NCBI GenBank assembly: GCA_016874035.1
Contig: VGVM01000005.1
Span: 1-64,000 of the forward strand
DNA length: 64,000 nucleotides
Source of the DNA: Gemmatimonadota bacterium
Lineage (GTDB): Bacteria; Gemmatimonadota; Gemmatimonadetes; Gemmatimonadales; Gemmatimonadaceae
Direction of reading: 5' to 3'
Under the pieces are notes generated by a model. That model made no database searches, had not been told where the DNA came from, and saw only the letters and a list, made by a program, of their open reading frames with translations. The position numbers were made by a program, and so were the translations under genes. Below, piece by piece: positions 1 to 64,000 of this stretch (positions are counted from its first letter, which is position 1; the number at the start of each line of letters is the position of its first letter).

Positions 1-58
1 CCTCCCCTTCCTTCAAAATCGCAACGATCTGACTCTCGGTGAATCGGGACTTCCGCAT
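1..58 (-). CDS. IS3-family transposase OrfA, N-terminal fragment (runs off left edge)
   Basis: Read leftward from an ATG at 58, the sequence encodes 19 residues beginning MRKSRFTESQIVAILKEG. This is the characteristic start of IS3-family (IS407-like) OrfA transposases, which carry a helix-turn-helix that binds the insertion-sequence ends. A purine-rich AGGAGG at about 66-71 on the minus strand makes a good ribosome binding site. The rest of the element lies outside the window. The identification rests on a short but very typical N-terminus. Confidence 0.8.
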   Translation of the reverse strand, partial: MRKSRFTESQIVAILKEGE

Positions 59-99
59 CGGTGATGCCTCCTGAAAGGCACCCCCGAAAGTCTAGCACA
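59..99 (-). mobile_element. Probable terminal region of the IS3-family element
   Basis: Between the OrfA start and the neighbouring gene fragment lie about 40 bp that, on the minus strand, begin TGTGCTAGAC at about 99 and end at the OrfA ribosome binding site. IS3-family termini start with TG, so the outer boundary is placed near 97-99. The exact tip and any target duplication cannot be fixed because the other end is outside the window. Confidence 0.5.
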
Positions 100-100
100 C

Positions 101-328
101 GTGGTCTGCGGGATAGGGGAGCTTACCGCGTCGGCGGATCCCGCGGTGCGCGCGTTCATTGCCGACAAGTCCGAGGCGCAGCTGGCCGGCCAGGCGATCG
201 CAACGACGCTCGCCGGCTGCCCGCACATCACGCCGGAACTGTTCGCGATCGTGCAGACCGCCGAGGCGACCGGCGACTTCACGCCGGTGGCGCGGCTCGC
301 CGAGCTGTACGAAGACGGGTTTCGCTGA
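101..328 (+). pseudogene. 3' fragment of an interrupted gene of unknown function
   Basis: A coding-like frame with strong GC3 bias ends with TGA at 326-328. It gives about 70 residues including AGCPHITPELFAIVQTAEA and LAELYEDGF. The frame is open back to 65, inside the insertion-sequence end, and no convincing start lies in host sequence. I read it as the C-terminal remnant of a gene cut by the IS. I do not recognise the family. A short intact protein starting at GTG 101 is possible but less likely, because the start would sit directly on the IS boundary. Confidence 0.45.
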
Positions 329-334
329 ACCGGA

Positions 335-2044
335 TCAGTACCGCCAGCTGCGGAGGTCCGCTCCCGGCGGCGCGGTCGTCAGCATTCGCTCGACCGCCCA
401 CGGCAGCACCATCTGCGGGTACCGGAGCCGGGAATACGCGTTCGAGCGCGTGTGATCGCCGTTCCAGCAGTGCTCGTCGCGGTCGCCGTAGTCCACCACG
501 GCATCGGCCGGGGGGTCCGCCTGTTTCAGGAACTTCTCGACCGCGTACACCGCGTTGTTGAGGTAGTAGTTGTCCATGTCGCCGACGTAGATCCGCAGCT
601 TGCCCTTGAGTTGCGGGCCGAGGGTCTTCCAATCGCGCTGGAGGATGTGCGACAGGTCGAAGTTGTCGCGCCAGTACCGCGCCACGTCGCGGTCGATCTC
701 GCCGGTCAGCTTGTTCCAGATCGGTTTCGGATACCCGTTGGGTCCGACGGGTGAGTACACCGACTCCCACACATCCCACTGGTCGCCTGAGCGGCTGTTG
801 CCAGCGAGCGCCAGCTCACGGTGATTGGTTTGCTCGAGCGTCGTGCTCACGTGGCCCAGGTAGTTGCGCTGACCCGGTCGCGCGACGCGCTTGAACGGCC
901 CTTCGGCGTAATACGCGTTCTTGTCCTCGTAGATGTTCACGACGGTGTAGTGCCGGAAATCGATCGGGTCGGGGCAGGCGACCCAGGCACCGTTGAACTC
1001 GGTGGGATAGAACATCTGCACCGCCATCGCTTCCCAGCCGCCGGTCGAGCCGCCGTACGTAAAGCGGGCCCAGCCCTGCCCGATGCCGCGATACCGCTTC
1101 TCGATCTCCGGGACGAGTTCCTTCATGATCGCGTCGCCGTAGGGTCCGTTGTTCGCGGAATTCACCGCGTATGAATCGTCGTAATACGGCGTCGCATGCT
1201 GGATCTGTACGATCAGCACGCGCGGGAAGCCCGGGCCGGTCCAGTCCTTGAAGAACTGGTAGCCAAGTTCCTGCTGGATGCGATTGTAGCCCGCGAGCGA
1301 GAACCGCGTGGAGTAGTCGGGCGCGAGATTCGGGTCCGGCGGGGTCTCGCGCCAGTTGTCCATGCCGCTGGGGAAGTGGCCGTGGTTGATGACCAGCGGA
1401 TACCGTGCCTGCGGGTGCGAATCGAATCCTTCCGGGAGCAGCACCCACGCGCCGAGGTACATGTCGGTGCCCCAGAACTTCGACAGCAGCTCGGACCTGA
1501 TGCGCATGTACTTCACGTACTTCGTTTCCTTCTTCGCGAAGTCCTCCACTGCCGGGATTTCCTGGTCGAGCGTCAACGTGATCGCGCTTGTGCGGGTCAC
1601 GGTCATCGTGACCGGCTTCGAATACAGGTTCCCGGGTTTCCGCGCATACTGCTGGCCTTCCCACTTGTCGGGCGGAAGCTTCACCGTGTGCCCGTCGCTG
1701 CGCCGGAACGTCTGGTAGCGGTTAATCATCGCCTGCACGCGGTACCGGCCCGGTGGCAGGTCGCTGAGTGAGCGATGCGGATACCCGAACGCGCGCGCGT
1801 CAACCAACTGCGCAGCGCCCGGTCGCCAATCGTCCACATCCACGCCGTACACCTGCGCGGTGCCCACGTTGTCGCTCACCTGCAGTCGCGGCTCCCCGGT
1901 CGTATCGGCCGAGAACATCAGGAGGAGTCGCCCATCCAGCGGCTGCGCCGAGCGCTCCGCCGGGAAACTGATGCTGGCGCGAATCTGGGCCGGCAGCGAA
2001 CTCGACGCTGCGCAGGCGAGAAGCACGGCGATCACTCGTCGCAT
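335..2044 (-). CDS. Exported alpha/beta-hydrolase esterase
   Basis: A 569-residue protein with an N-terminal signal peptide (about residues 1-19, cleavage after LPA). Residues 30-165 are beta-rich with no domain I can name; the alpha/beta-hydrolase fold follows from about 195. The nucleophile elbow GGSTGGW is at 331-337, with Ser333 as the likely catalytic serine. An oxyanion region VINHGHFPSG lies near 218-227. A C-terminal DEHCWNGDH segment is the likely source of the catalytic histidine. The architecture matches the putative-esterase (Esterase D/FrsA-like) families; the substrate is unknown. It is monocistronic on the minus strand and ends a few bases from the fragment at 101-328. Confidence 0.75.
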   Translation of the reverse strand: MRRVIAVLLACAASSSLPAQIRASISFPAERSAQPLDGRLLLMFSADTTGEPRLQVSDNVGTAQVYGVDVDDWRPGAAQLVDARAFGYPHRSLSDLPPGRYRVQAMINRYQTFRRSDGHTVKLPPDKWEGQQYARKPGNLYSKPVTMTVTRTSAITLTLDQEIPAVEDFAKKETKYVKYMRIRSELLSKFWGTDMYLGAWVLLPEGFDSHPQARYPLVINHGHFPSGMDNWRETPPDPNLAPDYSTRFSLAGYNRIQQELGYQFFKDWTGPGFPRVLIVQIQHATPYYDDSYAVNSANNGPYGDAIMKELVPEIEKRYRGIGQGWARFTYGGSTGGWEAMAVQMFYPTEFNGAWVACPDPIDFRHYTVVNIYEDKNAYYAEGPFKRVARPGQRNYLGHVSTTLEQTNHRELALAGNSRSGDQWDVWESVYSPVGPNGYPKPIWNKLTGEIDRDVARYWRDNFDLSHILQRDWKTLGPQLKGKLRIYVGDMDNYYLNNAVYAVEKFLKQADPPADAVVDYGDRDEHCWNGDHTRSNAYSRLRYPQMVLPWAVERMLTTAPPGADLRSWRY

Positions 2045-2078
2045 TACCGCTCCTGTCCGGTGGGGGTGCGCCCCGAAA

Positions 2079-3056
2079 CTACTGAAGTGAAGTCAGCGGC
2101 GCAGCGTCGGTGCGGGCTTGCCGCCAGAGCCAGAAGAGGATCACGGCGCCGATCCCGACCCGGAGCGCATCGCCGGCTGCGGCGATGCCGGCGTTCGTTG
2201 CCCACGCGGGCGCGGCGAACCAGTAGTACGCGCCGATCGAAATCGCGCCAAGGAACGGAAGCGCCACCGCGCTGCGGATTCCGAGGATCGTCGCGAGTGT
2301 CGCGACTGCGAGGAAGCTCACCGCGCTGTAAAGGAGGATATGGCCGTACACAGCCAGCGCGGCACCGAGCGGACCATTCGCGACAGTGAAATAGCCGATG
2401 ATGAACCCCGGAAACGCCGCGGCGAACGCGCCGAAGCTGGTACGCCACCAGTTCGATTCGCGTCGCAGCGGCCCGACCGTCTGCGGCACGCTCTTCGTTC
2501 CGGTCAGGTCGAGGCAACCCAGCGGCGTGCATACCGTGCACAGGTCGCATCGCACGCCGTGCATCGGGACGAGCGGCGCCTGGCCATACAGGCGCTCCAC
2601 CGGCAGCACCGGGCAGATCGAACTGCAAAACCCCGCACGGCGCCGGAATACGAAACCGCCGGCCAGCGCCAGCGCGGCGACGGCCGCGATCGTCGCGGCG
2701 AGCACGACTCCCTCTGTATTGAAGAGGAACCGGCGCGCGGGCACCATCAGCGCGAGCAGGATGATGCCGATCGCCCAGCTCATTCGCAGGGCGCCCGCGG
2801 GAATCACGCGGCCGGCGGCTTGCCCGCCGCTGAACTCGTTGAGCGACGCGAGCGGACACACGTTCCGCCAGATCATCGGGTTCAAGAGAAACGTGAGCGG
2901 AAGGACCGGGATCACGACATCCCACAGCAGCTTGAGCGAGAACGTCGGTGCGGTCACGAGCCCGTAGAGCAGCACGAGCGTGAGCACGATGCCCACGAAC
3001 TGCGCCGCTCTCCAGTAGGAGCGTCCTGGTGCGGTCGGCAACACGACGGTGTTCAT
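2079..3056 (-). CDS. Polytopic membrane [4Fe-4S] protein, NapH/FixG-like
   Basis: 325 residues with about seven predicted membrane helices. Two cysteine clusters sit in a cytosolic or periplasmic loop: CxxxCP at 144-149, then Cys170, 173, 176 and 181 in the pattern C-x2-C-x2-C-x4-C. These would bind iron-sulfur clusters. An additional NVCPL motif near residue 67 is typical of the NapH/NosR/FixG group of quinol-linked electron-transfer proteins. No partner oxidoreductase gene is adjacent, so the electron acceptor is unknown. It is divergent from the DUF1028 gene, with 178 bp between the start codons. Confidence 0.7.
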   Translation of the reverse strand: MNTVVLPTAPGRSYWRAAQFVGIVLTLVLLYGLVTAPTFSLKLLWDVVIPVLPLTFLLNPMIWRNVCPLASLNEFSGGQAAGRVIPAGALRMSWAIGIILLALMVPARRFLFNTEGVVLAATIAAVAALALAGGFVFRRRAGFCSSICPVLPVERLYGQAPLVPMHGVRCDLCTVCTPLGCLDLTGTKSVPQTVGPLRRESNWWRTSFGAFAAAFPGFIIGYFTVANGPLGAALAVYGHILLYSAVSFLAVATLATILGIRSAVALPFLGAISIGAYYWFAAPAWATNAGIAAAGDALRVGIGAVILFWLWRQARTDAAPLTSLQ

Positions 3057-3234
3057 CGGCGGCGGGGTGAAGGGTTCGTTGCGCTCGCTCTGGCTTCACG
3101 TTCGGGCCCATGGCGGCGTCGCGGCGTCGGGGTTTGCCCGACCTCGGCAGGCCGCCGCGTTCCTCGCCTGAGCGGCCATCCCGTTGCGCCAGAAGGTCTT
3201 GCGCGCGGTCGGCTATACGGCGCAGGTTCTCCGC

Positions 3235-4125
3235 ATGCCAATACCATCCGTTTTCCGAACCGTTCGCGCGGTTGCGGCGGCGCTTGTTCTTTCGGCGGCC
3301 GTTCCTGCCGCGGCGCACGCCACGTGGTCCGTGATCGCGGTTGACCTTGCGACCGGCCGCATCGTCATCGCGTCGGCCACCTGCGTCAACAACACCGAGA
3401 TGTTCCTGATGGGCATGCAGGCGGTCGTCGTGCCCGGCAAGGGCGTCGCGGCGTGTCAGGCCGGCGTGGACGGTACGCACGCCAACCAGATGCTCGTGTA
3501 CAATGAGCTTCAGAAGGGCACCGACCCCGCGCGCATCATCGAGATGCTATCGGCGGACCCGTCCTTCCAATCGCGACAGTTCGGGATCGTGGACCTGCAG
3601 GGCCGCACCGCCGGGCACTCCGGGCTCGGCAATGGATTCGTGACCCAGGACATCCAGGGCCGCGTGCCCGGCACGCAGATCTACTACTCGATCCAGGGCA
3701 ACATCCTGCGCGCCGGCGAGGTCGTGCCGAACGCCGTGAAGGCGTTCCTGCACACCAACGGCGCCATCACCGATCGCGTGATGGCCGCGCTCGAAACCGC
3801 GGATCAGTACGGCGGCGACAGCCGCTGCACATGCCCGCCGCTGCCGGCAGATGGTTCCAAGCCGCTGAATCCCTGCGAAGGTCGCACGTCGTACATCGCC
3901 TACATCCTGATGGCGGAGCGAGGCGATGCGCTCGGCGACGGCGCGCCGCGCGCCGACAACACCTGGGCGCACAACAACGGTAAGTACGCGATGTACCTCA
4001 CCGTTGCGCAGCCGAACCAGACGGGTCCGAACTCGATCAAGCCAGGCGAAAACCTCAATCCGGTGAAGACACTGCGCGCGCGCTACGACGCGTGGCGCCG
4101 TGCGCAGCCGGCGTCCTTCCGATGA
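3235..4125 (+). CDS. Exported DUF1028 family protein
   Basis: 296 residues from the ATG at 3235, chosen because it gives a clean signal peptide (to about residue 25, PAAAHA). An upstream in-frame TTG would add 17 poorly conserved residues. The mature part begins ATWSVIAVDLATGRIVIASAT and contains GKGVAACQAG, the hallmark of DUF1028, an Ntn-hydrolase-like fold of uncertain activity found in bacteria and archaea. The stop overlaps the next start (ATGA), so it is translationally coupled to the PEBP-like gene. Confidence 0.8.
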   Translation: MPIPSVFRTVRAVAAALVLSAAVPAAAHATWSVIAVDLATGRIVIASATCVNNTEMFLMGMQAVVVPGKGVAACQAGVDGTHANQMLVYNELQKGTDPARIIEMLSADPSFQSRQFGIVDLQGRTAGHSGLGNGFVTQDIQGRVPGTQIYYSIQGNILRAGEVVPNAVKAFLHTNGAITDRVMAALETADQYGGDSRCTCPPLPADGSKPLNPCEGRTSYIAYILMAERGDALGDGAPRADNTWAHNNGKYAMYLTVAQPNQTGPNSIKPGENLNPVKTLRARYDAWRRAQPASFR

Positions 4126-4832
4126 GCCGGCACATGCGCTTCACAACCCTCGCGGCCCGCCGACTCGTCAACCGGGTGGCGCCGGTAGTCGCCGGCCTGG
4201 CGTTCCTTGCGGACGTTGTCATCGCACAAACTCCGCCGCCCGCGCCGCCAGCCGGCCAGCCGGGCGCGCAGGCGCAAGGTCGTGGAGGCGGCGGCGGAGG
4301 TGGCCGGGGTGGCGGCGGTCGTGGTCGCGGCGGGATCCGGATCATGACGTTGACGTCACCGGCATTTGCGGACGGCGGGTCAATCCCTGCGAAGCACGCA
4401 CAGCCCGGGCGCGACGTGTCACCGCCACTGGCATGGAGCGGGGCGCCGGATTCCACGGCGAGCTACGTGCTGGTCGTGCATGACGCGAGCGCGCCCACGG
4501 GCGACGGGCGCGACGACACGTTGCACTGGCTGGTCTGGAATATCCCGGGCACGGCGACATCGCTGCCCGAGGGCGTACCGCAGGGCCCGCAGCTGGAGAA
4601 CGGCCTTCGCCAGATCAGCGTGAGCGGGCCGTACTATCGTGGACCGGCTGCGCCACCGACAGGCCCGCCGCACTACTACATGTTCGAGTTGTACGCGCTC
4701 GATGGTCCGGTCAACGTTGCGGCCGTCGGATTGTCCGCGGCGGCGACACGCGAGGCGGTGATGACCGCGATGGCGGGCCGCATTCGCGGCAAGGCCGTGC
4801 TCGTCGGGCGGTATCAGCGGCCGGCGCCGTAG
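4122..4832 (+). CDS. Exported PEBP / Raf-kinase-inhibitor-like protein (YbhB/YbcL family)
   Basis: 236 residues. After a signal peptide ending near VVIAQ comes a Pro/Ala stretch and a Gly/Arg linker (about residues 58-75, largely GGG and RG). The PEBP domain then follows, with its opening signature MTLTSPAFADGGSIPAKH, the PPLAWSG motif and the DDTLHWLVWNIP segment. Bacterial YbhB-type PEBPs are ligand-binding proteins without an agreed reaction. The start overlaps the DUF1028 stop by 4 nt. The Gly/Arg linker resembles those in the S9 peptidase encoded downstream on the other strand. Confidence 0.85.
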   Translation: MSRHMRFTTLAARRLVNRVAPVVAGLAFLADVVIAQTPPPAPPAGQPGAQAQGRGGGGGGGRGGGGRGRGGIRIMTLTSPAFADGGSIPAKHAQPGRDVSPPLAWSGAPDSTASYVLVVHDASAPTGDGRDDTLHWLVWNIPGTATSLPEGVPQGPQLENGLRQISVSGPYYRGPAAPPTGPPHYYMFELYALDGPVNVAAVGLSAAATREAVMTAMAGRIRGKAVLVGRYQRPAP

Positions 4833-4860
4833 CGGGTCAGCGCACGTCAGCACGCAACAC

Positions 4861-4893
4861 AAAGCCCGCCCGGCAACTTGCCGAGCGGGCTTT
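4861..4893. terminator. Bidirectional intrinsic terminator
   Basis: A strong hairpin has AAAGCCCGC on the left arm and GCGGGCTTT on the right, extended by CGGCAA/TTGCCG around a 2-nt loop. The flanking A and T runs give a U-tract for transcripts from either side. It lies between two convergent genes (PEBP and S9 peptidase) and would terminate both. Confidence 0.85.
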
Positions 4894-4916
4894 GTCCGTC
4901 TACCTGTGTCGCGGTA

Positions 4917-7900
4917 CTACGGGCGGATCGTCGGGACGACCTGGTCTTTCCCCTTGTCCTTCGCGGGAATGCCCTTGACCATCCACTCCGGCGCCTGATC
5001 GCCCTTCAGCTTCACGTCAAAGAATGTCTGCATGCGCATCGCCCAGTCCTTCTGGTTCGCGCGACCCTGGATGCCGTGCAGCTCATTGTTGTAGTTGAAC
5101 ATGTAGGCCTCCTTTTGCAGGCGCCGCATGCCGATGTACAACTCGATGCCCTGATACCACGGCACCGCGCCGTCCAGGTCGTTGTGCAGGATCAGGAGCG
5201 GCGTGTTCGCACGGTCTAGGTGGAACAGCGGCGAGTTCTCGAGGTAGAGCGGCAGTCCTTCCTGGATCGTCTTGCCGATGCGGCTCTGCCCGCTCTCGTA
5301 CTGCATCGCACGGTTCACGCCGCTCTCCCAACGCACGCCGCCGTAGGCGCTGGTCATGTTCGCCACAGGCGCGCCGGCCTCGGCCGCCGAAAACATGTTG
5401 GTCTGCGTGATCAGGTAGGCGGTCTGGTATCCGCCCCACGAGTGGCCCTGCAAGCCGAGCTTCTTCGGGTCCACGAAGCCCATGTCCAGCACCTTCTGCA
5501 CGCCGGGCACGATGGACTTCACCGCGCTCTGTCCGGGGTGGCCCATCTCGTAATGAATGTCGGGCTCGAACATCACGTACCCGTTCGACACATAGTGCGT
5601 GATGTTCACGCTCGTGCCGCCGTTCGGCGCGATGTATGAGTGCAGCCCGTCCGAGAGATCCTCGTAGAAATACGTGATCATCGGGTACTTCTTGTTCGGG
5701 TCGAAGTTCTCCGGCTTGAACAGGATTCCCTGACGCGGTACGCCGTCCATGCTGCTCCAGGTCACGAGCTCAGCGGAACCCCACGAGTACTGGGACTGGA
5801 AGGCGTTCGCGTTGGAGATCTTCGTCTTGGCCGCTGCAACGCTGGGCCCCACGAGCAGATTGGGAAACTCCGAGAAGGTGCTCCGCGTGAGCATGTACAC
5901 CTCGGCGTTGTCCGCCTTCACCGGGTTGGTGTACCGCACGGGGTCCATCATCACCTTCTCCGGGACACGCCGCGCGTCGAGGCGACCACGATAGAAGCCG
6001 CTTTCCTTCGTGTCTTCATCGAAGGCGCTGAACCAGGCGGGCTTCGTGGCGTCCACAAAGCGATCGTCCGCTTCGCGCCCGAGAGGGATCAGGCGCAGCG
6101 TGATGCTCTCGCGTCGGCCGAGCGAATCCGTGAGGACCACAGGCGCCCGTACGCCGGCCGGGTCAATCTCCCAGACATCGAAGCGATCGTTGATGAGCAC
6201 CGAGCGATCGTCCTTCGTCCAGCCGGCAATGCCCCACGCCCCGGCGTCGCCCGGTGTGCTCCACGTCTCCTGCTCGAAGCGCACGCCTTTCATGGCGCTC
6301 GTCAGGTCGGTGGTCTTCCCGGTCGCGATGTTGTGCGAATACCACTGCTTGTCGTGGAACCAGGCGATGAACTTCCCGCCCGGCGAGAGCTGCGCCTGAC
6401 CGGTGATCTTCTTCGCGAGTTCCTTGCGGGCGCCGGTCGCCGGGTCCAGCAGGTACACATCCGTGCCGCCATCGCCCCAGGTGTTGCTCATTGCGTACGG
6501 CACACCCGTGGCCTGCAGGCCAACCTTGGCGTCGTCGCTGAGCGTCACGTTCGGGTGGTTGTCATCCGTGAGTCGCGTGAACTTCTTCGTGGCGATGTTG
6601 ACCAGCCCTTGGTACGTCCGGTTGATCGCCTGATTCACCTGCAAGAGCTGCGTCGGCTGGATCTGAACGTCCTGCCAGTGCCAGAGGTCGAACTTCGCCT
6701 TGCCGACGAGCGAGTCGTTCGGCACGACTTCCTCTCGCGGCGGTGCGATGTTCACCGTGAGTGCGTTGCCCGCGCGCGTGAACGATGCCGTCACGTTGTC
6801 CGGGAACCGGAACTGGGACGGAAGCGCAGCGGTGGAGAGCACCGCCTGCGCCGTTCCAGTACGGACCGAGCCCGTGTAGATCGTGGGCTGCGCGTTCGGC
6901 TTGCCGAAGTCGTCACGATCCGACGCGAACACGAACTGCTGTTGCGCGCGATCGAACGCAAACGCGCGATAGTTGCCCGGTCCGCTCAACACGGTGCGAG
7001 TGGTGCCCGGGCCAAGGTCACGGAGGTACACGCCGTCCTTCGTCGAATCCCGCGACGCCACCGTGAACGCGAGCACCTTCGCACTGTCGTCGAACGTGTA
7101 GCTCGTCACGTCGGCGAGTCGTTCCTCGGCGCCCGTATCGAGGTTGCGGACGACGAGCGGCGTTCCGTACGTGCGTCGCGTCGCCGCATTTCCGTTCGCG
7201 CCGCCCGCAGCTCCGCCTGCTGCACCACCTGCCGCGCCGCCACGCCCACCGCGGCCACCACCAGCGGCCGCGGCCGCTTCCGCAATCGAGTCAGGGAGCG
7301 CGTACGCCAGCCACTTTCCGCTTGCATCGGGCACGCGGAAGCTTCGCGCGCCACGGATCACCTCGACGTTGCCGTCGGCGAGTCGCACGACGCGCAATGA
7401 GTTGTTGTTCTGGTTGTTTGCCCCACCCTGCGCATTGCCGGCGCGGCCACCGCGTCCCGCCGCGCGCTGCGCGGCCTCGATGCTGTCCACCTGCGTACGG
7501 GGAAGCTGGCTCACCATCGTGAACGCAAACCGGCCGTCGGCGCTGAAGGGCCCAAGGCCGTTCGGGCCACCGGCCCCGCCGCCCCGTCCGCCGCGACCAC
7601 CGCCACCCGGAGGACCACCGGCGCCCGGCGCCGCGCCCCGGCCCCGCTCGCCGCCCGGCGTGTTGTTCTCACGATTCGTGTAGCCAAGGTTCACGCGGTG
7701 CTCGGTCGAGCCGCTGGTTGAGCGGACAACGAACGTGCCGTCGCCGACCCGCGGGTTCAGCGTGTACGCCGCCCACTTGCCGTCGGCAGAAAGCGTGGGC
7801 GCGGCGATCGTTTCCCAGCGGTCCCAGTCGGCCTGGGCGAGCGGCTTCTTGGCCGCGCCCTGCGCAGCAACAGCCGCGGGCACGACGGCAAGGACGAGCC

Positions 7901-7931
7901 GGGAAAGGCGGGTGGCGCGAAGGAGTTGCAT
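4917..7931 (-). CDS. S9 family peptidase (prolyl-oligopeptidase-like), exported
   Basis: 1004 residues from the ATG at 7931. The open frame continues upstream to about 9050, but that part is antisense to another gene and lacks family similarity. The ATG gives a signal peptide (LVLAVVPAAVAAQG). An N-terminal beta-propeller region carries two Gly/Arg/Ala-rich inserts (about residues 90-120 and 220-255). The C-terminal alpha/beta hydrolase has the catalytic triad Ser831 in GHSWGGY, Asp920 in NDLDGAVP and His952 in NELHG. Such enzymes cleave short peptides, here probably in the periplasm. It is transcribed alone and ends at a shared terminator. Confidence 0.9.
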   Translation of the reverse strand: MQLLRATRLSRLVLAVVPAAVAAQGAAKKPLAQADWDRWETIAAPTLSADGKWAAYTLNPRVGDGTFVVRSTSGSTEHRVNLGYTNRENNTPGGERGRGAAPGAGGPPGGGGRGGRGGGAGGPNGLGPFSADGRFAFTMVSQLPRTQVDSIEAAQRAAGRGGRAGNAQGGANNQNNNSLRVVRLADGNVEVIRGARSFRVPDASGKWLAYALPDSIAEAAAAAGGGRGGRGGAAGGAAGGAAGGANGNAATRRTYGTPLVVRNLDTGAEERLADVTSYTFDDSAKVLAFTVASRDSTKDGVYLRDLGPGTTRTVLSGPGNYRAFAFDRAQQQFVFASDRDDFGKPNAQPTIYTGSVRTGTAQAVLSTAALPSQFRFPDNVTASFTRAGNALTVNIAPPREEVVPNDSLVGKAKFDLWHWQDVQIQPTQLLQVNQAINRTYQGLVNIATKKFTRLTDDNHPNVTLSDDAKVGLQATGVPYAMSNTWGDGGTDVYLLDPATGARKELAKKITGQAQLSPGGKFIAWFHDKQWYSHNIATGKTTDLTSAMKGVRFEQETWSTPGDAGAWGIAGWTKDDRSVLINDRFDVWEIDPAGVRAPVVLTDSLGRRESITLRLIPLGREADDRFVDATKPAWFSAFDEDTKESGFYRGRLDARRVPEKVMMDPVRYTNPVKADNAEVYMLTRSTFSEFPNLLVGPSVAAAKTKISNANAFQSQYSWGSAELVTWSSMDGVPRQGILFKPENFDPNKKYPMITYFYEDLSDGLHSYIAPNGGTSVNITHYVSNGYVMFEPDIHYEMGHPGQSAVKSIVPGVQKVLDMGFVDPKKLGLQGHSWGGYQTAYLITQTNMFSAAEAGAPVANMTSAYGGVRWESGVNRAMQYESGQSRIGKTIQEGLPLYLENSPLFHLDRANTPLLILHNDLDGAVPWYQGIELYIGMRRLQKEAYMFNYNNELHGIQGRANQKDWAMRMQTFFDVKLKGDQAPEWMVKGIPAKDKGKDQVVPTIRP

Positions 7932-8066
7932 GACGAGTCCCGAGTAGCGGTGGAGGGTTGGGGATAGACGCTCTATTGTACGCCGTTGCCGGGCGCCTCG
8001 CTGTGCACGGCCTGCAGGACCTGACACCGGCGGCCACCGGGCCCCGTAGTAATCTTTGAGTCGGAC

Positions 8067-9119
8067 GTGTTCACCACCTGCATCTTCTGCAACAAGGACC
8101 TCGGCAAGAACGAGGCGATCGAGGAGTTTCCGGTCGGCAAGCGACTCGCGTTTGACCAGTCGCGCGGGCGTCTCTGGGTCGTATGCCGCAGCTGCGAGCG
8201 TTGGAACCTCTCGCCGCTGGATACGCGCTGGGAAGCGATCGAGGCCGCCGAGCGCCTCTACCGGGACACGCGGAAGCGTGTAGCGACGGACAACATCGGG
8301 CTGGCCAAGGTCGAAGACGGGACCACCTTGGTGCGCATCGGCGAGCCACTGCGGCCCGAGTTCGCGGCCTGGCGCTACGGCGACCAGTTCGGACGCAGGC
8401 GCACACGGGCGATGTGGATGGCCGGCGGCGGCGTGGCGGCGCTCGGCGCGCTCGTCGTCGGCGGGAGCGCCGCTGGTATTGGTGTCGGAGGGTTCGGGTA
8501 TCTGCTCGTGCAGTTCGGCCGAAACATGGTGCTGGGGAGCCCCGAAGCAGTGGTCGCGAAGGTGCGTGCCAGTGATGGACAGGTCATGCCGGTCCGCCGT
8601 CGGCACCTCGGCGAATCCGCGATCGGCCGCGCGCATGACGGATCGCTGTCGCTGCGGCTCCGTTTCAAGAATGGCGCGAGGGAGTTTCAGGGCGCGGAAG
8701 CCCAGCGTCTGGCAGCCTTGGTCATACCGCAGGTGAACCGATTCGGAGGGAACAAGCGGACGGTCCAGCACGCTGTTGAGCGAATCGAGATGGCCGGATC
8801 GCCGGAGCAGTTTGTCGCAAAGCTGGCGGACCTGGCGCCGTACTCGATGCGCGAACTGTTCGAGCCGAATGTGTCGAAGAGTCGCCTTCAGGCTCGTCAC
8901 AATTTTTCCAAGTATGGCCTCTTCAGCCTGCCGGCCGAACAGCGCCTCGCCCTCGAAATGGCGCTGCACGAGGAGTCCGAACGCCGGGCGATGGAAGGCG
9001 AACTCACTGAGCTCGAGCGCACGTGGCGCGAAGCCGAGGAGATCGCGCACATCGCGGACAACCTGCTCGTCCCGGAATCCGTGGACGAACAGTTCCGGCA
9101 GCTGAAAGACGGGAAGTAG
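8067..9119 (+). CDS. Hypothetical zinc-ribbon membrane protein
   Basis: 350 residues from a GTG at 8067. The N-terminus carries two CxxC pairs (Cys5/Cys8 and Cys40/Cys43), consistent with a zinc ribbon. A glycine-rich hydrophobic segment at about 116-150 is a likely membrane anchor. The C-terminal 60 residues are charged and helical, probably coiled coil (EESERRAMEGELTELERTWREA). Codon use is normal for the window. I do not recognise a named family. It is divergent from the S9 peptidase. Confidence 0.65.
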   Translation: MFTTCIFCNKDLGKNEAIEEFPVGKRLAFDQSRGRLWVVCRSCERWNLSPLDTRWEAIEAAERLYRDTRKRVATDNIGLAKVEDGTTLVRIGEPLRPEFAAWRYGDQFGRRRTRAMWMAGGGVAALGALVVGGSAAGIGVGGFGYLLVQFGRNMVLGSPEAVVAKVRASDGQVMPVRRRHLGESAIGRAHDGSLSLRLRFKNGAREFQGAEAQRLAALVIPQVNRFGGNKRTVQHAVERIEMAGSPEQFVAKLADLAPYSMRELFEPNVSKSRLQARHNFSKYGLFSLPAEQRLALEMALHEESERRAMEGELTELERTWREAEEIAHIADNLLVPESVDEQFRQLKDGK

Positions 9120-9149
9120 CGGCGGCGCGCGGCCGCGGGCCGTGCCCGG

Positions 9150-10088
9150 TTACGGCGTCAGGTCCGCCCGGTAGTTGCCGATGAACCCGAGAAACCGCGC
9201 CGCATCAATGATCGAGTTGAGCCGGTAGCGCACCGTGTGCGCGTCCACCCGCTCCGTGCCCGGGAGCTGGGCGAGTGCTTCCGCCGGCATGTAGTTCTTG
9301 AACGTGATGTCCACGCGGAACGCTCCGCGTGCGGCCACTGGCTTGAACTCGCGGAGCCGCGTGATCGCGGTCTTCGCCTTGGCCCTGATCAGCGCCTGCG
9401 AGGCCTCGGGCGTCATCACGGTCGCGGCGTGGAACCCGATCGCGTCCTTCACCACCGCGCCTTCGGCGGCCGGACCGGCCGTGGCCGTCAGCTTCTGCAA
9501 CTCACCTACGGCATCCGCATCGCCCGAGATCAACACGACCGGCACGCCGAAGTAGCCGGCCAGTCGCGCGTTCAGTCCCGACTCGGCGATCGGCTCGTCA
9601 TTGAGTTTCACCGCGGCAAGGGTCGCCGATGAGAACGTGTGCGCGCGAACGCCCTGCGGGTTGGTCGTCGCAGAGTGGTAGCCGATGAACATCACGGCGC
9701 TGAACGTGGAATCGATCCCGTGCATCATGCCCAGCGGACGGCCGGTGCCGCGCACGATCCGCACGTCGGCCGGGAACCGGTCAATCAGCAGGTTCTGCAT
9801 GCTGCCATGCGAATCGGCGATCACGAACTCGGTGGCCCCCGCTTCGCGCGCGCCCTGCATCGCCGCCAGCGCCTCGGCGGTCATGATCTCACGGAAGCGC
9901 GTGTACTCGAAGCCGGTCGGGCCCAACTGTTGATCGGTGACGACGCCGCCGATCCCCTCCATGTCCACGGAGATGAACACGCGGATCGGGCGCTGGGCCT
10001 CCGCAGCCGGCGGCGCGAAAATGCCGGCGAGCATGAGTACCGCTGCGAGAAGAGGACGGATGCGAAGTCTGGTCATGGTGGGGGTCAT
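9150..10088 (-). CDS. M55 family D-aminopeptidase (DppA-like), exported
   Basis: 312 residues starting MTPTMTRL at 10088; a second ATG at 10076 is an alternative start. The signal peptide ends near AAEAQ. The mature protein opens with RVFISVDMEGIGGV, whose Asp42 and Glu44 correspond to the zinc-binding residues of Bacillus DppA. DSHG and GYHS motifs follow, as in that family. These peptidases release N-terminal D-amino acids such as D-Ala. The presence of a signal peptide suggests a periplasmic site, unlike cytosolic DppA. Confidence 0.85.
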   Translation of the reverse strand: MTPTMTRLRIRPLLAAVLMLAGIFAPPAAEAQRPIRVFISVDMEGIGGVVTDQQLGPTGFEYTRFREIMTAEALAAMQGAREAGATEFVIADSHGSMQNLLIDRFPADVRIVRGTGRPLGMMHGIDSTFSAVMFIGYHSATTNPQGVRAHTFSSATLAAVKLNDEPIAESGLNARLAGYFGVPVVLISGDADAVGELQKLTATAGPAAEGAVVKDAIGFHAATVMTPEASQALIRAKAKTAITRLREFKPVAARGAFRVDITFKNYMPAEALAQLPGTERVDAHTVRYRLNSIIDAARFLGFIGNYRADLTP

Positions 10089-10134
10089 GATTGAGGCTCC
10101 TGCTTGATATGGTGTTGCAGCCTGCGCGTGTCGT

Positions 10135-10776
10135 TCAGCTCTCTCGGTGTCGGGCCACGGGCACTGGTTCCTTCGCGCCGCCGAGCGCCCGGATCTCACC
10201 GCGATCGGCCAGCGCCTGGGTGAGGAACCGCTGGCTTTCGCCAATGCGTTCGACCTCGATCGCGACTGCTTCCACGCCGCGTTCCATTGCGGCCATGCGC
10301 TCGGCCATCTCCGGCGGCAGCACGACCTCTGTCTTCGCCGAGCGGCGCCAGATCCGGCGCGCGTACGCGATCGCGATCGGGATGGCGAATGCCAGCGCCA
10401 CGAGTCCCGAGTACCCGACGACCATGTCGGGGTCGGGACCATCACGCCGCGGAGGCGGCGTTGTCGCGCCTGGGGTGCCAGCGGCTTGTGCCACAAGCGC
10501 GTCGCTCTGCGCGATCTGCTTGTCCATATCCGTGATTCGCGCATCAATCGCTTCGAGCCGCTTCTCAAGCCCCGGCTTGCTCGCCGACGGCGTTGACAGA
10601 TCACCGAGTTGCCGCTCAACCTCACCGCGCTCGCGCTGGAGCGCGGACAGTTGATCGCCAAGTACGTCCCGCTGCTCGCGCGCTGCCCGATAGATCGCCT
10701 GGGGCGTCGCGACTCCCGGTACCTGAATCGTGATCTGGCCCGGCGGGGCGGGCGCTACGACTGCTTGGATAGGCAT
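10135..10776 (-). CDS. Hypothetical coiled-coil single-pass membrane protein
   Basis: 213 residues from the ATG at 10776. Residues 28-95 form a heptad-rich coiled coil. A Pro-rich linker (about 101-117) leads to one membrane helix (about 118-139), and an arginine-rich stop-transfer segment (ARRIWRRS) precedes a second helical region ending in VARHRES. No enzymatic motif is visible. It lies 46 bp upstream of the D-aminopeptidase on the same strand and could share its transcript. Confidence 0.65.
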   Translation of the reverse strand: MPIQAVVAPAPPGQITIQVPGVATPQAIYRAAREQRDVLGDQLSALQRERGEVERQLGDLSTPSASKPGLEKRLEAIDARITDMDKQIAQSDALVAQAAGTPGATTPPPRRDGPDPDMVVGYSGLVALAFAIPIAIAYARRIWRRSAKTEVVLPPEMAERMAAMERGVEAVAIEVERIGESQRFLTQALADRGEIRALGGAKEPVPVARHRES

Positions 10777-10834
10777 TGGAATGTCCTGGTGCTTTCGGGG
10801 CCAACCCCCTACGGCCGCTAAGTTTACGAGGATT

Positions 10835-10849
10835 CGCCGCCCTGCGGCG
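10835..10849. repeat. Short GC hairpin in divergent intergenic region
   Basis: CGCCGC, a 3-nt loop, then GCGGCG lies between the coiled-coil gene (leftward) and the pirin gene (rightward). It could be a protein-binding dyad or chance structure in high-GC DNA. Confidence 0.25.
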
Positions 10850-10893
10850 GCCTCTGGATTCTGGGGCCCCCGCCCACATCGCCGAGCCAAGCC

Positions 10894-11817
10894 ATGTCCA
10901 TCCGTCCGGTCACGCGCGTCACCGAAGCCGTCCCAACCATGGAGGGCGCCGGGGTACGGCTCCGTCGCGGGTTCGGGTTCGGCGAGAAGAACGAGTTCGA
11001 CCCGTTCCTGCTGTTCGACGACTTCCGCGGCGAGCGGCCGAGCGACTACCTCGCGGGCTTCCCGTGGCATCCACACCGTGGCATCGAGACCATCACGTAT
11101 GTCCTGGCCGGGGACGTCACGCACCAGGACTCGCTGGGCAATACCGGCGTGCTTGGCGCCGGCGATGTGCAGTGGATGACGGCCGGCAGCGGGATCATGC
11201 ATCAGGAGATGCCCAAAGGCGACGCGGCCGGTCGGATGCACGGGTTCCAGCTTTGGGCAAACCTGCCGTCGTCGCTCAAGATGACGGCGCCGCGATATCA
11301 GGACGTGAAGTCCAAGGACGTCGCCGAGGTCACGGACGACGACGGGACGACCGTTCGCGTGATCATCGGCGAATACTGGGGCAAGAAGGGGCCGGTGGAT
11401 GGCATCGCGGCCAACCCGCAGTACCTCGACGTGTGGGTGTCGGCGGGCAGGAAGAAGCGGCTCGCGATGGACACGCGCGCGAACGCGTTCGCCTATGTGT
11501 TCCAGGGTGGCGGCGATTTTCGGGATGCCTCCGAGCCGACCGGCGTCTTGACCGAGCGGCACGCCGACGATGACAATCCGGTCCGCTCGACGGCGGGCAA
11601 TCGCTCGCTCGTGCATTTCGGGCGCGGCGACGAAGTGGTCGTCCGGGCCGGCGACGAGGGTATCCGATTCCTCCTGGTCTCAGGGCGGCCGATCGAAGAG
11701 CCCGTGGCCTGGTACGGGCCGATCGTCATGAACACGCGGGAAGAACTGCAAACAGCGATCCACGAACTCCGCAATGGAGGCTTCATCAAGGGCGAGGGCC
11801 AGCCCGGCGGACGCTAG
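10894..11817 (+). CDS. Pirin family protein
   Basis: 307 residues with two cupin halves. The N-terminal half holds the iron ligands His59 and His61 (FPWHPHRGIETITYV) and His103/Glu105 (GIMHQEMP), matching the H-x-H and H-x-E set of human pirin and E. coli YhhW. Some bacterial pirins have quercetinase activity and others act as redox-sensitive cofactors; the sequence does not decide between these. The start at ATG 10894 gives the conserved N-terminus. Confidence 0.9.
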   Translation: MSIRPVTRVTEAVPTMEGAGVRLRRGFGFGEKNEFDPFLLFDDFRGERPSDYLAGFPWHPHRGIETITYVLAGDVTHQDSLGNTGVLGAGDVQWMTAGSGIMHQEMPKGDAAGRMHGFQLWANLPSSLKMTAPRYQDVKSKDVAEVTDDDGTTVRVIIGEYWGKKGPVDGIAANPQYLDVWVSAGRKKRLAMDTRANAFAYVFQGGGDFRDASEPTGVLTERHADDDNPVRSTAGNRSLVHFGRGDEVVVRAGDEGIRFLLVSGRPIEEPVAWYGPIVMNTREELQTAIHELRNGGFIKGEGQPGGR

Positions 11818-11871
11818 TCTCCCAGCTCACACAATTTGACAACGGGGCAGGTGGGCCCCCTCTTTAAACAG

Positions 11872-12702
11872 ATGCTGCGATCCCCCCGCCTCGCCGTGGC
11901 AGTGGTCTTGGTTGCTGCTGCCGCCGCGCCTGATGCCACCGAAGCCCAGCAACTCGAACCGATCCGCGCGAAAGGACAGTCGGTCACGCCCGCGTTCGAG
12001 GGATGGTTCAAGAACGCTGACGGCACCTTTGCGCTTTCCTTCGGCTACTTCAACCGCAACGCCGAGGAAGTGATCGAGATCCCCATCGGCCCGGGCAACT
12101 TCGTGTCGCCGGGGCCCGCCGATCGGGGGCAGCCTGCCGTGTTCCACGCCCGCCGGCACTGGGGCGTATTCACGATCACCGTTCCGGCGGACTGGCCGCA
12201 GCGCGACAAGGTGACATGGACGCTCGTGGTGCGCGGCGACACGTTGCGCATCCCGGGCTCGCTGCACCCGAGCTGGCAGATTGATGCGCTCGAAGGCGAG
12301 GCCGGCGACAACCGGCCACCCACGATTCGATTCGCCGCCGGCGGTCAGGCCTACGCGGGCCCGACGGGCGGCTTCGGCGCGCCGCTCGCCGCCAAAGTCG
12401 GTGCGGCGATGGCGCTCAACGCCTGGGTGACCGACGACGGTCGCACCCGGGGTAGCGTCGCCGCTGCCGGGCGAGGCGTTCCGGCTCTTCGCTGGTTCAA
12501 GCATTCGGGCCCTGGCGCGGTGACGTTCGCGAATCCCGCGCCGCGCCCCGGAACCGAAGGCGCGGCCGCGACGACGGCTACGTTCGCGGTACCGGGGGAG
12601 TACGTGCTCCGCCTGCGCGCCAATGACGGTCCGGTCGCATCGGCCGGACATTCGCAGTGCTGCTGGTCCAATGGCTTCGTGAAGGTGACGGTCACTCCGT
12701 GA
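11872..12702 (+). CDS. Exported hypothetical protein
   Basis: 276 residues from the ATG at 11872, preferred over an upstream TTG at 11836 because it directly begins a signal peptide (MLRSPRLAVAVVLVAAAAAPDATEAQQ). The body has beta-sandwich character and ends in a PKD/cadherin-like segment (PGEYVLRLRANDGPVASAGH). I recognise no family. A TTGACA at 11836-11841 could be a -35 element, but no well-spaced -10 follows. It ends 2 bp before the next gene, so the two are probably co-transcribed. Confidence 0.6.
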   Translation: MLRSPRLAVAVVLVAAAAAPDATEAQQLEPIRAKGQSVTPAFEGWFKNADGTFALSFGYFNRNAEEVIEIPIGPGNFVSPGPADRGQPAVFHARRHWGVFTITVPADWPQRDKVTWTLVVRGDTLRIPGSLHPSWQIDALEGEAGDNRPPTIRFAAGGQAYAGPTGGFGAPLAAKVGAAMALNAWVTDDGRTRGSVAAAGRGVPALRWFKHSGPGAVTFANPAPRPGTEGAAATTATFAVPGEYVLRLRANDGPVASAGHSQCCWSNGFVKVTVTP

Positions 12703-12704
12703 GG

Positions 12705-14129
12705 ATGACGATGACACACTCGATGATGAACACCCGCCTTGCTTCAACGCTCGCGATCGCCGCGCTGGCCATCGGCGCAGCCTCGGTCGACGCCCAAGCG
12801 CCCGCTCGACAGGTCGCGGCAGCGCCGCCGCGCGCGCCCGCAGCGGCGGTCGCCACGCACGAAGGCCCGGTGTGGTCGAAGGACGTCGCGCCGATCCTCC
12901 AGAACAAGTGCCAGGTCTGCCATACGCCCGGCTCGATCGCGCCGATCTCCCTGATGACCTATGCGGATGCGAAACGTTTCGCCGCGCGCATCAAGTCGCG
13001 TGTGGCCACGCGCCGCATGCCGCCGTGGCACCTCGACAAGACCGTGGGGATCCAGCAGTACAAGAACGACCGCTCGCTGAGCGACGCCGAAATCGCCACG
13101 ATCGTGGACTGGGTGGACGCCGGTGCGCCGGAAGGCGATCCCAAGCTCGCGCCGCCGCCGGCGAAGTTCCCCGACCCGGCCGTCTGGCAGTTCGCGGAGA
13201 AGTTCGGTGAGCCCGATCTCGTCATCAAGTCCGCGCCATACAATGTCGCCGCGCGCGGGCAGGACAAGTGGTGGCGGCCAACGTCCGATGTTCCGCTCAC
13301 GGAAGAGCGCTGGGTCAAGGCGATCGAGATCAAGCCGCAGATGCCCCTGGGCAAGAAAGTCGTGCACCATGTGCTCGCGTCGCTCGCGCAGGACGAAGGC
13401 CCGGTGCCGCAGGGCGTGGCCAGCACCGCGCACCAGCACGATGAAACCGGCAACGCGCGACCGATGAGTGCCGGCCTCTTCATGGAGTGGGCCCTCGGCA
13501 AGACGGGCGAGATCTTCAACGCAGACGCCGGGAAGCTCATGCTCCCGGGCGCAAAGATCCGCTGGGAAGTGCATTACTACGCGATCGGCCAGGAAGTGAA
13601 GAACGATCAGGTCGAACTCGGGATCTGGTTCTACCCGAAGGGCTACAAGCCGAAGAACCGCACGATCCTCAACATGTACAACGTGGCGGCCGGCTCCGAG
13701 CTCGACATTCCGCCGGGCCAGAAGACGATCACGCAGAACTACACCGTGCTGCGCGCGCCGGCGCGCATCGAGAACTTCCAGCCGCACATGCACATGCGCG
13801 GCAAGGCCATGATGATGGAAGCCGTGTATCCCGACGGCCGCCGCGAAGTGCTCACGCACGTGAACAACTTCCAGTGGAACTGGCACAACAACTACATCTA
13901 TGCCGATGACGCGGCGCCGCTGCTCCCCAAGGGCACGATGCTCGTCTTCACGGCGTGGCACGACAACACGAAGGCCAACCTCAACAACCCGGATCCCGAG
14001 CAGTGGGTGGGCTGGGGCGACCGCACGGTTGACGAGATGGCGCACGCGTGGGTGGACGTGACGTACCTCGAGCAGGACGACTTCGACAAGCAGGTCGCGG
14101 CGCGGCGGGCGAAACGCACGCAGCCCTGA
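12705..14129 (+). CDS. Cytochrome c / copper-monooxygenase-like exported protein
   Basis: 474 residues. A signal peptide ends near SVDAQ. A class-I cytochrome c motif CQVCH is at 69-73, so haem is attached covalently in the periplasm. The C-terminal part (about 230-460) resembles the copper type II ascorbate-dependent monooxygenase fold and carries a histidine/methionine motif, FQPHMHMRGK, and a later WHNNYIY/AWHDNT region. Homologues are often annotated only as cytochrome c or thiol-disulfide isomerase. Substrate is unknown. It follows the 11872 gene with a 2-bp gap. Confidence 0.7.
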   Translation: MTMTHSMMNTRLASTLAIAALAIGAASVDAQAPARQVAAAPPRAPAAAVATHEGPVWSKDVAPILQNKCQVCHTPGSIAPISLMTYADAKRFAARIKSRVATRRMPPWHLDKTVGIQQYKNDRSLSDAEIATIVDWVDAGAPEGDPKLAPPPAKFPDPAVWQFAEKFGEPDLVIKSAPYNVAARGQDKWWRPTSDVPLTEERWVKAIEIKPQMPLGKKVVHHVLASLAQDEGPVPQGVASTAHQHDETGNARPMSAGLFMEWALGKTGEIFNADAGKLMLPGAKIRWEVHYYAIGQEVKNDQVELGIWFYPKGYKPKNRTILNMYNVAAGSELDIPPGQKTITQNYTVLRAPARIENFQPHMHMRGKAMMMEAVYPDGRREVLTHVNNFQWNWHNNYIYADDAAPLLPKGTMLVFTAWHDNTKANLNNPDPEQWVGWGDRTVDEMAHAWVDVTYLEQDDFDKQVAARRAKRTQP

Positions 14130-14142
14130 GCGACCGCGGGTA

Positions 14143-14215
14143 GCGAAGCCCCGGACGCCGCGCCGACCCGCGCGGCGCATGGAGGACCCCCAGCGGGCAA
14201 CCCCTGGGGCTTCGC
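14143..14215. terminator. Possible terminator-like hairpin
   Basis: GCGAAGCCCC at 14143-14152 is exactly complementary to GGGGCTTCGC at 14206-14215, with an internally structured loop of about 53 nt. It lies just downstream of the cytochrome gene stop and upstream of a -10 box. There is no T-run, so it would not be a classical intrinsic terminator. Confidence 0.35.
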
Positions 14216-14225
14216 GCCTGTCACA

Positions 14226-14231
14226 TATAAT
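14226..14231 (+). promoter_or_regulatory. Candidate -10 box of the M16 peptidase operon
   Basis: A perfect TATAAT sits in an AT-rich patch, rare in this genome, 84 nt upstream of the M16 start codon at 14315. No clear TTGACA is found 16-18 bp upstream, so the -35 is weak or replaced by an activator site. Confidence 0.45.
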
Positions 14232-14314
14232 GATTGGCACCCGTAGTACCGGGTGACCATCGCCCCACGCGGGCTCCCATCCAACAACTGCACCAACCTC
14301 TCCGCACCAACCCG

Positions 14315-15766
14315 ATGCGAAAACGCACCCGTCGCGCCGCGCTGCTCGCGGCACTCCTCGCCGCCGGCCCGAGCAACGCGATCGCGCAGCCGTCCGCGGC
14401 TACGCGACCCGCCCAAGCCAGCTCGGCGATCAACATCCCGTTCGAGACCTACAAGCTGCCGAACGGCCTGACCGTAATCCTGTCCGTGGATCGCACCGTG
14501 CCGCGTGTCGCCGTGGACGTCTGGTATCACGTCGGCTCCAAGAACGAGAAGCCCGGCCGAACCGGCTTCGCCCACATGTTCGAGCACGTGATGTTCACGG
14601 GATCCGGCAACGTCCCCTACGGCTACCACGATCGCTTCACCGAAGGCGTGGGCGGCTTCAACAACGGTTCGACCAACAACGACCGGACGAACTACTACGA
14701 AGTCGTGCCGTCGAACTACCTCGAGACCGCGCTCTGGATGGAAGCCGACCGCATGGGTTTCCTGCTCGAAAAACTCGATGAAGCCAAGTTCGTCGCGCAG
14801 CGCGACATCGTGCAGAACGAACGCCGGCAGGGCATTGACAACCAGCCGTACGGACGCGCATTCGAGATCATCGCCAGCCAGCTGCTCGACGATTCGCATC
14901 CATATTCGTGGCCCGTGGTCGGCTACATGTCCGACCTGCAGAAGGCGACGGTCGACGACGTGAAGGAGTTCTTCCGCCTCTATTACGCGCCGAACAACGC
15001 CACGATCGCGATCGTCGGCGATTTCAATCCCGCGCAGGTGAAGGCCTGGGTGACGAAGTACTTCGGCGACCTGAAGCGTGGCGCCCCGATCGTACGGCCG
15101 ACCGTCAAGCCCGTGACGCTCGCCGCGGAGAAGCGCGTCACCTTCGAAGATCGCGTGCAGGTGCCGCGCCTCCAGGTTGCGTGGCCGACGGTCGGCACGG
15201 ACTCCGACGATGATCGCGTGCTCGACATCGTCTCGGCGATCCTCTCCGGGCCCCGTACCGCGCGCCTGACCAAGGCGCTGGTGTTCGACGCGCAGTCCGC
15301 CGCGAATGTCGGCGCGTTCCAGGCGAGCAGCGAGAACTACGGGTTCTACATGGTGCAGGTCACGCCGCGACCGGGTCACTCGCTCACCGCGTTGGAGACC
15401 GCAATGGACTCCGTGATCGAGCGGCTCAAGCGCGACGGCCCGACCGCCGACGAGATGACCAAGGCCACCGTCGGCGCGGAGTTCGGGTTCGTCTCCGGCC
15501 TGGAGAACACGCTGAACAAGGCCGAGACACTCCTGAGCGGTTCGGTCTTCAAGGGCGACCCGGGCTACTTCAAGCGGGACTACGCCGCCATCAAGGCCGT
15601 GACCGCCGCGGACGTCAAGCGCGTGGCGAACAAGTACTTCACGGCCGGCCGCGTCGTCCTCTCGATCGTGCCGCAGGGCAAGCTCGACCAGGCCGCCAAG
15701 CCCGAAGCCAGCAAGAAAGTCACCGTCGCCGGCGACGGCGCACGCTACGTCGTGGAGGGAAAGTAA
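14315..15766 (+). CDS. M16 family zinc peptidase, catalytic subunit
   Basis: 483 residues from the ATG at 14315, which begins a signal peptide (to about AIAQP). The inverted zinc motif HxxEH is intact as HMFEH (His87, Glu90, His91), and a downstream glutamate in the QNERRQ region supplies the third ligand. The two-domain M16B layout resembles PqqL and processing peptidases. The next gene, 1 bp downstream, encodes a partner lacking the zinc motif. The pair therefore probably forms an active/inactive heterodimer in the periplasm. Confidence 0.9.
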   Translation: MRKRTRRAALLAALLAAGPSNAIAQPSAATRPAQASSAINIPFETYKLPNGLTVILSVDRTVPRVAVDVWYHVGSKNEKPGRTGFAHMFEHVMFTGSGNVPYGYHDRFTEGVGGFNNGSTNNDRTNYYEVVPSNYLETALWMEADRMGFLLEKLDEAKFVAQRDIVQNERRQGIDNQPYGRAFEIIASQLLDDSHPYSWPVVGYMSDLQKATVDDVKEFFRLYYAPNNATIAIVGDFNPAQVKAWVTKYFGDLKRGAPIVRPTVKPVTLAAEKRVTFEDRVQVPRLQVAWPTVGTDSDDDRVLDIVSAILSGPRTARLTKALVFDAQSAANVGAFQASSENYGFYMVQVTPRPGHSLTALETAMDSVIERLKRDGPTADEMTKATVGAEFGFVSGLENTLNKAETLLSGSVFKGDPGYFKRDYAAIKAVTAADVKRVANKYFTAGRVVLSIVPQGKLDQAAKPEASKKVTVAGDGARYVVEGK

Positions 15767-15767
15767 G

Positions 15768-17252
15768 ATGACCATGCACACGCGCATTGCCCGCACACTC
15801 GTTGCGACTGCGGTTGTGACCGCGGTCGCTACCGCGACCATCGGCGCGCAGGCGGCTCCGCGTCAGGCTGCCACGCTCGATCGCACCAAGCAGCCGGTCG
15901 CACCCGCGAGTCCGACGACGCGGATCCCGACCTGGACCAAGGCCAAGCTCGCGAACGGCGCCGAGCTGATCGTCAGCGTGAAGCGCGACCTGCCACTCGT
16001 ATCGTTCACCATCGCGGTCGTCGGTGGGGCGCTGAACTTCGAATCCGACGCCAAGCTCGGCGTCGCGGGCTTCGCCGCCCAGATGATGACGGAAGGCACG
16101 ACGACGAAGTCCGCGGACGCGCTCTCCGACGCACAGCAGATGCTTGGCACCTCGATCAACGTCGGCATCGGTGCGGAGAGCGGCACCATTGGATTCACGG
16201 CGCTCAAGGACCGTTTCGATGCCGCACTCGCGCTCGCGGCCGACATGATGCTGAACTCGACGTATCCCGCCGACGCGCTGGAACGCATTCGCGGCCGCAC
16301 GCTGGTGGGCCTGCAGCAAGCGCGCGACCAACCCAACACGATCGCGGCAAACGTGTTCTCGAAGGTCAACTACGGGGACGCGCATCCGTACGGGCGCGTC
16401 GTCACCGAGGCGACGATCAAGGCTATCACGCGCGAGGACGTCGCCGGCTTTGCGCGCGAGTACTTCAAGCCGGGCCGCGCGGTGATCACGGTGGTAGGGG
16501 ATGTGGACCCGGCGCGCGTGCGGGCCTCGATCGAGAAGGCTTTCGCGGCATGGGCGGCCGGCGGCGAGCGCCCGTCATTCAGCTATCCGCAGCCACCGGC
16601 TCGGAAAGCCCGCGCCATCTACCTCGTGGACAAGCCCGCGGCGGCGCAGTCGGTCTTCCAGCTCGGCCACATCGGCCCCGACCGCTACACGCCGGACTAC
16701 TACGCCCTGCAGGTGATGAACACGCTGCTCGGCCAGCTGTTCCAGTCGCGCCTCAATGCCAATATCCGCGAGCAGAAGGGCTACAGCTACGGCGTCAGCT
16801 CGAGCTACGCGTACGGACGCGGGCCCGGTGCGTTCCGCGCCGGCGGCGGAATCATGACGGCCAAGACCGACAGCGCACTGATCGAGTTCATGAAGGAACT
16901 GCGCGGTGTCCAAGGCGCGATCCCGTTCACCGACGATGAACTCACGCAGGGGAAGGACGCGCTCGTGCAGTCGCTGCCGGAAACCTTCGCGTCGGTGGGC
17001 GGTGTGCGGGGCGCGATCTCCGGCGTGTACGTCCAGGGACTCGGCGACGCCTACTACCAGGAGTACGCGGCCAAGGTTCGTGCCGTGACGAAGGATGACC
17101 TTGTCCGCGTCGCGAAGAAGTACATCGACATCGACAACCTCAACATCATCATCGTCGGCGATCGCGCGACGATCGAGGAGCCGCTCAGCAAGACGGGGAT
17201 CGCTCCCGTCATCCGGCTCGACGTGGACGGCCGCCCGGTGATCACGCCGTAA
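15768..17252 (+). CDS. M16 family peptidase-like, non-catalytic subunit
   Basis: 494 residues with a signal peptide (to about TIGAQ). The position of the HxxEH motif reads GVAGFAAQMMTEG, so the zinc-binding histidines and the catalytic glutamate are missing. The C-terminal M16_C domain with GYSYGVSSSYAYGRG is conserved, as in the glycine-rich, substrate-contacting subunits of heterodimeric M16 proteases. It directly follows the catalytic subunit and is most likely its partner. Confidence 0.88.
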   Translation: MTMHTRIARTLVATAVVTAVATATIGAQAAPRQAATLDRTKQPVAPASPTTRIPTWTKAKLANGAELIVSVKRDLPLVSFTIAVVGGALNFESDAKLGVAGFAAQMMTEGTTTKSADALSDAQQMLGTSINVGIGAESGTIGFTALKDRFDAALALAADMMLNSTYPADALERIRGRTLVGLQQARDQPNTIAANVFSKVNYGDAHPYGRVVTEATIKAITREDVAGFAREYFKPGRAVITVVGDVDPARVRASIEKAFAAWAAGGERPSFSYPQPPARKARAIYLVDKPAAAQSVFQLGHIGPDRYTPDYYALQVMNTLLGQLFQSRLNANIREQKGYSYGVSSSYAYGRGPGAFRAGGGIMTAKTDSALIEFMKELRGVQGAIPFTDDELTQGKDALVQSLPETFASVGGVRGAISGVYVQGLGDAYYQEYAAKVRAVTKDDLVRVAKKYIDIDNLNIIIVGDRATIEEPLSKTGIAPVIRLDVDGRPVITP

Positions 17253-17287
17253 CGGAGGCATCCGCGCCGTCGGAGTCCTGATGTGCC

Positions 17288-17319
17288 GCATGGCCCCAAT
17301 CCGTAGATTGGGGCCATGC
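17288..17319. promoter_or_regulatory. Perfect 14-bp hairpin enclosing the threonine dehydratase start codon
   Basis: GCATGGCCCCAATC (17288-17301), loop CGTA, then GATTGGGGCCATGC (17306-17319) form a perfect inverted repeat. The ATG start at 17316-17318 lies inside the right arm. In mRNA the start codon would be fully paired. It may also end transcription from the upstream M16 pair. Confidence 0.6.
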
Positions 17320-18275
17320 TCACATTGACCCTCGATGACTTCGACCTGGCGCGCAACCGGATCGCCGAGCACATCCACTGGACCCCGCTGCTCGGTTCGC
17401 AGCAGCTGAGCGAGCGCACCGGCTTCGACGTGATGTTGAAAGCCGAGTGCTTCCAGAAGGTGGGCAGCTACAAGATCCGCGGGCCACTCAACAAGTTCGC
17501 GCAGATGCCGGCGGACCAGAAAGCCCGCGGCGTGGTGTGTTCATCCGCGGGGAATCACGCGCAGGGCGTGGCACTCGCCGCGCGCATTCACGGCATCCGG
17601 GCAGTGGTCTGCATGGCGACGAACGCGACGCCGGCCAAGGTCGCGGCCACGAAGGCGTACGGCGCCGAGGTCGTGCTCCATGGGAGCATCTGGGACGAAG
17701 CCAACGAGAAGGCGAAGGAACTCGTCGAGAAGGAAGGCCTCACCTACGTGCATCCGTTCGACGATGCGCAGCTGATCGCCGGGCAGGGCACACTCGGCCT
17801 CGAGGTGGTGCGCGACTGGCCCGAGCTCGATGCGATCATCGTGCCGATCGGCGGCGGTGGGCTCATCGCGGGCGTCTCGATGGCGGTGAAGAGCCACAAC
17901 CCCGGCTGCCGCGTGATCGGCGTCGAGTCGAGCGACGGCCCCGCGATGAAGCGAAGCGTCGAGGCGGGCTCGCTTCAGACGATCGAATGCAACACGATCA
18001 TTGACGGGCTGCGCGTGCGCCGCTGCGGCGAGCTGAACTTCTCCGTCGTGCAGCGATTCGTGGACGAGATCGTCACGCTCCCGGACAAGGAGATCTTCGA
18101 GGCGATGCTCTGGACGATGGAACGCTGCAAGCTGGTGATCGAAGGCGCCGCGGCCGCGCCCGTGGCCGCGCTGCTCCACGGCCTCATCAAGCTGCCGAGG
18201 GGTTCACGCATCGCCGCCGTGATGAGCGGCGGCAACGTGAACCTCGACCAGCTTCGCAACCTGCGGTGGAACTGA
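17316..18275 (+). CDS. ilvA: Threonine/serine dehydratase (PLP-dependent)
   Basis: 319 residues, the length of catabolic or short biosynthetic threonine dehydratases without the C-terminal ACT domain. The PLP-binding lysine is Lys53 in GSYKIRGP. SSAGNHAQGVA contacts the substrate carboxylate, and the phosphate-binding loop is GGGGLIAGV near 178-186. It converts threonine to 2-oxobutyrate and ammonia. The symbol could equally be tdcB, since no regulatory domain is present. The start codon is buried in a perfect hairpin. Confidence 0.85.
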   Translation: MLTLTLDDFDLARNRIAEHIHWTPLLGSQQLSERTGFDVMLKAECFQKVGSYKIRGPLNKFAQMPADQKARGVVCSSAGNHAQGVALAARIHGIRAVVCMATNATPAKVAATKAYGAEVVLHGSIWDEANEKAKELVEKEGLTYVHPFDDAQLIAGQGTLGLEVVRDWPELDAIIVPIGGGGLIAGVSMAVKSHNPGCRVIGVESSDGPAMKRSVEAGSLQTIECNTIIDGLRVRRCGELNFSVVQRFVDEIVTLPDKEIFEAMLWTMERCKLVIEGAAAAPVAALLHGLIKLPRGSRIAAVMSGGNVNLDQLRNLRWN

Positions 18276-18283
18276 CGCGCCGA

Positions 18284-18296
18284 TAGCGCGGCGCTA
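18284..18296. repeat. Small palindrome between convergent genes
   Basis: TAGCGC-G-GCGCTA followed by a direct repeat TACCGCGGAAC/TACCGCGGGAA fills the 29-bp gap between the convergent dehydratase and amidohydrolase genes. It may act as a weak terminator; there is no T-run. Confidence 0.3.
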
Positions 18297-18304
18297 CCGC
18301 GGAA

Positions 18305-19540
18305 CTACCGCGGGAAGCCGGCCGTCGGGACGTTCTTCGTGATCCGCTGCGCGTTCTTGTAGTACACCTTCTTCAGCACGTCGTCCGGCAGGTCAATGCC
18401 GTAGAGCTTCCAGAACGCATGGTAGTCGCGGTAGTAATCGAAGTAGTCGTCCTTCGTCTCGAAGACCCGCCAGAAGTACGGGTACTCCTCCGGCTGGAAT
18501 GAATCCTTGCCGAAGAGGATGCGATCCTGGTACTTCACGAAGAAGTCGCGCGCCGCGCGCGGCTGCCGTCCGATGTCGTACAGCACGGCGCCGAGTTCGG
18601 CGTACACGTTCGGCATCGCGTCGAACATCCTGCCGAGTCGCCCGAGGTCGTTCGCGTGCCAGCCCATGTGCGCGGCGACGAACGTGGTCTTCGGGTGGCG
18701 CTTGAACAGGTTGTCGCGCTGCATCATGAGGCTGTCGAACGCCGGGCGGCCTGACCCGGGCCCGTTCCGCCGATCGTTGAACAGCGCGAGCTCGAGCCAG
18801 CGCTCGTTCTTGTTGTCAATCGGTTGGAAGAACTCCTCGGGCTCCGCCGTGTGAATGAACACGGGGATCCCAAGGCGCCCGGCGGCGGTCCACACCGGGT
18901 CGAGTTCGGGATCGTCGATCCGGAGCAGCGAACCGTCGGCCTTTCGCGTCGACAGACCGAATCCCTTGCCGATTTCGCCGATCCCGACTGCGCCGACCGC
19001 GACGTCGGCCTCGAGCTGCGCGACCGCGCGCTCGGCCCAGCCGGGCGAGCCTACGCCCTGAAAACTCACGCCGGTGAAGATCCGGATGCGGTCCTTCATC
19101 GCGGGCGATGCGTTCACGTTCGCCATCAGCGTCTTGAGGCGCTCGCCGGAAATGTTGTCGGTGACGAGCATGACGCCGAGGTTGAGCGCGTCCATGAACC
19201 GCTTGAGCGAGTCGAGCATCTGCGGCGTGCCGAGGAATCCCCCGACGTGCGCGTGGTAGTCGATCGCCGGGAACTTCGCGCGCGGCACCTTCGTTTCAGG
19301 CACGCGCAGCGTGTTCCGCGGCCGATAGTCCACGATGCTTGGCGCCGGGAACTCGGGCGCCATGCAGGTACGCGGACGGATTTCCGTGTTGCCCGGCGGG
19401 CATTCTTCGCCGGGTTGGATGGGTGTGCCGCGTCCGCCTCGCCCGCCACCCTGCATGCCGCCTGCCGGCGGACCCTGCGCTTCCAATGTGCCGCTCATGA
19501 CGAGCGCGCCGATTGCGATTGTCGTGGCTAGCCTGCGCAT
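18305..19540 (-). CDS. Exported amidohydrolase-2 family protein
   Basis: 411 residues. A signal peptide is followed by a Gly-rich segment (GGMQGGGRGGRG) and a small Cys-containing region. The metal-dependent TIM barrel starts with IDYHAHVGG (metal ligands HxH). Further motifs are GIGEIGKGFG, PVFIHTAEPEEF, TFVAAHMGWHAND and ILFGKDSF, the last holding the conserved Asp. The family includes decarboxylases and lactonases; the substrate is not evident. It is the downstream gene of the amidase on the same strand, separated by a 353-bp repeat-rich gap. Confidence 0.75.
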   Translation of the reverse strand: MRRLATTIAIGALVMSGTLEAQGPPAGGMQGGGRGGRGTPIQPGEECPPGNTEIRPRTCMAPEFPAPSIVDYRPRNTLRVPETKVPRAKFPAIDYHAHVGGFLGTPQMLDSLKRFMDALNLGVMLVTDNISGERLKTLMANVNASPAMKDRIRIFTGVSFQGVGSPGWAERAVAQLEADVAVGAVGIGEIGKGFGLSTRKADGSLLRIDDPELDPVWTAAGRLGIPVFIHTAEPEEFFQPIDNKNERWLELALFNDRRNGPGSGRPAFDSLMMQRDNLFKRHPKTTFVAAHMGWHANDLGRLGRMFDAMPNVYAELGAVLYDIGRQPRAARDFFVKYQDRILFGKDSFQPEEYPYFWRVFETKDDYFDYYRDYHAFWKLYGIDLPDDVLKKVYYKNAQRITKNVPTAGFPR

Positions 19541-19658
19541 ACGTTCCTCTCTGGGCCGGACGATAAATCTGCCTGCGGGTGCTTGTACCCGAAAGACTCA
19601 TGTTGGGCTCCCCGGCGCTCGGCAATGCGCCCCAAGCGGGCGCTTGGCACTCCGCTCC

Positions 19659-19702
19659 GGCGAACCAATGGCCGCGATACGGCTGCGGCCAAGAGGTTCG
19701 CC
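19659..19702 (-). repeat. Structured repeat copy 1 (44 nt, REP-like)
   Basis: A nested hairpin: outer stem GGCGAACC/GGTTCGCC, inner stem TGGCCGC/GCGGCCA, with small bulges. Its reverse complement matches copy 2 at about 33 of 44 positions, and both stems keep pairing through compensatory changes. It belongs to a 353-bp gene-free block (19541-19893). The same block also holds a CGGGT/ACCCG hairpin (19576-19591), a CCAAGCG/CGCTTGG palindrome (19632-19647) and a CCTTTGC/GCAAAGG pair (19701-19739). Confidence 0.7.
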
Positions 19703-19762
19703 TTTGCGGAGCGCCAGCGCACCCGCTCAGAGGCAAAGGAGGACGCGAAGGCACGTCGCATA

Positions 19763-19806
19763 GGCGAGCCCCTTGGCGACGGCTTCATCGTCGCCATTGG
19801 CTCGCC
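19763..19806 (+). repeat. Structured repeat copy 2 (44 nt, REP-like), inverted to copy 1
   Basis: A nested hairpin of the same length and layout as copy 1: outer stem GGCGAGCC/GGCTCGCC, inner stem GGCGACG/CGTCGCC. It is inverted relative to copy 1, with 60 bp between the two. Together they resemble a REPIN/BIME-type pair of extragenic palindromes. Confidence 0.7.
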
Positions 19807-19807
19807 G

Positions 19808-19879
19808 GAGCGGCGTGTCGAGCGGCCGACGAGTAGCCGACGAGGGACGAGTCGAGCGGCGTGTCGAGCGGCCGACAAG
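19808..19879. repeat. 26-nt direct repeat (two units)
   Basis: Units at 19808-19833 and 19854-19879 both read GAGCGGCGTGTCGAGCGGCC then GAC and (G/A)AG, differing at one of 26 positions. The 20 bp between them carries related GAGTAGCCGACGAGG-type sequence. The array directly abuts the amidase stop codon. Confidence 0.65.
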
Positions 19880-19893
19880 CGGCCGACGAGAGC

Positions 19894-21693
19894 TTACCGC
19901 AACTCGGGCATCACGCGCTTCCTGGTGACTTGCTCGAACGCGTACGCGAGCTCGATCAACCGCGGCTCGCTGCACGCGCCCCCCGTGAAGCTCACGCCGT
20001 ACGGTGACGGCAGTGCGTTGAACCCTGCGGGGAACGCCGGAGTCGGTGCGTTCGGCACCTTCGCATACGGCACGATCACCGTCGGGTAGCCCGGCCGCGC
20101 GGCGATCGCGGCGCCGCTCGCTCCCGGGAACAGCAGGGCGTCGAGGCGCTCCGTTCGCATCACGGCGTCAATGCCTTCTGCGCCGCCGAGCGCGACGTCC
20201 TTCGCGCGGTCCACCTCGTACTTCGGGCGGTCAGCCACGAGGTCCATCTCATCGGAAATATCGAGCAGCGACTGCCCGAACTTCATCGAGTTGCGCCCCG
20301 CATTGGCGACGTTGAACCAGCGGAGCTCAGACAGCGTCTTGAACGGCGCCGCGCTTCCGAGCGACGCAAGCCACGCGTTGAAGTCGCGCTTCATGCCGTA
20401 GTTGAAGTCGATCGAGCAGCCCGCGTTGCGGCCTTTCCGGCCCTCGACACCGGCGCAGATGTTCCAGAGCAGGATGTTCCGCAGCGTGTCGCCCGTGACC
20501 ACGCTCGGGATGTTCGCCGGGTCCACGACGATCGCGCCCGCCGCCTTGAGCACCGCGATCGCGGAGTCCATCGCGGCGCGCTGCGCCGGGTTCAGTCCGC
20601 CGCGCGGCTGCGTCGTGCCGGGGATCGTGAACGCATCGTAGTAGAACGCGCGCGGAATCCCGATCCGCGCTCCGCGCAGCGCGTCGCGCTTGAGGTACGG
20701 CCGGTAATCTCGGCCCGGAGGAGGCGGGCACTTCGCCGTCGCGGCGTCGTTCGGGTCGGGCGCGGCGCCTTCCATCGCGCCGAGGAACAGCGCGGCGTCC
20801 TCGACGGTGCGCGCCATCGGGCCCGGCGTGTCCTGGTCCGCCGTGATCGGGATGACTCCGTAGCGGCTCACGCGGCCAACCGTCGGCTTGATCCCGACCA
20901 GCATGTTCGCGTTCGACGGACTGAGGATGGACCCGGATGTTTCCGTCCCCGCGTTCGCGGCCCAGAAACTCATCGCCGTGCCCACGCCCGAGCTCGAACC
21001 GCCCGTGCCCATCACCGGGCGCCCATCGTTGAACCCCGGCCGCGGGTCCGGCCGCGGGTCGTACGGGTTCATCCCGAATCCGCGCACGGCGTTGTAGTTG
21101 CCCGGCATCGGCGTCGGGCTGCCCGCGACCCAGTTCGCGAGCTCGGTCAGCGTGGTCTTTGCGATGATGATTGCGCCGGCGTCCTTCAGGTTCTTCGTGA
21201 GCGTCGCCTCGTACGGTGGCGTCAGGTTCGTGAATGCCAGCGCGCCGCCCGTCGTCGGCATGTTTGTCGTGTGGATGTTGTCCTTGAGCGCGACCGGGAT
21301 TCCGTGCATCGGTCCGCGCACGCGGCCCGCTGCGCGCTCGCGGTCGAGTGCATCCGCCTCGGCGAGCGCGGTGGGGCTCACGGCAATCGTGGCATTGAGA
21401 TGCCGTTCGAACCGCGCGATCCGCGCCATGTGCAGCAGCACGAGTTCGCGCGATGTGGTCCGGCCTTCGGCGAGCGCGGCCTGCATCTGCGGGATCGTGG
21501 CCTCGATGACGTCAAACGGGGCCCGCTGGGCTGCCGGCGTGGCCGCCGCGCGACCGGCCTGCACACCGGTTTGCACGCCAGCTTGTGCTTCGGCGACGCC
21601 TGCGCCGATACCTCCCGCGAGGGAAGCAAGCAACGCGAGCGACGCGAGGAACTCGCGCGACGTCGGGTTCGTATTGGACGGGACTTGGCGCAT
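19894..21693 (-). CDS. Exported amidase (amidase signature family)
   Basis: 599 residues from the ATG at 21693, which begins a signal peptide (to about GVAEAQA). The Ser-cisSer-Lys triad is visible: Lys137 in VALKDNIHT, the serine cluster in GTGGSSSG (about 230-236), and the likely nucleophile Ser255 in TETSGSI. Family members hydrolyse amides including aryl amides and amidated peptides; the signal peptide indicates a periplasmic enzyme. Longer upstream reading has no family similarity. It precedes the amidohydrolase in transcription order. Confidence 0.88.
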   Translation of the reverse strand: MRQVPSNTNPTSREFLASLALLASLAGGIGAGVAEAQAGVQTGVQAGRAAATPAAQRAPFDVIEATIPQMQAALAEGRTTSRELVLLHMARIARFERHLNATIAVSPTALAEADALDRERAAGRVRGPMHGIPVALKDNIHTTNMPTTGGALAFTNLTPPYEATLTKNLKDAGAIIIAKTTLTELANWVAGSPTPMPGNYNAVRGFGMNPYDPRPDPRPGFNDGRPVMGTGGSSSGVGTAMSFWAANAGTETSGSILSPSNANMLVGIKPTVGRVSRYGVIPITADQDTPGPMARTVEDAALFLGAMEGAAPDPNDAATAKCPPPPGRDYRPYLKRDALRGARIGIPRAFYYDAFTIPGTTQPRGGLNPAQRAAMDSAIAVLKAAGAIVVDPANIPSVVTGDTLRNILLWNICAGVEGRKGRNAGCSIDFNYGMKRDFNAWLASLGSAAPFKTLSELRWFNVANAGRNSMKFGQSLLDISDEMDLVADRPKYEVDRAKDVALGGAEGIDAVMRTERLDALLFPGASGAAIAARPGYPTVIVPYAKVPNAPTPAFPAGFNALPSPYGVSFTGGACSEPRLIELAYAFEQVTRKRVMPELR

Positions 21694-21817
21694 CGGGATT
21701 CTCCAGGGCGGGCGACGGTACATTCGGAGTCGTACAAACTTGCCGTCATGCAGCCGTCCCCTGCCAGTTCCGTTCACAGTTGGCGGAACCCGGAGTCCCA
21801 CGGGGGTAGAATCCACC

Positions 21818-23917
21818 GTGCCGATCCCACCCCACCTCCACCAATTCGCGCGTCAGCGCTTGGCACGCGCGGCCGCGGCGGTGGCGTTTGCCGGGGTGGG
21901 CGCGGCATCGGTTCCCGAGGTCGCAACGGCGCAGATTGTGCGCGACTCGACCGCGCGCGTGCCGGTGCCGGCAGCGGCCGCCCCGACTCGCCTCCCGTTC
22001 GCAACACCAGCGGATTCCGCCGCGCGCATGACGGTCGCGCAGTTCGAATACCTGCGCCGCTTCCGGTTGCCGCCTTCGATGCCGAAGCTCTTCCAGACCT
22101 GCATTGAGCGCGTCGGCAGCCTTTGCTATTGGTACGACGAAGCGTCGCGCCTGCCTGACGAAGACGCCGAAGTGCGCGCCGCACGCCTGCGCTTGCTGGC
22201 CACGCTCGATTCGCTCGGCAAGCAAATGCCGACCAATCTCTGGATCAGTGAGCAGCGCGTGCGCTATCTCGTCGAGGCCGGCCGCCCCGCTGACGCGCTG
22301 GCCGTTGCGCGCGCTTGCATCACCGCGGTGACGGTGCGCTGGGAGTGCGAAACGCTCGAGGGACTCGCCCGTCACGAACTCGGCGAGTACGTCGCAGCCG
22401 AGCGGAGCTTTGAGGACGCATTGGCGCGCATGGACGAACGCGCGCGCTGTGCGTGGACGGCGCTGTATCCCGTGCTCGACGAGGCGGCGATCGCCGAGTA
22501 TCGCGTGCTGCCGTGCGGGAGCCCGGCACGCGCGGCGTGGGAAGCACGCACCTGGGCGCTCTCGCGCACGCTGTTCTCGATGCCCGGCAACGATTTGCGC
22601 ACCGAGTATTTCGCGCGGCGCACGATGGTGCGCATGTTGTCCGACGCGGCCACCGCGTTCCAGAACGCGTTCAACGCCGACGAAGAAGACCTCGTGTTGC
22701 GTTTCGGCTGGCCCCGCGGTTGGTCGGCGCTGGTGCAGCTTCCGGTCACGTTCAGCGTCGGTCAGCGCGATGGAGATCCGCAGCGAACGCCCGGCGGGCC
22801 CGGTGGATTCGGCGTGCCGCGCGGTCGTGGTCGTGGCGGAACGCCCGTCGGCAGCTACCCACCGGGCACAAAGGTTCCTGCGAACGTTCCGCCGCTTGAA
22901 CGTCCACCGGACATCAGCGGTCCGCGCGGCTTGCCGGGCGTCTTGAACCGTCCGCCGGACGCGACGGATGTGCTGCCGCGCATGCCGGGCGTTCGCATGA
23001 GCGCGCGCGAAGGCGACGGTGTCAATTCTGTGCCGCACTGGATCGCACCGGCGTTCCGGATGATCCCGCCCGGGTTCTCGCTCACGGAAGCGGCGAACAC
23101 GGATTCAACGGCGTGGCGCGATTTCGAGCCGCCGGTCATGGCGCGGTATGGCCCAGCGTTCGCGAAGCGCATCGTGCCGCTCGAGCACCAGCAAGCCGTG
23201 TTCAAGCGTGGCGACAGCGCGCTGCTCGTTGTGGCGTACAGCGTCGCCAGCCTGATCCCGCGCGCCACGCGAATCACGGCAGCGGCGGTCGCGACTCCGG
23301 CGCGCACGCCGGTGCGCGACTACATGCTGCGCCGCGAAAGTGCGACGCACGCGGGGCACTTCGTGGTCGCGGCGCCGTGGGGTCCATTGCTTATGAGCGC
23401 CGAGGTGCATGCGCCGGGCGAGCAGCTCGTGGCCCGCGCACGCTACGGCGTGGGCCCGCTGCGCGTGCCGTCCACGCGCGTGGTGCTCTCGGATATCCTG
23501 TTGTTCGAAGGCGGCGGCGCAACGCCGACTGACGCGGAGTCGGCCGCGGCGGTGGCCCTCACGAGCGAGCGCGTCCGCTCATCGCGCAAGCTCGGCGTGT
23601 TCTGGGAGACCTACGGCACGAATCCCGAAGGCGAGACCATGCAGCTCTCGGTGATCGTGCTGCGCGAGACCGGCATCGCGCCGCGGAACGTGCTCCGGCG
23701 CATCGCGGGCGCCGTGATCGGTACCTCGCGCGATGAAACTCCCGTCCGCGTCACCGTCAACGATCTCTCGGCTCGGGGCCGCAGCGACTCGCCGCGCGCG
23801 ATCGAGCTCGACATCGCCACGCTGAAGCCGGGCGTGTATATCGTGCAGCTCGAAGTGACGGTTGCCGGACAGCAGCCGCTCCGTTCCGAGAAGCGGATCA
23901 GCGTGACCGGGCGGTAA
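21818..23917 (+). CDS. Exported hypothetical protein with helical repeats and a Pro/Gly-rich linker
   Basis: 699 residues from a GTG at 21818, chosen because it begins a signal peptide (ARAAAAVAFAGVGAASVPEVATAQ) and because the open frame further upstream is antisense to the amidase. Residues 65-240 are helical and TPR-like (ADALAVARACITA, GLARHELGEYVAAERSFEDAL). A DLVLRFGWP segment near 290 is followed by a Pro/Gly/Arg linker (about 315-390). The C-terminal 200 residues look beta-rich. I recognise no named domain. It is divergent from the amidase. Confidence 0.65.
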   Translation: MPIPPHLHQFARQRLARAAAAVAFAGVGAASVPEVATAQIVRDSTARVPVPAAAAPTRLPFATPADSAARMTVAQFEYLRRFRLPPSMPKLFQTCIERVGSLCYWYDEASRLPDEDAEVRAARLRLLATLDSLGKQMPTNLWISEQRVRYLVEAGRPADALAVARACITAVTVRWECETLEGLARHELGEYVAAERSFEDALARMDERARCAWTALYPVLDEAAIAEYRVLPCGSPARAAWEARTWALSRTLFSMPGNDLRTEYFARRTMVRMLSDAATAFQNAFNADEEDLVLRFGWPRGWSALVQLPVTFSVGQRDGDPQRTPGGPGGFGVPRGRGRGGTPVGSYPPGTKVPANVPPLERPPDISGPRGLPGVLNRPPDATDVLPRMPGVRMSAREGDGVNSVPHWIAPAFRMIPPGFSLTEAANTDSTAWRDFEPPVMARYGPAFAKRIVPLEHQQAVFKRGDSALLVVAYSVASLIPRATRITAAAVATPARTPVRDYMLRRESATHAGHFVVAAPWGPLLMSAEVHAPGEQLVARARYGVGPLRVPSTRVVLSDILLFEGGGATPTDAESAAAVALTSERVRSSRKLGVFWETYGTNPEGETMQLSVIVLRETGIAPRNVLRRIAGAVIGTSRDETPVRVTVNDLSARGRSDSPRAIELDIATLKPGVYIVQLEVTVAGQQPLRSEKRISVTGR

Positions 23918-23919
23918 GC

Positions 23920-23945
23920 GGTCGCGTTCGTGCGTATTCGCGACC
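23920..23945. terminator. Weak hairpin between convergent genes
   Basis: GGTCGCG and CGCGACC arms enclose a 12-nt loop in the 42-bp gap between the 21818 gene and the convergent DUF1330 gene. It has no T-run, so termination strength is uncertain. Confidence 0.35.
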
Positions 23946-23959
23946 CTTGGTGGGCCGCG

Positions 23960-24247
23960 CTAGAGCCCGTCCGTCATCAACAGGTTCACGCGGGTCGTCC
24001 GCTTCCGGATCTCCTTCAGCGGCGCATACTCCGGTGAGTTGAACCACTCGCGCACGCGGTCCATGCTGTCGAAGCGGATGATCGTCAGGCGCTTCGGCGC
24101 CCACGAACCCTCGAGCACTTCGATCGCGCCGCCGCGGGCGATGTACGTCCCGCCGTATTGTGCCACCGTCGCCGGCGCGCCTTTCACGTATTCCTGGAAC
24201 GCGGTGGGATCGAGCACTTCGACTTCGGCGATGAAGTAGGCTGGCAT
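23960..24247 (-). CDS. DUF1330 family protein
   Basis: 95 residues, the usual length of DUF1330 dimeric alpha/beta-barrel proteins. The N-terminus MPAYFIAEVEVLDPTAFQEY and the central segment LEGSWAPKRLTIIRFDSMD are diagnostic. Function in the family is unknown; the fold resembles ABM monooxygenases. It is a single gene. Confidence 0.88.
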   Translation of the reverse strand: MPAYFIAEVEVLDPTAFQEYVKGAPATVAQYGGTYIARGGAIEVLEGSWAPKRLTIIRFDSMDRVREWFNSPEYAPLKEIRKRTTRVNLLMTDGL

Positions 24248-24361
24248 GGTGGGTGGGAGAGGTGAAGGCAGGGCTGCGAGCGAACCGGCCGCGACTCGAA
24301 CTTAGCTCGTGGACGGCATGGGCCGCGCGCAGCATCTTTACCGCGGCGATTCACCGACCCC

Positions 24362-24430
24362 GTGACCACCCCCGACCGCCTCTCCGCCGCCCTCTCGGGC
24401 CGTTACCGCATCGACCGCGAGCTCGTGGAC
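24362..24430 (+). pseudogene. Truncated 5' end of a Ser/Thr kinase gene (remnant)
   Basis: Starting at GTG 24362 the sequence reads VTTPDRLSAALSGRYRIDREL, nearly the same as the N-terminus of the intact kinase at 26550. It then diverges before the glycine-rich loop. A stop follows at about 24478 after unrelated sequence. It is the leftover start of a former kinase gene. This remnant is the only recognisable feature in the 247-bp gap between 24248 and 24494. Confidence 0.65.
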
Positions 24431-24494
24431 AGCAGGACCATGTCGCCGCCGATCCCATTTCGCTCCGCGCACCCATGACGCAGCTTCAACCGCG

Positions 24495-25523
24495 ATGATC
24501 TCATCCTTTAGTAGTCTCCAGCGCGCCCAGCGGGCCGGCATCGCGCTCTCCGCGATCCTTGTCACGGCGTGCGCATCGCGCGGGCCGGCAGGTGCCGCAA
24601 CGACGCCGCTGCCGACTTCCCGCGCCGGCGCACAACCGACCACGCCCGCAGCTTCCACGGGCTATCGCATTGTCGCACCAGCGACACTCGCCGAACTCAC
24701 GCTGACCCAGATGGTGGACCGCTTCGCGCGCACGGACGTCGTGTTCTTCGGCGAACAGCACGACGATCCCGAAACGCACCGCGCTGAAGCCGAGGTCCTC
24801 GAAGCCATCGGCCGCATTGGCCGCCCCGTCGTGCTCTCGCTCGAGATGTTCGAGCGCGACGTGCAACCGATCGTGAACGACTACGTTGCCGGTCGCGTGA
24901 ATGAGGCCGATTTTCTGGCGCGCTCGCGGCCGTGGCCGCGCTACGCAACGGACTACCGCCGCCTGGTTGAGCTGGCCAAGGAACGCCGCTGGCCGGTGCT
25001 CGCGGCGAACGTGCCTCGGCCGCTCGCATCAGCCGTCGGGCGGAAGGGACTCGCCGCACTTGACACACTCACTCCGGCTGAGCGTTTGAACGCCGCGCGT
25101 GACAACATCTGCCCGCAGGACGACTACCGTGCGCGGTTCATGGAGTCCATGCGCTCGCACTCGCCGGGCACGCCCGCCACCGCGACGGCCGCCGCCACGC
25201 CGGAAAAGGTGGACTCACTACCCACGGCGGTCGCCGAGCGATTCTACCTCGCACAGTGCGTGAAGGACGAGACAATGGCCGAGTCGATCGTGAATGCGCG
25301 GCTCGCCGCGCCGCGCAACGCGATCGTCGTGCATTTCGACGGCGCGTTTCACAGCGACTACGGCCAAGGCACGGCGGCGCGCGTGAAGCGGCGCCAGCCG
25401 GGTTGGTCCACCGCCGTGATCACCGCCGTTCCCGTTGCCGACCCAGCCGTCGCGCCGATCGCCACGCGCAGCGGGCTCGCCGACTTCGTGATCTTCACCC
25501 GCAGGCCCACACGCCGCCCATGA
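24495..25523 (+). CDS. ChaN family lipoprotein
   Basis: 342 residues. The signal peptide ends in a lipobox (ILVTAC, Cys26), so this is a lipoprotein. The ChaN/Tiki-fold domain (about 78-335) contains DVVFFGEQHDDPETH, LSLEMFERDVQ and a late VVHFDGAFHSDYG. ChaN-type proteins bind haem and have been linked to iron uptake; other members of the fold are peptidases (Tiki). The stop overlaps the next start codon (ATGA), so the two genes are coupled. Confidence 0.85.
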   Translation: MISSFSSLQRAQRAGIALSAILVTACASRGPAGAATTPLPTSRAGAQPTTPAASTGYRIVAPATLAELTLTQMVDRFARTDVVFFGEQHDDPETHRAEAEVLEAIGRIGRPVVLSLEMFERDVQPIVNDYVAGRVNEADFLARSRPWPRYATDYRRLVELAKERRWPVLAANVPRPLASAVGRKGLAALDTLTPAERLNAARDNICPQDDYRARFMESMRSHSPGTPATATAAATPEKVDSLPTAVAERFYLAQCVKDETMAESIVNARLAAPRNAIVVHFDGAFHSDYGQGTAARVKRRQPGWSTAVITAVPVADPAVAPIATRSGLADFVIFTRRPTRRP

Positions 25524-26542
25524 TCATCATTGGACTCACGGGCCGGAACGCATCCGGCAAGACGTCAGCGTGTGAGATGCTCACGGCCCGCGGCTTCACC
25601 GCCGTCTCGCTCTCCGATGTGATCCGCCAGGAGGCGAAGGCGCGCGGGCTCACCGATTCGCGCGAGAACCTCATCGCACTCGGCAACGAACTGCGCGAGC
25701 GCCACGGCGCCGGCGCGCTCGCCGAACTGACGGTCGCGCGGATGCAGCAGGACCGGAACTACGCGGTGGACAGCATTCGTCACCCCGCCGAGGTGCTCGC
25801 GCTCCGGCGGGCTGGGGCGGGGTCGTTCCGGCTCTTTCACGTGTTCGCGCCGCTCGAGGCGCGATTCGCGCGGGCGTTGGCGCGAAACCGCGCGGGTGAT
25901 GCGCGCACGCTGGAGGAATTCATCCGGCAGGAGGAGCGCGAGTTCGTGAGCAGCAACGTGGCCTCGCAGCAACTCCTGGAGACCGAGCAACTCGCCGACC
26001 GTCGCATTGACAATGACGGGACGCTAGAGGAGTTCACCGCGCGGCTCGCGATGACGCTGAAGGAAGTCGAGATCGCGTACGCGCGTCCGTCGTGGGACGA
26101 GTACTTCATGGACATCGCGAAGCAGGTCGCGGCGCGCAGCAACTGCATGAAGCGGCAGGTGGCGGCGGTGATCGTCTCGGATCGCCGCATCATCAGCACG
26201 GGGTACAACGGCACGCCGCGCGGGGTGAAGAACTGCAATGAAGGCGGTTGCCCGCGCTGCAACGGGTTCAGCGAGAGCGGGAAGAACCTCGAGGAATGCC
26301 TCTGCTCGCACGGCGAGGAGAACGCCATCGTGCAGGCGTCGTATCACGGCATCGCGATCCGCGACGCCACGTTGTACACGACGTACTCGCCGTGCCTGAT
26401 GTGCAGCAAGATGATCATCAACGCGGGCATCCGGCGCGTGGTGTTCAATGAAGCGTACCCACTGAACGACACCGCGACCGCGATGCTGCGGCAAGCCGGG
26501 GTCGAGTTGGTGCGGCTGCGGGTCGCGGGGCCCGCCTCATAG
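25520..26542 (+). CDS. P-loop NTPase / deoxycytidylate deaminase fusion
   Basis: 340 residues. Residues 1-180 form a nucleoside-kinase-like P-loop domain: Walker A GRNASGKT at 8-15, and DSIRHPAEV near 84-92 as in dephospho-CoA-kinase-like proteins. Residues 190-330 are a zinc dCMP deaminase: zinc ligands His264 (HGE, with catalytic Glu266), Cys292 and Cys295 (SPCLMC), plus additional cysteines at 239, 244, 247, 260 and 262. It should convert dCMP to dUMP for dTMP synthesis. The same domain order occurs in yeast Dcd1 and in AvcD-type antiphage deaminases. It overlaps chaN by 4 nt. Confidence 0.8.
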   Translation: MIIIGLTGRNASGKTSACEMLTARGFTAVSLSDVIRQEAKARGLTDSRENLIALGNELRERHGAGALAELTVARMQQDRNYAVDSIRHPAEVLALRRAGAGSFRLFHVFAPLEARFARALARNRAGDARTLEEFIRQEEREFVSSNVASQQLLETEQLADRRIDNDGTLEEFTARLAMTLKEVEIAYARPSWDEYFMDIAKQVAARSNCMKRQVAAVIVSDRRIISTGYNGTPRGVKNCNEGGCPRCNGFSESGKNLEECLCSHGEENAIVQASYHGIAIRDATLYTTYSPCLMCSKMIINAGIRRVVFNEAYPLNDTATAMLRQAGVELVRLRVAGPAS

Positions 26543-26549
26543 GCTGCGT

Positions 26550-29183
26550 GTGACTTCTCCCGCCGACCGGCTCTCCGCCGCCCTGACCGGCCGCTATCGC
26601 ATCGAGCGTGAGCTCGGCGCGGGCGGCATGGCCACGGTGTACCTCGCCGAGGACCTGAAGCACGATCGCAAGGTCGCGATCAAGGTCCTGAAGCCGGAGC
26701 TCGCAGCGGTGCTCGGCGCCGAGCGCTTCGTGGTGGAGATCAAGACCACGGCGGCGATGAGCCATCCGCACATCCTGCCGCTGTTTGATAGCGGCACGGC
26801 CGACGGCTTCCTGTTCTATGTGATGCCGTTCATCGAGGGCGAGACGATCCGCGATCGCCTCAATCGCGAGACGCAGCTCGGCGTGGACGAAGCCGTGCGC
26901 ATCGCAAGGGAAGTGGCGGATGCGCTCGACTACGCACACCGGCACGGGGTGATCCATAGGGACATCAAGCCTGAGAACATCCTGCTGCACGACGGCCGCG
27001 CGATGGTGATGGACTTCGGCATCGCGCTGGCGGTATCAGCGGCGGCCGGTGGCCGCATGACCGAAACAGGCCTCAGTCTCGGCACGCCGCACTACATGAG
27101 CCCGGAGCAGGCGACGGCGGAAAAGGAAATCACGCCGCGGAGTGATGTGTACTCACTGGCGTCAGTGCTGTATGAAATGCTGGCCGGCCAGCCGCCGCAC
27201 ATAGGCGGTGCGGCGCAGCAGATCATCATGAAGATCATCACTGAACAGGCGCAGCCGGTGACGGCCCTCCGGAAATCGGTACCGCCAAATGTCGCGGCCG
27301 CGCTGGCGAAGGCGCTGGAGAAGTTGCCCGCCGACCGGTTCGCCAGCGCGAAGGAGTTTTCCGACGCACTCGGCTCGGCCAGCTTCACCGTGTCTGGGAT
27401 GGCAGCTGGCGCAGCCGGCGGCTCACACGTCACCGGCATTTCACGCAGCGCGTTCCTGGCCACAGCTGCCATAGCGACTTTCACTACCGCTGTGGCCGTT
27501 TGGTCGCTCGCACGGCCGGAGCCGCCGAAGCCCGTCACCCGCGTGTCGCTTGCCCTGCCCGATAGCCAACAGCTCGCCGACGCCAATACGCAGTGGCGAC
27601 TCGCGCTGTCGCCTGACGGCACAACGATCGTCTACTCAGGCGGCGTGAAGGGGAGCCCGACGACGCAGTTCTGGGTGCGACGGCTCAACGAGCTGCAGGC
27701 GACGCCACTTGCGGGAACGGAGGGCGCGATGAATCCGGCCTTCTCGCCCGATGGACAGAAGATCGTCTTCCTCGTCGCCACGCCCGTTCGCACGTTGCGT
27801 GTTGTGCCGACAGCCGGTGGTCCGGTGGTAACGCTCACGGACTCACTCGTTGATGTCGGGAACGTCGCGTGGAGCGACGACGGGTACATCTACTACGACG
27901 GCAAGCTCGCTGGCGATGGCCGTGCGCGAATTCGCGCTTCGGGCGGCAATCCTGAGGTCGCCACCGTGCCCGACACGGCGAATCGCGAGACGTACCACAT
28001 CAACCCTTCGTCGTTGCCCGGCGGCCGCGGCGTTCTCTTCACCGCCGCACATGGGAACCTGCTCGACGACGCCGAGGTCGCGGTGCGTGACCCAAAGACT
28101 GGCAAGCACTCGATCTTGGTGCGCGGTGTGCTTGGGCGCTACTCGCCGTCGGGGCACCTCATCTTTGTGACGGCAGGCAGGCCGATGATGGCGGCGCCCT
28201 TCGACCTCAAGTCGCTCCGCGTCACCGGGGAGGCCATGCCGATTGCGGACGGGGTCGCGACACGCGGCCTGGCGCGCGCTGAAGTCGAAATCTCAGCGAC
28301 GGTAACGCTCGTGTACGCCGCCGGTGCGGCGATGGGAAGCAATTCCGAGTTCGCCTGGATTGGCCGGGATGGCCGCCGATCCACAGTCGATTCGACCTTC
28401 ACCGGTCGCTTTGGCGCTTCGCGACTGTCCCCCGATGGCAAACACCTGGCTGTGCTACGCCTGCAACGCGGCAGCAGCTCGTTGTTGATCAAACAGCTTG
28501 ATCGAGGACCGGCGGCGAAGATTGCTGACGGAGTGGTTGGTTTTGTGTGGGATCCGGACGGCCGCTCACTGCTCATTTCCAGCGCGCGCGGGCTTGAGCG
28601 GGTCCCCGCCGACGGGAGTCGCCTGCCACAGTTGATCAGTGTAAAGGTCGCACCGGCCGCCGGCATGGCGCTCTCGCCAGACGGAAAGCGCCTCGTCTTC
28701 TCGGATCGTGGCAGGTTCTCTGAATACTCGATTGATGATTCCAGCGTGCGGTCCCTGGGAGAACTGCGCGGCGTTCGGCCGGACTTTTCGCCCGATGGCC
28801 GGTGGCTGGCCTATGCGTCTGATCTCAGCGGTCGGTGGGAAATCTTCGTCGTCCCGTTTCCGGACGTCGGCGCAGCCAAGCACCAGATCACCACGACCGT
28901 CGGCGGGCTTGTGCCGCGCTGGTCACGTGACGGTAAGACCCTCTACTTTGGCGAGGAGGCCGGGACCGGGCTCATGAGCGTGCCCGTGACCCTGGGCGAA
29001 CGATTTACCTCGGGGACGCCAAAGCTCGAGTTCTCCGTTGGCGTGGGAAGCCAGTTCATGCCCTCCCCGGATGGGCGGTTTCTCGTTCTCAGAAGCGTTG
29101 GCGGTGCCGGGGCGCGCAGCGACGAACTGGTCCTCGTCGTGAACTTCGCGGAAGAGCTCAGGGCGAGAGCCACGAAACCGTGA
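26550..29183 (+). CDS. Membrane Ser/Thr protein kinase with C-terminal beta-propeller
   Basis: 877 residues from GTG 26550. The kinase domain (about 15-275) is complete: glycine loop GAGGMATVY, Lys45 in VAIK, catalytic HRDIKPEN (Asp138), DFG at 155-157 and SPEQ near 184-187. One transmembrane helix (about 301-320) follows. The extracytoplasmic part is a TolB/WD40-like propeller with repeated LSPDG, FSPDG and WSRDG strands. It presumably senses an external signal and phosphorylates cytosolic targets. Its 5' end is duplicated as remnants on both sides. Confidence 0.92.
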   Translation: MTSPADRLSAALTGRYRIERELGAGGMATVYLAEDLKHDRKVAIKVLKPELAAVLGAERFVVEIKTTAAMSHPHILPLFDSGTADGFLFYVMPFIEGETIRDRLNRETQLGVDEAVRIAREVADALDYAHRHGVIHRDIKPENILLHDGRAMVMDFGIALAVSAAAGGRMTETGLSLGTPHYMSPEQATAEKEITPRSDVYSLASVLYEMLAGQPPHIGGAAQQIIMKIITEQAQPVTALRKSVPPNVAAALAKALEKLPADRFASAKEFSDALGSASFTVSGMAAGAAGGSHVTGISRSAFLATAAIATFTTAVAVWSLARPEPPKPVTRVSLALPDSQQLADANTQWRLALSPDGTTIVYSGGVKGSPTTQFWVRRLNELQATPLAGTEGAMNPAFSPDGQKIVFLVATPVRTLRVVPTAGGPVVTLTDSLVDVGNVAWSDDGYIYYDGKLAGDGRARIRASGGNPEVATVPDTANRETYHINPSSLPGGRGVLFTAAHGNLLDDAEVAVRDPKTGKHSILVRGVLGRYSPSGHLIFVTAGRPMMAAPFDLKSLRVTGEAMPIADGVATRGLARAEVEISATVTLVYAAGAAMGSNSEFAWIGRDGRRSTVDSTFTGRFGASRLSPDGKHLAVLRLQRGSSSLLIKQLDRGPAAKIADGVVGFVWDPDGRSLLISSARGLERVPADGSRLPQLISVKVAPAAGMALSPDGKRLVFSDRGRFSEYSIDDSSVRSLGELRGVRPDFSPDGRWLAYASDLSGRWEIFVVPFPDVGAAKHQITTTVGGLVPRWSRDGKTLYFGEEAGTGLMSVPVTLGERFTSGTPKLEFSVGVGSQFMPSPDGRFLVLRSVGGAGARSDELVLVVNFAEELRARATKP

Positions 29184-29190
29184 GCGCCGG

Positions 29191-29241
29191 GACGGGCTCG
29201 CCGCAGCTAAGGCGGGCTATCGCATCGAGCGTGCCGTCCGC
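29191..29241 (+). pseudogene. Second kinase 5'-end remnant
   Basis: Read in the frame starting at 29191 the sequence gives DGLAAAKAGYRIERAV, matching the intact kinase N-terminus (DRLSAALTGRYRIEREL) with one residue missing. An exact 18-nt match (GCTATCGCATCGAGCGTG) is shared between 29216-29233 and 26593-26610. It begins 8 bp after the intact kinase stop and ends just before the M28 peptidase stop. Confidence 0.5.
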
Positions 29242-29251
29242 AAGACCAGGA

Positions 29252-30835
29252 CTACCGCCGCACCTTCCGCGGCACACGCGACTCCGCAATCGCCGCGTGA
29301 TACGCGAACGACGCCACGATGACCGCGTTTTTCATCAGGTCCGCAGGCTGGATCGTGTCGTAGAAATCCAGGTTGGTGTGGCCGCCCTGACCGGGCGTGC
29401 GATCCTGCAGGAACTGGAACCCGGGCAAGCCGACCTCGTCGAACGCAATGTGATCGGTGCTCCCCACGCCCTGGTTCGAGACCACGGTCATACCGAGGTC
29501 GCGGAAGGGTGACATCCACGCGGTGAACTGCTCGCGCGCCTGCTCATTCCCCTGCAGGTAGATGCCGAGGTATTGGCCGGACCCGTAGTCCTGGTTGAAG
29601 TAGGCGGACAGCTTCTCGTACGCGGGCTTCGCGCCGACGGCAGCGTCGCGCGGGTCGCCGAAGTGCTGTCGCACGTACGCGCGCGACCCGAACAGCCCTT
29701 GCTCCTCGCCGGCCCAGAGCGCGATGCGAATCGTGCGCCGCGGCTTCGCGCCGGTGGCCTTGAGGATCCGCATCGCTTCCATCATCACGGCCACTCCCGA
29801 CGCGTTGTCGCTCGCGTTGGGGCTGGCATGCCACGAATCGAGGTGCGCGCCGATCATCACGACTTCATCGCGCAGGTCGCTGCCCGCGATTTCACCGACG
29901 ACGTTGATCGCCTGTTCCACGCGCTCGCCGATGCGATTGCGCACCTCGAGCTCAACCTTCACCGGTATGCCGCGCCTGAGGATGCGGAACATCCGGTTGT
30001 AGTGCTCCGGCGTGATAGCGATCATGGCGGGCGACGCGAGCATTCCCGCACGCGACCACTGGTCCGCGCGCGAGCCGGGGCGCGAAAACCCTCGCACGGC
30101 GCCAAGCCAGCCGCTCTCGCTCTGCAATACGGCCGCCACGCCCTCGGCCGCATAGAACGCCACCTTCTCCTCGGCGGTCAGCAGGTCCGGATTGCGCGCC
30201 GTGCGTGGTGCGGCCGCAGCAACTGCGGCGATAGCCGCCGGCGCCACCGTCGTGCGCTCGATGACATCGAGATCCTCCTGCGTGAGGCGCGGAACGCCGC
30301 GCGTCATCGCCGCGATGTCAATCGCGGCTGGTGGCGTGACGAGCGCCGCCTTGCCCTTGAGCGTCCCGCGGTACTTCGCGAGGTCGTCCTTGACGAGGAG
30401 GTCCACGATCACCGCCTCCGCAACCTTGCGACCATTGGTGCCGTTCGTGTGTGCGATGGGGTAGCCAACCATCGGTTGGTAGTCGGGCTCGAGCATGTGC
30501 ACCGAGACATACTCGTTGTCCCACGTCACGCCGTAATCCATGAACGGTTCTGCGGCGACGTTCACCAGGCCCATCTTCGTCATCGCGCCCTGCGCCCACT
30601 GCTGCGCGCGCTTCATGTCTTCCGACATCGTGAGTCGCGCGCCGAGCACGTCGGCGAGGTAGCCCTCGAACTCCATGACCTGCGAGCGCTGCAGTCCTTC
30701 CTCGCGAATCTTCGCGACCATCGCCCGGTCCACGGGCACGCCCTGATGCATCGCGGCCGAGGGCAGGAGCAGCGCGAGGGCGATCGCGAGCGCACGAAGC
30801 CGCGTGTTGATGGACAAGCCGACTGCGGGGATCAT
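29252..30835 (-). CDS. M28 family metallopeptidase with PA domain, exported
   Basis: 527 residues from the ATG at 30835, which gives a signal peptide (ALAIALALLLPSAAM). A protease-associated insert (about 130-330, GKAALVTPP) precedes and interrupts the peptidase core. The two-zinc site is complete: GAHLDSW (His, Asp), SDNASG (bridging Asp), WAGEEQGL (catalytic Glu plus ligand Glu), FNQDYGSG (Asp) and STDHIAFDEVG (His). It is probably a periplasmic aminopeptidase or carboxypeptidase. It is convergent with the kinase gene. Confidence 0.87.
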   Translation of the reverse strand: MIPAVGLSINTRLRALAIALALLLPSAAMHQGVPVDRAMVAKIREEGLQRSQVMEFEGYLADVLGARLTMSEDMKRAQQWAQGAMTKMGLVNVAAEPFMDYGVTWDNEYVSVHMLEPDYQPMVGYPIAHTNGTNGRKVAEAVIVDLLVKDDLAKYRGTLKGKAALVTPPAAIDIAAMTRGVPRLTQEDLDVIERTTVAPAAIAAVAAAAPRTARNPDLLTAEEKVAFYAAEGVAAVLQSESGWLGAVRGFSRPGSRADQWSRAGMLASPAMIAITPEHYNRMFRILRRGIPVKVELEVRNRIGERVEQAINVVGEIAGSDLRDEVVMIGAHLDSWHASPNASDNASGVAVMMEAMRILKATGAKPRRTIRIALWAGEEQGLFGSRAYVRQHFGDPRDAAVGAKPAYEKLSAYFNQDYGSGQYLGIYLQGNEQAREQFTAWMSPFRDLGMTVVSNQGVGSTDHIAFDEVGLPGFQFLQDRTPGQGGHTNLDFYDTIQPADLMKNAVIVASFAYHAAIAESRVPRKVRR

Positions 30836-30927
30836 CAGCGACCTCGGGGGGCGGAAGGCGCACGGAAGCATCAGGGCACACCAAAGTTCGTCGCGCGGAG
30901 CCGGTGCGCCAGTACCCTCGCCCGCAC

Positions 30928-32070
30928 CTACACCACGTTGTACTCGCCCGCTCCAAACTCGCGCCACCTGAGCGGCCCGATGTCCACGGTGTGAGCCGCA
31001 CCGTCCAGGATCTCCTCGGCGACCGCGAGCCCGGCCGACGGCCCATGCATCAGGCCGTGCCCGCTGAAGCCGGTACACGCGAAGAGGTTCTTGAGTTGCG
31101 GTAAGCGCCCGATGATCGCCTGGTCGTCCGGCGTGACCTCGTAGAGTCCGGCCCACTCGTGCGCGAGTTCGGATTCGCCGAGCATCGGCAAGCGATTGAC
31201 GGCCGCCTCGATGTGCCGCTCTCGCCACGCCTCGTCCACGCTGGTGTTGAACGCAGGCTTCTCGTCGTGGTTCGACATGCCCGTCAGGATCGCGCCACCT
31301 TCGTAGTGGAAGTACAGCGACTGCGCGAAATCAATCACGAACGGGAACGATTTCGTGAGTCCCGGGATCGGTGCGGTCACCGCGATCTGCCGCCTGATGG
31401 GCACGACCGGCACATCCACACCGATCAGGCGGCCGACTTCGCCGGACCACGGCCCTGCGGCGAGCAGGAACGTCCCGCCCGTCACGTCGCCCGCAGGGGT
31501 GTGCAACGCCTCGATCACCCCGCCGCGGACGCGCGCGCCGGTCACGCGAACGCCGGAGCGCAGCGTCGCGCCCGCGCGTGACGCTCCGCGCACATAACCC
31601 TGCAGGATCCCGTTCGGGTCCACGAGTCCGTCGCGGTCGCAGAACGTCGCGGCGATGATGCCGTCGCGGTTCACCTGCGGCGCCAGTCGCGCGACATCAT
31701 CCGGCGACAGCCATTCGGTCATCACGCCATGGGCGTGCTGCAACTCGACGTTCGTGCGGAACGCCGCGACGTCGTCGGCGGAGTCGAGCAGGAACAGGTA
31801 GCCGCACGGGTTGTAGCCGATCGGCTGCTCGAACTCGTCCTCGAATCGCGCGAGCATCTTCAGGCTCTGCTTCGACAGCTCGATGTTTACGGCAGTCGAG
31901 AACTGATGACGAAAGCCGCCGGCGTTGAGCGCCGTGGACCCGGTGCCGAACATGGGCTCGGCTTCGAGCACGGTCACGCGCGCGCCGCGACCCGCGAGGT
32001 GGTAGGCGGCGCTCATGCCCATCACGCCGCCGCCGATGATGACAACGTCTGCCGTGGTGTTGCTTGTCAT
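30928..32070 (-). CDS. FAD-dependent oxidoreductase (DAO / sarcosine oxidase-like)
   Basis: 380 residues without a signal peptide. The N-terminal dinucleotide-binding motif is VVIIGGGVMGMSAAYHLA with the strand-2 acid in VLEAE. The substrate-binding domain ends with the family C-terminal FAD contact GFSGHGLMHGPSAGLAVAE. The group oxidises secondary or D-amino acids (sarcosine, D-amino acids, glycine). No partner subunits are nearby, so it is likely a monomeric type. It is divergent from the MBL-fold gene at 32096. Confidence 0.85.
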   Translation of the reverse strand: MTSNTTADVVIIGGGVMGMSAAYHLAGRGARVTVLEAEPMFGTGSTALNAGGFRHQFSTAVNIELSKQSLKMLARFEDEFEQPIGYNPCGYLFLLDSADDVAAFRTNVELQHAHGVMTEWLSPDDVARLAPQVNRDGIIAATFCDRDGLVDPNGILQGYVRGASRAGATLRSGVRVTGARVRGGVIEALHTPAGDVTGGTFLLAAGPWSGEVGRLIGVDVPVVPIRRQIAVTAPIPGLTKSFPFVIDFAQSLYFHYEGGAILTGMSNHDEKPAFNTSVDEAWRERHIEAAVNRLPMLGESELAHEWAGLYEVTPDDQAIIGRLPQLKNLFACTGFSGHGLMHGPSAGLAVAEEILDGAAHTVDIGPLRWREFGAGEYNVV

Positions 32071-32095
32071 TGCGCGCGGAATCTATCGTTCGCAC

Positions 32096-32695
32096 ATGCC
32101 GGGCACCGCGCCGAAGCTGTCCATCATGAATGTCGGCCACCATTCGACCAACACCTGGGTGGTGAGCGTCGGGCGTTCGCGGCTGCTCGCCGACCTCGGC
32201 TGGTGGGGGCACATCGGGTTGCTCGAGGCGGACCTCAAGCGGAAGGACATCCCGCTCAAGGAAATCACGCACGGTTTCGCGACGCACTATCACGGCGACC
32301 ATGCCGGCGCGGCGCAGGACCTCAAGAACCGCGGCATGAAGTTGATCGTCACGCCGGAGCAGCTGCCGCATATCGAAGGGCTGAAGCGCGTGGCGAAGCC
32401 GGCCGACCACTACACCGAGATCTCGCTTCACGACAACCTGGTCGTGCCGATCGCCGAGAGCCGCGCGCTGCTCAAGTCGTTGGGTTTCGACGGGGCGTTC
32501 GTGCACACGCCGGGGCACTCGGACGACAGCATCTCGCTGGTACTCGATTCCGGCGAGGCATTCACGGGCGACCTCACGATGCCGATGATGGTCGGGAACG
32601 AGGACGCCGCGGTGGTCGAGCGCAGTTGGGATTTGCTTCGCGAGGCGGGCGCGACGCAGGTGTACCCCGGACACGGACCGGTGCGGCCCCTGTAG
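32096..32695 (+). CDS. Cytosolic MBL-fold metallo-hydrolase
   Basis: 199 residues from the ATG at 32096. The zinc-binding motif HxHxDH is HYHGDH at 64-69, a downstream histidine lies in HTPGHSDDS, an aspartate in FTGDLTMP, and a final histidine in VYPGHGP. This complete set supports a binuclear hydrolase of the glyoxalase-II or RNase-Z-like type. The substrate is unknown. It is 25 bp from the divergent oxidoreductase start. Confidence 0.83.
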   Translation: MPGTAPKLSIMNVGHHSTNTWVVSVGRSRLLADLGWWGHIGLLEADLKRKDIPLKEITHGFATHYHGDHAGAAQDLKNRGMKLIVTPEQLPHIEGLKRVAKPADHYTEISLHDNLVVPIAESRALLKSLGFDGAFVHTPGHSDDSISLVLDSGEAFTGDLTMPMMVGNEDAAVVERSWDLLREAGATQVYPGHGPVRPL

Positions 32696-32742
32696 GTCCG
32701 AGGCGTCTGGCGGCGCACTGCGCGAACCGGCAAGTTCTGGGG

Positions 32743-34287
32743 ATGCAGACACTCGCTCGCAGCATCCACGCATCCTCGAATCGCGACACCGTTCGATCCT
32801 CGATCTTTCCACTTTTGGCATTGGCGTTGATGGCTGGCGCACTACCTCACGCTGTCCACGCCCAGGCCGCCCGTTCAGGGTCGTCGGCCGCCGCCCCATC
32901 GCCGAGTGCGCTCGTACAGCGCGCCGTCGGCGCGATGGGTGGTGAGCAGGCCCTGCGCGCGCTCGCCAACACCACCTATGAGTTCAACGCCGCGACGTTC
33001 CAGATCGGCCAGGAAGAGACGCCGGCGTCCGCAGCCCGCGGGACGATCGCGTTCGGTCGCATCGTGACCGATTATCGCGGCGACCGGCGCCTGACTACGC
33101 AGGAAAGCCGCGCGATCACGGGCGTCGTCACGCGCTCGCGGCGCGTTGTTGCCGGCGGCATCGGCATGACCGAGACGAACGGCGTGCCCGCGCCGGATGC
33201 TCCGGGCGCAGTGGCCGCCGCGGCAGCCGACGTGCGCCTGCTGCCCGACCAGCTCCTGCTCGCGGCGCTCTCAAGCCCGTCCACGCTCTCGGCGGCCGGA
33301 ACCCGACGGGTTCGCGGCGAGGCGATGGACGGCGTGCGCTACGCAAACGGTCCGGATACGGCTTCGCTGTGGTTCGACCGGCTGTCCGGGCTCCTCGTGA
33401 TCGCCGAGCGCGTCACCGATGACGGCGTGCTGGGTGACCGCAGGAACACGGCGACGTACACGCGGTGGGCGGACGCGGCGGGCGTGAAGTTGCCGCGACA
33501 GATTGATTCCGAGGCGAATGGTCGCCTGGTGCAGCACACGATCATCACGGCCGCGCTGGCCAACACGGCGCTCGCGGATTCGCTGTTCGCGATCCCGGAT
33601 TCGATCGCGCGGCGTGCGCAGCGCGGGCCCATTGCCGCGGCGCCGATTGCCGTCACGCTTCAGGAACTGGGACCCAACGTCTGGCGCGCGGAAGGCGGGT
33701 CGCATCACTCGCTGGTCGTGCGTCAGCCGAACGGCCTGGTCGTTGTGGAGATGCCGCAGGGTTCCGCACGCTCGCGGGCGGTGCTCGACACGCTGCGGTC
33801 GCGCTTCCCGGGCGTGCGCGTTCACACGGCAGTGAGCACGCACCACCACTGGGACCATTCCGGCGGCGTGCGCGAGTACGTCGCGCAGGGCATTCCCGTG
33901 GTGGCGCACGCGCGCAACGTCGATTTCATCCGCGGGATCGGTGCGGCGCCGAAGACCGTCGCGCCCGACGCGCTTTCACGCGTCAAGCGAACGCCGGTGG
34001 TCCGGGCGGCCGCCGCCGATTTCGCATTAGGCACGGGCGAGACGCGGGTGGAGTTTCCCGAGTTGCCGAATACCCACGTCGAAGGGATGCTGACCGCGTA
34101 TGTGCCTTCGCTGCGGATCTTGTTCGTCGCCGACGTGGTCCAGCCTGGGCCGGCCATGACGTCGGTTGGCGCGCGGGAAGTTGTCGCGATGGTGCGAGCG
34201 CGAGGGATCGCGGTTGACCGGGTGGTCGGCGCGCATCAGGGGGTCGTGGCGTGGGCTGATGTGGAACGTGCAGCCGCGCGGCCGTAG
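32743..34287 (+). CDS. Exported MBL-fold hydrolase with large N-terminal domain
   Basis: 514 residues from the ATG at 32743, which gives a signal peptide (LALALMAGALPHAVHAQA). Residues 50-290 are a beta-rich domain like those preceding periplasmic MBL domains. The MBL part begins near 305 and has THHHWDHSGG as its HxHxDH motif, ELPNTHVEGM with the next ligand, VADVVQPG with the aspartate, and a final GAHQG. It follows the smaller MBL gene by 47 bp on the same strand. Confidence 0.8.
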   Translation: MQTLARSIHASSNRDTVRSSIFPLLALALMAGALPHAVHAQAARSGSSAAAPSPSALVQRAVGAMGGEQALRALANTTYEFNAATFQIGQEETPASAARGTIAFGRIVTDYRGDRRLTTQESRAITGVVTRSRRVVAGGIGMTETNGVPAPDAPGAVAAAAADVRLLPDQLLLAALSSPSTLSAAGTRRVRGEAMDGVRYANGPDTASLWFDRLSGLLVIAERVTDDGVLGDRRNTATYTRWADAAGVKLPRQIDSEANGRLVQHTIITAALANTALADSLFAIPDSIARRAQRGPIAAAPIAVTLQELGPNVWRAEGGSHHSLVVRQPNGLVVVEMPQGSARSRAVLDTLRSRFPGVRVHTAVSTHHHWDHSGGVREYVAQGIPVVAHARNVDFIRGIGAAPKTVAPDALSRVKRTPVVRAAAADFALGTGETRVEFPELPNTHVEGMLTAYVPSLRILFVADVVQPGPAMTSVGAREVVAMVRARGIAVDRVVGAHQGVVAWADVERAAARP

Positions 34288-34344
34288 CGTGGCCTCGGCG
34301 CCACGCATGTCGTTCGGTGTCGCGTGATGCCGAAGGCAACATCG

Positions 34345-34350
34345 GGAGGG
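34345..34350 (+). promoter_or_regulatory. Ribosome binding site deciding the Nramp-like start
   Basis: GGAGGG lies 6 nt before the ATG at 34357. The alternative starts at 34324 (GTG) and 34327 (ATG) have no such site. Confidence 0.6.
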
Positions 34351-34356
34351 CTGCTG

Positions 34357-35832
34357 ATGCATGGTACCGACGACTCGCCGCTGGAGTCGCGCTCCGGACT
34401 CGACGCGTGGAAGCCGGCCGAACTGCCCGAGCCGCCGCAGCCCAAGGGGCTCGGTTGGCTCAAGGTGGTGGGCCCCGGTGTCATCGTGCTGGGTGTCTCG
34501 ATCGGGAGCGGCGAGTTCCTGCTTGGACCGGCCGCGTTCGTGCGCTCGGGGTTCTCGCTGCTCTGGGTCTGCGGCGTCGCGATCTTCTTCCAGACCGTAT
34601 TCAACACGGAGCTGATGCGCTACACGCTCGCGACCGGCGAGCCCGTGTTCACCGGGTTCATGCGGACGCGGCCGTCATCGAAACTCTGGGCCGCGGTGTA
34701 TTCGGTGCTGTATTTCCTGCAGACGGGCTGGCCGGCGCATGCGGGCACGGCGGCGGGCGCGCTGTTCTTCCTGTTCTTCCGGCGGCTCGCCGGGCCGGGC
34801 GATTCCGGCAGCATCTATATGATTGCGGTCGCGGCCTTCCTGGTCTGCATGGCGATCCTGCTGGTGGGTCGCCGGATCGAGCGCACGCTTGAACTGCTCA
34901 ACTGGGTCCTGGTGGTCTGCATCCTCGGCGGGCTCGCGGTGCTCGCAGTGCTGTACGTCTCGCCGTCCACCATGGCGTCCGCCGCGGCGGGGTTCGCCGG
35001 CTACGACACGGTCAGCGGCAGCTTCCAGTTCATCCCGCAAGGGTCCGACCTATTCCTGCTCGGCGCATTGGTCGCGTACTCGGGCGCGGGCGGCGCGATC
35101 AACATCGTGCTCGCGAACTGGGCGCGCGATCGCGGGTACGGCATGGGCGAGCGCGCGGGCTACATCCCCGCAGCGGTGGGCGGAAAGAAGGTGCACCTTG
35201 CCCACACCGGTTTCATGTTTGCCGATACACCGGACGAGATGCGGCGCTGGCGCGGCTGGTGGCGGATCGTCGCCGCGGACCAGTGGGGCGTGTTCGGTGC
35301 CGGCGCCCTGCTCGGCATGGTGCTGCCCGCGCTCATCTACGTCACGTTCGTCGAGCGCGGCACCGATATCCAGGGGCTGGGCATTTCGGCCGCGCTGGCG
35401 CAGAGCATGATGACGCGCGAGGGCGCGCTCATGGGCGGTGCGGTGGCGCTCCTCGGCGCGTGGATCCTGTTCAAGACGCAGCTCGACATCCTCGAAGGCA
35501 TGGTCCGCGCGATCACGGACATGCTGTGGACCGGGAGTGCGCGCGTGCGGGCGTGGCGCGGCGGCGATGTGCGAGCCGTGTACTACACCGTGCTCGGCGC
35601 GATCGTGCTGTGGGGACTGTTCGCGCTCCGGCTCGCGCAGCCGATCGTGCTGCTCAAGATCGGCGCGAACATCGCCGGGTTCATCCTGATGGTGTCATCG
35701 CTGCACCTGCTGTGGCTGAATACGACGCTGTTACCGGCGCACATCCGGCCGCCGATGTGGCGGCGCGTCGCCCTGGTGGCGATGTCGGCGTTCTACGGCG
35801 TGTTCGTGTACCTGTCGTTCAGCTCGTTGTAG
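34357..35832 (+). CDS. Nramp-family divalent metal transporter-like protein
   Basis: 491 residues with about 11-12 predicted membrane helices. The start at 34357 was chosen for its ribosome binding site. The Nramp core begins KVVGPGVIVLGVSIGSGEFLLGP, where canonical Mn/Fe transporters have a DPGN motif; here it is replaced, so the metal specificity may differ. A second marker region GAGGAINIVLANWARD and the cytosolic loop KKVHLAH follow. It belongs to the divergent Nramp-related branch common in environmental bacteria. Confidence 0.75.
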   Translation: MHGTDDSPLESRSGLDAWKPAELPEPPQPKGLGWLKVVGPGVIVLGVSIGSGEFLLGPAAFVRSGFSLLWVCGVAIFFQTVFNTELMRYTLATGEPVFTGFMRTRPSSKLWAAVYSVLYFLQTGWPAHAGTAAGALFFLFFRRLAGPGDSGSIYMIAVAAFLVCMAILLVGRRIERTLELLNWVLVVCILGGLAVLAVLYVSPSTMASAAAGFAGYDTVSGSFQFIPQGSDLFLLGALVAYSGAGGAINIVLANWARDRGYGMGERAGYIPAAVGGKKVHLAHTGFMFADTPDEMRRWRGWWRIVAADQWGVFGAGALLGMVLPALIYVTFVERGTDIQGLGISAALAQSMMTREGALMGGAVALLGAWILFKTQLDILEGMVRAITDMLWTGSARVRAWRGGDVRAVYYTVLGAIVLWGLFALRLAQPIVLLKIGANIAGFILMVSSLHLLWLNTTLLPAHIRPPMWRRVALVAMSAFYGVFVYLSFSSL

Positions 35833-35896
35833 CGCCGGCTGTAGATCCTGTCGTAGCGCTCGCGGTCCGTCGCGTGGGCGCTAGATTTGGTGGTAC

Positions 35897-35970
35897 GCGC
35901 CTATAGCTCAATTGGATAGAGCTTTTGACTTCGGATCAAAGGGTTGGGGGTTCGAGTCCCTCTGGGCGCA
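35897..35970 (+). tRNA. tRNA-Arg (anticodon TCG)
   Basis: The cloverleaf folds fully: acceptor GCGCCTA/TGGGCGC with one G-T pair, D stem GCTC/GAGC, anticodon stem TTTGA/TCAAA with loop CTTCGGA (anticodon TCG, reads CGA), T stem GGGGG/CCCTC with loop TTCGAGT, and discriminator A at 35970. CCA is not encoded. It lies 64 bp downstream of the Nramp-like gene. A 7-bp dyad (TAGCGCC/GGCGCTA) brackets the gap. Confidence 0.95.
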
Positions 35971-36008
35971 TCCGGCTTGACCATGCGGCCGCGACTGACC
36001 AGGCCGCG

Positions 36009-37028
36009 TCAGCGCTTCAACAGCCGCGCGAGCAGCTCCGGCATCGCGTGCAGCTGATCAATGTGATCCGGCGCCGAGTTCCCGGCGAAGCCCATCACTT
36101 CGAACTGCCCGCTCCGGGATTCGCTCAGCTGCTGCATACCGCGCGGCCCCCAGCGGAGCACGGCTTTCCGCTTCATTCCGAGTGCGGACAGGAGCCAGTC
36201 GGCGGTTTCGGTCGTGCTCGCATACGTCCCGGGGAAGATCTCGGAGTGTGTGACGAGGAAGCGTTTACCGCCCTGCGCGGCGAGTCGCGCATACGCCGCG
36301 AACGGCGCAAGGTTCATCGTGTCGAGGACGCCGCCGGCCGCGAGGCCTGAGCCTTCCGGGACATATGACGTATGCAGGCCGTCGAGCAGGAGTACGCCGT
36401 CAACGCGCGCAACATGCCGCAGTTCCCGCAGGATCGCGCGGATCGCACCGTAGCCCGCCGAGAAACCCACGAGCGTGACGCGTCCGACCCGCGCGGGCCG
36501 TCCGTTCATCGCCGACAGTTCACGCTCGACCGTCGTGAGCAACGAGTCGAAGGCCGCGGGGTCCGCAAACGGCCGCTGATACACACTCGAACCTGCGCCG
36601 CGGTTCACGATCACGGCGACGGCGCGATCGTCGGCCTTGGTCACCGCCTGCATCGGCAACCACGCGGCGCCGTTGAAATGCACGACCAGCGAGACGGGGT
36701 CACGCGGCTTCCTCGGCACGAACAAGTCCATCGGGCGGCCGTCCGGTCCGGTGATGGCCCGCACCACTCCAGGGAGCGCTCGCTCCGAGAGCCGCTCGTG
36801 CGCGCGAGAGGCATCCGCCATCGGCGAGGGATTTTGCGGTGCCGCGGTTGTGACCGGGGTCTGGGCAGCAGCGGCGTGTGCTGCGAGGAACGACAACACA
36901 CGAAGCGCGCCGCGCGTGGCGCGTAGCGCGCCCGCACTTGGCACAGCGGTGCTGGCCCCGGACGTTTCGTTCCCACGCACCGGGCCGGCTGGATTGCGCT
37001 CCCGGCTCACGATTGCTTCAGCAACCAC
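36009..37028 (-). CDS. Exported alpha/beta-hydrolase-like protein
   Basis: 339 residues if it starts at GTG 37028, overlapping the DinB-like gene by 22 nt. A GTG at 36944 (VPSAGALRATRGALRVLSFL) would place the signal peptide (ending AHAAAAQ) at the very N-terminus and is a good alternative. The nucleophile elbow is GFSAGYG. VVHFNGAAWLP looks like the oxyanion strand and APDHIDQLH may carry the catalytic histidine. Substrate is unknown. It is the last gene of a three-gene minus-strand group with the DinB-like protein and a small exported protein. Confidence 0.68.
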   Translation of the reverse strand: MVAEAIVSRERNPAGPVRGNETSGASTAVPSAGALRATRGALRVLSFLAAHAAAAQTPVTTAAPQNPSPMADASRAHERLSERALPGVVRAITGPDGRPMDLFVPRKPRDPVSLVVHFNGAAWLPMQAVTKADDRAVAVIVNRGAGSSVYQRPFADPAAFDSLLTTVERELSAMNGRPARVGRVTLVGFSAGYGAIRAILRELRHVARVDGVLLLDGLHTSYVPEGSGLAAGGVLDTMNLAPFAAYARLAAQGGKRFLVTHSEIFPGTYASTTETADWLLSALGMKRKAVLRWGPRGMQQLSESRSGQFEVMGFAGNSAPDHIDQLHAMPELLARLLKR

Positions 37029-37522
37029 GAGATCAACGCCATGTGGTGGTCGTCGTGCTCCGCGACGAAGAACGCGTGGTCAATCAATCGCATTGGCTGT
37101 TGCAGGCGCGGGTGCAGGGCCGTGCGGGACCACGCATCGGCCGGGTACGCATCGAGGCGCGCGATGAAGCGCGAGCGTGCGGCGCGAAACTCGCGGAGCA
37201 GGTCGGCCAGGGCTCGCGCGTTGTGATTGGCGTCGTGCGTCCGGCGGTTCTTGAGGTCCGCCGGTCGGAGGGTCGCGCCGCCGGCATCGAAATCATCGAG
37301 TCGGTCGTACCAGAGGTCTTCGAGATCTAGGAGGTGTCCGACCTGTTCCTGCACCGACCAGTGCTCGCCAGTGCGACGCGTCAGGACATCGGGCGCGAGC
37401 GAGCCCGTCCGCTCTTCGATCCGCGCCGGGGTTCCGCGCAGGCGCTCGAGAACCGTTGGCGCGCGTTCGACGGGAATGTCGAACGTGAACTTGCGTTCGA
37501 ACCAGAGCGAGGGGGCGGTCAC
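37007..37522 (-). CDS. DinB-like family protein
   Basis: 171 residues predicted to form the four-helix DinB/YfiT bundle. The metal-binding histidines are in GEHWSVQEQVGHLLDLEDLW and in the C-terminal AEHDDHHMALI. Members include thiol transferases acting on bacillithiol or mycothiol and uncharacterised damage-linked proteins. It overlaps the upstream small exported protein gene by 4 nt and the hydrolase gene downstream by about 22 nt. Confidence 0.83.
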   Translation of the reverse strand: MTAPSLWFERKFTFDIPVERAPTVLERLRGTPARIEERTGSLAPDVLTRRTGEHWSVQEQVGHLLDLEDLWYDRLDDFDAGGATLRPADLKNRRTHDANHNARALADLLREFRAARSRFIARLDAYPADAWSRTALHPRLQQPMRLIDHAFFVAEHDDHHMALISWLLKQS

Positions 37523-37956
37523 CGGCGCGTGCGTGGCGGGGCGCCATTGCCACCGGGCGTGAGGCTGCGTGCCAATCGCCGGCCGAGTGCCTCGACCGAG
37601 TCGCCGAGCGTCGCGCCAACGGATGTCGTGCTGCCACTCGTGGCCGTCGTTGCCGTGCCGACGTTGAACACGCGAGCACTGACGGAAAACACATCGCCGT
37701 CCAGGCGGGTGATCGCGCTCACCAGGTAGTTCACTGCGCGGTCCACCGGCAACTGCGCGGGCGGCCGTACCTCGTACTCGAAGAGCGAATCGCTCGTGAG
37801 CCCGAATCTCAGTGCGTTGACAATGAACAGCGAATCAACGGTCTCGATACCGGAGGCGTTCAACGTCAACGACACCGTCGGCCGCGGGGTCGTTGCCTGC
37901 GCCCCGGCCTGCGTTGCTGCAAACACGAACGCCATGACGGCTATCTTATTGCGCAC
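37519..37956 (-). CDS. Small exported hypothetical protein
   Basis: 145 residues from GTG 37956, preceded by AGGTAGAG; an internal ATG at 37935 is possible. The signal peptide is about MRNKIAVMAFVFAATQAGAQA. The mature part (SLTLNASGIETVDSLFIVNALRFGL and DRAVNYLVSAITRLDG) resembles small tail or assembly factors but I cannot name a family. Coupled by a 4-nt overlap to the DinB-like gene. Divergent from the PQQ dehydrogenase. Confidence 0.6.
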   Translation of the reverse strand: MRNKIAVMAFVFAATQAGAQATTPRPTVSLTLNASGIETVDSLFIVNALRFGLTSDSLFEYEVRPPAQLPVDRAVNYLVSAITRLDGDVFSVSARVFNVGTATTATSGSTTSVGATLGDSVEALGRRLARSLTPGGNGAPPRTRR

Positions 37957-38039
37957 CTCTACCTCGTGCGGAAGGGCATTGCAGGGAATCTGCCGTCGCG
38001 ATGTGCCGTCTGCCAACCACAGCCAGCGAATCCCCCACC

Positions 38040-39968
38040 ATGACCGCCCACCGTTGCTTTCCAATCGCGTTCGCCGCTGCGGTCGCTCTTTCGAGCGCAG
38101 CGACGATGTCACACGCGCAGCAAGCCAAGGGCGAATGGCCCTCGTACCACAACGATCTTGCGGCGACCCGGTACTCACCGCTGGACCAGATCACACGCGA
38201 GAACGTGTCGCGCCTGGCGATCGCGTGGACCTGGAGATCGGATTCCGGCGCGAACGCGGAGTTCAAGAACGAGAACACGCCGGTCATGGTGGGCGGCGTG
38301 ATGTACGTGACGACCGGACCGCAGCGAAACGTCGTCGCGATTGACGCCGCGACGGGCGAGCAGAAGTGGCGCTGGGCATTCGAGGAGTCGCCGACCCGGT
38401 TCCGCTATTCGCCGCGCACGGGCGCGGGGCGCGGGGTCGGCTATTGGACCGATGGCCGGAGCGCGCGGATCTTCACGATCACGCCCGGGTTCCGGCTCGT
38501 CGCACTCGACGCCGCCACGGGGAAACCCGTCGAATCGTTCGGCGACAAGGGGTTTGTGGACCTGAAGGCACAGCTCGGCGTACTGATCAACCTCGACAGC
38601 GCGGAGATCGGCAACAGCTCACCGCCACTGGTGTTCGAGAATGTCGTGGTGATTCCACCGGCGCTCCGCGAGGGGAGCCGACCGTCATCGTTCAAGAACG
38701 TGCCGGGCCGCGTGCTGGCGATCGATGCGCGGACGGGCGCCCTCAAGTGGCGCTTCAATACGATTCCGGCCAAGGGCGAGTTCGGGTACGACACCTGGCT
38801 CGACGGCTCCGCGGAGTTTACCGGCAACACCGGCGTCTGGGCCCCGATGGCGCTGGATGCGAAGCGTGGCTGGCTTTACTTGCCCGTCGAAGGCGCCACG
38901 GGCGACTACTACGGCGGCCACCGCCCGGGCAACAACCTCTTCTCATCCTCGCTCGTCGCGGTGGACATCCGGAACGGCAAGCGGATCTGGCACCAGCAGA
39001 TCGTGCACCACGACATCTGGGACCGCGACAATCCCACGGCACCGATTCTCGCCGATATCACGGTGAACGGCCGCAAGGTCGAGGCCGTCGCGCAGATCAC
39101 GAAGCAGAACTGGGTCTACGTGTACGATCGCGTGACGGGCAAGCCCGTGTGGCCGATCGAGGAGAAGCCCGTACCGGCCTCGGATGTGCCCGGCGAGTGG
39201 ACGTCACCGACGCAGCCGCACCCCGTAAAGCCGCCGCCGTTCGACCTGCAGGGGGTGACGCAGAATGACCTGATCGACTTCACGCCGGCGCTGCGCGCTG
39301 CAGCGATCGAGGCCGTGAAGAACCTCCGGCTCGGTTCGCTCTGGCAGCCGCCGTCGCTCGCCAACGCGCCGGACGGAACGAGGGGTACGATTTCCGTGCC
39401 CGGTTCGGTTGGTGGTGCCAACTGGGAGCACGGGTCGTTCGATCCCGAGAACAGCGTGTTGTTCGTCGGTTCGTTCACGAATCCGTCGAACTTCGCACTC
39501 GAGCGCGATTCGGCGCGTTCGGACATGCGGTACGTGGGTGGCGCGGGGCGAGTGCCCACCGTGAGTGGCCTCCCGATCCTCAAGCCGCCCTACAATCGCA
39601 TCACGGCGATTGACATGAACAAGGGCGAGATCCTCTGGCAGGTGCCGGGCGGCGATACGCCCGACGCGATCAAGAACAACCCGGCGCTGCAGGGTGTGGA
39701 CATCGGCGTGACCGGCGCGCGCACGCGGCCGGCCGTGATGGCCACCAAGACGCTGTTGTTCGCCGCGGAAGGGTGGGGGAGTCGCCCGATCCTGCATGTG
39801 CTCGACAAGGCCACGGGCGCGCGCATGACGAGCATTCAGTTGCCGGGTTCAGTCGGCGGCTCGCCGATGAGCTACATGGTCAACGGCAAGCAGTACGTCG
39901 CGGTCTGGGTCGGGCGGCAGGGGCTTCCCGCGCAGCTTACGGTGCTGGCGGTTGATGCGGCGAAGTAA
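38040..39968 (+). CDS. PQQ-dependent dehydrogenase (quinoprotein)
   Basis: 642 residues. A signal peptide ends near TMSHAQQ. The eight-bladed propeller is shown by repeated tryptophan-docking motifs such as AIDAATGEQKW, LDAATGKPV, AIDARTGALKW and VDIRNGKRIWHQQ. The N-terminal EWPSYHNDLAATRYSPL matches the membrane/soluble glucose-dehydrogenase branch. HHDIWDRD contributes an active-site Asp pair. No haem c domain is fused. It should oxidise a sugar or alcohol in the periplasm. It is convergent with paaZ, with no gap. Confidence 0.85.
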   Translation: MTAHRCFPIAFAAAVALSSAATMSHAQQAKGEWPSYHNDLAATRYSPLDQITRENVSRLAIAWTWRSDSGANAEFKNENTPVMVGGVMYVTTGPQRNVVAIDAATGEQKWRWAFEESPTRFRYSPRTGAGRGVGYWTDGRSARIFTITPGFRLVALDAATGKPVESFGDKGFVDLKAQLGVLINLDSAEIGNSSPPLVFENVVVIPPALREGSRPSSFKNVPGRVLAIDARTGALKWRFNTIPAKGEFGYDTWLDGSAEFTGNTGVWAPMALDAKRGWLYLPVEGATGDYYGGHRPGNNLFSSSLVAVDIRNGKRIWHQQIVHHDIWDRDNPTAPILADITVNGRKVEAVAQITKQNWVYVYDRVTGKPVWPIEEKPVPASDVPGEWTSPTQPHPVKPPPFDLQGVTQNDLIDFTPALRAAAIEAVKNLRLGSLWQPPSLANAPDGTRGTISVPGSVGGANWEHGSFDPENSVLFVGSFTNPSNFALERDSARSDMRYVGGAGRVPTVSGLPILKPPYNRITAIDMNKGEILWQVPGGDTPDAIKNNPALQGVDIGVTGARTRPAVMATKTLLFAAEGWGSRPILHVLDKATGARMTSIQLPGSVGGSPMSYMVNGKQYVAVWVGRQGLPAQLTVLAVDAAK

Positions 39969-42047
39969 CTACCCCTTTCGCCGCACCAACGTCAGGATGG
40001 TGTAAACCGCGCAGGACTCGTTGGCCTGGTTCTTCACCTCGACGTCCCAGTGCACGACGCCCTGCGGCACGCCATCGGGGAGCGTCTCCTTGGCCGTCTT
40101 CTGCTTCACCGTCAGCCGCACCTGGATGGTGTCACCGGGGTACACCGGCTTGGTGAACCTGAGGTTCTCCAGCCCGTAGTTCGCCATCACGGGGCCGAGT
40201 GACGGCTCCACGAAGAGACCGGCCGCTGCGGAGATGATGAAGTAGCCGTGCGCCACGCGCTTCTCGAACACGCCGTGGGCCTTGGCCTCCTCGTCGTTCA
40301 TGTGCGCGTAGAAGACATCGCCGGAGAGCTTCGCGAAATCCTCGACGTCCTTGAGCGTGATCGTGCGCGTGCCGGTGATCAGCGTGTCGCCGACCTCGAG
40401 CTCCTCGAAGTACCGCCGGAACGGATGCACGCCGCCGGTCTTCTGCTCGGCGCCGACGAGGTACTCGCGCACCACGCGCGTGAGTGTGGACGGCGATCCC
40501 TGCAATGCCGTGCGCTGCATGTAGTGCAGCACGCCACGCACGCCGCCCATTTCCTCGCCGCCACCCGCGCGGCCGGGCCCGCCGTGCACGAGCTGCGGCA
40601 TGGGCGACCCGTGGCCCGTGCTCTCCTTCGCGCTGTGCCGGTTCACCATGAGCAGGCGGCCGTGGTAGGCCGCGGTCCCCAGCGCGACGGTTCGCGCAAT
40701 GGAATCATCTGCCGTGAACACCGAGCCGCAGAGCGAGCCCCGGCCCTTCCGCGCAAGGGCGATCGCCTCATCAACGGTCTTGTACGGCATCACGGTGTTC
40801 ACCGGGCCGAACGCCTCGATGTCGTGCGGCTCGGTCACATCGAACGGCTTCGCGGCGTGGTAGAGCAGCGTCGGGAAGAACGCGCCCTTCGCTCGGTCTG
40901 CGCCGACGACCTCGAATGAGTCGGTCGAACCGAACACCCGCTCGGCGACTGCGCCGATACGCTCCGCATTCTTCAGCACTTCGCTGACCTGCGGCGCGCC
41001 CGCGAGCGGACCCATGCGCACACCTTCGACCGCCGGGTCGCCGATCTTCGTGCCGCCGAGTCGCTTCGTGAGCGCGGCAATGACATCGCCCGCCATCGCC
41101 TCGGGGACGAACGTCCGGCGGATCGCCGTGCACTTCTGCCCGGCTTTCGTCGTCATCTCGTTCGCCACTTCCTTGATGAAGAGGTCGAACTCTTCCGTGC
41201 CCGGCGCGGCATCAGGGCCGAGCATCGAGAAGTTGAGCGAGTCGGCTTCCTGGTTGAAGCGAACGTTGTTCTCGAGGATGGACTTGGACGCCTTGAGCAT
41301 CCGTCCGGTGGCGGCCGAGCCCGTGAACGCGACGGCGCACTGTTCGTCGAGGTGGTCGAGCAGGTTCCCGGCGCTGCCGCAGAGCAGCTGGATGCTGCCC
41401 TTGGGGAAGATCCCGCTCGCGATCATCTCGCCGAACACGCTTTCCGTGAGGAAGCTCGTGAGCGTGGCCGGCTTCACGATCGCGGGCACGCCGGCGAGCA
41501 GCGTCGGCGCGAGCTTCTCGAGCATGCCCCACACCGGGAAGTTGAAGGCGTTGATGTGCACGGCGACGCCTTCGATCGGCACGCAGATGTGCCGGCCGAC
41601 GAACGTACCGCCCTTGGACAACGGTTCCGTGAACCCCTCGACGTGGAACGTCTCATTGGGGAACTCGCGGCGACCGCGCGAGGCGTAGGCGAACAGCGTG
41701 CCGATCCCGCCCTCGATATCCACCCACCCGTCGCGCTTGGTCGCGCCCGTGGCGGCGGACACGCGATAGAACTCGTCCTTCTTCTCCATCAGGTGCTTGG
41801 CCATCGCCTTCAGCATCAGCGCGCGCTGATGGAACGTCATGGCGCGGAGCGCGGGGCCACCCACTGAGCGGGCGTGGCTGACCATGCGCGCGAAGTCAAC
41901 GCCGCCGGTGCTGGCTTCGGCAAACGGCACGCCGGTCACGGCGTGCACGAGCGGGGCGGCCTTGCCGGTGCCCTCAACCCACTGGTCGCAGACGTAGTTG
42001 AAGAGTCGGCGCGAGTGCGCGCCGGTGAGGTCGAGCGGAGTCAGCAT
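39969..42047 (-). CDS. paaZ: PaaZ: oxepin-CoA hydrolase / 3-oxo-5,6-dehydrosuberyl-CoA semialdehyde dehydrogenase
   Basis: 692 residues, full length for PaaZ. The aldehyde dehydrogenase domain (1-530) has the catalytic Cys306 in GQKCTAIR and Glu267 in NQEADSLN. The C-terminal MaoC-like R-hydratase domain (about 550-690) carries the Asp/His pair in DFAKLSGDVFYAHMNDEEA. It opens the oxepin-CoA ring and oxidises the resulting aldehyde. It is the last gene of paaGHIJZ, 15 bp after paaJ. Confidence 0.95.
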   Translation of the reverse strand: MLTPLDLTGAHSRRLFNYVCDQWVEGTGKAAPLVHAVTGVPFAEASTGGVDFARMVSHARSVGGPALRAMTFHQRALMLKAMAKHLMEKKDEFYRVSAATGATKRDGWVDIEGGIGTLFAYASRGRREFPNETFHVEGFTEPLSKGGTFVGRHICVPIEGVAVHINAFNFPVWGMLEKLAPTLLAGVPAIVKPATLTSFLTESVFGEMIASGIFPKGSIQLLCGSAGNLLDHLDEQCAVAFTGSAATGRMLKASKSILENNVRFNQEADSLNFSMLGPDAAPGTEEFDLFIKEVANEMTTKAGQKCTAIRRTFVPEAMAGDVIAALTKRLGGTKIGDPAVEGVRMGPLAGAPQVSEVLKNAERIGAVAERVFGSTDSFEVVGADRAKGAFFPTLLYHAAKPFDVTEPHDIEAFGPVNTVMPYKTVDEAIALARKGRGSLCGSVFTADDSIARTVALGTAAYHGRLLMVNRHSAKESTGHGSPMPQLVHGGPGRAGGGEEMGGVRGVLHYMQRTALQGSPSTLTRVVREYLVGAEQKTGGVHPFRRYFEELEVGDTLITGTRTITLKDVEDFAKLSGDVFYAHMNDEEAKAHGVFEKRVAHGYFIISAAAGLFVEPSLGPVMANYGLENLRFTKPVYPGDTIQVRLTVKQKTAKETLPDGVPQGVVHWDVEVKNQANESCAVYTILTLVRRKG

Positions 42048-42062
42048 GTCGGACAGCCCTTG

Positions 42063-43274
42063 TTACACGCGTTCGATGATCGTCGCCATGCCCTGGCCCA
42101 CGCCGATGCACATCGTGCAGAGGGCGTAGCGTTTCTGCCTGAGCTCGAGCTCACGCATGGCGGTGAGGATCAACCGCGCGCCGCTCATGCCCAGCGGATG
42201 CCCGAGTGCAATCGCTCCGCCGTTCGGGTTCACGCGCGGGTCGTCATCCTTGAGCCCGAGTTCGCGCGTACACGCGAGCGACTGTGCGGCGAATGCCTCG
42301 TTGAGTTCGATGACATCCATCTCGTCGAGCTTGAGCAGCGCGTGGTGCAGCGCCTTCTGCGTCGCCGGTACCGGCCCGATCCCCATGATGCGCGGCTCCA
42401 CGCCGGCCACAGCGGTGGTGACGATGCGCGCCTTTGGCGTAAGGTCGAAATCGTGGACCGCATCCTTCGACGCGATCAGCAACGCGGCCGCGCCGTCGTT
42501 CAACCCGCTCGAGTTGCCCGCCGTCACGGAACCCTTCCCGTCGGTGCGAAACGCGGGCTTCAGCTTGCCGAGGATTTCGAGCGTGGTGTCCGGCCGGATG
42601 AACTCGTCGGAGGCCACGCGCTTGGGCTCACCTTTCTTCTGCGTGATCTCGACCGCGGCGATCTCCTTGTCGAAGCGGCCCGCCGCGCGCGCCGCCGTCG
42701 CCTTCTGCTGCGAGCGCAACGCAAACGCGTCCTGGTCCGCGCGCGTGATGCCGTACTGCTCCGCGACGTTCTCGGCGGTCTGGCCCATCGAATCGGTGCC
42801 GTACTTGGCCTTCATCGCCGGGTTCACGAACCGCCAGCCAAGCGAGGTGTCGAAGAACTCGAGGTCGCGGGCGAATGGCTTCGACCCCTTGCTGAACGCG
42901 TACGGCGCGCGCGTCATGGATTCGACGCCACCCGCGACGTAGAGATCGCCGTCGGAGAGACGCACGGCGCGCACGGCGTTCGCCACCGCCGCCATGCCCG
43001 ATGCACACAACCGGTTCACCGTCTCGCCGGCCACGCTCACCGGAAGACCCGCGAGCAGCCCTGCCATGCGCGCGACGTTCCGATTGTCTTCGCCGGCCTG
43101 GTTCGCGCAGCCGAGGATCACGTCCTCGATCGCGGCGGTGTCCACCGAGGGGTTTCGGGCAATCAGTTCGCGGATCGCATGTGCGGCGAGGTTGTCGGGC
43201 CGGACTTCGCTGAGTGCGCCGCCAATGTTGCCGATCGGCGTTCGTACGCCATCAATGATGAATGCTTCGCTCAT
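42063..43274 (-). CDS. paaJ: PaaJ: 3-oxo-5,6-dehydrosuberyl-CoA / 3-oxoadipyl-CoA thiolase
   Basis: 403 residues, usual thiolase length. The acyl-accepting Cys90 is in VNRLCASGMAA, the catalytic His in GGAIALGHPLGMSGA, and the second Cys in CTMCIGVGQG. It splits off acetyl-CoA twice in phenylacetate catabolism. The start at 43274 overlaps the paaI stop by 4 nt. Confidence 0.92.
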   Translation of the reverse strand: MSEAFIIDGVRTPIGNIGGALSEVRPDNLAAHAIRELIARNPSVDTAAIEDVILGCANQAGEDNRNVARMAGLLAGLPVSVAGETVNRLCASGMAAVANAVRAVRLSDGDLYVAGGVESMTRAPYAFSKGSKPFARDLEFFDTSLGWRFVNPAMKAKYGTDSMGQTAENVAEQYGITRADQDAFALRSQQKATAARAAGRFDKEIAAVEITQKKGEPKRVASDEFIRPDTTLEILGKLKPAFRTDGKGSVTAGNSSGLNDGAAALLIASKDAVHDFDLTPKARIVTTAVAGVEPRIMGIGPVPATQKALHHALLKLDEMDVIELNEAFAAQSLACTRELGLKDDDPRVNPNGGAIALGHPLGMSGARLILTAMRELELRQKRYALCTMCIGVGQGMATIIERV

Positions 43275-43819
43275 TTCGCCTTTGGATGTGGCGTCGGTGT
43301 CGCGGCAACGGGCGCGGTCGCGCCCGCCGCCGCCGGCTCGGCCGTCTTGGCCCCGACATGGTCGTTCTTGGTCTTGAAGCAGGTCCCACGGAACACCGAG
43401 ACGACATCGTCCTTCTGGTTGCGCACCACGACCCGGTAGTAGCCGAGCTTGTTCGACTCGCCCTCCAGTTCCGCGACGGCCGTGAGCACGTCGCCGACAT
43501 TGATCGCGGCGGGGTACGTCACCGAGTTCTCGATGCTGACGGTGACCTTGCCGTGCGTGTTGCACGCGAACGCGAAGGCGCTGTCGGCGATCGAGAAGAC
43601 GATACCCCCGTGCGCCACGCCGAATCCATTCTGCATTTCCGGGCGCACGGTTGCGCGGACGGTCGCCGTACGCGGACGCACGTCCACGACCGTGATCCCG
43701 AGCCACTGGCTGAATGCATCCTTCGCCATCATGTCGGCCACGACGCGTTCCGCGACCAGCTGTTCGTTCTTGATGCCTGAGCGCGCTGGGCGCTTGGTTC
43801 CCGGTTTCGCCGGTTTCAT
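43271..43819 (-). CDS. paaI: PaaI: hotdog-fold acyl-CoA thioesterase
   Basis: 182 residues. The hotdog signature NGFGVAHGGIVFSIADSAFAF at about 64-84 contains the catalytic Asn/Gly/His-Gly-Gly/Asp set of PaaI. A lysine-rich N-terminal extension and an Ala/Pro-rich tail are longer than in E. coli PaaI (about 140). It removes dead-end CoA thioesters that would trap CoA. It overlaps both neighbours by 4 nt. Confidence 0.9.
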   Translation of the reverse strand: MKPAKPGTKRPARSGIKNEQLVAERVVADMMAKDAFSQWLGITVVDVRPRTATVRATVRPEMQNGFGVAHGGIVFSIADSAFAFACNTHGKVTVSIENSVTYPAAINVGDVLTAVAELEGESNKLGYYRVVVRNQKDDVVSVFRGTCFKTKNDHVGAKTAEPAAAGATAPVAATPTPHPKAK

Positions 43820-45048
43820 GCGAAAAACCTCCCATTGGTGCGCGCCATCCGCCGAAGCAGCGCGCTCGCGCGGTATCGGTCCTCGCCGTAGTCAGCCTGC
43901 AGCGCGTCGAGTCGTTCCACAGACCATTTTGCGCCAAGGGCATCCGACCAGGCGAGCAGTCCCTTTGGATAGTTCACGCCTTTCTGCATGGCGACGTCAA
44001 TGTCCGCGGGCGCGCCAACGCCGTAGAGCACGGCTTCGGCCGCCTCGTTGATGAGCATCACGAGCACGCGCTCGAAGACCTGCGTGCCAAGTGCGGGATC
44101 CTTCACCGGCTCGGGCATCGCCGCACCGTCGTACCGGTAGAAGCCGCGCCCCGACTTCCGGCCGAGGAACCCGGCGTCCAGCAAGCGCTTCTGCGTGACC
44201 GATGGCTTGTAGCGCGGCTCCCAGAACGAACTCTCGTACATCGTCCGGGTCACCGTGAAGTTCACGTCGTGACCGATGAAATCCATGAGTTCGAACGGGC
44301 CCATCTTGAATCCGCCGAGCTCCTTCATCGCCCAGTCAATGGTCTCCGGCGCCGCGATGCGCTCGTCGTGAATGCGCAGCGCCTCGCTGTAATACGGGCG
44401 CGCCACCCGATTGACGATGAAACCCGGCGTGTCCGCCGCGACCACGGTGGTCTTCCGCCAGGAGTCCACCAGCGCGCGCGTGGCAGTCGTGACCGCGGCG
44501 GCCGTCCCGAGCCACGGCACGATTTCCACCAACGGCAGGACGGGAGCGGGATTGAAGAAGTGGATCCCGATCACGCGCTCCGGTCGCACACATCCGCTCG
44601 CGATTGACGCCACGCTCAACGATGACGTGTTGGTCGCGAGCACGGCGTCGGCCGCAACGACGGCAGCGAGTCCGGCGAACAGTGCCTGCTTGGCCACGAG
44701 ATCCTCGTGGATCGCCTCGATCACCAGCCCGCATTCGCGGAACGGCGACATGTCCACGCCGAGCGCTTCGTCGAGCACGTCAATCCGCGCGAGGACCTGC
44801 GAGCGTTTCACCGCGTCGAGCTTGCCTTTCTCGACGAGCTTGTCGAGCCCGGTGCGGATTCCCTCGTGGGCACGACGCGCGGCGCCCGCCTTGGCGTCGG
44901 CGAGCATCACCGGGTGGCCTGCGGCGGCCGCCACCTGCGCGATCCCCGAACCCATCGCGCCCGCGCCGACCACGCCGACGCGCAGGTTCGCCGCGGGCGC
45001 GTCGATCATCGCCCAGCTTCCTGTCGTTATGTCCATCGGGTCGGTCAT
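43816..45048 (-). CDS. paaH: PaaH: 3-hydroxyacyl-CoA dehydrogenase
   Basis: 410 residues from the ATG at 45048, overlapping the paaG stop (ATGA). The Rossmann motif VGVVGAGAMGSG is at about 24-35. The catalytic His lies in IGIHFFNPAPVLPLVE with its Glu partner, and the C-terminal helical domain (LVNR-type FIVNRVARPYYSEAL) is complete. It oxidises 3-hydroxy intermediates using NAD+. A second C-terminal domain-like region (about 310-410) is present, as in other PaaH proteins, which exceed fatty-acid enzymes in length. Confidence 0.92.
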   Translation of the reverse strand: MTDPMDITTGSWAMIDAPAANLRVGVVGAGAMGSGIAQVAAAAGHPVMLADAKAGAARRAHEGIRTGLDKLVEKGKLDAVKRSQVLARIDVLDEALGVDMSPFRECGLVIEAIHEDLVAKQALFAGLAAVVAADAVLATNTSSLSVASIASGCVRPERVIGIHFFNPAPVLPLVEIVPWLGTAAAVTTATRALVDSWRKTTVVAADTPGFIVNRVARPYYSEALRIHDERIAAPETIDWAMKELGGFKMGPFELMDFIGHDVNFTVTRTMYESSFWEPRYKPSVTQKRLLDAGFLGRKSGRGFYRYDGAAMPEPVKDPALGTQVFERVLVMLINEAAEAVLYGVGAPADIDVAMQKGVNYPKGLLAWSDALGAKWSVERLDALQADYGEDRYRASALLRRMARTNGRFFA

Positions 45049-45830
45049 TGGCCGGTAAACCTCGGCGGTCGTTTCTCGAGGAATGCGCGGACACCCTCGG
45101 CGTAGTCGTGAGACCGGCCGGCTTCGCGCTGCAGCTCCTCTTCGCTGTCGAGCGCCGCGTCGAGCGCGATGCCGAGCGACTGGTTGAACCCGCGCTTGAT
45201 CAGGCCGAGCGCGCGCGTCGGTTGCGTGGCGAGGTGCCTGGCGCACGCAAAGGCATCGTCGAACAGCGCATTGGCCTCACACACCTTGTACACGAGGCCC
45301 CACTCCATCGCCGTTTGCGCCGGGAGTTTTTCGGCCAGCATCGTGAGCGCCGCCGCGCGGTGCAGCCCGACGATCCTGGGCAGGATGAACGTGCCGCCCG
45401 AGTCCGGGATGACGCCGATCTTTGAGAACGACTGGATGAAGTTCACGCCTGCCGCCGCGAATACGATGTCACACGCGAAGGCGACGTTTGCGCCCGCGCC
45501 GGCCGCCGTGCCGTTCACGGCGCAGATCACCGGTTTCTCCAGCGTGCGAATCGCGCGGATGATGGGGTTCCAGGTCGTGCGAACGAAGTCGCCGAGGTCG
45601 GGCATGGCACCGTCTTTCGGCATCGCCTCGGCGAGATCCTGACCCGCGCAGAATCCGCGGCCCGAACCCGTGAGCAACACGGCGCGGATTGCAGCATCAC
45701 CAGCCGCATCGCCCAGCGCAGTTTGCAGCGCACGGGCCAGTTCGGCGTTGAAACTGTTGAGGACGTCGGGCCGGTTCAGCGTGAGTACCAGCACTCCGTC
45801 GCGGATTTCCTTCAGGAGCGTATTCGACAC
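45045..45830 (-). CDS. paaG: PaaG: 1,2-epoxyphenylacetyl-CoA isomerase
   Basis: 261 residues of the crotonase fold, starting at GTG 45830. The oxyanion segments are GRGFCAGQDLAE and NGTAAGAGANVAFACD, and the catalytic acid lies in IGVIPDSGGTF, as in PaaG. It converts ring-1,2-epoxyphenylacetyl-CoA to oxepin-CoA. It is the first gene of the paaGHIJZ operon; all junctions except paaJ/paaZ overlap by 4 nt. Confidence 0.9.
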   Translation of the reverse strand: MSNTLLKEIRDGVLVLTLNRPDVLNSFNAELARALQTALGDAAGDAAIRAVLLTGSGRGFCAGQDLAEAMPKDGAMPDLGDFVRTTWNPIIRAIRTLEKPVICAVNGTAAGAGANVAFACDIVFAAAGVNFIQSFSKIGVIPDSGGTFILPRIVGLHRAAALTMLAEKLPAQTAMEWGLVYKVCEANALFDDAFACARHLATQPTRALGLIKRGFNQSLGIALDAALDSEEELQREAGRSHDYAEGVRAFLEKRPPRFTGQ

Positions 45831-45839
45831 CCGGGAAAG

Positions 45840-45886
45840 ATACCGACTGGCCTTTCGGGACGTCCCGGAGCCAGATTATCCGGTAT
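45840..45886. promoter_or_regulatory. Long dyad in the paaG / D-aminoacylase divergent promoter
   Basis: A 47-bp imperfect inverted repeat is centred on the perfect palindrome CGGGACGTCCCG (45856-45867). Paired outer segments are ATACCG (45840-45845) with CGGTAT (45881-45886), and CTGGC (45847-45851) with GCCAG (45870-45874). On the minus strand a GATAAT at 45880-45875 could be the paaG -10 box, so a bound protein would cover the promoter. A TetR-type regulator is a plausible binder; its gene is not in the window. Confidence 0.55.
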
Positions 45887-45908
45887 GCCTAACTCCTTAC
45901 GGTACAAC

Positions 45909-47618
45909 ATGATGCGTGCGGGACTCGCTGTTGCGCTTTCGTTGGCAGCGGCGTGTTCGCGGGCCACATCGCCCGGCGGTCCGCCCAGCCCCAACGCCGG
46001 TCGCGCGAGCTATGACCTCGTGATCGCGAACGGGAAGATCGTGGACGGGTCCGGCAATCCGTGGTACTACGGCGATGTCGGGATCGTCGGCGATCGTATC
46101 GCGGCCGTGGTTCCTTCGGGCACGCTGCGCAACGCAAACGCCAAGCGCCGAGTGGACGCGACGGGGCTCGTGGTGTCACCCGGGTTCATTGACATCCAGG
46201 CCCACTCGTGGGAAGCGGTGCTCTGGCGGGATGGGCGCGTGGTCAGCAAGGTCACGCAGGGCGTGACGTCCGAACTCCTCGGTGAGGCGACGACGCCGGC
46301 GCCCTCGAACGAGAACCTCGAGGTCCTCGAGGATATCGAACGCATGCCTGCGCGGCGGGCGGAGCTGCAGCGGACGTTTCGCGGCGCACGCGGCTTCGAT
46401 ACGTGGCTTCGCGCGATCGAGGCGAACCGTAACTCCGTGAACGTCGGTTCGTACCTCGGCGCGACGACCGTCCGGACGTACGTCATGGGGCAGCGCCCCG
46501 GTGCCGCGAATGCGGCGCAGCTCGATGAGATGCGGACCGTGGTGCGGAATGCGATGGAAGACGGCGCGTTCGGGATTTCGAGTGCGTTGATCTACCCGCC
46601 GGGCTCGTACGCCGGCACCGCGGAGTTGGTCGCAATGGCGAAGGCGATGGCACCGTACAGTGGTTCGTACATCACGCACATGCGCTCGGAGGACGATTCG
46701 CTCTTCGAAGCCATGGACGAGGCGTTCAGGATCGGGCGCGAGGGCGGCGTGGCGGTGGACATCTACCACCTGAAGGCGTCGAACAAGCGCAACTGGGGGA
46801 AATCCGCCGCCATGATGGCCAAGATCGATTCCGCGCGGCGCAGCGGCCTCGATGTGGCAGGCACGATGTACCCGTACCCGTTCTCAGGGAACAACCTTGG
46901 CGAGTGTTTCCCCGACTGGGCGAGCGAGAATGGCAAGCTCTTCGACAATCTCCGGGACGCGGCGACGCGCGCGCGGATCGTGAAGGACATGACGGATCCG
47001 CAGGGTGCGCCGCTCTGTCAGTACGAAGGGCCCGGCGCATACATGGTGGCGGACTTCCGGAAGCCCGAGCTCAAGAAGTTCGAGGGGAAGCGAGTCTCGG
47101 AGATCGCGACTGAGATGGGGAAGCCGTGGGCGGAAACGATCGTGGACCTGATCCTCACGGAGAATCGCGATCTCTTGAAGATCAACTTCACGATGAGCGA
47201 AGAAAACGTGCAGGCGCAGATTCGCTGGCCGTGGGTGGTGATCGGCACGGATGCCGGCGGCGTGGATCCCGACAGCGCGACAGGCTTGGTGCACCCGCGT
47301 GCGTACGGCACGTATCCGCGCATCCTTGGGCGCTACGTCCGTGAGCAGCGCCTGCTCACTGTCGAAGATGCGGTGCGGAAGATGACATCCGCGGTGGCGA
47401 CGCGACTCGGGATTTCTGATCGCGGCTGGCTGAGGCCCGGCGCCTACGCCGACATCGCCGCGTGGGACGAGAAGACGATCATTGACCTCGCCACGCCGGA
47501 AAAGCCGCACCAGGTTTCGCGCGGCGTGCAGCACGTGTGGGTCAACGGTACGCAGGTGCTCGCGGACGGGAAGCACACCGGTGCGAAGCCGGGGCGGGCG
47601 CTGAGGCGCGGGCGGTAA
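45909..47618 (+). CDS. D-aminoacylase-like amidohydrolase lipoprotein
   Basis: 569 residues from ATG 45909 (45885 and 45912 are alternatives). The signal peptide ends in a lipobox (LSLAAACS), so it is membrane-anchored. It is an amidohydrolase of the N-acyl-D-amino-acid deacylase type: YDLVIANGKIVDGSG opening, PGFIDIQAHSW where most members have HxH, the lysine in DIYHLKAS, and the Asp in VVIGTDAGG. The first metal histidine is Gln here, seen in part of the family. It sits between the two paa blocks but has no evident pathway role. Confidence 0.78.
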   Translation: MMRAGLAVALSLAAACSRATSPGGPPSPNAGRASYDLVIANGKIVDGSGNPWYYGDVGIVGDRIAAVVPSGTLRNANAKRRVDATGLVVSPGFIDIQAHSWEAVLWRDGRVVSKVTQGVTSELLGEATTPAPSNENLEVLEDIERMPARRAELQRTFRGARGFDTWLRAIEANRNSVNVGSYLGATTVRTYVMGQRPGAANAAQLDEMRTVVRNAMEDGAFGISSALIYPPGSYAGTAELVAMAKAMAPYSGSYITHMRSEDDSLFEAMDEAFRIGREGGVAVDIYHLKASNKRNWGKSAAMMAKIDSARRSGLDVAGTMYPYPFSGNNLGECFPDWASENGKLFDNLRDAATRARIVKDMTDPQGAPLCQYEGPGAYMVADFRKPELKKFEGKRVSEIATEMGKPWAETIVDLILTENRDLLKINFTMSEENVQAQIRWPWVVIGTDAGGVDPDSATGLVHPRAYGTYPRILGRYVREQRLLTVEDAVRKMTSAVATRLGISDRGWLRPGAYADIAAWDEKTIIDLATPEKPHQVSRGVQHVWVNGTQVLADGKHTGAKPGRALRRGR

Positions 47619-47641
47619 AGTTCGGGGCGAAGAAGTAGCCC

Positions 47642-48301
47642 CTAGTTCTGCAGGATGCGGCGGACCACCACGCGTCCGCCGTACTTGAGGTGCGGACAAT
47701 CTCGCGCGAGGCGGAGCGCCGCCTCGCGCGAGCGCGCAAAGACCAGGAAGTACCCGACGAGCTGGGTCGCCTCGCCCAGCTTTTCCTCGACTTCGACCTC
47801 GCCGCTCGAAGCGGTGGCGTAGCGCGCGATCGAGGCCTCGGCCAGCCCGAGCGCCTCACCTCCGACTACGGCGGCATCGGGACCATGATCGCGGGAGGCC
47901 CAGCGGCTGTACTCTGCGGATCGCGCGACCTCGCCAATCGAGTCCGCCGGCTCTTCGCCGCCGTAGAGCATGAGGGCGTACGTCGCGAGCGGAGCTGCGT
48001 TCGCGCCAACGATCGTATCCGAAGTCGCGGTGGTCCCCGAAGGGGCGTTCATGGCCGCAACCGGTTTACCCGGTGCGAGGAATCGGCTCGCGGAATACGA
48101 ACCGGCGACGAATGCGATCGCTCCGACACCGGCCGCAAGGGCCCACGAGGCAACGCTCAGCGTCCCGCGCCAACGCGAACGCAGCAGGCCCTCCTGCCGC
48201 AGCGCGTGAATCGTCGAATCGGCCACAGCCGGCGGTGGATCGATTTCGCGCGGAAGGCGCCGCAGCCAGCCGGCGATCAGGTCATCGTCTTGTTGCGTCA
48301 T
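47642..48301 (-). CDS. Anti-sigma-like membrane protein with C-terminal YCII domain
   Basis: 219 residues. Residues 1-45 are cytosolic and charged, and one transmembrane helix lies at about 46-70. After an Ala/Thr-rich linker, residues 105-217 match the YCII/DGPF fold (ATYALMLYGGEE, VVGGEAL, LVGYFLVFARSREAALRLA, GGRVVVRRI). YCII proteins are often encoded beside ECF sigma factors of the ECF41/42 type. Here the start overlaps the ECF sigma gene stop (ATGA), supporting a regulator pair. No zinc-binding anti-sigma motif is visible. Confidence 0.65.
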   Translation of the reverse strand: MTQQDDDLIAGWLRRLPREIDPPPAVADSTIHALRQEGLLRSRWRGTLSVASWALAAGVGAIAFVAGSYSASRFLAPGKPVAAMNAPSGTTATSDTIVGANAAPLATYALMLYGGEEPADSIGEVARSAEYSRWASRDHGPDAAVVGGEALGLAEASIARYATASSGEVEVEEKLGEATQLVGYFLVFARSREAALRLARDCPHLKYGGRVVVRRILQN

Positions 48302-48903
48302 GCGGTCGCTCCCTTCGGTTTCACGCCCGTCCGCCCGCCCAGGAACGCGCGAACCGCGCGGCGGGCATGGAAGAGCTGGCTCTTGGACGTCCCGGACTCA
48401 ATACCCAGCCGGTCGCCAATCTCATCATGGGTGTAGCCTTCGATATCGTGCAGCACGAGCACGGCTCGGTACCCCGGAGGCAACGCGGCGACGGCCGCCT
48501 CGAGATCAACCGAGAGGTGCAGGTCACCGGCGAGCGCCGGGATGTCTTCGTTCGGTGCTTCATCGGACTGCCGTTCCCGCCAGCGCTCGCGTCAGCAGTT
48601 GAGCACGATCGTGGACAGCCACGTGCGGAGCGATGAACGCCATGCGAACGACCCCAGGGACCGCACCGCGCGCAGCCATGCATCCTGCATAACGTCATCG
48701 GCTTCCGGAGCGTTGCCTCCCATGAGCCGGAGTGCAAAGGCGTAGAGCGCAGGTGAGTGGCGACCGTAGAGTGAGCGAAAGGCCGCCTCGTCTCCGCGTT
48801 GCACCACGAGTGCGACGTCGTGACGGTCGGACTCGCTCGTGGTGCGCAGGGCTTCGACCGGGGTCACGGCATGCCGCCTTCGGTGTACGCGGACGCCCGG
48901 CAT
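48298..48903 (-). pseudogene. ECF RNA polymerase sigma factor interrupted by an in-frame TGA
   Basis: The frame from ATG 48903 encodes sigma region 2 (FRSLYGRHSPALYAFALRLM, DDVMQDAWLRAVRSLGSF, LRTWLSTIVLNC) and hits TGA at 48594-48592. The same frame then continues RERWRERQSDEAPNEDIPAL into a complete region 4 (LPPGYRAVLVLHDIEGYTHD, EIGDRLGIESGTSKSQLFHA) and ends at 48298, overlapping the YCII-protein start. Without the TGA this would be a normal sigma factor of about 201 residues. A GTG at 48867 is an alternative start. Confidence 0.75.
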
Positions 48904-49051
48904 GACCCATGCCTCAACAGTGCGCGGCTGGCGCAGTCACCCGGCGAAAATCGGCGTGGAGGCATAGGGGGGTACGGATTGGATGCTGACGATGGGGCGA
49001 AGGGTTGCATCGGCCTCGCGCGCACTCCGCCATCCGGGCATTTTTCACGGG

Positions 49052-51178
49052 ATGCCCGCCCCCGCCACGTCGAAGAAGCGCCAGGCCGCCGCCCCCGCGG
49101 CGGACCCCCCGTTTCGCTGGCGGGAGATCGCGCGTACCGCGCTGATCTCCCGCGCACTCGACGACGTCGAAGAGGCGACGAACAAGAATCGCGCGAGCGT
49201 ACCGCGCGAGCACCTGATCCTCTACCAGTTCTCGGCGCGCGGGCATGAGGTGGCGCAGGCCATACTCGGGTCGCTGATCACCCACCGCCACGACGCGGCG
49301 AGCGCCTACTACCGCAGCCGTCCGCTGATGCTGTCGCTTGGCCTTTCCATTGAGGAGGCGCTGGCGAGCCCGCTCGGGCGCTCGGGTGGGTTCAGCGACG
49401 GGCGAGACATCGGCGTGGTCTGCAACCTGCCGAATCCCGACGGCCCGGTCGTCCTCCCCATGAGTGGCGATGTGGGTTCCCAGTACACGCCGGGTGCCGG
49501 CTGGGCCCAGTCCATTCTCTACCACCGCGACGTGCTTGGTGACGCCAGCTACGACGGCGCGATCGGCGTGGTGCTCGGCGGCGACGGGTCCGTGGCCACG
49601 AACGGGTTCTGGTCCTCGCTGACGATGGCGACCACGCTCAAGTTGCCGTTGCTGTTCTACGTCGAGGACAACGGGCTGGGCATTTCCGTGCGCGGCGAGC
49701 TGCAGACGCCCGGCGGCGACATCACCAGGAACCTCGCCTCGTTCGGCAACCTGCTCGTGCGCAGCGGCGATGGCACGAACGTCGGCGAGAGCGCGAAGCT
49801 GCTCGCCGAGTGCGTGCAGCATGTGCGTGGCGGCGGTGGCCCGGCGCTTGTGCGGCTCACGGTGCCGCGCATGTGCAGTCATTCCGGACCGGACAACCAG
49901 CGCGGCTATCGGTCCGATGCGGAAATCGAAGCCGATGCCCGTCGTGACCCGCTGCCGAAACTGCGGCGGCACCTGGTGCCGGCCATGCTCTCGGAGTCCG
50001 AGTGGGCCGACCTGGAGCGTGAAGTCGAGCGCGATGTCGGTGTCGCGTTGGCGGCGGCGCGGGCGCGGCCGGGGCCCACGGCGGATAGCGTCGCGCAGTT
50101 CGTGCACGCCGATGAGTCGCCGGGCGTACCGGAGGCGTACGGCGGGCTTCGCCGCGCAGAGCGCAACGCGCTCGGCGGAAGTGACACGCCGGCCGACGGC
50201 GGCGACATGCTCCGGTTTGCCGAAGCGGTGCGCCGCACACTGGCCCGCGAGCTCGAGGTCAATCCGAAGTGCCTCGTCTTCGGCGAGGACGTCGGGCGGA
50301 AGGGCGGCGTCCACCTCGTGACGGAAGGACTGCAACGGAAGTTCGGCGAATCGCGCGTCTTCGACACGTCGCTCTCCGAGGAGGGTATCATCGGCCGCGC
50401 CGTGGGCATGGCGATCGCCGGGCTCATGCCGGTCGCCGAGATCCAGTTCCGGAAGTACGCCGACCCTGCGGCGGAACAGCTGAACAACTGCGGCACGATG
50501 CGGTGGCGCACCAAGAACCGGTTCGCCGCGCCGATCGTCGTGCGTATGCCCGGCGGGTATGGCAAGGATGTGGGTGACCCGTGGCATTCGCTGTCGGACG
50601 AAGTGCGTTTCGTGCACGCCTACGGCTGGCAGGTGGCGATGCCGTCGAACTCGGCGGACGCCGTGGGCCTGCTGCGCGCGGCGATGCGCGGGGCCAACCC
50701 GACGATCTTCTTCGAGCATCGCTTGCTGCTGATGACGGGCGAGGGAAGCGCGCGCTATCCCGGCGACGACTATGTGTTGCCCTTCGGCCGCGCGAACGTG
50801 CTGCGCGCCGGCACCGATATCACCGTGGTGACGTGGGGCGCGATGGTGCACCGCTGCCGCGAGGCCGCGGCGCGCTTTGGCGATCGCGTGGAACTGATCG
50901 ATCTCCGAACGGTGGCGCCGTGGGATCGTGAGTGCGTGCTCGCGTCGGTGGGCAGGACCGGCCGCTGCCTGATCGTCCACGAGGACAACCTGACGGCCGG
51001 CTTTGGCGCGGAGATCGCGGCGACCCTGGCGCAGGAGGCGTTCTGGCGCCTCGACGCGCCGGTCGAGCGCTTGGCGCCGAAGGACGTTCCGGTGGCGTAC
51101 CACGAGGACTTGCTCGCCGCGCTGATGCCCGGTGTGGAGCAGATCGCGGAGCGGATAGAGGCTGTCCTGACGGCGTAG
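49052..51178 (+). CDS. 2-oxoacid dehydrogenase E1 component, fused alpha and beta subunits
   Basis: 708 residues from the ATG at 49052. The alpha part (1-375) has the thiamine diphosphate motif GGDGSVATNGFWSSL ending in YVEDN, plus phosphorylation-loop-like SHSGPDNQRGYRS. The beta part (390-705) has VFGEDVGRKGGV, DTSLSEEGIIGRAVGMA and PSNSADAVGLLRAA. It resembles branched-chain 2-oxoacid (2-oxoisovalerate) E1 enzymes in which BkdA and BkdB are one chain. E2 and E3 genes are not in the window. It is divergent from the sigma factor gene. Confidence 0.85.
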   Translation: MPAPATSKKRQAAAPAADPPFRWREIARTALISRALDDVEEATNKNRASVPREHLILYQFSARGHEVAQAILGSLITHRHDAASAYYRSRPLMLSLGLSIEEALASPLGRSGGFSDGRDIGVVCNLPNPDGPVVLPMSGDVGSQYTPGAGWAQSILYHRDVLGDASYDGAIGVVLGGDGSVATNGFWSSLTMATTLKLPLLFYVEDNGLGISVRGELQTPGGDITRNLASFGNLLVRSGDGTNVGESAKLLAECVQHVRGGGGPALVRLTVPRMCSHSGPDNQRGYRSDAEIEADARRDPLPKLRRHLVPAMLSESEWADLEREVERDVGVALAAARARPGPTADSVAQFVHADESPGVPEAYGGLRRAERNALGGSDTPADGGDMLRFAEAVRRTLARELEVNPKCLVFGEDVGRKGGVHLVTEGLQRKFGESRVFDTSLSEEGIIGRAVGMAIAGLMPVAEIQFRKYADPAAEQLNNCGTMRWRTKNRFAAPIVVRMPGGYGKDVGDPWHSLSDEVRFVHAYGWQVAMPSNSADAVGLLRAAMRGANPTIFFEHRLLLMTGEGSARYPGDDYVLPFGRANVLRAGTDITVVTWGAMVHRCREAAARFGDRVELIDLRTVAPWDRECVLASVGRTGRCLIVHEDNLTAGFGAEIAATLAQEAFWRLDAPVERLAPKDVPVAYHEDLLAALMPGVEQIAERIEAVLTA

Positions 51179-51203
51179 TCGGGCGCTTCACGCCTTGCCG
51201 CAG

Positions 51204-51400
51204 GGAAGGCTTGGCGGGGGCCATGACCTCGTCCACGCGCGTACCGGGGACATTCTCCTCGGTTTCTTCCGTCCGCGGAACCTGCTGTTCTTCCTCGCCG
51301 GATTCGGGGCGACCGGAACACTGCTCACGTGGTTCAGCGACTTGGGCGCCGGTGTTCGCGCTCCCGCGAACAACCTCCTTGGAACCGGCGTCCAGCGCGC
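51204..51400 (+). pseudogene. Possible relic of a small membrane-protein gene
   Basis: The 229-bp gap between the E1 gene and paaD contains a coding-like stretch. In the frame of 51195 it reads ARTGDILLGFFRPRNLLFFL then AGFGATGTLLTWF, a credible membrane helix (51276-51336) with normal GC3 bias. The wording resembles NfeD/OB-fold membrane proteins, but the frame then runs antisense into paaD and no proper start is visible. It is reported as a probable gene fragment only. Confidence 0.25.
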
Positions 51401-51407
51401 CCCGCGC

Positions 51408-51896
51408 TCAGATCGACTTGAACTCGTCGAACGGCTGCGTGCAGGCGTTGCAGAAATGCAGCGCCTTGCACCCCGTCGAGCCGAACGCGCTTCGCAGCGA
51501 CGTATTGGGTGACCCGCAAAACGGGCAAAGCACCGGTTCGCGTCGCTTGAGTTGAACCGGGTGATGCGCGCCGGAGTGTTGCGGCGGTGCGATGCCGGCC
51601 TCGATCAGCTTCTCCCGTGCGGCCTGCCCGATCCAATCGGTCGTCCACGCGGGCGAATAGACGGTCTTGATGCGCACTTCCGCCACACCGCTCGCGTTGA
51701 GCGCTGCCGTGATGTCGTCCTCGATGACGCGCATCGCCGGGCAGCCGCTGTAGGTCGGCGTGATGACGACCGTCACGGCGTCGCCCTCGATCTCGACATC
51801 GCGCACGATTCCAAGCTCGACGACCGAGAGGGTGGGGATCTCGGGGTCCTTCACGGAGTCGAGGGCGGTGTAGACCGACGCGCGGGTAGCTGGCAT
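51408..51896 (-). CDS. paaD: PaaD: phenylacetyl-CoA epoxidase iron-sulfur maturation factor
   Basis: 162 residues from the ATG at 51896. The DUF59/MIP18 domain (1-110) has KDPEIPTLSVVELGIV and VVITPTYSGCPAM with its conserved Cys. The C-terminal zinc ribbon is CPFC...C...CNAC (about 126-152), as in PaaD. It is needed for assembly of the epoxidase complex. It is the fourth gene of paaABCD, 49 bp after paaC. Confidence 0.92.
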   Translation of the reverse strand: MPATRASVYTALDSVKDPEIPTLSVVELGIVRDVEIEGDAVTVVITPTYSGCPAMRVIEDDITAALNASGVAEVRIKTVYSPAWTTDWIGQAAREKLIEAGIAPPQHSGAHHPVQLKRREPVLCPFCGSPNTSLRSAFGSTGCKALHFCNACTQPFDEFKSI

Positions 51897-51945
51897 CACG
51901 ACAACAACGAGACGTGGGTGATCGGTCGTCGGTCGCCGGTGTTGG

Positions 51946-52698
51946 TTACCACTCGGCGCGCGGATGCGTGCGCTGCAGCACCTGCATCTCGGCGAGCATA
52001 TGGCCGAGGTGCTCGGTGTGGAGTCCGCTGCGCCCACCGCGCTGCATGTAGGCGTCGGCCGGGCGCCGAAGCGTCGCAGGCGCCAGCAGTTCGTTCACGT
52101 CGGCATCCCATGCCGCCTTGAGCGTCGAGCAGTCCACTGCGAGACCGTCGGCCGCGAGGGCCTGTTCGACACTGTCGGACATGAACAGCTCGCCCGTGTA
52201 GGGCCAGAGGGAGTCGAGCGCATCCTGCGCGCGCGCATGGCTTTCGTCCGTGCCGTCGCCAAGCCGCACGACCCATTCGCCGGCGTGCCGCACGTGATAG
52301 CGCGACTCCTTCAGCGCTTTCGCCGCGATGCCGGCGAGGTCGGCGTCGCCCACCCGTGAGAGCGCGTCCCACTGGTGCATCGCGAACACGCTGAACAGGT
52401 ACTGTCGGATCATGGTGAATCCGAAGTCGCCGTTCGGCAGTTCGAGCATCAATGCGTTGCGGTACTCCCGGGCGTCGCGGAGGAAGGCGAGTGCATCTTC
52501 ACTGCGTCCGGTCCCCTCGACTTCACCGGCGCGCTTGAGCACCAGCGTGGCCTGCCCGACGAGGTCGAGCGCGATGTTCGTCATCGCGATGTCTTCCTCG
52601 AGGATCGGGCCGTGCCCGCACCATTCGCTCAGCCGATGACCGAGGACGAGCCGATCATCGCCGACGCGAAGCAGGTACTCCAGGAACCCGGTGCTCAG
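51946..52698 (-). CDS. paaC: PaaC: phenylacetyl-CoA epoxidase structural subunit
   Basis: 250 residues if translation starts at CTG 52698. Starting at the first ATG (52584) gives only 212 residues and drops a conserved segment, FLEYLLRVGDDRLVLGHRLS followed by EWCGHGP, which matches the E. coli PaaC N-terminus. No ATG, GTG or TTG exists in frame between. The CTG overlaps the paaB TGA as CTGA, and a GAGGG sits 4 nt upstream. PaaC is the non-catalytic ferritin-like partner of PaaA. Confidence 0.88.
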   Translation of the reverse strand: MSTGFLEYLLRVGDDRLVLGHRLSEWCGHGPILEEDIAMTNIALDLVGQATLVLKRAGEVEGTGRSEDALAFLRDAREYRNALMLELPNGDFGFTMIRQYLFSVFAMHQWDALSRVGDADLAGIAAKALKESRYHVRHAGEWVVRLGDGTDESHARAQDALDSLWPYTGELFMSDSVEQALAADGLAVDCSTLKAAWDADVNELLAPATLRRPADAYMQRGGRSGLHTEHLGHMLAEMQVLQRTHPRAEW

Positions 52699-52991
52699 AA
52701 GACCCTCACGCCCTGGGACACCTTGTAGAACTGGGGATGCCGGTAGGCCTTGTCATTCCCCGGGTCGAAGAACGGTCCCATGTCCTCGGGTGTGGAGGCG
52801 ACGATCGCGCCCGAGGGGACCACCCAGAGACTCACGGCTTCGCCGCGCCTCGTGTACACGTCCCGCGCGTTCTGCAGCGCCAGCTCGGCGTCGGGCGCAT
52901 GAACGCTGCCCGCGTGTTCGTGTGGCCCGCCGCCCGGCGGTTGCGTGAACACCTCCCAGAGCGGATGCGCCGTGTCGCCGGTCGTTGCCAT
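52695..52991 (-). CDS. paaB: PaaB: phenylacetyl-CoA epoxidase subunit
   Basis: 98 residues, the family length (E. coli PaaB 95). The PaaB domain is recognised by PLWEVFTQPPGGGPHEHAGS, HAPDAELALQNARDVYTRRG and EAVSLWVVPS. It bridges PaaAC heterodimers in the complex. The start at ATG 52991 lies 40 bp after paaA; longer upstream reading overlaps paaA out of frame. Confidence 0.93.
   Translation of the reverse strand: MATTGDTAHPLWEVFTQPPGGGPHEHAGSVHAPDAELALQNARDVYTRRGEAVSLWVVPSGAIVASTPEDMGPFFDPGNDKAYRHPQFYKVSQGVRVF
52703..52707 (-). promoter_or_regulatory. Ribosome binding site of paaC
   Basis: GAGGG lies 4 nt before the CTG codon at 52698-52696, inside the 3' end of paaB. It supports the non-ATG start of paaC. 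Confidence 0.6.
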
Positions 52992-53031
52992 GTTGCTTGC
53001 CTCGGGTTTCGGTCTCGTCGTGCCGCGCTTG

Positions 53032-54048
53032 CTAGGCGGCCGCGCCGCTGGGTGCGCCACGGTGCGCCGCGTGCTTCGCGGCGTGGGCCTCGGCTGCGGC
53101 CCGCACCCACGCACCGTCATCGTGTGCCTTGCGCCGCGCCGCAAGCCGCTCGCGGTTGCAAGGCCCGTCGCCGCCGACCACGCGCCAGAACTCGTCCCAG
53201 TCAATCGCGCCGAAGTCCCAGTCCTTCGTCGTCTCGTTGAAGCGCAGTTCCGGGTCCGGGAGCGTCAGGTCAATGGCCTTCGCCTGGGCAACCGTGAGGT
53301 TCACGAAGCGCTGGCGCAGCTCGTCGTTGCTCTTCCGCTTGATGCCCCACTTCGAGAGGTCGCCCGAGTTGGGGGAGTCCTTGTCGTGCGGACCGAACAT
53401 CATCAGGGAAGGCCACCACCAGCGGTTGACTGAGTCCTGGGCCATCGCCTTCTGCGCAGGAGTTCCGCGCGCAAGCGTGGCCACGATCTCATAGCCCTGG
53501 CGCTTGTGGAAGTTCTCTTCCTTGCAGATACGCACCATCGCGCGCGCGTACGGACCGTAGCTGGCCTTGGCGAGCATCGTCTGGTTCACGATCGCCGCCC
53601 CGTCCACGAGCCAGCCGATCGTGCCGATATCCGCCCAGCTCAGCGTCGGGTAGTTGAAGATGCTCGAGTACTTCGCCGTGCCGTTCAGCAGCTGGACGAT
53701 GAGGTCGTGGCGGTCCACGCCCAACGTCTCGGTGCCGCAGTAGATGTAGAGCCCGTGGCCGGCCTCGTCCTGCACCTTGGCAAGGAGGCCCATCTTCCGG
53801 CGGAGCGTGGGAGCCCGCGTGATCCAGTTGCCTTCCGGGAGCATGCCCACGACTTCGCTGTGCGCGTGCTGCGACATCATCCGGACCAGCTGCCGGCGGT
53901 ACCGCTCCGGCATCCAGTCCTTGGGCTCGATGGTCTCGTCGCGCGCGATCCGCGCCTCAAACTCGGCGAGACGCTTCGGGTCCTCGGCCGGCGCGGGGGC
54001 CTTGTCCTTCGGCTGAGATCCCTTCTTTTCGTGAATCTCGTAGGGCAT
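53032..54048 (-). CDS. paaA: PaaA: phenylacetyl-CoA 1,2-epoxidase catalytic subunit
   Basis: 338 residues from the ATG at 54048. The di-iron ferritin-like core has the E-x2-H motifs in [13 protein letters not shown] and [13 protein letters not shown]. Segments such as [17 protein letters not shown] and [13 protein letters not shown] are strongly conserved in PaaA. The alanine-rich C-terminus is longer than in E. coli (309). It epoxidises the ring of phenylacetyl-CoA with O2. First gene of paaABCD. Confidence 0.95.
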
Positions 54049-54051
54049 GTC

Positions 54052-54062
54052 GGTAAAATACC
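54052..54062. promoter_or_regulatory. Small palindrome upstream of paaA
   Basis: GGTA-AAA-TACC lies in the 43-bp divergent gap between paaA and the hydratase gene. It shares the GGTA/TACC half-sites with the outer arms of the dyad at 45840-45886, so one regulator might control both blocks. Confidence 0.3.
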
Positions 54063-54091
54063 ATCGCACCCTTTCGCATGCCGCGCCGCCC

Positions 54092-54880
54092 ATGAGCCAA
54101 CCAGACGTCAGAGCAACCGATGGAACGGTGACGAGCACCGTCGCCGACGGCATCGGTCTTGTCGAGTTCTTCCACCCCAAGGGGAACTCGCTCCCGGGCG
54201 CGCTGCTCCGGCTCCTCGCGACCACGATCGCCGAAACCGCGGCGAACCCGGCGGTTCGCGTGATCGGGCTCAGGAGCGGAGGCGAGGGCCCGTATTGCGC
54301 CGGCGCCTCGTTCGACGAACTCGTCGCGATCAATGACGCGGCGACCGGAAAGGAGTTCTTCCTGGGCTTTGCCCGCGTGACGCTCGCAATCGTGCGTTCG
54401 CGCGTGCCGGTCGTGACGCGCGTTCACGGGCGGGTGGCCGGCGGCGGGATCGGAATCGTGGCGGCGTCGGACTACGCGATCGCCACGCAGAAAGCGCAAC
54501 TCCGGCTGAGCGAGCTCGCCGTAGGGATCGGTCCGTTCGTCGTCGGTCCGGCGATCGAACGGCGCATCGGTCCAGGGGCGTACGCGGCGATGGCGCTGGA
54601 TGTCGAGTGGCGGAGTGCGGACTGGGCGCTGGCCCGCGACCTCTACGCGCAGGTGCACCCGGATGTCGCCGCCCTCGACGCGGCGTTCCATGCGATGCTC
54701 CAGGCACTTGCCGCGGCGAACCCGGACGCGACTTCGGGCATCAAGCGGGTCCTGACTCGCGGTACCGAAGGCTGGGAGCAGCTGCTCGACGAACGGGCAG
54801 CGATGAGCGGCTCGCTCGTCCTGTCCGAGCACACCCGCAAGGCGATCGCCGAGTTTCGTGAGCGGAACGCCAGCCGCTGA
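54092..54880 (+). CDS. Enoyl-CoA hydratase/isomerase family protein (possible PaaF role)
   Basis: 262 residues of the crotonase fold from ATG 54092. The oxyanion motifs are [15 protein letters not shown] and [16 protein letters not shown]. The usual catalytic Glu region reads [17 protein letters not shown], so one of the two hydratase acids may be present. Its divergence from paaA by 43 bp suggests it supplies the 2,3-dehydroadipyl-CoA hydratase step of PaaF, which is otherwise missing. That role is inference from position. Confidence 0.75.
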
Positions 54881-54883
54881 TCG

Positions 54884-56125
54884 CTACGCCGCGGCCGGCT
54901 TCGGCTGACGCGGCGGGATGTTCTTCTCGATTCCGACGGTCAAGGAAATCGTCGCCAGCACGATCAGCGCGCCGGTGTAGAACGGCACACCACGGCCCAG
55001 GTGATCGTACGCGAAGCCGGCGTAGAGTGGACCGAGCACGCGGCCAACGCCCCCGAACGTCTGTTGCACGCCCATGTACAGGCCGCGCTCATGCGCTGGC
55101 ACCACTCGCGACAGGAGGCCCGTCACGCACGGGAACGTGAACGCGGCGCCGAGCGGTACGAATGCCACCGCGACGGCGAGCAGCGGCACGTTCGGCGCGA
55201 TCGCCATGCCGGCGAGACCGGCCGCGAGGAAGACCATCCCGATGCGCGACAGCTTGGGTTCCCCGAACGTGTCCACGAGCTTGCCGAGGAAGACCGCTCG
55301 CGTGACGAACGAGATGATCCCCACATACGCGAAGAAGTAGCCGATCGTCTTCTCGGTCACGCCGAACTTCCACGCGAGGAACAGCGCAAGGATCGTCGTC
55401 ATGCCCTGAAACGACCCCATCGTGATGCCGTAGATCCAGATCAGGCGCGAGGCCGACTCACCGCTGTGGCTCACGACGCGTTGCACCGCATCGCGCGGCT
55501 TTTGCACCTTGGGGCGGTCGTTGACGTGCTTGCCCGCGAACTCGTTCGATTCGACCAGGTATCGCCACGCGAACGCCATGTTGATCGCCGTGATCACGGC
55601 TGCAACCAATCCGGGCCCCTTGGCGCCCATACTCATCGCCCAGGCGCCGATCGCGGGGCCGATCGCGACGCCGGCGTTCGTCGCGGCGGACAACCAGCCG
55701 AGCGCCTTGGCTCGGTCCTCGGGCTTCGTCGCATCGGCAACGTAGGCCTGGATCACGCCCACGGTGCCGCCCCCCGCGCCCTGCACGATCCGGCAGAGGA
55801 ACAACAGCTCGAGCGACGTGGAGAATGCGAACACGACGAACGCAGCGGCCGAACTCGCCAAGGCGATCATCAGGGTGGGCCGGCGCCCGACCCGATCCGA
55901 AAACCGTCCCCAGTACGGCGAGCTCACGAGCTGGGTGACGGAGAACATCATCACCATGAGCGACACGACGGCACCTTCGCCGCCGAGTCCGATCGAATCG
56001 AGGAATGTCCAGAGCGGGCCGTGCCCCAGGACGCGCTGGGCATAGAACGGCACCAGCGGGAACACGATGAGGTTGCCCATCATGTCCACGAACGCGGTGA
56101 CCATCAGCACGACCAACCGACCCAC
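54884..56125 (-). CDS. MFS transporter, TetA/DHA1-like
   Basis: 413 residues with 12 predicted helices. The loop 2-3 signature is WGRFSDRVGRRPTL, typical of the major facilitator superfamily. RIVQGAGGGTVGVIQAYVAD is the helix-5 region of the drug/H+ antiporter group. The closest general match is tetracycline-resistance-type or sugar-efflux transporters. Substrate is not evident. It is convergent with the hydratase gene, 3 bp away. Confidence 0.83.
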   Translation of the reverse strand: MGRLVVLMVTAFVDMMGNLIVFPLVPFYAQRVLGHGPLWTFLDSIGLGGEGAVVSLMVMMFSVTQLVSSPYWGRFSDRVGRRPTLMIALASSAAAFVVFAFSTSLELLFLCRIVQGAGGGTVGVIQAYVADATKPEDRAKALGWLSAATNAGVAIGPAIGAWAMSMGAKGPGLVAAVITAINMAFAWRYLVESNEFAGKHVNDRPKVQKPRDAVQRVVSHSGESASRLIWIYGITMGSFQGMTTILALFLAWKFGVTEKTIGYFFAYVGIISFVTRAVFLGKLVDTFGEPKLSRIGMVFLAAGLAGMAIAPNVPLLAVAVAFVPLGAAFTFPCVTGLLSRVVPAHERGLYMGVQQTFGGVGRVLGPLYAGFAYDHLGRGVPFYTGALIVLATISLTVGIEKNIPPRQPKPAAA

Positions 56126-56157
56126 TACGCCGACCTCTTGCGGAAGAGACTGGGAGT

Positions 56158-57033
56158 TTAGTCGGCTGCGCGGCCGAGCGCGGCGGGCGGCGTACTCCTG
56201 CCCACGACTCCCGCGACGGCGACGATCGTGAGGACGTACGGGATCATCGCGACGAACTGTGACGGAATCAGCTGCGCGCCCTGCAGCTGGATTTGCAGCG
56301 TCTCAGCGGCGGCGAACAGCAGGCACGCGATACCGGCGCGCTTGGGGTCCCAGCGCCCGAAGATCACTGCGGCCAGCGCGATGAACCCGCGGCCGGCGGT
56401 CATCGAGTCCGTGAACTGGTGTTGATCGAGCGTCAGGTACACGCCACCGAGCGATGCCAACGCGCCTGACCCGATCACGGCGGCATAGCGCACGGCGCTC
56501 ACGCGGATGCCCAGGCTCTCGGCCGCCGCCGGATGCTCGCCGACCGCGCGCGCCCGGAGACCAAACGTCGTCCGGTAGATCACGACACCGAGCACGGGCA
56601 TCGTCAGGATGCCGAGCCAGACCAGCGGATTGGCCGCGAGCGCCCATGCGCCCGCGCCTTCGCCGCCGAATCCCGCGACGCGGGGCGAGTTCGAGCTCGA
56701 GTCGAACGCCAGCTGCAGGAAGAAGCGCGTGATCCCGACGACAAACAGGTTGATCGCCACGCCCGTGACGATCTGGTCCGCGCGGAAGCGAATGGTGCAC
56801 AGGGCGTGCAGGGAACCGAGCAGCGCACCGCATGCGACGCCGGCCGCGAGTCCCGCCCAGGCGCTGCCGGTGACGTGGGCGCCGATCGCAGCGCCGAACG
56901 CACCGCCGAGCATGTAGCCCTCGAGCGAAAGGCTGACGATGCCCGCGCGTTCCGCCAGCACGCCGCCGCCCGCCGCGAAGAGGTACGGCACGGCGATGCG
57001 GATCGCCTGGGAGAGGAAGAGCAGGAGGGTCAT
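56158..57033 (-). CDS. Nucleoside-type ABC transporter permease (second subunit)
   Basis: 291 residues with about 8-10 helices of the BPD_transp_2 family. FAAGGGVLAERAGIVSLSLEGYMLGGA is the diagnostic N-terminal segment, corresponding to YufQ/NupQ and RbsC-like permeases of BMP systems. It ends the four-gene operon and overlaps the preceding permease by 4 nt. Confidence 0.87.
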   Translation of the reverse strand: MTLLLFLSQAIRIAVPYLFAAGGGVLAERAGIVSLSLEGYMLGGAFGAAIGAHVTGSAWAGLAAGVACGALLGSLHALCTIRFRADQIVTGVAINLFVVGITRFFLQLAFDSSSNSPRVAGFGGEGAGAWALAANPLVWLGILTMPVLGVVIYRTTFGLRARAVGEHPAAAESLGIRVSAVRYAAVIGSGALASLGGVYLTLDQHQFTDSMTAGRGFIALAAVIFGRWDPKRAGIACLLFAAAETLQIQLQGAQLIPSQFVAMIPYVLTIVAVAGVVGRSTPPAALGRAAD

Positions 57034-58106
57034 GACGCCTCCGCCGCCCGCCGCTTGCCGGCCGCGGCGCGTACCAAGGCGCGAACCTCAGGCACGCTCG
57101 CGGCCACGGCGAGGATCACGATCCCCTGCAGCACTTCGACCATCTGCTTGGGAACCATCGCGTTGATCGCGAGGCCGCCCTGAGAGAGTGTCGCGAAGAA
57201 CAGCGCCGCGATCGCCACGCCGAGCGGATGGTTGCGCCCCACCAGTGCCACGGCGATCCCGAGGAAGCCCGCGCCGCCGGCGAAGCCGTCTTCGTAGTAG
57301 CCCTTGTACCCGAGCACGAAGTTCACGCCGCCGATCCCGGCGATCGCGCCGGAGAGGATCATCGCGTTGCGCCAGACGCGCCCGACCTGCACGCCGCCGT
57401 ACTCCGCGGCTCCGGGTTGCAGGCCAACCGCCCGCCATTCGAAGCCCGCACGGGTGCGGAACAGGAACCACGCGACGGCGCCGATCGTCGCGCCGGCGAT
57501 CAGCACCGTCCAATTCGCGGCCGACCCGTGGAACGCCGCGATCGAATCGGCGAGTCGCGGGACGGCGCCCGCGTTGATCGACGGCGTGTGCAGAGTCTCG
57601 GGCACGTGCAGGTGCGCCGACACGATGTAGTTGAGCACGGCGAGCACGATGAAGTTCATCATGATCGTCACGATGACTTCGTGCGCCCCGAACTTCGCGC
57701 GCAGGACGCCCGGGACCGCGCCGGTGATGCCACCGGCCACCGCCGCGCCAGCAACGCAGAGCGCGACGGCGAGCAGCATCGGGGTGCCGGCGGGCAGCGC
57801 GAGCCCGACCAATCCGGCCGCAAACCCGCCCGCCGCGAGCTGTCCTTCCGCGCCGATGTTGAACAGCCCCACGCGCAGCGTGAGTGCCACCGCCAATCCG
57901 GTGAACGCGAGCGCCGTCGCCTTGTACAACACCTGCCCGATCCCGTACGCGTTGCCCCAGGTGCCCTCGAGCATCAACCGCCAGACCGCGCCCGGTGCTT
58001 CGCCGTAGGTCAGGATGAGGAGGTCGCCGGCGACCAGCGCAACCGCCAGCGCGACCAGCGGCGGCAGCAGGGCCTCCTCGAGTGCGGTGCGACGTTCCGG
58101 CGTCAT
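57030..58106 (-). CDS. Nucleoside-type ABC transporter permease (first subunit)
   Basis: 358 residues with about 9-10 helices. TGLAVALTLRVGLFNIGAEGQLAAGGFAAG is the family signature region (residues near 72-100). It pairs with the following permease to form the membrane channel, as YufP/NupP does. It overlaps the ATPase gene by 4 nt. Confidence 0.87.
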   Translation of the reverse strand: MTPERRTALEEALLPPLVALAVALVAGDLLILTYGEAPGAVWRLMLEGTWGNAYGIGQVLYKATALAFTGLAVALTLRVGLFNIGAEGQLAAGGFAAGLVGLALPAGTPMLLAVALCVAGAAVAGGITGAVPGVLRAKFGAHEVIVTIMMNFIVLAVLNYIVSAHLHVPETLHTPSINAGAVPRLADSIAAFHGSAANWTVLIAGATIGAVAWFLFRTRAGFEWRAVGLQPGAAEYGGVQVGRVWRNAMILSGAIAGIGGVNFVLGYKGYYEDGFAGGAGFLGIAVALVGRNHPLGVAIAALFFATLSQGGLAINAMVPKQMVEVLQGIVILAVAASVPEVRALVRAAAGKRRAAEAS

Positions 58107-59653
58107 GCCGCTGCCCCGTCACGGCGAGCGCCGGTCATGAACGGTCCGAGCACCTCTTCGGTCGCATCGGCTCGCGCAAACTCGGTGACGATCCGCCCGC
58201 CGTACATCACGGCGATGCGATCCGAGAGCGTCAGGATCTCACGCAGCTCGGCGGAGACGAGGAGGATCGCCTTGCCGGCGTTCCGCGCCTTCCGGAGCGC
58301 GTCATGGATGAACTCGATGGCGCCGACGTCCACCCCACGCGTCGGCTGGGCGGCGACGAGTACCGAGAACTCGCGCGACAACTCGCGCGCGATGACCACC
58401 TTCTGCTGGTTGCCGCCCGAAAGGCCACGTACGGCGAGGGCAGGGTCCGTCGGCCGGATATCGAACGCGCGGACCTGCTGCTCCGCGTTCGCGCGGATCT
58501 TCGCCCGGTCGAGCTGCGCGCCGGTCGAGAAGCGGTGCTGCAACCCGAGGATCAGGTTCTCGGCGATCGAGTAGTCGAGGATGAGGCCGCGGTGGTGCCG
58601 ATCTTCCGGGATGTGCGCGAGGCCGGCATCGGCGCGTGCGCGCACGCTGGCGCGCGTCAAGTCGGCGCCGCCCAGCCGCAGGCTCCCGCCCTCGGCCGCG
58701 CGAAACCCGACGATTGCATCGAGGAGTTCAGACTGTCCGTTCCCCTCGACGCCGGCGATGCCGAGGATCTCGCCCGGACGAACGGCAAGCGATACCTCGT
58801 TGACGGCGCGCGCTACGCGCGCGCCGCGCACGGTCAGGTTCCGGATCTCGAGTGCGGGCGCGGTATCGGCGGATACCTGCGCTGCGCTCGACTGCACCGC
58901 GAGGCTAACATCGCGCCCGACCATGGCCCGTGCGACACCCTCGGGCGTGGATTCCTTCGTGACCATGCGTGCGACCGTCGCGCCCTGCCGCATCACGGTG
59001 ATGCGGTCAGTCACCGCCATGATCTCGTCGAGCTTGTGCGTGATCAACACGATCGTCGTGCCCTGATCCCGCACGCGACGCAGCACGCGCCAGAGATCCG
59101 CCACCTCGGGCGGCGACAGCACGGCCGTGGGTTCGTCCAGCAGCAGGATTCGCGCACCGCGGTAGAGCGTCTTGAGGATCTCGACTCGCTGCGCCTCCCC
59201 GACCGAGAGGTCGGCGACCAGGCGGTTCGCGTCAACCGCGAGCCCGCTGCTGGCGACCAGCGACTCGACATCGCGGATCGCCTGCGCGCGGTCGAACATG
59301 GCGCGTCCGCCGGGCTCGCGGCCGAGCACGACGTTCTCGGCCACGCTGAGCGTCGGGACCAGCATGAAGTGCTGGTGGACCATGCCCACGCCCGCGCGGA
59401 TCGCTTCCGCCGTGGACCAGCCGGTGACATCGCGACCGTTCACTTCGATCGTGCCGCGATCCGGCGGCTGCAGGCCGCTCACGATCTTCATGAGTGTGGA
59501 CTTGCCCGCGCCGTTCTCGCCCACGAGCGCGTTGATTTCGTTGCGCACGACCTCGAGGTCAGCGGCACGATTGGCGTGCACCGCGCCAAACCACTTGTCC
59601 ACCGCGCGAATGCGGATGGCGAGGTCGCCGGTGCCCGTCGTGGCGGCGGTCAT
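58103..59653 (-). CDS. Nucleoside-type ABC transporter ATP-binding protein (two ATPase domains)
   Basis: 516 residues with two nucleotide-binding domains, as in YufO/NupO and RbsA. The first has Walker A GENGAGKST, signature LSVGEAQRVEIL and Walker B ILLLDEPT. The second has the degenerate GVEGNGQSE, signature LSGGNQQKVVIAREL and VLVAAQPT. The second Walker A lacks the lysine, usual for this group. It powers uptake of the ligand bound by the BMP-family lipoprotein. Confidence 0.9.
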   Translation of the reverse strand: MTAATTGTGDLAIRIRAVDKWFGAVHANRAADLEVVRNEINALVGENGAGKSTLMKIVSGLQPPDRGTIEVNGRDVTGWSTAEAIRAGVGMVHQHFMLVPTLSVAENVVLGREPGGRAMFDRAQAIRDVESLVASSGLAVDANRLVADLSVGEAQRVEILKTLYRGARILLLDEPTAVLSPPEVADLWRVLRRVRDQGTTIVLITHKLDEIMAVTDRITVMRQGATVARMVTKESTPEGVARAMVGRDVSLAVQSSAAQVSADTAPALEIRNLTVRGARVARAVNEVSLAVRPGEILGIAGVEGNGQSELLDAIVGFRAAEGGSLRLGGADLTRASVRARADAGLAHIPEDRHHRGLILDYSIAENLILGLQHRFSTGAQLDRAKIRANAEQQVRAFDIRPTDPALAVRGLSGGNQQKVVIARELSREFSVLVAAQPTRGVDVGAIEFIHDALRKARNAGKAILLVSAELREILTLSDRIAVMYGGRIVTEFARADATEEVLGPFMTGARRDGAAA

Positions 59654-60687
59654 CGGGTGGCCGGCACCTGGATGCGGCCCGCGACGATCTCCGCCTTGAG
59701 CGCCTCGAGCCGCGCGCGGATCGCATCGGGAATCAGGGCCCGGTTGTTGTCATCATAGACGTATCCAACGCCGTTTTCGGCGAGCCCGAACTGGAAGATC
59801 CCGCCGGCGAACCGCCCGTCCTTCACCCGGGCGATCGCATCGTAAACGGCATTGTCCACACCCTTCACCATGGACGTGAGGACGAAACCCGGCGCCTCGT
59901 TGTACTGATCGGCGTCCACGCCGATCCCCAGCTTGCCGAGCGTGCGCGCCGCCTCGAATACGCCGAGCCCGGTGGAGCCCGACGCGTGATAGATCACGTT
60001 GACGCCCTGCTGGTACTGCGAGAGCGCGAGCTCCTTGCCCTTGCCCGGATTGCGGAACGCTTCCGGCGTCACGCCGGCGTATTGCGCGATGACTTCGCAA
60101 TCGCCGCACACGGCCATCGCCCCTGCGCGGTAGCCCGCCTCGAACTTATGGATCAGCGGCGAATCCATGCCGCCGACGAACCCGAGCTTCTTGGAGTTGC
60201 CCACCAGCGCGGCGAGCGCACCGACCAGGAACGAACCCTGCTCCTCACGGAACTTGAGCGCGGCCAGGTTCGCCGGTGGCGGCACCGGATTTCCGGCGCT
60301 GTCCACGGAGACGGCGAAGTCCACGCCGGCAAATGCCACATTCGGGTATTCACGCGCCAGCTGGGTCAGGTCGTCCGTGAAGATGAACCCGACGCCGATG
60401 ACGAGTTTCATGCCCTCGGCGGCGAGCATCCGAAGCCCGGCCTCGCGGTCCGAGCCTTCTCCGGGCTCCACGAACCGGATGCGCGCGCCCAGGTCGCGCA
60501 TCGCGCGTTCCGCGCCGGCGTACGCACCGTCGTTGAACGACTTGTCGCCTCGCCCGCCAAGGTCGAACACGACGCCGATGTCCAGGCCTCCGCCCGTCGC
60601 CGCCACGGCGGCGCCACTTGGCCGCACGAACGACAGGGCGATGTGCACCGCCAGGAGCCCGCCAAGCAGGCCGAGGAGTTTCCGCAT
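59650..60687 (-). CDS. BMP-family ABC transporter substrate-binding protein
   Basis: 345 residues. The signal peptide (MRKLLGLLGGLLAVHIALSF) has no lipobox Cys, so it is probably a soluble periplasmic protein. The BMP/PnrA domain is recognised by IGVVFDLGGRGDKSFNDGAYAG and LVIGVGFIFTDDLTQLA, plus FVGGMDSPLIHKFEAGYRAG. Relatives bind purine nucleosides, so nucleoside import is the likely role. It is the first gene of the operon; the other three follow with 4-nt overlaps. Confidence 0.88.
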   Translation of the reverse strand: MRKLLGLLGGLLAVHIALSFVRPSGAAVAATGGGLDIGVVFDLGGRGDKSFNDGAYAGAERAMRDLGARIRFVEPGEGSDREAGLRMLAAEGMKLVIGVGFIFTDDLTQLAREYPNVAFAGVDFAVSVDSAGNPVPPPANLAALKFREEQGSFLVGALAALVGNSKKLGFVGGMDSPLIHKFEAGYRAGAMAVCGDCEVIAQYAGVTPEAFRNPGKGKELALSQYQQGVNVIYHASGSTGLGVFEAARTLGKLGIGVDADQYNEAPGFVLTSMVKGVDNAVYDAIARVKDGRFAGGIFQFGLAENGVGYVYDDNNRALIPDAIRARLEALKAEIVAGRIQVPATR

Positions 60688-60745
60688 GGGCGCAGTAGAT
60701 TCGCTCGCGGCGCTCGCCGGGGCAAGCATCGGGTAAATTCCGCGC

Positions 60746-61783
60746 ATGCACCAGCGCACCGGCCGACCCGTCGCCACCGCAAGGGCCGCATCGTTGGCGG
60801 CGGTTGTGTCGCTTCTGGCACTCGGCTGCGCCACCGGCGCCGATGGCGCGCTCGGCGACTCGTCCGGCGCGGTTCCGATCGTGATCCCGCGGCCGTCGTT
60901 CACGCTCATGGCCACGGACGGCGCGCCGTATGACTTCGCCGCCCGCACGGCAGGGAAGTTCACGTTCGTCGAGTTTGGCTACACGAATTGTCCCGATGTC
61001 TGCCCGATCCACCTGGCCAACCTGTCGGCGGTGCTGGCCAACCTGACTCCGACTGAGCGCGCGCGGACCGCGGTGGTCTTCATCTCCGTGGATCCCGACC
61101 GCGATTCGCTCGCGGCGCTCCGGCAGTACGTCGGCGCATTCGACAAGTCGTTCGTCGGGCTCCGCGGCACCCAGGACGAGGTGAACGCGATCCTCGCGAA
61201 GTTCAACTTCGGGCCGGCGATGATCACGACGGATTCGACCGGCGCGACCTTCGTGAGCCACGCGTCGCCGGTCGTCCTCTTCACGCCGAACGACACGGCG
61301 CACGCGATGTACCCGTTCGGGACGCGGCAGGCGGACTGGGCGCGCGACCTGGCGCGGCTGCTCAAGGAGTACCCAGCCGCAGCGCCAACGGCGAGCGTGT
61401 CACGCGCCTACGTGGTTGCCGCGGCCGCGGCACCGTCGGCGGTGTACTTCGAGCTCGAGTCGTCGGTGCCTGACACGATTGTCGCCCTGACGGTGGACGG
61501 ATTCGGCTCGGCGATGCTGCACGAGACCTCACTCAGCGCTGCCACGGCGTCCATGGCGATGCGCGACCGCATCCCGGTTCCGGCCGGTATCACGCGTTTC
61601 GCACCCGGTGGCCTGCACGGGATGGTCTCCGGCTCGGCCGAGCGGTCGATGCCGTCGCGCGGGAGCGCGATCGGGGTAACGGTCGTCCTCGCGCGCGGTG
61701 GCGCGATCCGGGCGCAGGGAAACGTGATCGCCTTTACTGACGTGGACACGGCTACCGCACTGCGCGGATCCGCGCGGCGCTAG
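60746..61783 (+). CDS. Sco-type copper chaperone fused to a PCuAC domain, lipoprotein
   Basis: 345 residues. A lipobox (LLALGC, Cys28) anchors it outside the cytosol. Residues 45-205 are a Sco1/SenC thioredoxin fold with copper ligands Cys82 and Cys86 (NCPDVCP) and His172 (FVSHASP). Residues 220-335 are a PCu(A)C domain with His259, Met270, His291 and Met293 in the H-x10-M-x20-H-x-M arrangement (APGGLHGM). Both modules load copper into the CuA site of cytochrome oxidase. The CtaG gene follows within 10 bp. Confidence 0.85.
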   Translation: MHQRTGRPVATARAASLAAVVSLLALGCATGADGALGDSSGAVPIVIPRPSFTLMATDGAPYDFAARTAGKFTFVEFGYTNCPDVCPIHLANLSAVLANLTPTERARTAVVFISVDPDRDSLAALRQYVGAFDKSFVGLRGTQDEVNAILAKFNFGPAMITTDSTGATFVSHASPVVLFTPNDTAHAMYPFGTRQADWARDLARLLKEYPAAAPTASVSRAYVVAAAAAPSAVYFELESSVPDTIVALTVDGFGSAMLHETSLSAATASMAMRDRIPVPAGITRFAPGGLHGMVSGSAERSMPSRGSAIGVTVVLARGGAIRAQGNVIAFTDVDTATALRGSARR

Positions 61784-61792
61784 GACTCTCTC

Positions 61793-62611
61793 ATGCAATG
61801 GTGGTGTACGGCGACGGGTGAGGTGTGGACATGGACGTGGCGCGCCTACCCGGGCGTGTGGCTGTTCGTCGCGCTGGTCGCGGTGGTATTCCGGCGGTTT
61901 GTCGCCGGACCGGGGAGCTGGTCCCGCGCGCCGCGTGCCGAGCGCCTCATGTTCGTCGCGGGCATCGTGTCGCTCTGGCTTTCGCTCGACTGGCCGCTCG
62001 GCCCGATCGCGGCGGGCTACCTCACGTCGGCGCATGCGCTGCAGTTCCTGATCGTGACGATGATCTCCGCGCCGCTCATCCTGCTCGGCTCCCGTACGGG
62101 GACGGAGACTCGGCTGGCGTCGCTCGCGCCTGCGGCGGAAGGCGAGGGATCGCGCGGCAGTGCTGCGGTCCTGCTGTTTCACCCGATCTTCGCGGCGATC
62201 CTCTTCAATATCGTCGTGGCCGGGACGCATGTCCCCGGCGTCGTGGACGACCTGATGCCGACGGTCGCCGGCGCGTTCTTCGTGGACTTCGCCTGGCTCG
62301 TCGGTGCACTGGTCTTCTGGTGGCCGGTCATCATGCCGGTGCCGCAGTATCGACATTTCGGCGTCCCGATGAAGATCCTCTATCTCCTCGTCGGCACGTT
62401 GTTCCATACCGTGATCGGCATGGTGATGCTCTCGGCCTCGATGCCGATGTACGGCGTCTATGAACTGGCGCCGCCGGTCTTCGCGATCCACCCGAAGGCG
62501 GACCAGCAGCTGGCCGGCGGGATCATGGAACTCGGCGTGTTCCTCGCGATCGTGATCGGGTGCGGCGTGTTGTTCTTCCGCTGGGCGGAAGCCGACGAGA
62601 AGGGTCGCTAG
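61793..62611 (+). CDS. ctaG: Cytochrome c oxidase assembly factor CtaG (caa3 type)
   Basis: 272 residues with about 7 predicted helices of the CtaG_Bsu/DUF1404-like family. Conserved segments include YLTSAHALQFLIVTMISAPL, LLFHPIFAAILFNIVV and LVFWWPVIMPVPQYRH. It supports insertion of copper into caa3-type oxidase. It is co-transcribed with the Sco-PCuAC gene. Confidence 0.85.
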   Translation: MQWWCTATGEVWTWTWRAYPGVWLFVALVAVVFRRFVAGPGSWSRAPRAERLMFVAGIVSLWLSLDWPLGPIAAGYLTSAHALQFLIVTMISAPLILLGSRTGTETRLASLAPAAEGEGSRGSAAVLLFHPIFAAILFNIVVAGTHVPGVVDDLMPTVAGAFFVDFAWLVGALVFWWPVIMPVPQYRHFGVPMKILYLLVGTLFHTVIGMVMLSASMPMYGVYELAPPVFAIHPKADQQLAGGIMELGVFLAIVIGCGVLFFRWAEADEKGR

Positions 62612-62612
62612 C

Positions 62613-64000
62613 GTGGAAAGGATTCGCACGCGTTTCCTGGTGATCGGATCCGGCATCGCGGGTCTCCATACCGCTTGGCGGGCGTCCGAACACGGCGAGG
62701 TCGTCGTGCTCACCAAGCGCTCGCTGTTCGACAGCGCGACGGCATACGCCCAGGGCGGGATCGCCGCGGCGCTCGGAGCCGGTGACTCGCCGCAGCTGCA
62801 CCGGCAGGATACGCTGGCCGCCGGCGCAGCGCTCTGCGACTCCGCGGCCGTCGAGGTGCTCGTGGCCGAGGGGCCGCAGCGGGTCCGCGACCTCGCGTCG
62901 ATCGGTGCGCGATTCGACACGGACAGCACCGGCCGCTTCCAGCTCTCCCGCGAAGCGGCGCACTCGCGCAAGCGGATCGTCCACGCGCGCGGCGACCAGA
63001 CGGGGGCGGAGGTTGCGCGCACCCTGATCGAGCGCGTGCAGAGCACGGCGTCCATCCGTGTGCTCGAGGTTGCGCGCGCCCTCGACCTGATCGTCGTGGG
63101 CGGCCGTTGCATAGGCGTGCGCGCGAGTCACGCGGGCCGCGCGGTCGAGGTCATCGCCGATGCCACGGTCCTCGCCACCGGCGGATGCGGGCAGGTGTAT
63201 CGCTACACCACGAATCCGCAGGTGGCGACCGGCGACGGATTCGCGATCGCGCATCGCGCGGGGGCGAGGCTCGCGGACATGGAGTTCGTGCAGTTCCACC
63301 CGACCGCGCTCGACACGCCGGAAACGCCGCTCTCCCTGATTTCCGAGGCGGTCCGCGGCGAGGGAGCCGTGCTCGTCAACGATCGCGGGCAGCGCTTCAT
63401 GACGCGGCGACACCGGCTCGCCGAGCTGGCGCCGCGCGACATCGTGGCCCGGGAGATCTTTCGCGAAACGCAGCACGGTACCCGCGTCTGGCTCGACGCG
63501 CGAAAGCTCTCGCGCACGTTCGCGCGCCGCTTTCCCGGCATCCTGCGGCTCTGCCTCGATCGCGGCATTGATCCGCGACGCGAGCGCATCCCGGTCACAC
63601 CCGCCGCGCACTACATGATGGGCGGGGTCGTGACCGACCTCGCGGGTCGCTCATCGCTCGAACGCCTCTACGCGTGCGGCGAAGTGAGCCGCACGGGTGT
63701 GCACGGTGCGAACCGGCTCGCGTCGAACTCGCTGCTCGAAGGGCTCGTGTTCGCCGAGCGCGTGGCGCGCGACATGGTGGCGATGCCGCGGCTCCCGCGC
63801 CTGCCGAAGCTCGATGACTGGCGTGTGCCCGCGCTGCGCGACCGCGGGGCAGCCCAGGTCGCCGCCGACGAGATCCGTGCCACGATGTGGGAACACGCGG
63901 GCATTGACCGTTCGGCGAAGGGGCTGCGGTTGGGACTCGAGCGACTCGGCGAGATCGCGAAACGACTCAGCGCCGGCGCCACCGAAGAGCGGAACCTCGT
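62613..64000 (+). CDS. nadB: L-aspartate oxidase (5' part, runs off right edge)
   Basis: The first 462 residues from GTG 62613, preceded by GAAGGG. The FAD motif is FLVIGSGIAGLHTAW. The succinate-dehydrogenase-like active site follows: the arginine-containing RRERIPVTPAAHYMMGGVVTD and the signature HGANRLASNSLLEGLVF. It makes iminoaspartate for quinolinate and NAD synthesis. The capping domain (MEFVQFHPTAL, EAVRGEGAVL) is complete; the C-terminal helical domain begins and is cut by the window edge. Confidence 0.92.
   Translation, partial: MERIRTRFLVIGSGIAGLHTAWRASEHGEVVVLTKRSLFDSATAYAQGGIAAALGAGDSPQLHRQDTLAAGAALCDSAAVEVLVAEGPQRVRDLASIGARFDTDSTGRFQLSREAAHSRKRIVHARGDQTGAEVARTLIERVQSTASIRVLEVARALDLIVVGGRCIGVRASHAGRAVEVIADATVLATGGCGQVYRYTTNPQVATGDGFAIAHRAGARLADMEFVQFHPTALDTPETPLSLISEAVRGEGAVLVNDRGQRFMTRRHRLAELAPRDIVAREIFRETQHGTRVWLDARKLSRTFARRFPGILRLCLDRGIDPRRERIPVTPAAHYMMGGVVTDLAGRSSLERLYACGEVSRTGVHGANRLASNSLLEGLVFAERVARDMVAMPRLPRLPKLDDWRVPALRDRGAAQVAADEIRATMWEHAGIDRSAKGLRLGLERLGEIAKRLSAGATEERNL

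Follow-up and report, generated by a model that had tools for sequence, protein, structure and literature searches.

A probable U-poor 3'-end hairpin overlapped by a predicted leaderless promoter at a dehydratase start codon in a Gemmatimonadota genome

Introduction

Why should the start codon of an apparently ordinary metabolic gene lie buried in the stem of a perfect hairpin? The question is raised by a 64,000-nt stretch of DNA from a Gemmatimonadota bacterium (GenBank assembly GCA_016874035.1, contig VGVM01000005.1, positions 1 to 64,000, forward strand), the whole of which we refer to as the window. Here a gene for a threonine/serine dehydratase-like enzyme begins just downstream of a pair of genes for M16-family peptidase-like proteins, and its ATG falls inside a 14-bp inverted repeat. 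An initial annotation offered two readings of this arrangement: either the ribosome has to melt a very stable structure before it can initiate, or the hairpin doubles as the terminator of the upstream M16 pair. We suggest that the answer lies closer to the second of these, and that the dehydratase message may never contain the whole hairpin.

Materials and Methods

The window was combined with 40 further stretches of its genome into a sample of 864 kb, in which genes were called with a simple codon-model script rather than a published gene finder; the start positions used below are therefore approximate. For the census of hairpin locations, perfect hairpins with arms of at least 11 bp and loops of 3-8 nt were sorted by where they lie. 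To gauge chance occurrence, the window was re-created 20 times from a first-order Markov model, and each version was scanned for perfect hairpins with loops of 3-12 nt. Dehydratase orthologues were read in two overlapping sets, one of 21 loci and one of 41 named loci (of 80 fetched).

Results

The locus comprises three genes. The first M16-family gene (14315-15766) is followed by the second (15768..17252, +; script gene call, PF05193 and PF00675), and the hairpin begins 35 nt past the stop of the latter. The dehydratase-like gene (17316..18275, +) encodes a PLP-dependent enzyme of 319 aa (PF00291), whose score of 377.7 bits against the threonine ammonia-lyase model TIGR01127 is just under the cut-off of 378.75. 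The inverted-repeat scan confirms the geometry that had been described: the left arm, GCATGGCCCCAATC (17288..17301, +), is 100% complementary over 14 bp to the right arm, GATTGGGGCCATGC (17306..17319, +), with a 4-nt loop, CGTA (17302..17305, +), between them, and the ATG at 17316-17318 lies wholly within the right arm. Folded as RNA, the 32-mer reaches -27.2 kcal/mol (z -6.55). The RNA fold also allows an outer 6-bp stem, below a 2x1 internal loop, between GATGTG (17280..17285, +) and CACATT (17321..17326, +), the latter within the coding sequence.

A start codon so placed is unusual, as the initial annotation had it. With the criterion relaxed to perfect arms of at least 9 bp and loops of 3-8 nt, a hairpin arm overlaps just one of the 724 called starts in the 864-kb sample, that of the dehydratase gene, and none of 316 and 294 starts in 400 kb from each of two relatives. 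One further candidate, the hairpin at L086:14661-14693, abuts a called start; that start call is doubtful and the case was left uncounted.

The window hairpin exceeds chance expectation, with no perfect hairpin of at least 14 bp, and one of 13 bp, in the 20 Markov versions, and two of 14 bp in the window itself. The second of these (47701-47732), which also has a 4-nt loop, falls within a gene called on the minus strand (47642-48301). The census speaks more directly to what such hairpins are. In the 864-kb sample of the window's own genome, 14 were found in 38,760 bases of gaps between tandem genes, 5 in 7,631 bases of convergent gaps, 7 in 792,431 bases of coding sequence and 1 at the edge of a stretch; the 20,521 bases of divergent gaps held none, where about 8 would be expected at the pooled tandem and convergent rate. 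The counts in tandem gaps, convergent gaps, divergent gaps, coding sequence and stretch edges were 7, 8, 1, 1 and 1 in relative G002, and 4, 2, 0, 3 and 1 in relative G028. Among the 14 tandem cases the hairpin begins 6-354 nt past the upstream stop, and in 13 of them within 6-75 nt. Two hairpins fit less well, namely the tandem one lying 354 nt past the nearest upstream stop and one of 10 bp, under the 11-bp cut, in a divergent gap. The pattern overall is that of gene-end signals, and the two relatives agree.

These figures bear on the simplest alternative, that the palindrome arose by chance and has no function. Perfect hairpins do occur within genes, as in the called gene at 47701-47732 and in the seven coding-sequence cases of the census, and the sequence of the window hairpin is not conserved (see below). 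The strong enrichment in gaps following gene ends, the empty divergent gaps of the own-genome sample and the lack of hairpins of 14 bp or more in the randomized windows nevertheless make this explanation highly improbable. We also note that four of the gene-end hairpins (L033:6695-6724, L085:1280-1309, L086:2841-2867 and L086:14661-14693) are followed by much the same tail (GTGTTT or GTGTTTT), which may be an end signal particular to this lineage.

If the hairpin marks a gene end, it does so without the usual tail. A GC-rich stem-loop of 14 bp, 35 nt downstream of the M16 stop, is what a classical Rho-independent terminator would present in stem and position, but the tail, TCACATTGAC, has 3 T in 10 nt and no U-tract, and a terminator scan of 17000-17600 returned no terminator-like site. 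The earlier suggestion that the hairpin terminates the M16 transcripts stands as the best supported reading, despite the U-poor tail. Similar hairpins in this genome have tails only modestly rich in T: over 23 pairs of gene end and hairpin within 100 nt of each other, the mean is 3.2 T in 10, against 1.6 by composition, a figure in which some convergent hairpins count twice and two coding-sequence hairpins are included; without these two it is 3.5 over 21. GC-rich hairpins lacking a U-tract are described, in passages of PMC13289151, as the 3' ends left by Rho release and subsequent trimming. The genome encodes Rho (G000:C24:9788-11026; 600.7 bits, the cut-off being 509.45), and it therefore seems that Rho release followed by trimming is at least as likely here as direct termination. 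A second Rho-like match in the same genome (G000:C5:72856-73929) scores 434.2 bits against that cut-off and may be a divergent Rho paralogue.

The dehydratase side of the overlap is best approached through the promoter that may lie within it. A TANNNT box, TAGATT (17304..17309, +), spans the end of the loop and the right arm, and is separated from the ATG by exactly 6 nt; the 15 bases before the ATG contain no GGAG, GAGG or AGGA, and hence no Shine-Dalgarno motif of these kinds. The spacing is a recurrent one in this genome. In the 864-kb sample, 32 of 706 called starts have TANNNT at this distance, whereas positions farther upstream average 2.2 occurrences each. A Shine-Dalgarno-like motif accompanies one of these 32 starts, as against 159 of the other 674, and the fifth position of the box, which the search left free, is T in 21 of the 32. 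Relative G002 likewise peaks at 6 nt (15 of 310 starts; background 1.9), and G028 has a weaker peak, to which 6 nt contributes 5 of 289 starts and 7 nt another 6, over a background of 1.4. Neither a sigma-70 promoter pair at the dehydratase start nor a clear -35 signal upstream of the 32 inspected starts was found.

In passages of PMC3160421 and PMC12340547, a TANNNT motif about 6-7 bp before an open reading frame that has no Shine-Dalgarno motif, as in the TA-led leaderless genes of Deinococcus and Actinobacteria, is read as placing the transcription start at or next to the start codon. Both features are found at the dehydratase gene. Given the TANNNT enrichment at 6 nt and the missing Shine-Dalgarno motifs, we predict its mRNA to be leaderless: on the 6-nt spacing, transcription would start at the A of the ATG (17316, +). 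The message thus probably begins at its start codon or next to 17316, and transcription from the ATG would leave the left arm of the hairpin out of it. The first 60 nt of such an mRNA fold little better than shuffled sequences (z -0.78).

Among dehydratase orthologues, the spacing recurs in some loci with other letters: exactly 6 nt before the ATG, G004 has TAGTTT, G002 TACATT and G008 TAATTT. Five orthologues at 83-85% identity carry TANNNT at 6 nt in three cases and at 8 nt in one, with none in the fifth; over the 41 named loci, TANNNT is at exactly 6 nt in only 4. The pairing itself fares worse. The hairpin is kept in 0 of 21 and 0 of 41 loci of the two overlapping sets. Since the hairpin sequence is not conserved, selection on it is not demonstrable. 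It is also unique within its genome. A 401-bp query found no match apart from its own locus and the palindrome within it, and the idea of a mobile repeat was rejected.

The same comparison weighs on a further possibility, that the palindrome acts as DNA, an operator over the spacer and -10 box at which a repressor of the dehydratase gene binds. The -10 box and start point are a common place for repressor sites, and a perfect dyad sits over both. However, operators of this kind would be expected to recur or to be conserved. At up to 3 mismatches, the core of the palindrome turns up once more in the 3.08-Mb genome (that site having 3), as against twice for the reversed control pattern; at up to 1 mismatch it is absent from all 17 further genomes of the genus examined; and no orthologue read retains the palindrome. 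The outer pairing, moreover, is shifted by one base, a feature that fits RNA better than it fits a DNA dyad. We regard an operator as distinctly unlikely.

Discussion

We propose that the hairpin is likely a U-poor structure at the 3' end of the M16 transcript, and that a leaderless promoter of the dehydratase gene overlaps it. On RNA leaving the M16 pair, the structure would form 35 nt past the stop and set the 3' end of the transcript, either through U-poor intrinsic termination or through release by Rho, after which the RNA would be trimmed as far as the hairpin. In the DNA, the loop and right arm would also carry the -10 box and +1 of the dehydratase gene, whose mRNA would start at the ATG without the left arm, leaving the start codon free. 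Only on read-through RNA from upstream would the start codon be paired, and only there would its burial be relevant. What the sequence shows is the repeat, the class it falls in and the -10 spacing; the start point and the termination or trimming are inferred. The notion that the ribosome must melt the hairpin thus finds no support for the gene's own mRNA, in view of the -10-like box 6 nt before the ATG, of the leaderless transcript that it predicts and of the absence of the pairing from every orthologue read. A start past the left arm, here a predicted one, and a lack of conserved pairing are the two results that the initial annotation had named as refuting it. The case would then be ordinary for the most part, two gene signals in tight overlap, and would stand out in one respect, as the sole start overlapped by a hairpin arm among the 724, 316 and 294 sampled.

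Each half of this proposal has its counterpart in described systems. TA-led leaderless genes have been described for other groups, Gemmatimonadota being unnamed in the main texts of PMC3160421 and PMC12340547, and our literature search, by title and abstract opening and, for PMC10783764, by passages, yielded nothing on leaderless genes in this phylum. With the U-poor 3' ends in passages of PMC13289151, the window hairpin shares a GC-rich perfect stem soon past the stop, a weak U tail and the presence of a Rho gene. Unlike those ends, it also covers the -10 box and start codon of the next gene. The present data add sequence evidence for leaderless starts and U-poor gene-end hairpins in a Gemmatimonadota lineage.

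We would make the distinction between this proposal and translational control, in which the normal mRNA of the gene would hold its start codon paired until a signal freed it. The very stable fold that includes the ATG (-27.2 kcal/mol; z -4.69 and -4.99 when folded in context) speaks for such a switch, but the predicted transcription start lies past the left arm and what remains folds little better than shuffled sequences, as given above. The hairpin is missing from all orthologues read, and no Rfam match was found in 16800-17800 at E values up to 1; neither result supports a conserved RNA element. The overlapping C and R genes of PvuII, as treated in the abstract and passages of PMC2997769, offer a parallel: there too a hairpin is predicted over the initiation region of the next gene, as at the dehydratase, although that second gene has an RBS and shares a transcript with the first. 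Disrupting the predicted hairpins upstream of that gene, one of them RBS-occluding, had no significant effect (PMC2997769, same passages). Translational control of the dehydratase gene is, on this evidence, very unlikely. More generally, where a genome has leaderless genes, the signal that ends an upstream gene can extend over the promoter and start codon of its neighbour, and a hairpin around a start codon is then not in itself a sign of translational control.

A more ambitious version of our proposal would have the overlap itself serve as a firewall. The one 32-bp palindrome would have three roles: in upstream RNA it would be the end hairpin, in DNA it would supply the downstream promoter with its -10 region, and in read-through RNA it would lock the start codon. 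If this were true, the dehydratase would be translated only from its own leaderless mRNA. We put it forward tentatively, and consider it unlikely.

Some further indication comes from the surroundings of the M16 gene in relatives. Among the flanks of M16 homologues in 10 relatives, three (L060, L061 and L062) have perfect hairpins of 11-18 bp lying 16-44 nt past the end of the match, and a perfect hairpin of at least 11 bp is absent from the other seven within the stretch read. L063 has, by eye, an imperfect hairpin with a T run, G008 a very long imperfect hairpin and L056 one of 8 bp; the remaining relatives have no perfect hairpin of at least 7 bp there. Among the loci compared, G008 is the only relative in which an M16 gene lies beside the dehydratase gene. 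Between the two genes there, a long hairpin of -126.5 kcal/mol extends from the stop codon as far as the -10 box, where pairing ends on the first T of TAATTT-N6-ATG; its sequence is unrelated to that of the window hairpin. A strong hairpin between M16 and dehydratase genes would thus recur in both genomes that have this gene order, with unrelated sequences; these are two cases, and the recurrence is suggestive only. The G008 gap (L054:2932-3143) holds a near-palindromic dispersed element of about 190 nt, which looks like a miniature repeat element; counting both strands, it has 42 matches in G008, and the window's genome contains 12 that are weak and partial.

What the first reader, a model, noticed from the sequence alone, without database searches (positions are those of the whole stretch)
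19576..19893. Inverted pair of 44-nt structured repeats with compensatory changes (REPIN-like)
Two 44-nt elements at 19659-19702 and 19763-19806 are inverted copies at about 75% identity. Each forms an outer 8-bp and an inner 7-bp stem. Differences in both stems are paired: A-T becomes G-C in the outer stem and two pairs are swapped in the inner one. This argues for selection on structure, not decay. More hairpins and a 26-nt direct repeat fill the rest of the 353-bp gap.
Basis: seen in the sequence. Interest (0 to 1): 0.7.

Follow-up and report, generated by a model that had tools for sequence, protein, structure and literature searches.

The report
Rare twin-hairpin palindromic insert in Gemmatimonadota
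Between two genes lies a roughly 200-base stretch made of two mirrored, deeply folded hairpins; the same unit occurs once more in this genome and single hairpins of the family occur in one relative, so it looks like a small, rare mobile DNA element that resembles known REPIN-type repeats but lacks their enzyme and their abundance.

Summary
Two inverted 44-nt arms (75% identical) are cores of two ~66-nt hairpins, each with three stacked 8-bp stems. The pair forms a ~192-bp palindrome, the strongest local inverted repeat in the window. The genome (3.08 Mb draft, 99.5% complete) holds one other copy of the whole pair (C34, 86% identical, unlinked, same orientation to transcription) and no further convincing arms. 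A relative in the same genus, a Gemmatimonadota MAG (JARIET01), has two single hairpins. No convincing copy turned up in the other 59 genomes scored by covariance model, in 84,980 species genomes by exact pattern, or in viral, phage and plasmid collections. At three of the four loci an orthologous gene junction in a related genome lacks the element. Pairing covaries strongly. REPIN membership fails: no Y1/RAYT transposase in 18 genus genomes, two pairs instead of tens to hundreds, no consistent GTAG or CGTC tag. Best reading: a rare, non-autonomous, MITE/REPIN-like twin-hairpin insertion moved by an unidentified enzyme. Template-switch repair of palindromes or an RNA-level role remain possible, so covariation alone does not prove selection.

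The parts
19637..19828 (.). Whole twin-hairpin element: ~192-bp imperfect palindrome, two hairpin arms in inverted orientation (unit shared with C34:17749-17950)
   Evidence: 84-nt inverted arms; self minus-strand match E 2e-16; 86% identical second copy of window 19629-19829 at C34
19648..19713 (+).
   Evidence: folding z -6.8 on 19645-19716; covariance model 85.6 bits
19752..19817 (-).
   Evidence: folding z -7.4; 88.2 bits
19714..19751 (.). Spacer between the arms; poorly conserved between the two pairs
   Evidence: alignment of the two copies
19808..19890 (.). Two 37-nt direct repeats (19808-19844, 19854-19890; 92%), the first being the foot of arm B plus flank, i.e. a partial duplication of the element's end
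18305..19540 (-). Downstream neighbour gene: amidohydrolase (PF04909)
19894..21816 (-). Upstream neighbour gene: amidase (PF01425); directly adjacent to the amidohydrolase (8 nt gap) in relative G003

Best explanation
It is a rare, non-autonomous, MITE/REPIN-like palindromic insertion. The mobile unit is about 200 bp: two diverged copies (A and B) of a three-stem hairpin, in inverted orientation. Inferred mechanism: an enzyme acting in trans, not identified here, recognises the hairpins, whose constant part is the middle helix GGCGARC...GYTCGCC with its fixed internal loops, and moves the unit into gene junctions. The outer and inner stems only need to pair, so their sequences drift with compensation. 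Shown: anatomy, two unlinked copies of the pair, related hairpins at two other junctions in a sister species, element-free orthologous junctions. Inferred: that movement was enzymatic, and that the hairpin is what is recognised.
For: The whole pair recurs at an unlinked locus, C34:17749-17950, 86% identical, with A and B in the same order relative to the flanking genes; similarity ends near the ends of the palindrome. Two homologous single hairpins lie in G010 = JARIET01, C89 and C172. Empty sites: G003 has amidase and amidohydrolase 8 nt apart against 353; the own genome has the AKR-CBS junction without the element, ~96 nt against ~277 in G010; G008 has the HhH-peptidase junction without it. 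Pairing 93.7% of cells, 10 pairs with changes on both sides, covariation 0.383 against 0.156 shuffled and at most 0.114 slid. The middle helix is invariant in 7 of 8 pairs, outer and inner stems vary. The spacer diverged while arms stayed 88-98% identical.
Against: Only two pairs in 3.08 Mb, so mobility rests on one duplication. No transposase identified (PF01797 absent; other transposases not tested). No target-site duplication noticed by eye. G010 units are single, not paired. The G003 empty site compares proteins 71-76% identical, and the exact insertion edges cannot be fixed. Only six arms underlie the covariation.
Confidence: 0.58

Rival explanations
1. Cis-acting RNA element: hairpins transcribed at the 3' end of the upstream mRNA or ahead of the downstream gene, protecting or processing mRNA as ERIC does in Yersinia.
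For: All four loci lie between two co-directional genes, after a stop and before a start. Both pairs have the same B-then-A order in the direction of transcription. RNA folds are very stable.
Against: Four co-directional junctions out of four is weak evidence. The pair holds the hairpin in both orientations, and G010 singles show the other orientation from arm B to the transcript. Of the few non-Watson-Crick cells the wobble/mismatch split shows no preference for the transcribed strand (own reading of the alignment, n about 5). The gene pairs share no function. No promoter or terminator motif, and no Rfam family reached its gathering score there.
Confidence: 0.15
2. Neutral palindrome dynamics: a GC-rich quasipalindrome kept and perfected by replication template switching, which makes paired changes in one step; no selection, little mobility.
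For: Template switching creates hairpins and fixes compensatory changes (PMC8794818). The direct-repeat foot shows local duplication activity. No pair shows a two-sided change since the two copies separated; the three stem differences are one-sided.
Against: It does not explain two unlinked copies of the pair or homologous hairpins in a sister species. Internal loops persist unpaired in all six arms, which repeated perfecting would erase. The middle helix keeps its sequence.
Confidence: 0.17
3. A true REPIN: RAYT-mobilised REP doublet, now a relic.
For: Inverted doublet, compensatory spacer changes as in REPINs (PMC3116915), intergenic, mid-stem internal loop reminiscent of the conserved bulge in E. 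coli REPs (PMC8266576).
Against: No Y1_Tnp in 18 genus genomes, two pairs only, no consistent GTAG tag, arms of 66 nt or more.
Confidence: 0.06

Closest known systems
REPIN (REP doublet forming a hairpin), Bertels and Rainey 2011, PMC3116915
   Same: Two imperfect palindromes in inverted orientation as one unit; intergenic; compensatory changes on the two sides of the hairpin
   Different: Two copies instead of hundreds; no RAYT; arms are longer, with three stacked stems; constant part lies in the middle helix, not at the unit's ends
GTAG- and CGTC-tagged REPs, Di Nocera et al. 2013, PMC3733652
   Same: Palindromic, dimers in opposite orientation, heterodimers known, CGTC families lack a dedicated transposase
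   Different: No consistent GTAG or CGTC tag; known REPs are 20-40 bp; Gemmatimonas is not mentioned in that paper
ERIC/IRU, NEMIS, YPAL and other bacterial MITE-like repeats, PMC2229807
   Same: Intergenic palindromic non-autonomous units of about 100-200 bp that can fold when transcribed
   Different: No sequence relation sought or found; no TA termini or target-site duplication shown; twin-hairpin layout; copy number of two

Membership tests
REPIN / REP | Two REP palindromes in inverted orientation forming one unit | tested here: met
REPIN / REP | High copy number, intergenic (typically tens to hundreds) | tested here: not met
   Four arms in two pairs in a 99.5% complete draft genome
REPIN / REP | RAYT (Y1 transposase, PF01797) in the genome | tested here: not met
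   0 of 18 genomes of the genus; control positive in E. coli and four others
REPIN / REP | GTAG (or CGTC) tetranucleotide at the foot of the palindrome | tested here: not met
   No consistent tag across the loci
MITE-like element | Short non-coding unit with terminal inverted repeats | tested here: met
   84-nt inverted arms at the ends; overlapping ORF 19583-20086 has no Pfam match
MITE-like element | Copies at unlinked sites and empty orthologous sites | tested here: met
   Two paired copies and two singles; empty junctions in G003, G000 and G008
MITE-like element | Target-site duplication | tested here: inconclusive
   None seen by eye; edges not sharp enough
MITE-like element | Related autonomous element with the same ends | not tested
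   No covariance hit elsewhere in the genome, but transposases other than Y1 were not surveyed
Rfam RNA families | Match at the gathering score | tested here: not met
   Only a tRNA elsewhere in the window; below-threshold hits are miRNA-type long hairpins

The most novel reading that the evidence does not exclude
A new class of low-copy mobile twin hairpin in Gemmatimonadota, recognised by structure (fixed middle helix and internal loops, free outer and inner stems) and moved by an enzyme unrelated to RAYT/Y1 transposases.
Probability: 0.2. Interest if true: 0.6.

Novelty: new member of a known kind. Interest (0 to 1): 0.36.

Why it matters
Small palindromic repeats are well described in Proteobacteria, mostly with a RAYT. 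A small family in Gemmatimonadota with covarying stems but no Y1 transposase would bear on how such repeats spread and persist without that enzyme. The low copy number limits both the reach and the tests.

Tried and rejected
Viral pattern hits (66 contigs) lack the covarying outer stem when read and were taken as chance. A Rhodothermales pattern hit lacks the visible flanking stem and was taken as chance. Weak covariance hits (C7, G010 C72, G003, G008 and others) lie in long open frames and do not keep the architecture. A single Streptomyces plasmid match (E 0.05, gene) and no phage match. miRNA families in the sub-threshold Rfam scan are generic long hairpins. Intrinsic terminator: none found. 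The TerC locus gave no syntenic empty site.

Full report
Observation. They are the cores of two larger hairpins. Arm A (19648-19713, +) and arm B (19752-19817, -) each have three stacked 8-bp stems separated by fixed internal loops: outer stem, 3/3 loop, middle stem GGCGARCC/GGYTCGCC, 2/3 loop, inner stem, 7-nt terminal loop. Folding is far beyond shuffles (z -6.8 and -7.4). The arms extend to 84 nt at 75% complementarity, and the arm-to-arm match is the best local inverted repeat in the window (E 2e-16; next 3e-7). Energy alone is not decisive, because this GC-rich genome has other strong hairpins. Because each arm is itself a near-palindrome, the transcript can fold as two hairpins or as one long A-B duplex with nearly equal energy (-129.2 and -130.6; -123.1 and -123.9 at C34).

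Copies. In the whole genome (3.08 Mb, 191 contigs, 99.5% complete) a DNA search finds one other copy: the whole pair at C34:17749-17950, 86% identical. It lies between a TerC gene and a DUF5916/CBM9 gene. The order relative to transcription is the same in both places: upstream gene stop, B, A, next gene. A covariance model built from six arms finds those four arms at 81-90 bits, two in G010 at 68 and 49 bits, and otherwise only weak matches up to about 30 bits in 61 genomes, mostly inside long open frames. The first look of that tool scores only some candidates, so degenerate copies may be missed. An exact pattern over 179 family genomes recovers the same six plus scattered single matches in six other genomes, which the model did not confirm where those genomes were scored. 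Over 84,980 species genomes the stricter pattern finds the two G010 arms, in contigs of 9,108 and 19,513 bases titled Gemmatimonadota bacterium AMD20m-Sep20, and one chance-like Rhodothermales site. The contig lengths identify G010 with that record, so the window's genome is a Gemmatimonadota of the same genus. Records very near the window may be left out of that collection.

Covariation. In six arms, 93.7% of cells pair, 10 of 24 pairs show changes on both sides, and the covariation score is 0.383 against 0.156 shuffled and at most 0.114 in slid structures. The middle helix keeps its sequence in 7 of 8 pairs; outer and inner stems vary. One G010 inner stem (C172) was aligned by force and pairs less well. 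Between the two pairs B arms differ at 1 of 66 positions and A arms at 8; the differences fall in loops more than in stems (6/36 against 3/96, p = 0.013) and are one-sided in stems. The spacer between the arms diverged much more. So the arms are constrained relative to the spacer. Selection and template-switch repair of palindromes both predict this; the latter is documented (PMC8794818). Persistence of the unpaired internal loops in all six arms speaks against simple perfecting.

Insertion. In G003 the amidase and amidohydrolase genes are 8 nt apart, against 353 in the window. The own genome holds the AKR-CBS junction without the element that G010 carries there, and a shared promoter-side motif (CCGACATCATGTAG / CTGACATTTTGTAG) places the extra ~180-190 nt of G010 just after the AKR stop. 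G008 has the HhH-peptidase junction without the element of G010 C172. These are inferences from synteny at 65-80% protein identity; exact edges and target duplications could not be read.

Mechanism. Best supported is a rare non-autonomous palindromic insertion, moved in trans by an unidentified enzyme that reads the hairpin. The doublet resembles REPINs (PMC3116915) and the mid-stem internal loop recalls the conserved bulge of E. coli REPs (PMC8266576), but membership fails on enzyme, copy number and tag. An RNA-level role as for ERIC (PMC2229807) is possible, since all four loci are junctions of co-directional genes, but the evidence is thin.

Verdict. The main limits are six arms, one genus, and no enzyme.

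Noticed in passing
window 19808-19890: The foot of arm B is partly duplicated as a 37-nt direct repeat with 46-nt spacing, next to the amidase stop; similar CGGCCG-rich feet lie upstream of the C34 copy.
   Followed up: partly
window 4859-4895 and 47701-47732: The only other strong local inverted repeats in the window (self-matches E 3e-7 and 4e-6).
   Followed up: no
L206 10969-11034; L205 561-626; L207 18305-18370: Very strong simple hairpins elsewhere in the genome, terminator-like or intergenic in look, unrelated to this family by covariance score.
   Followed up: no
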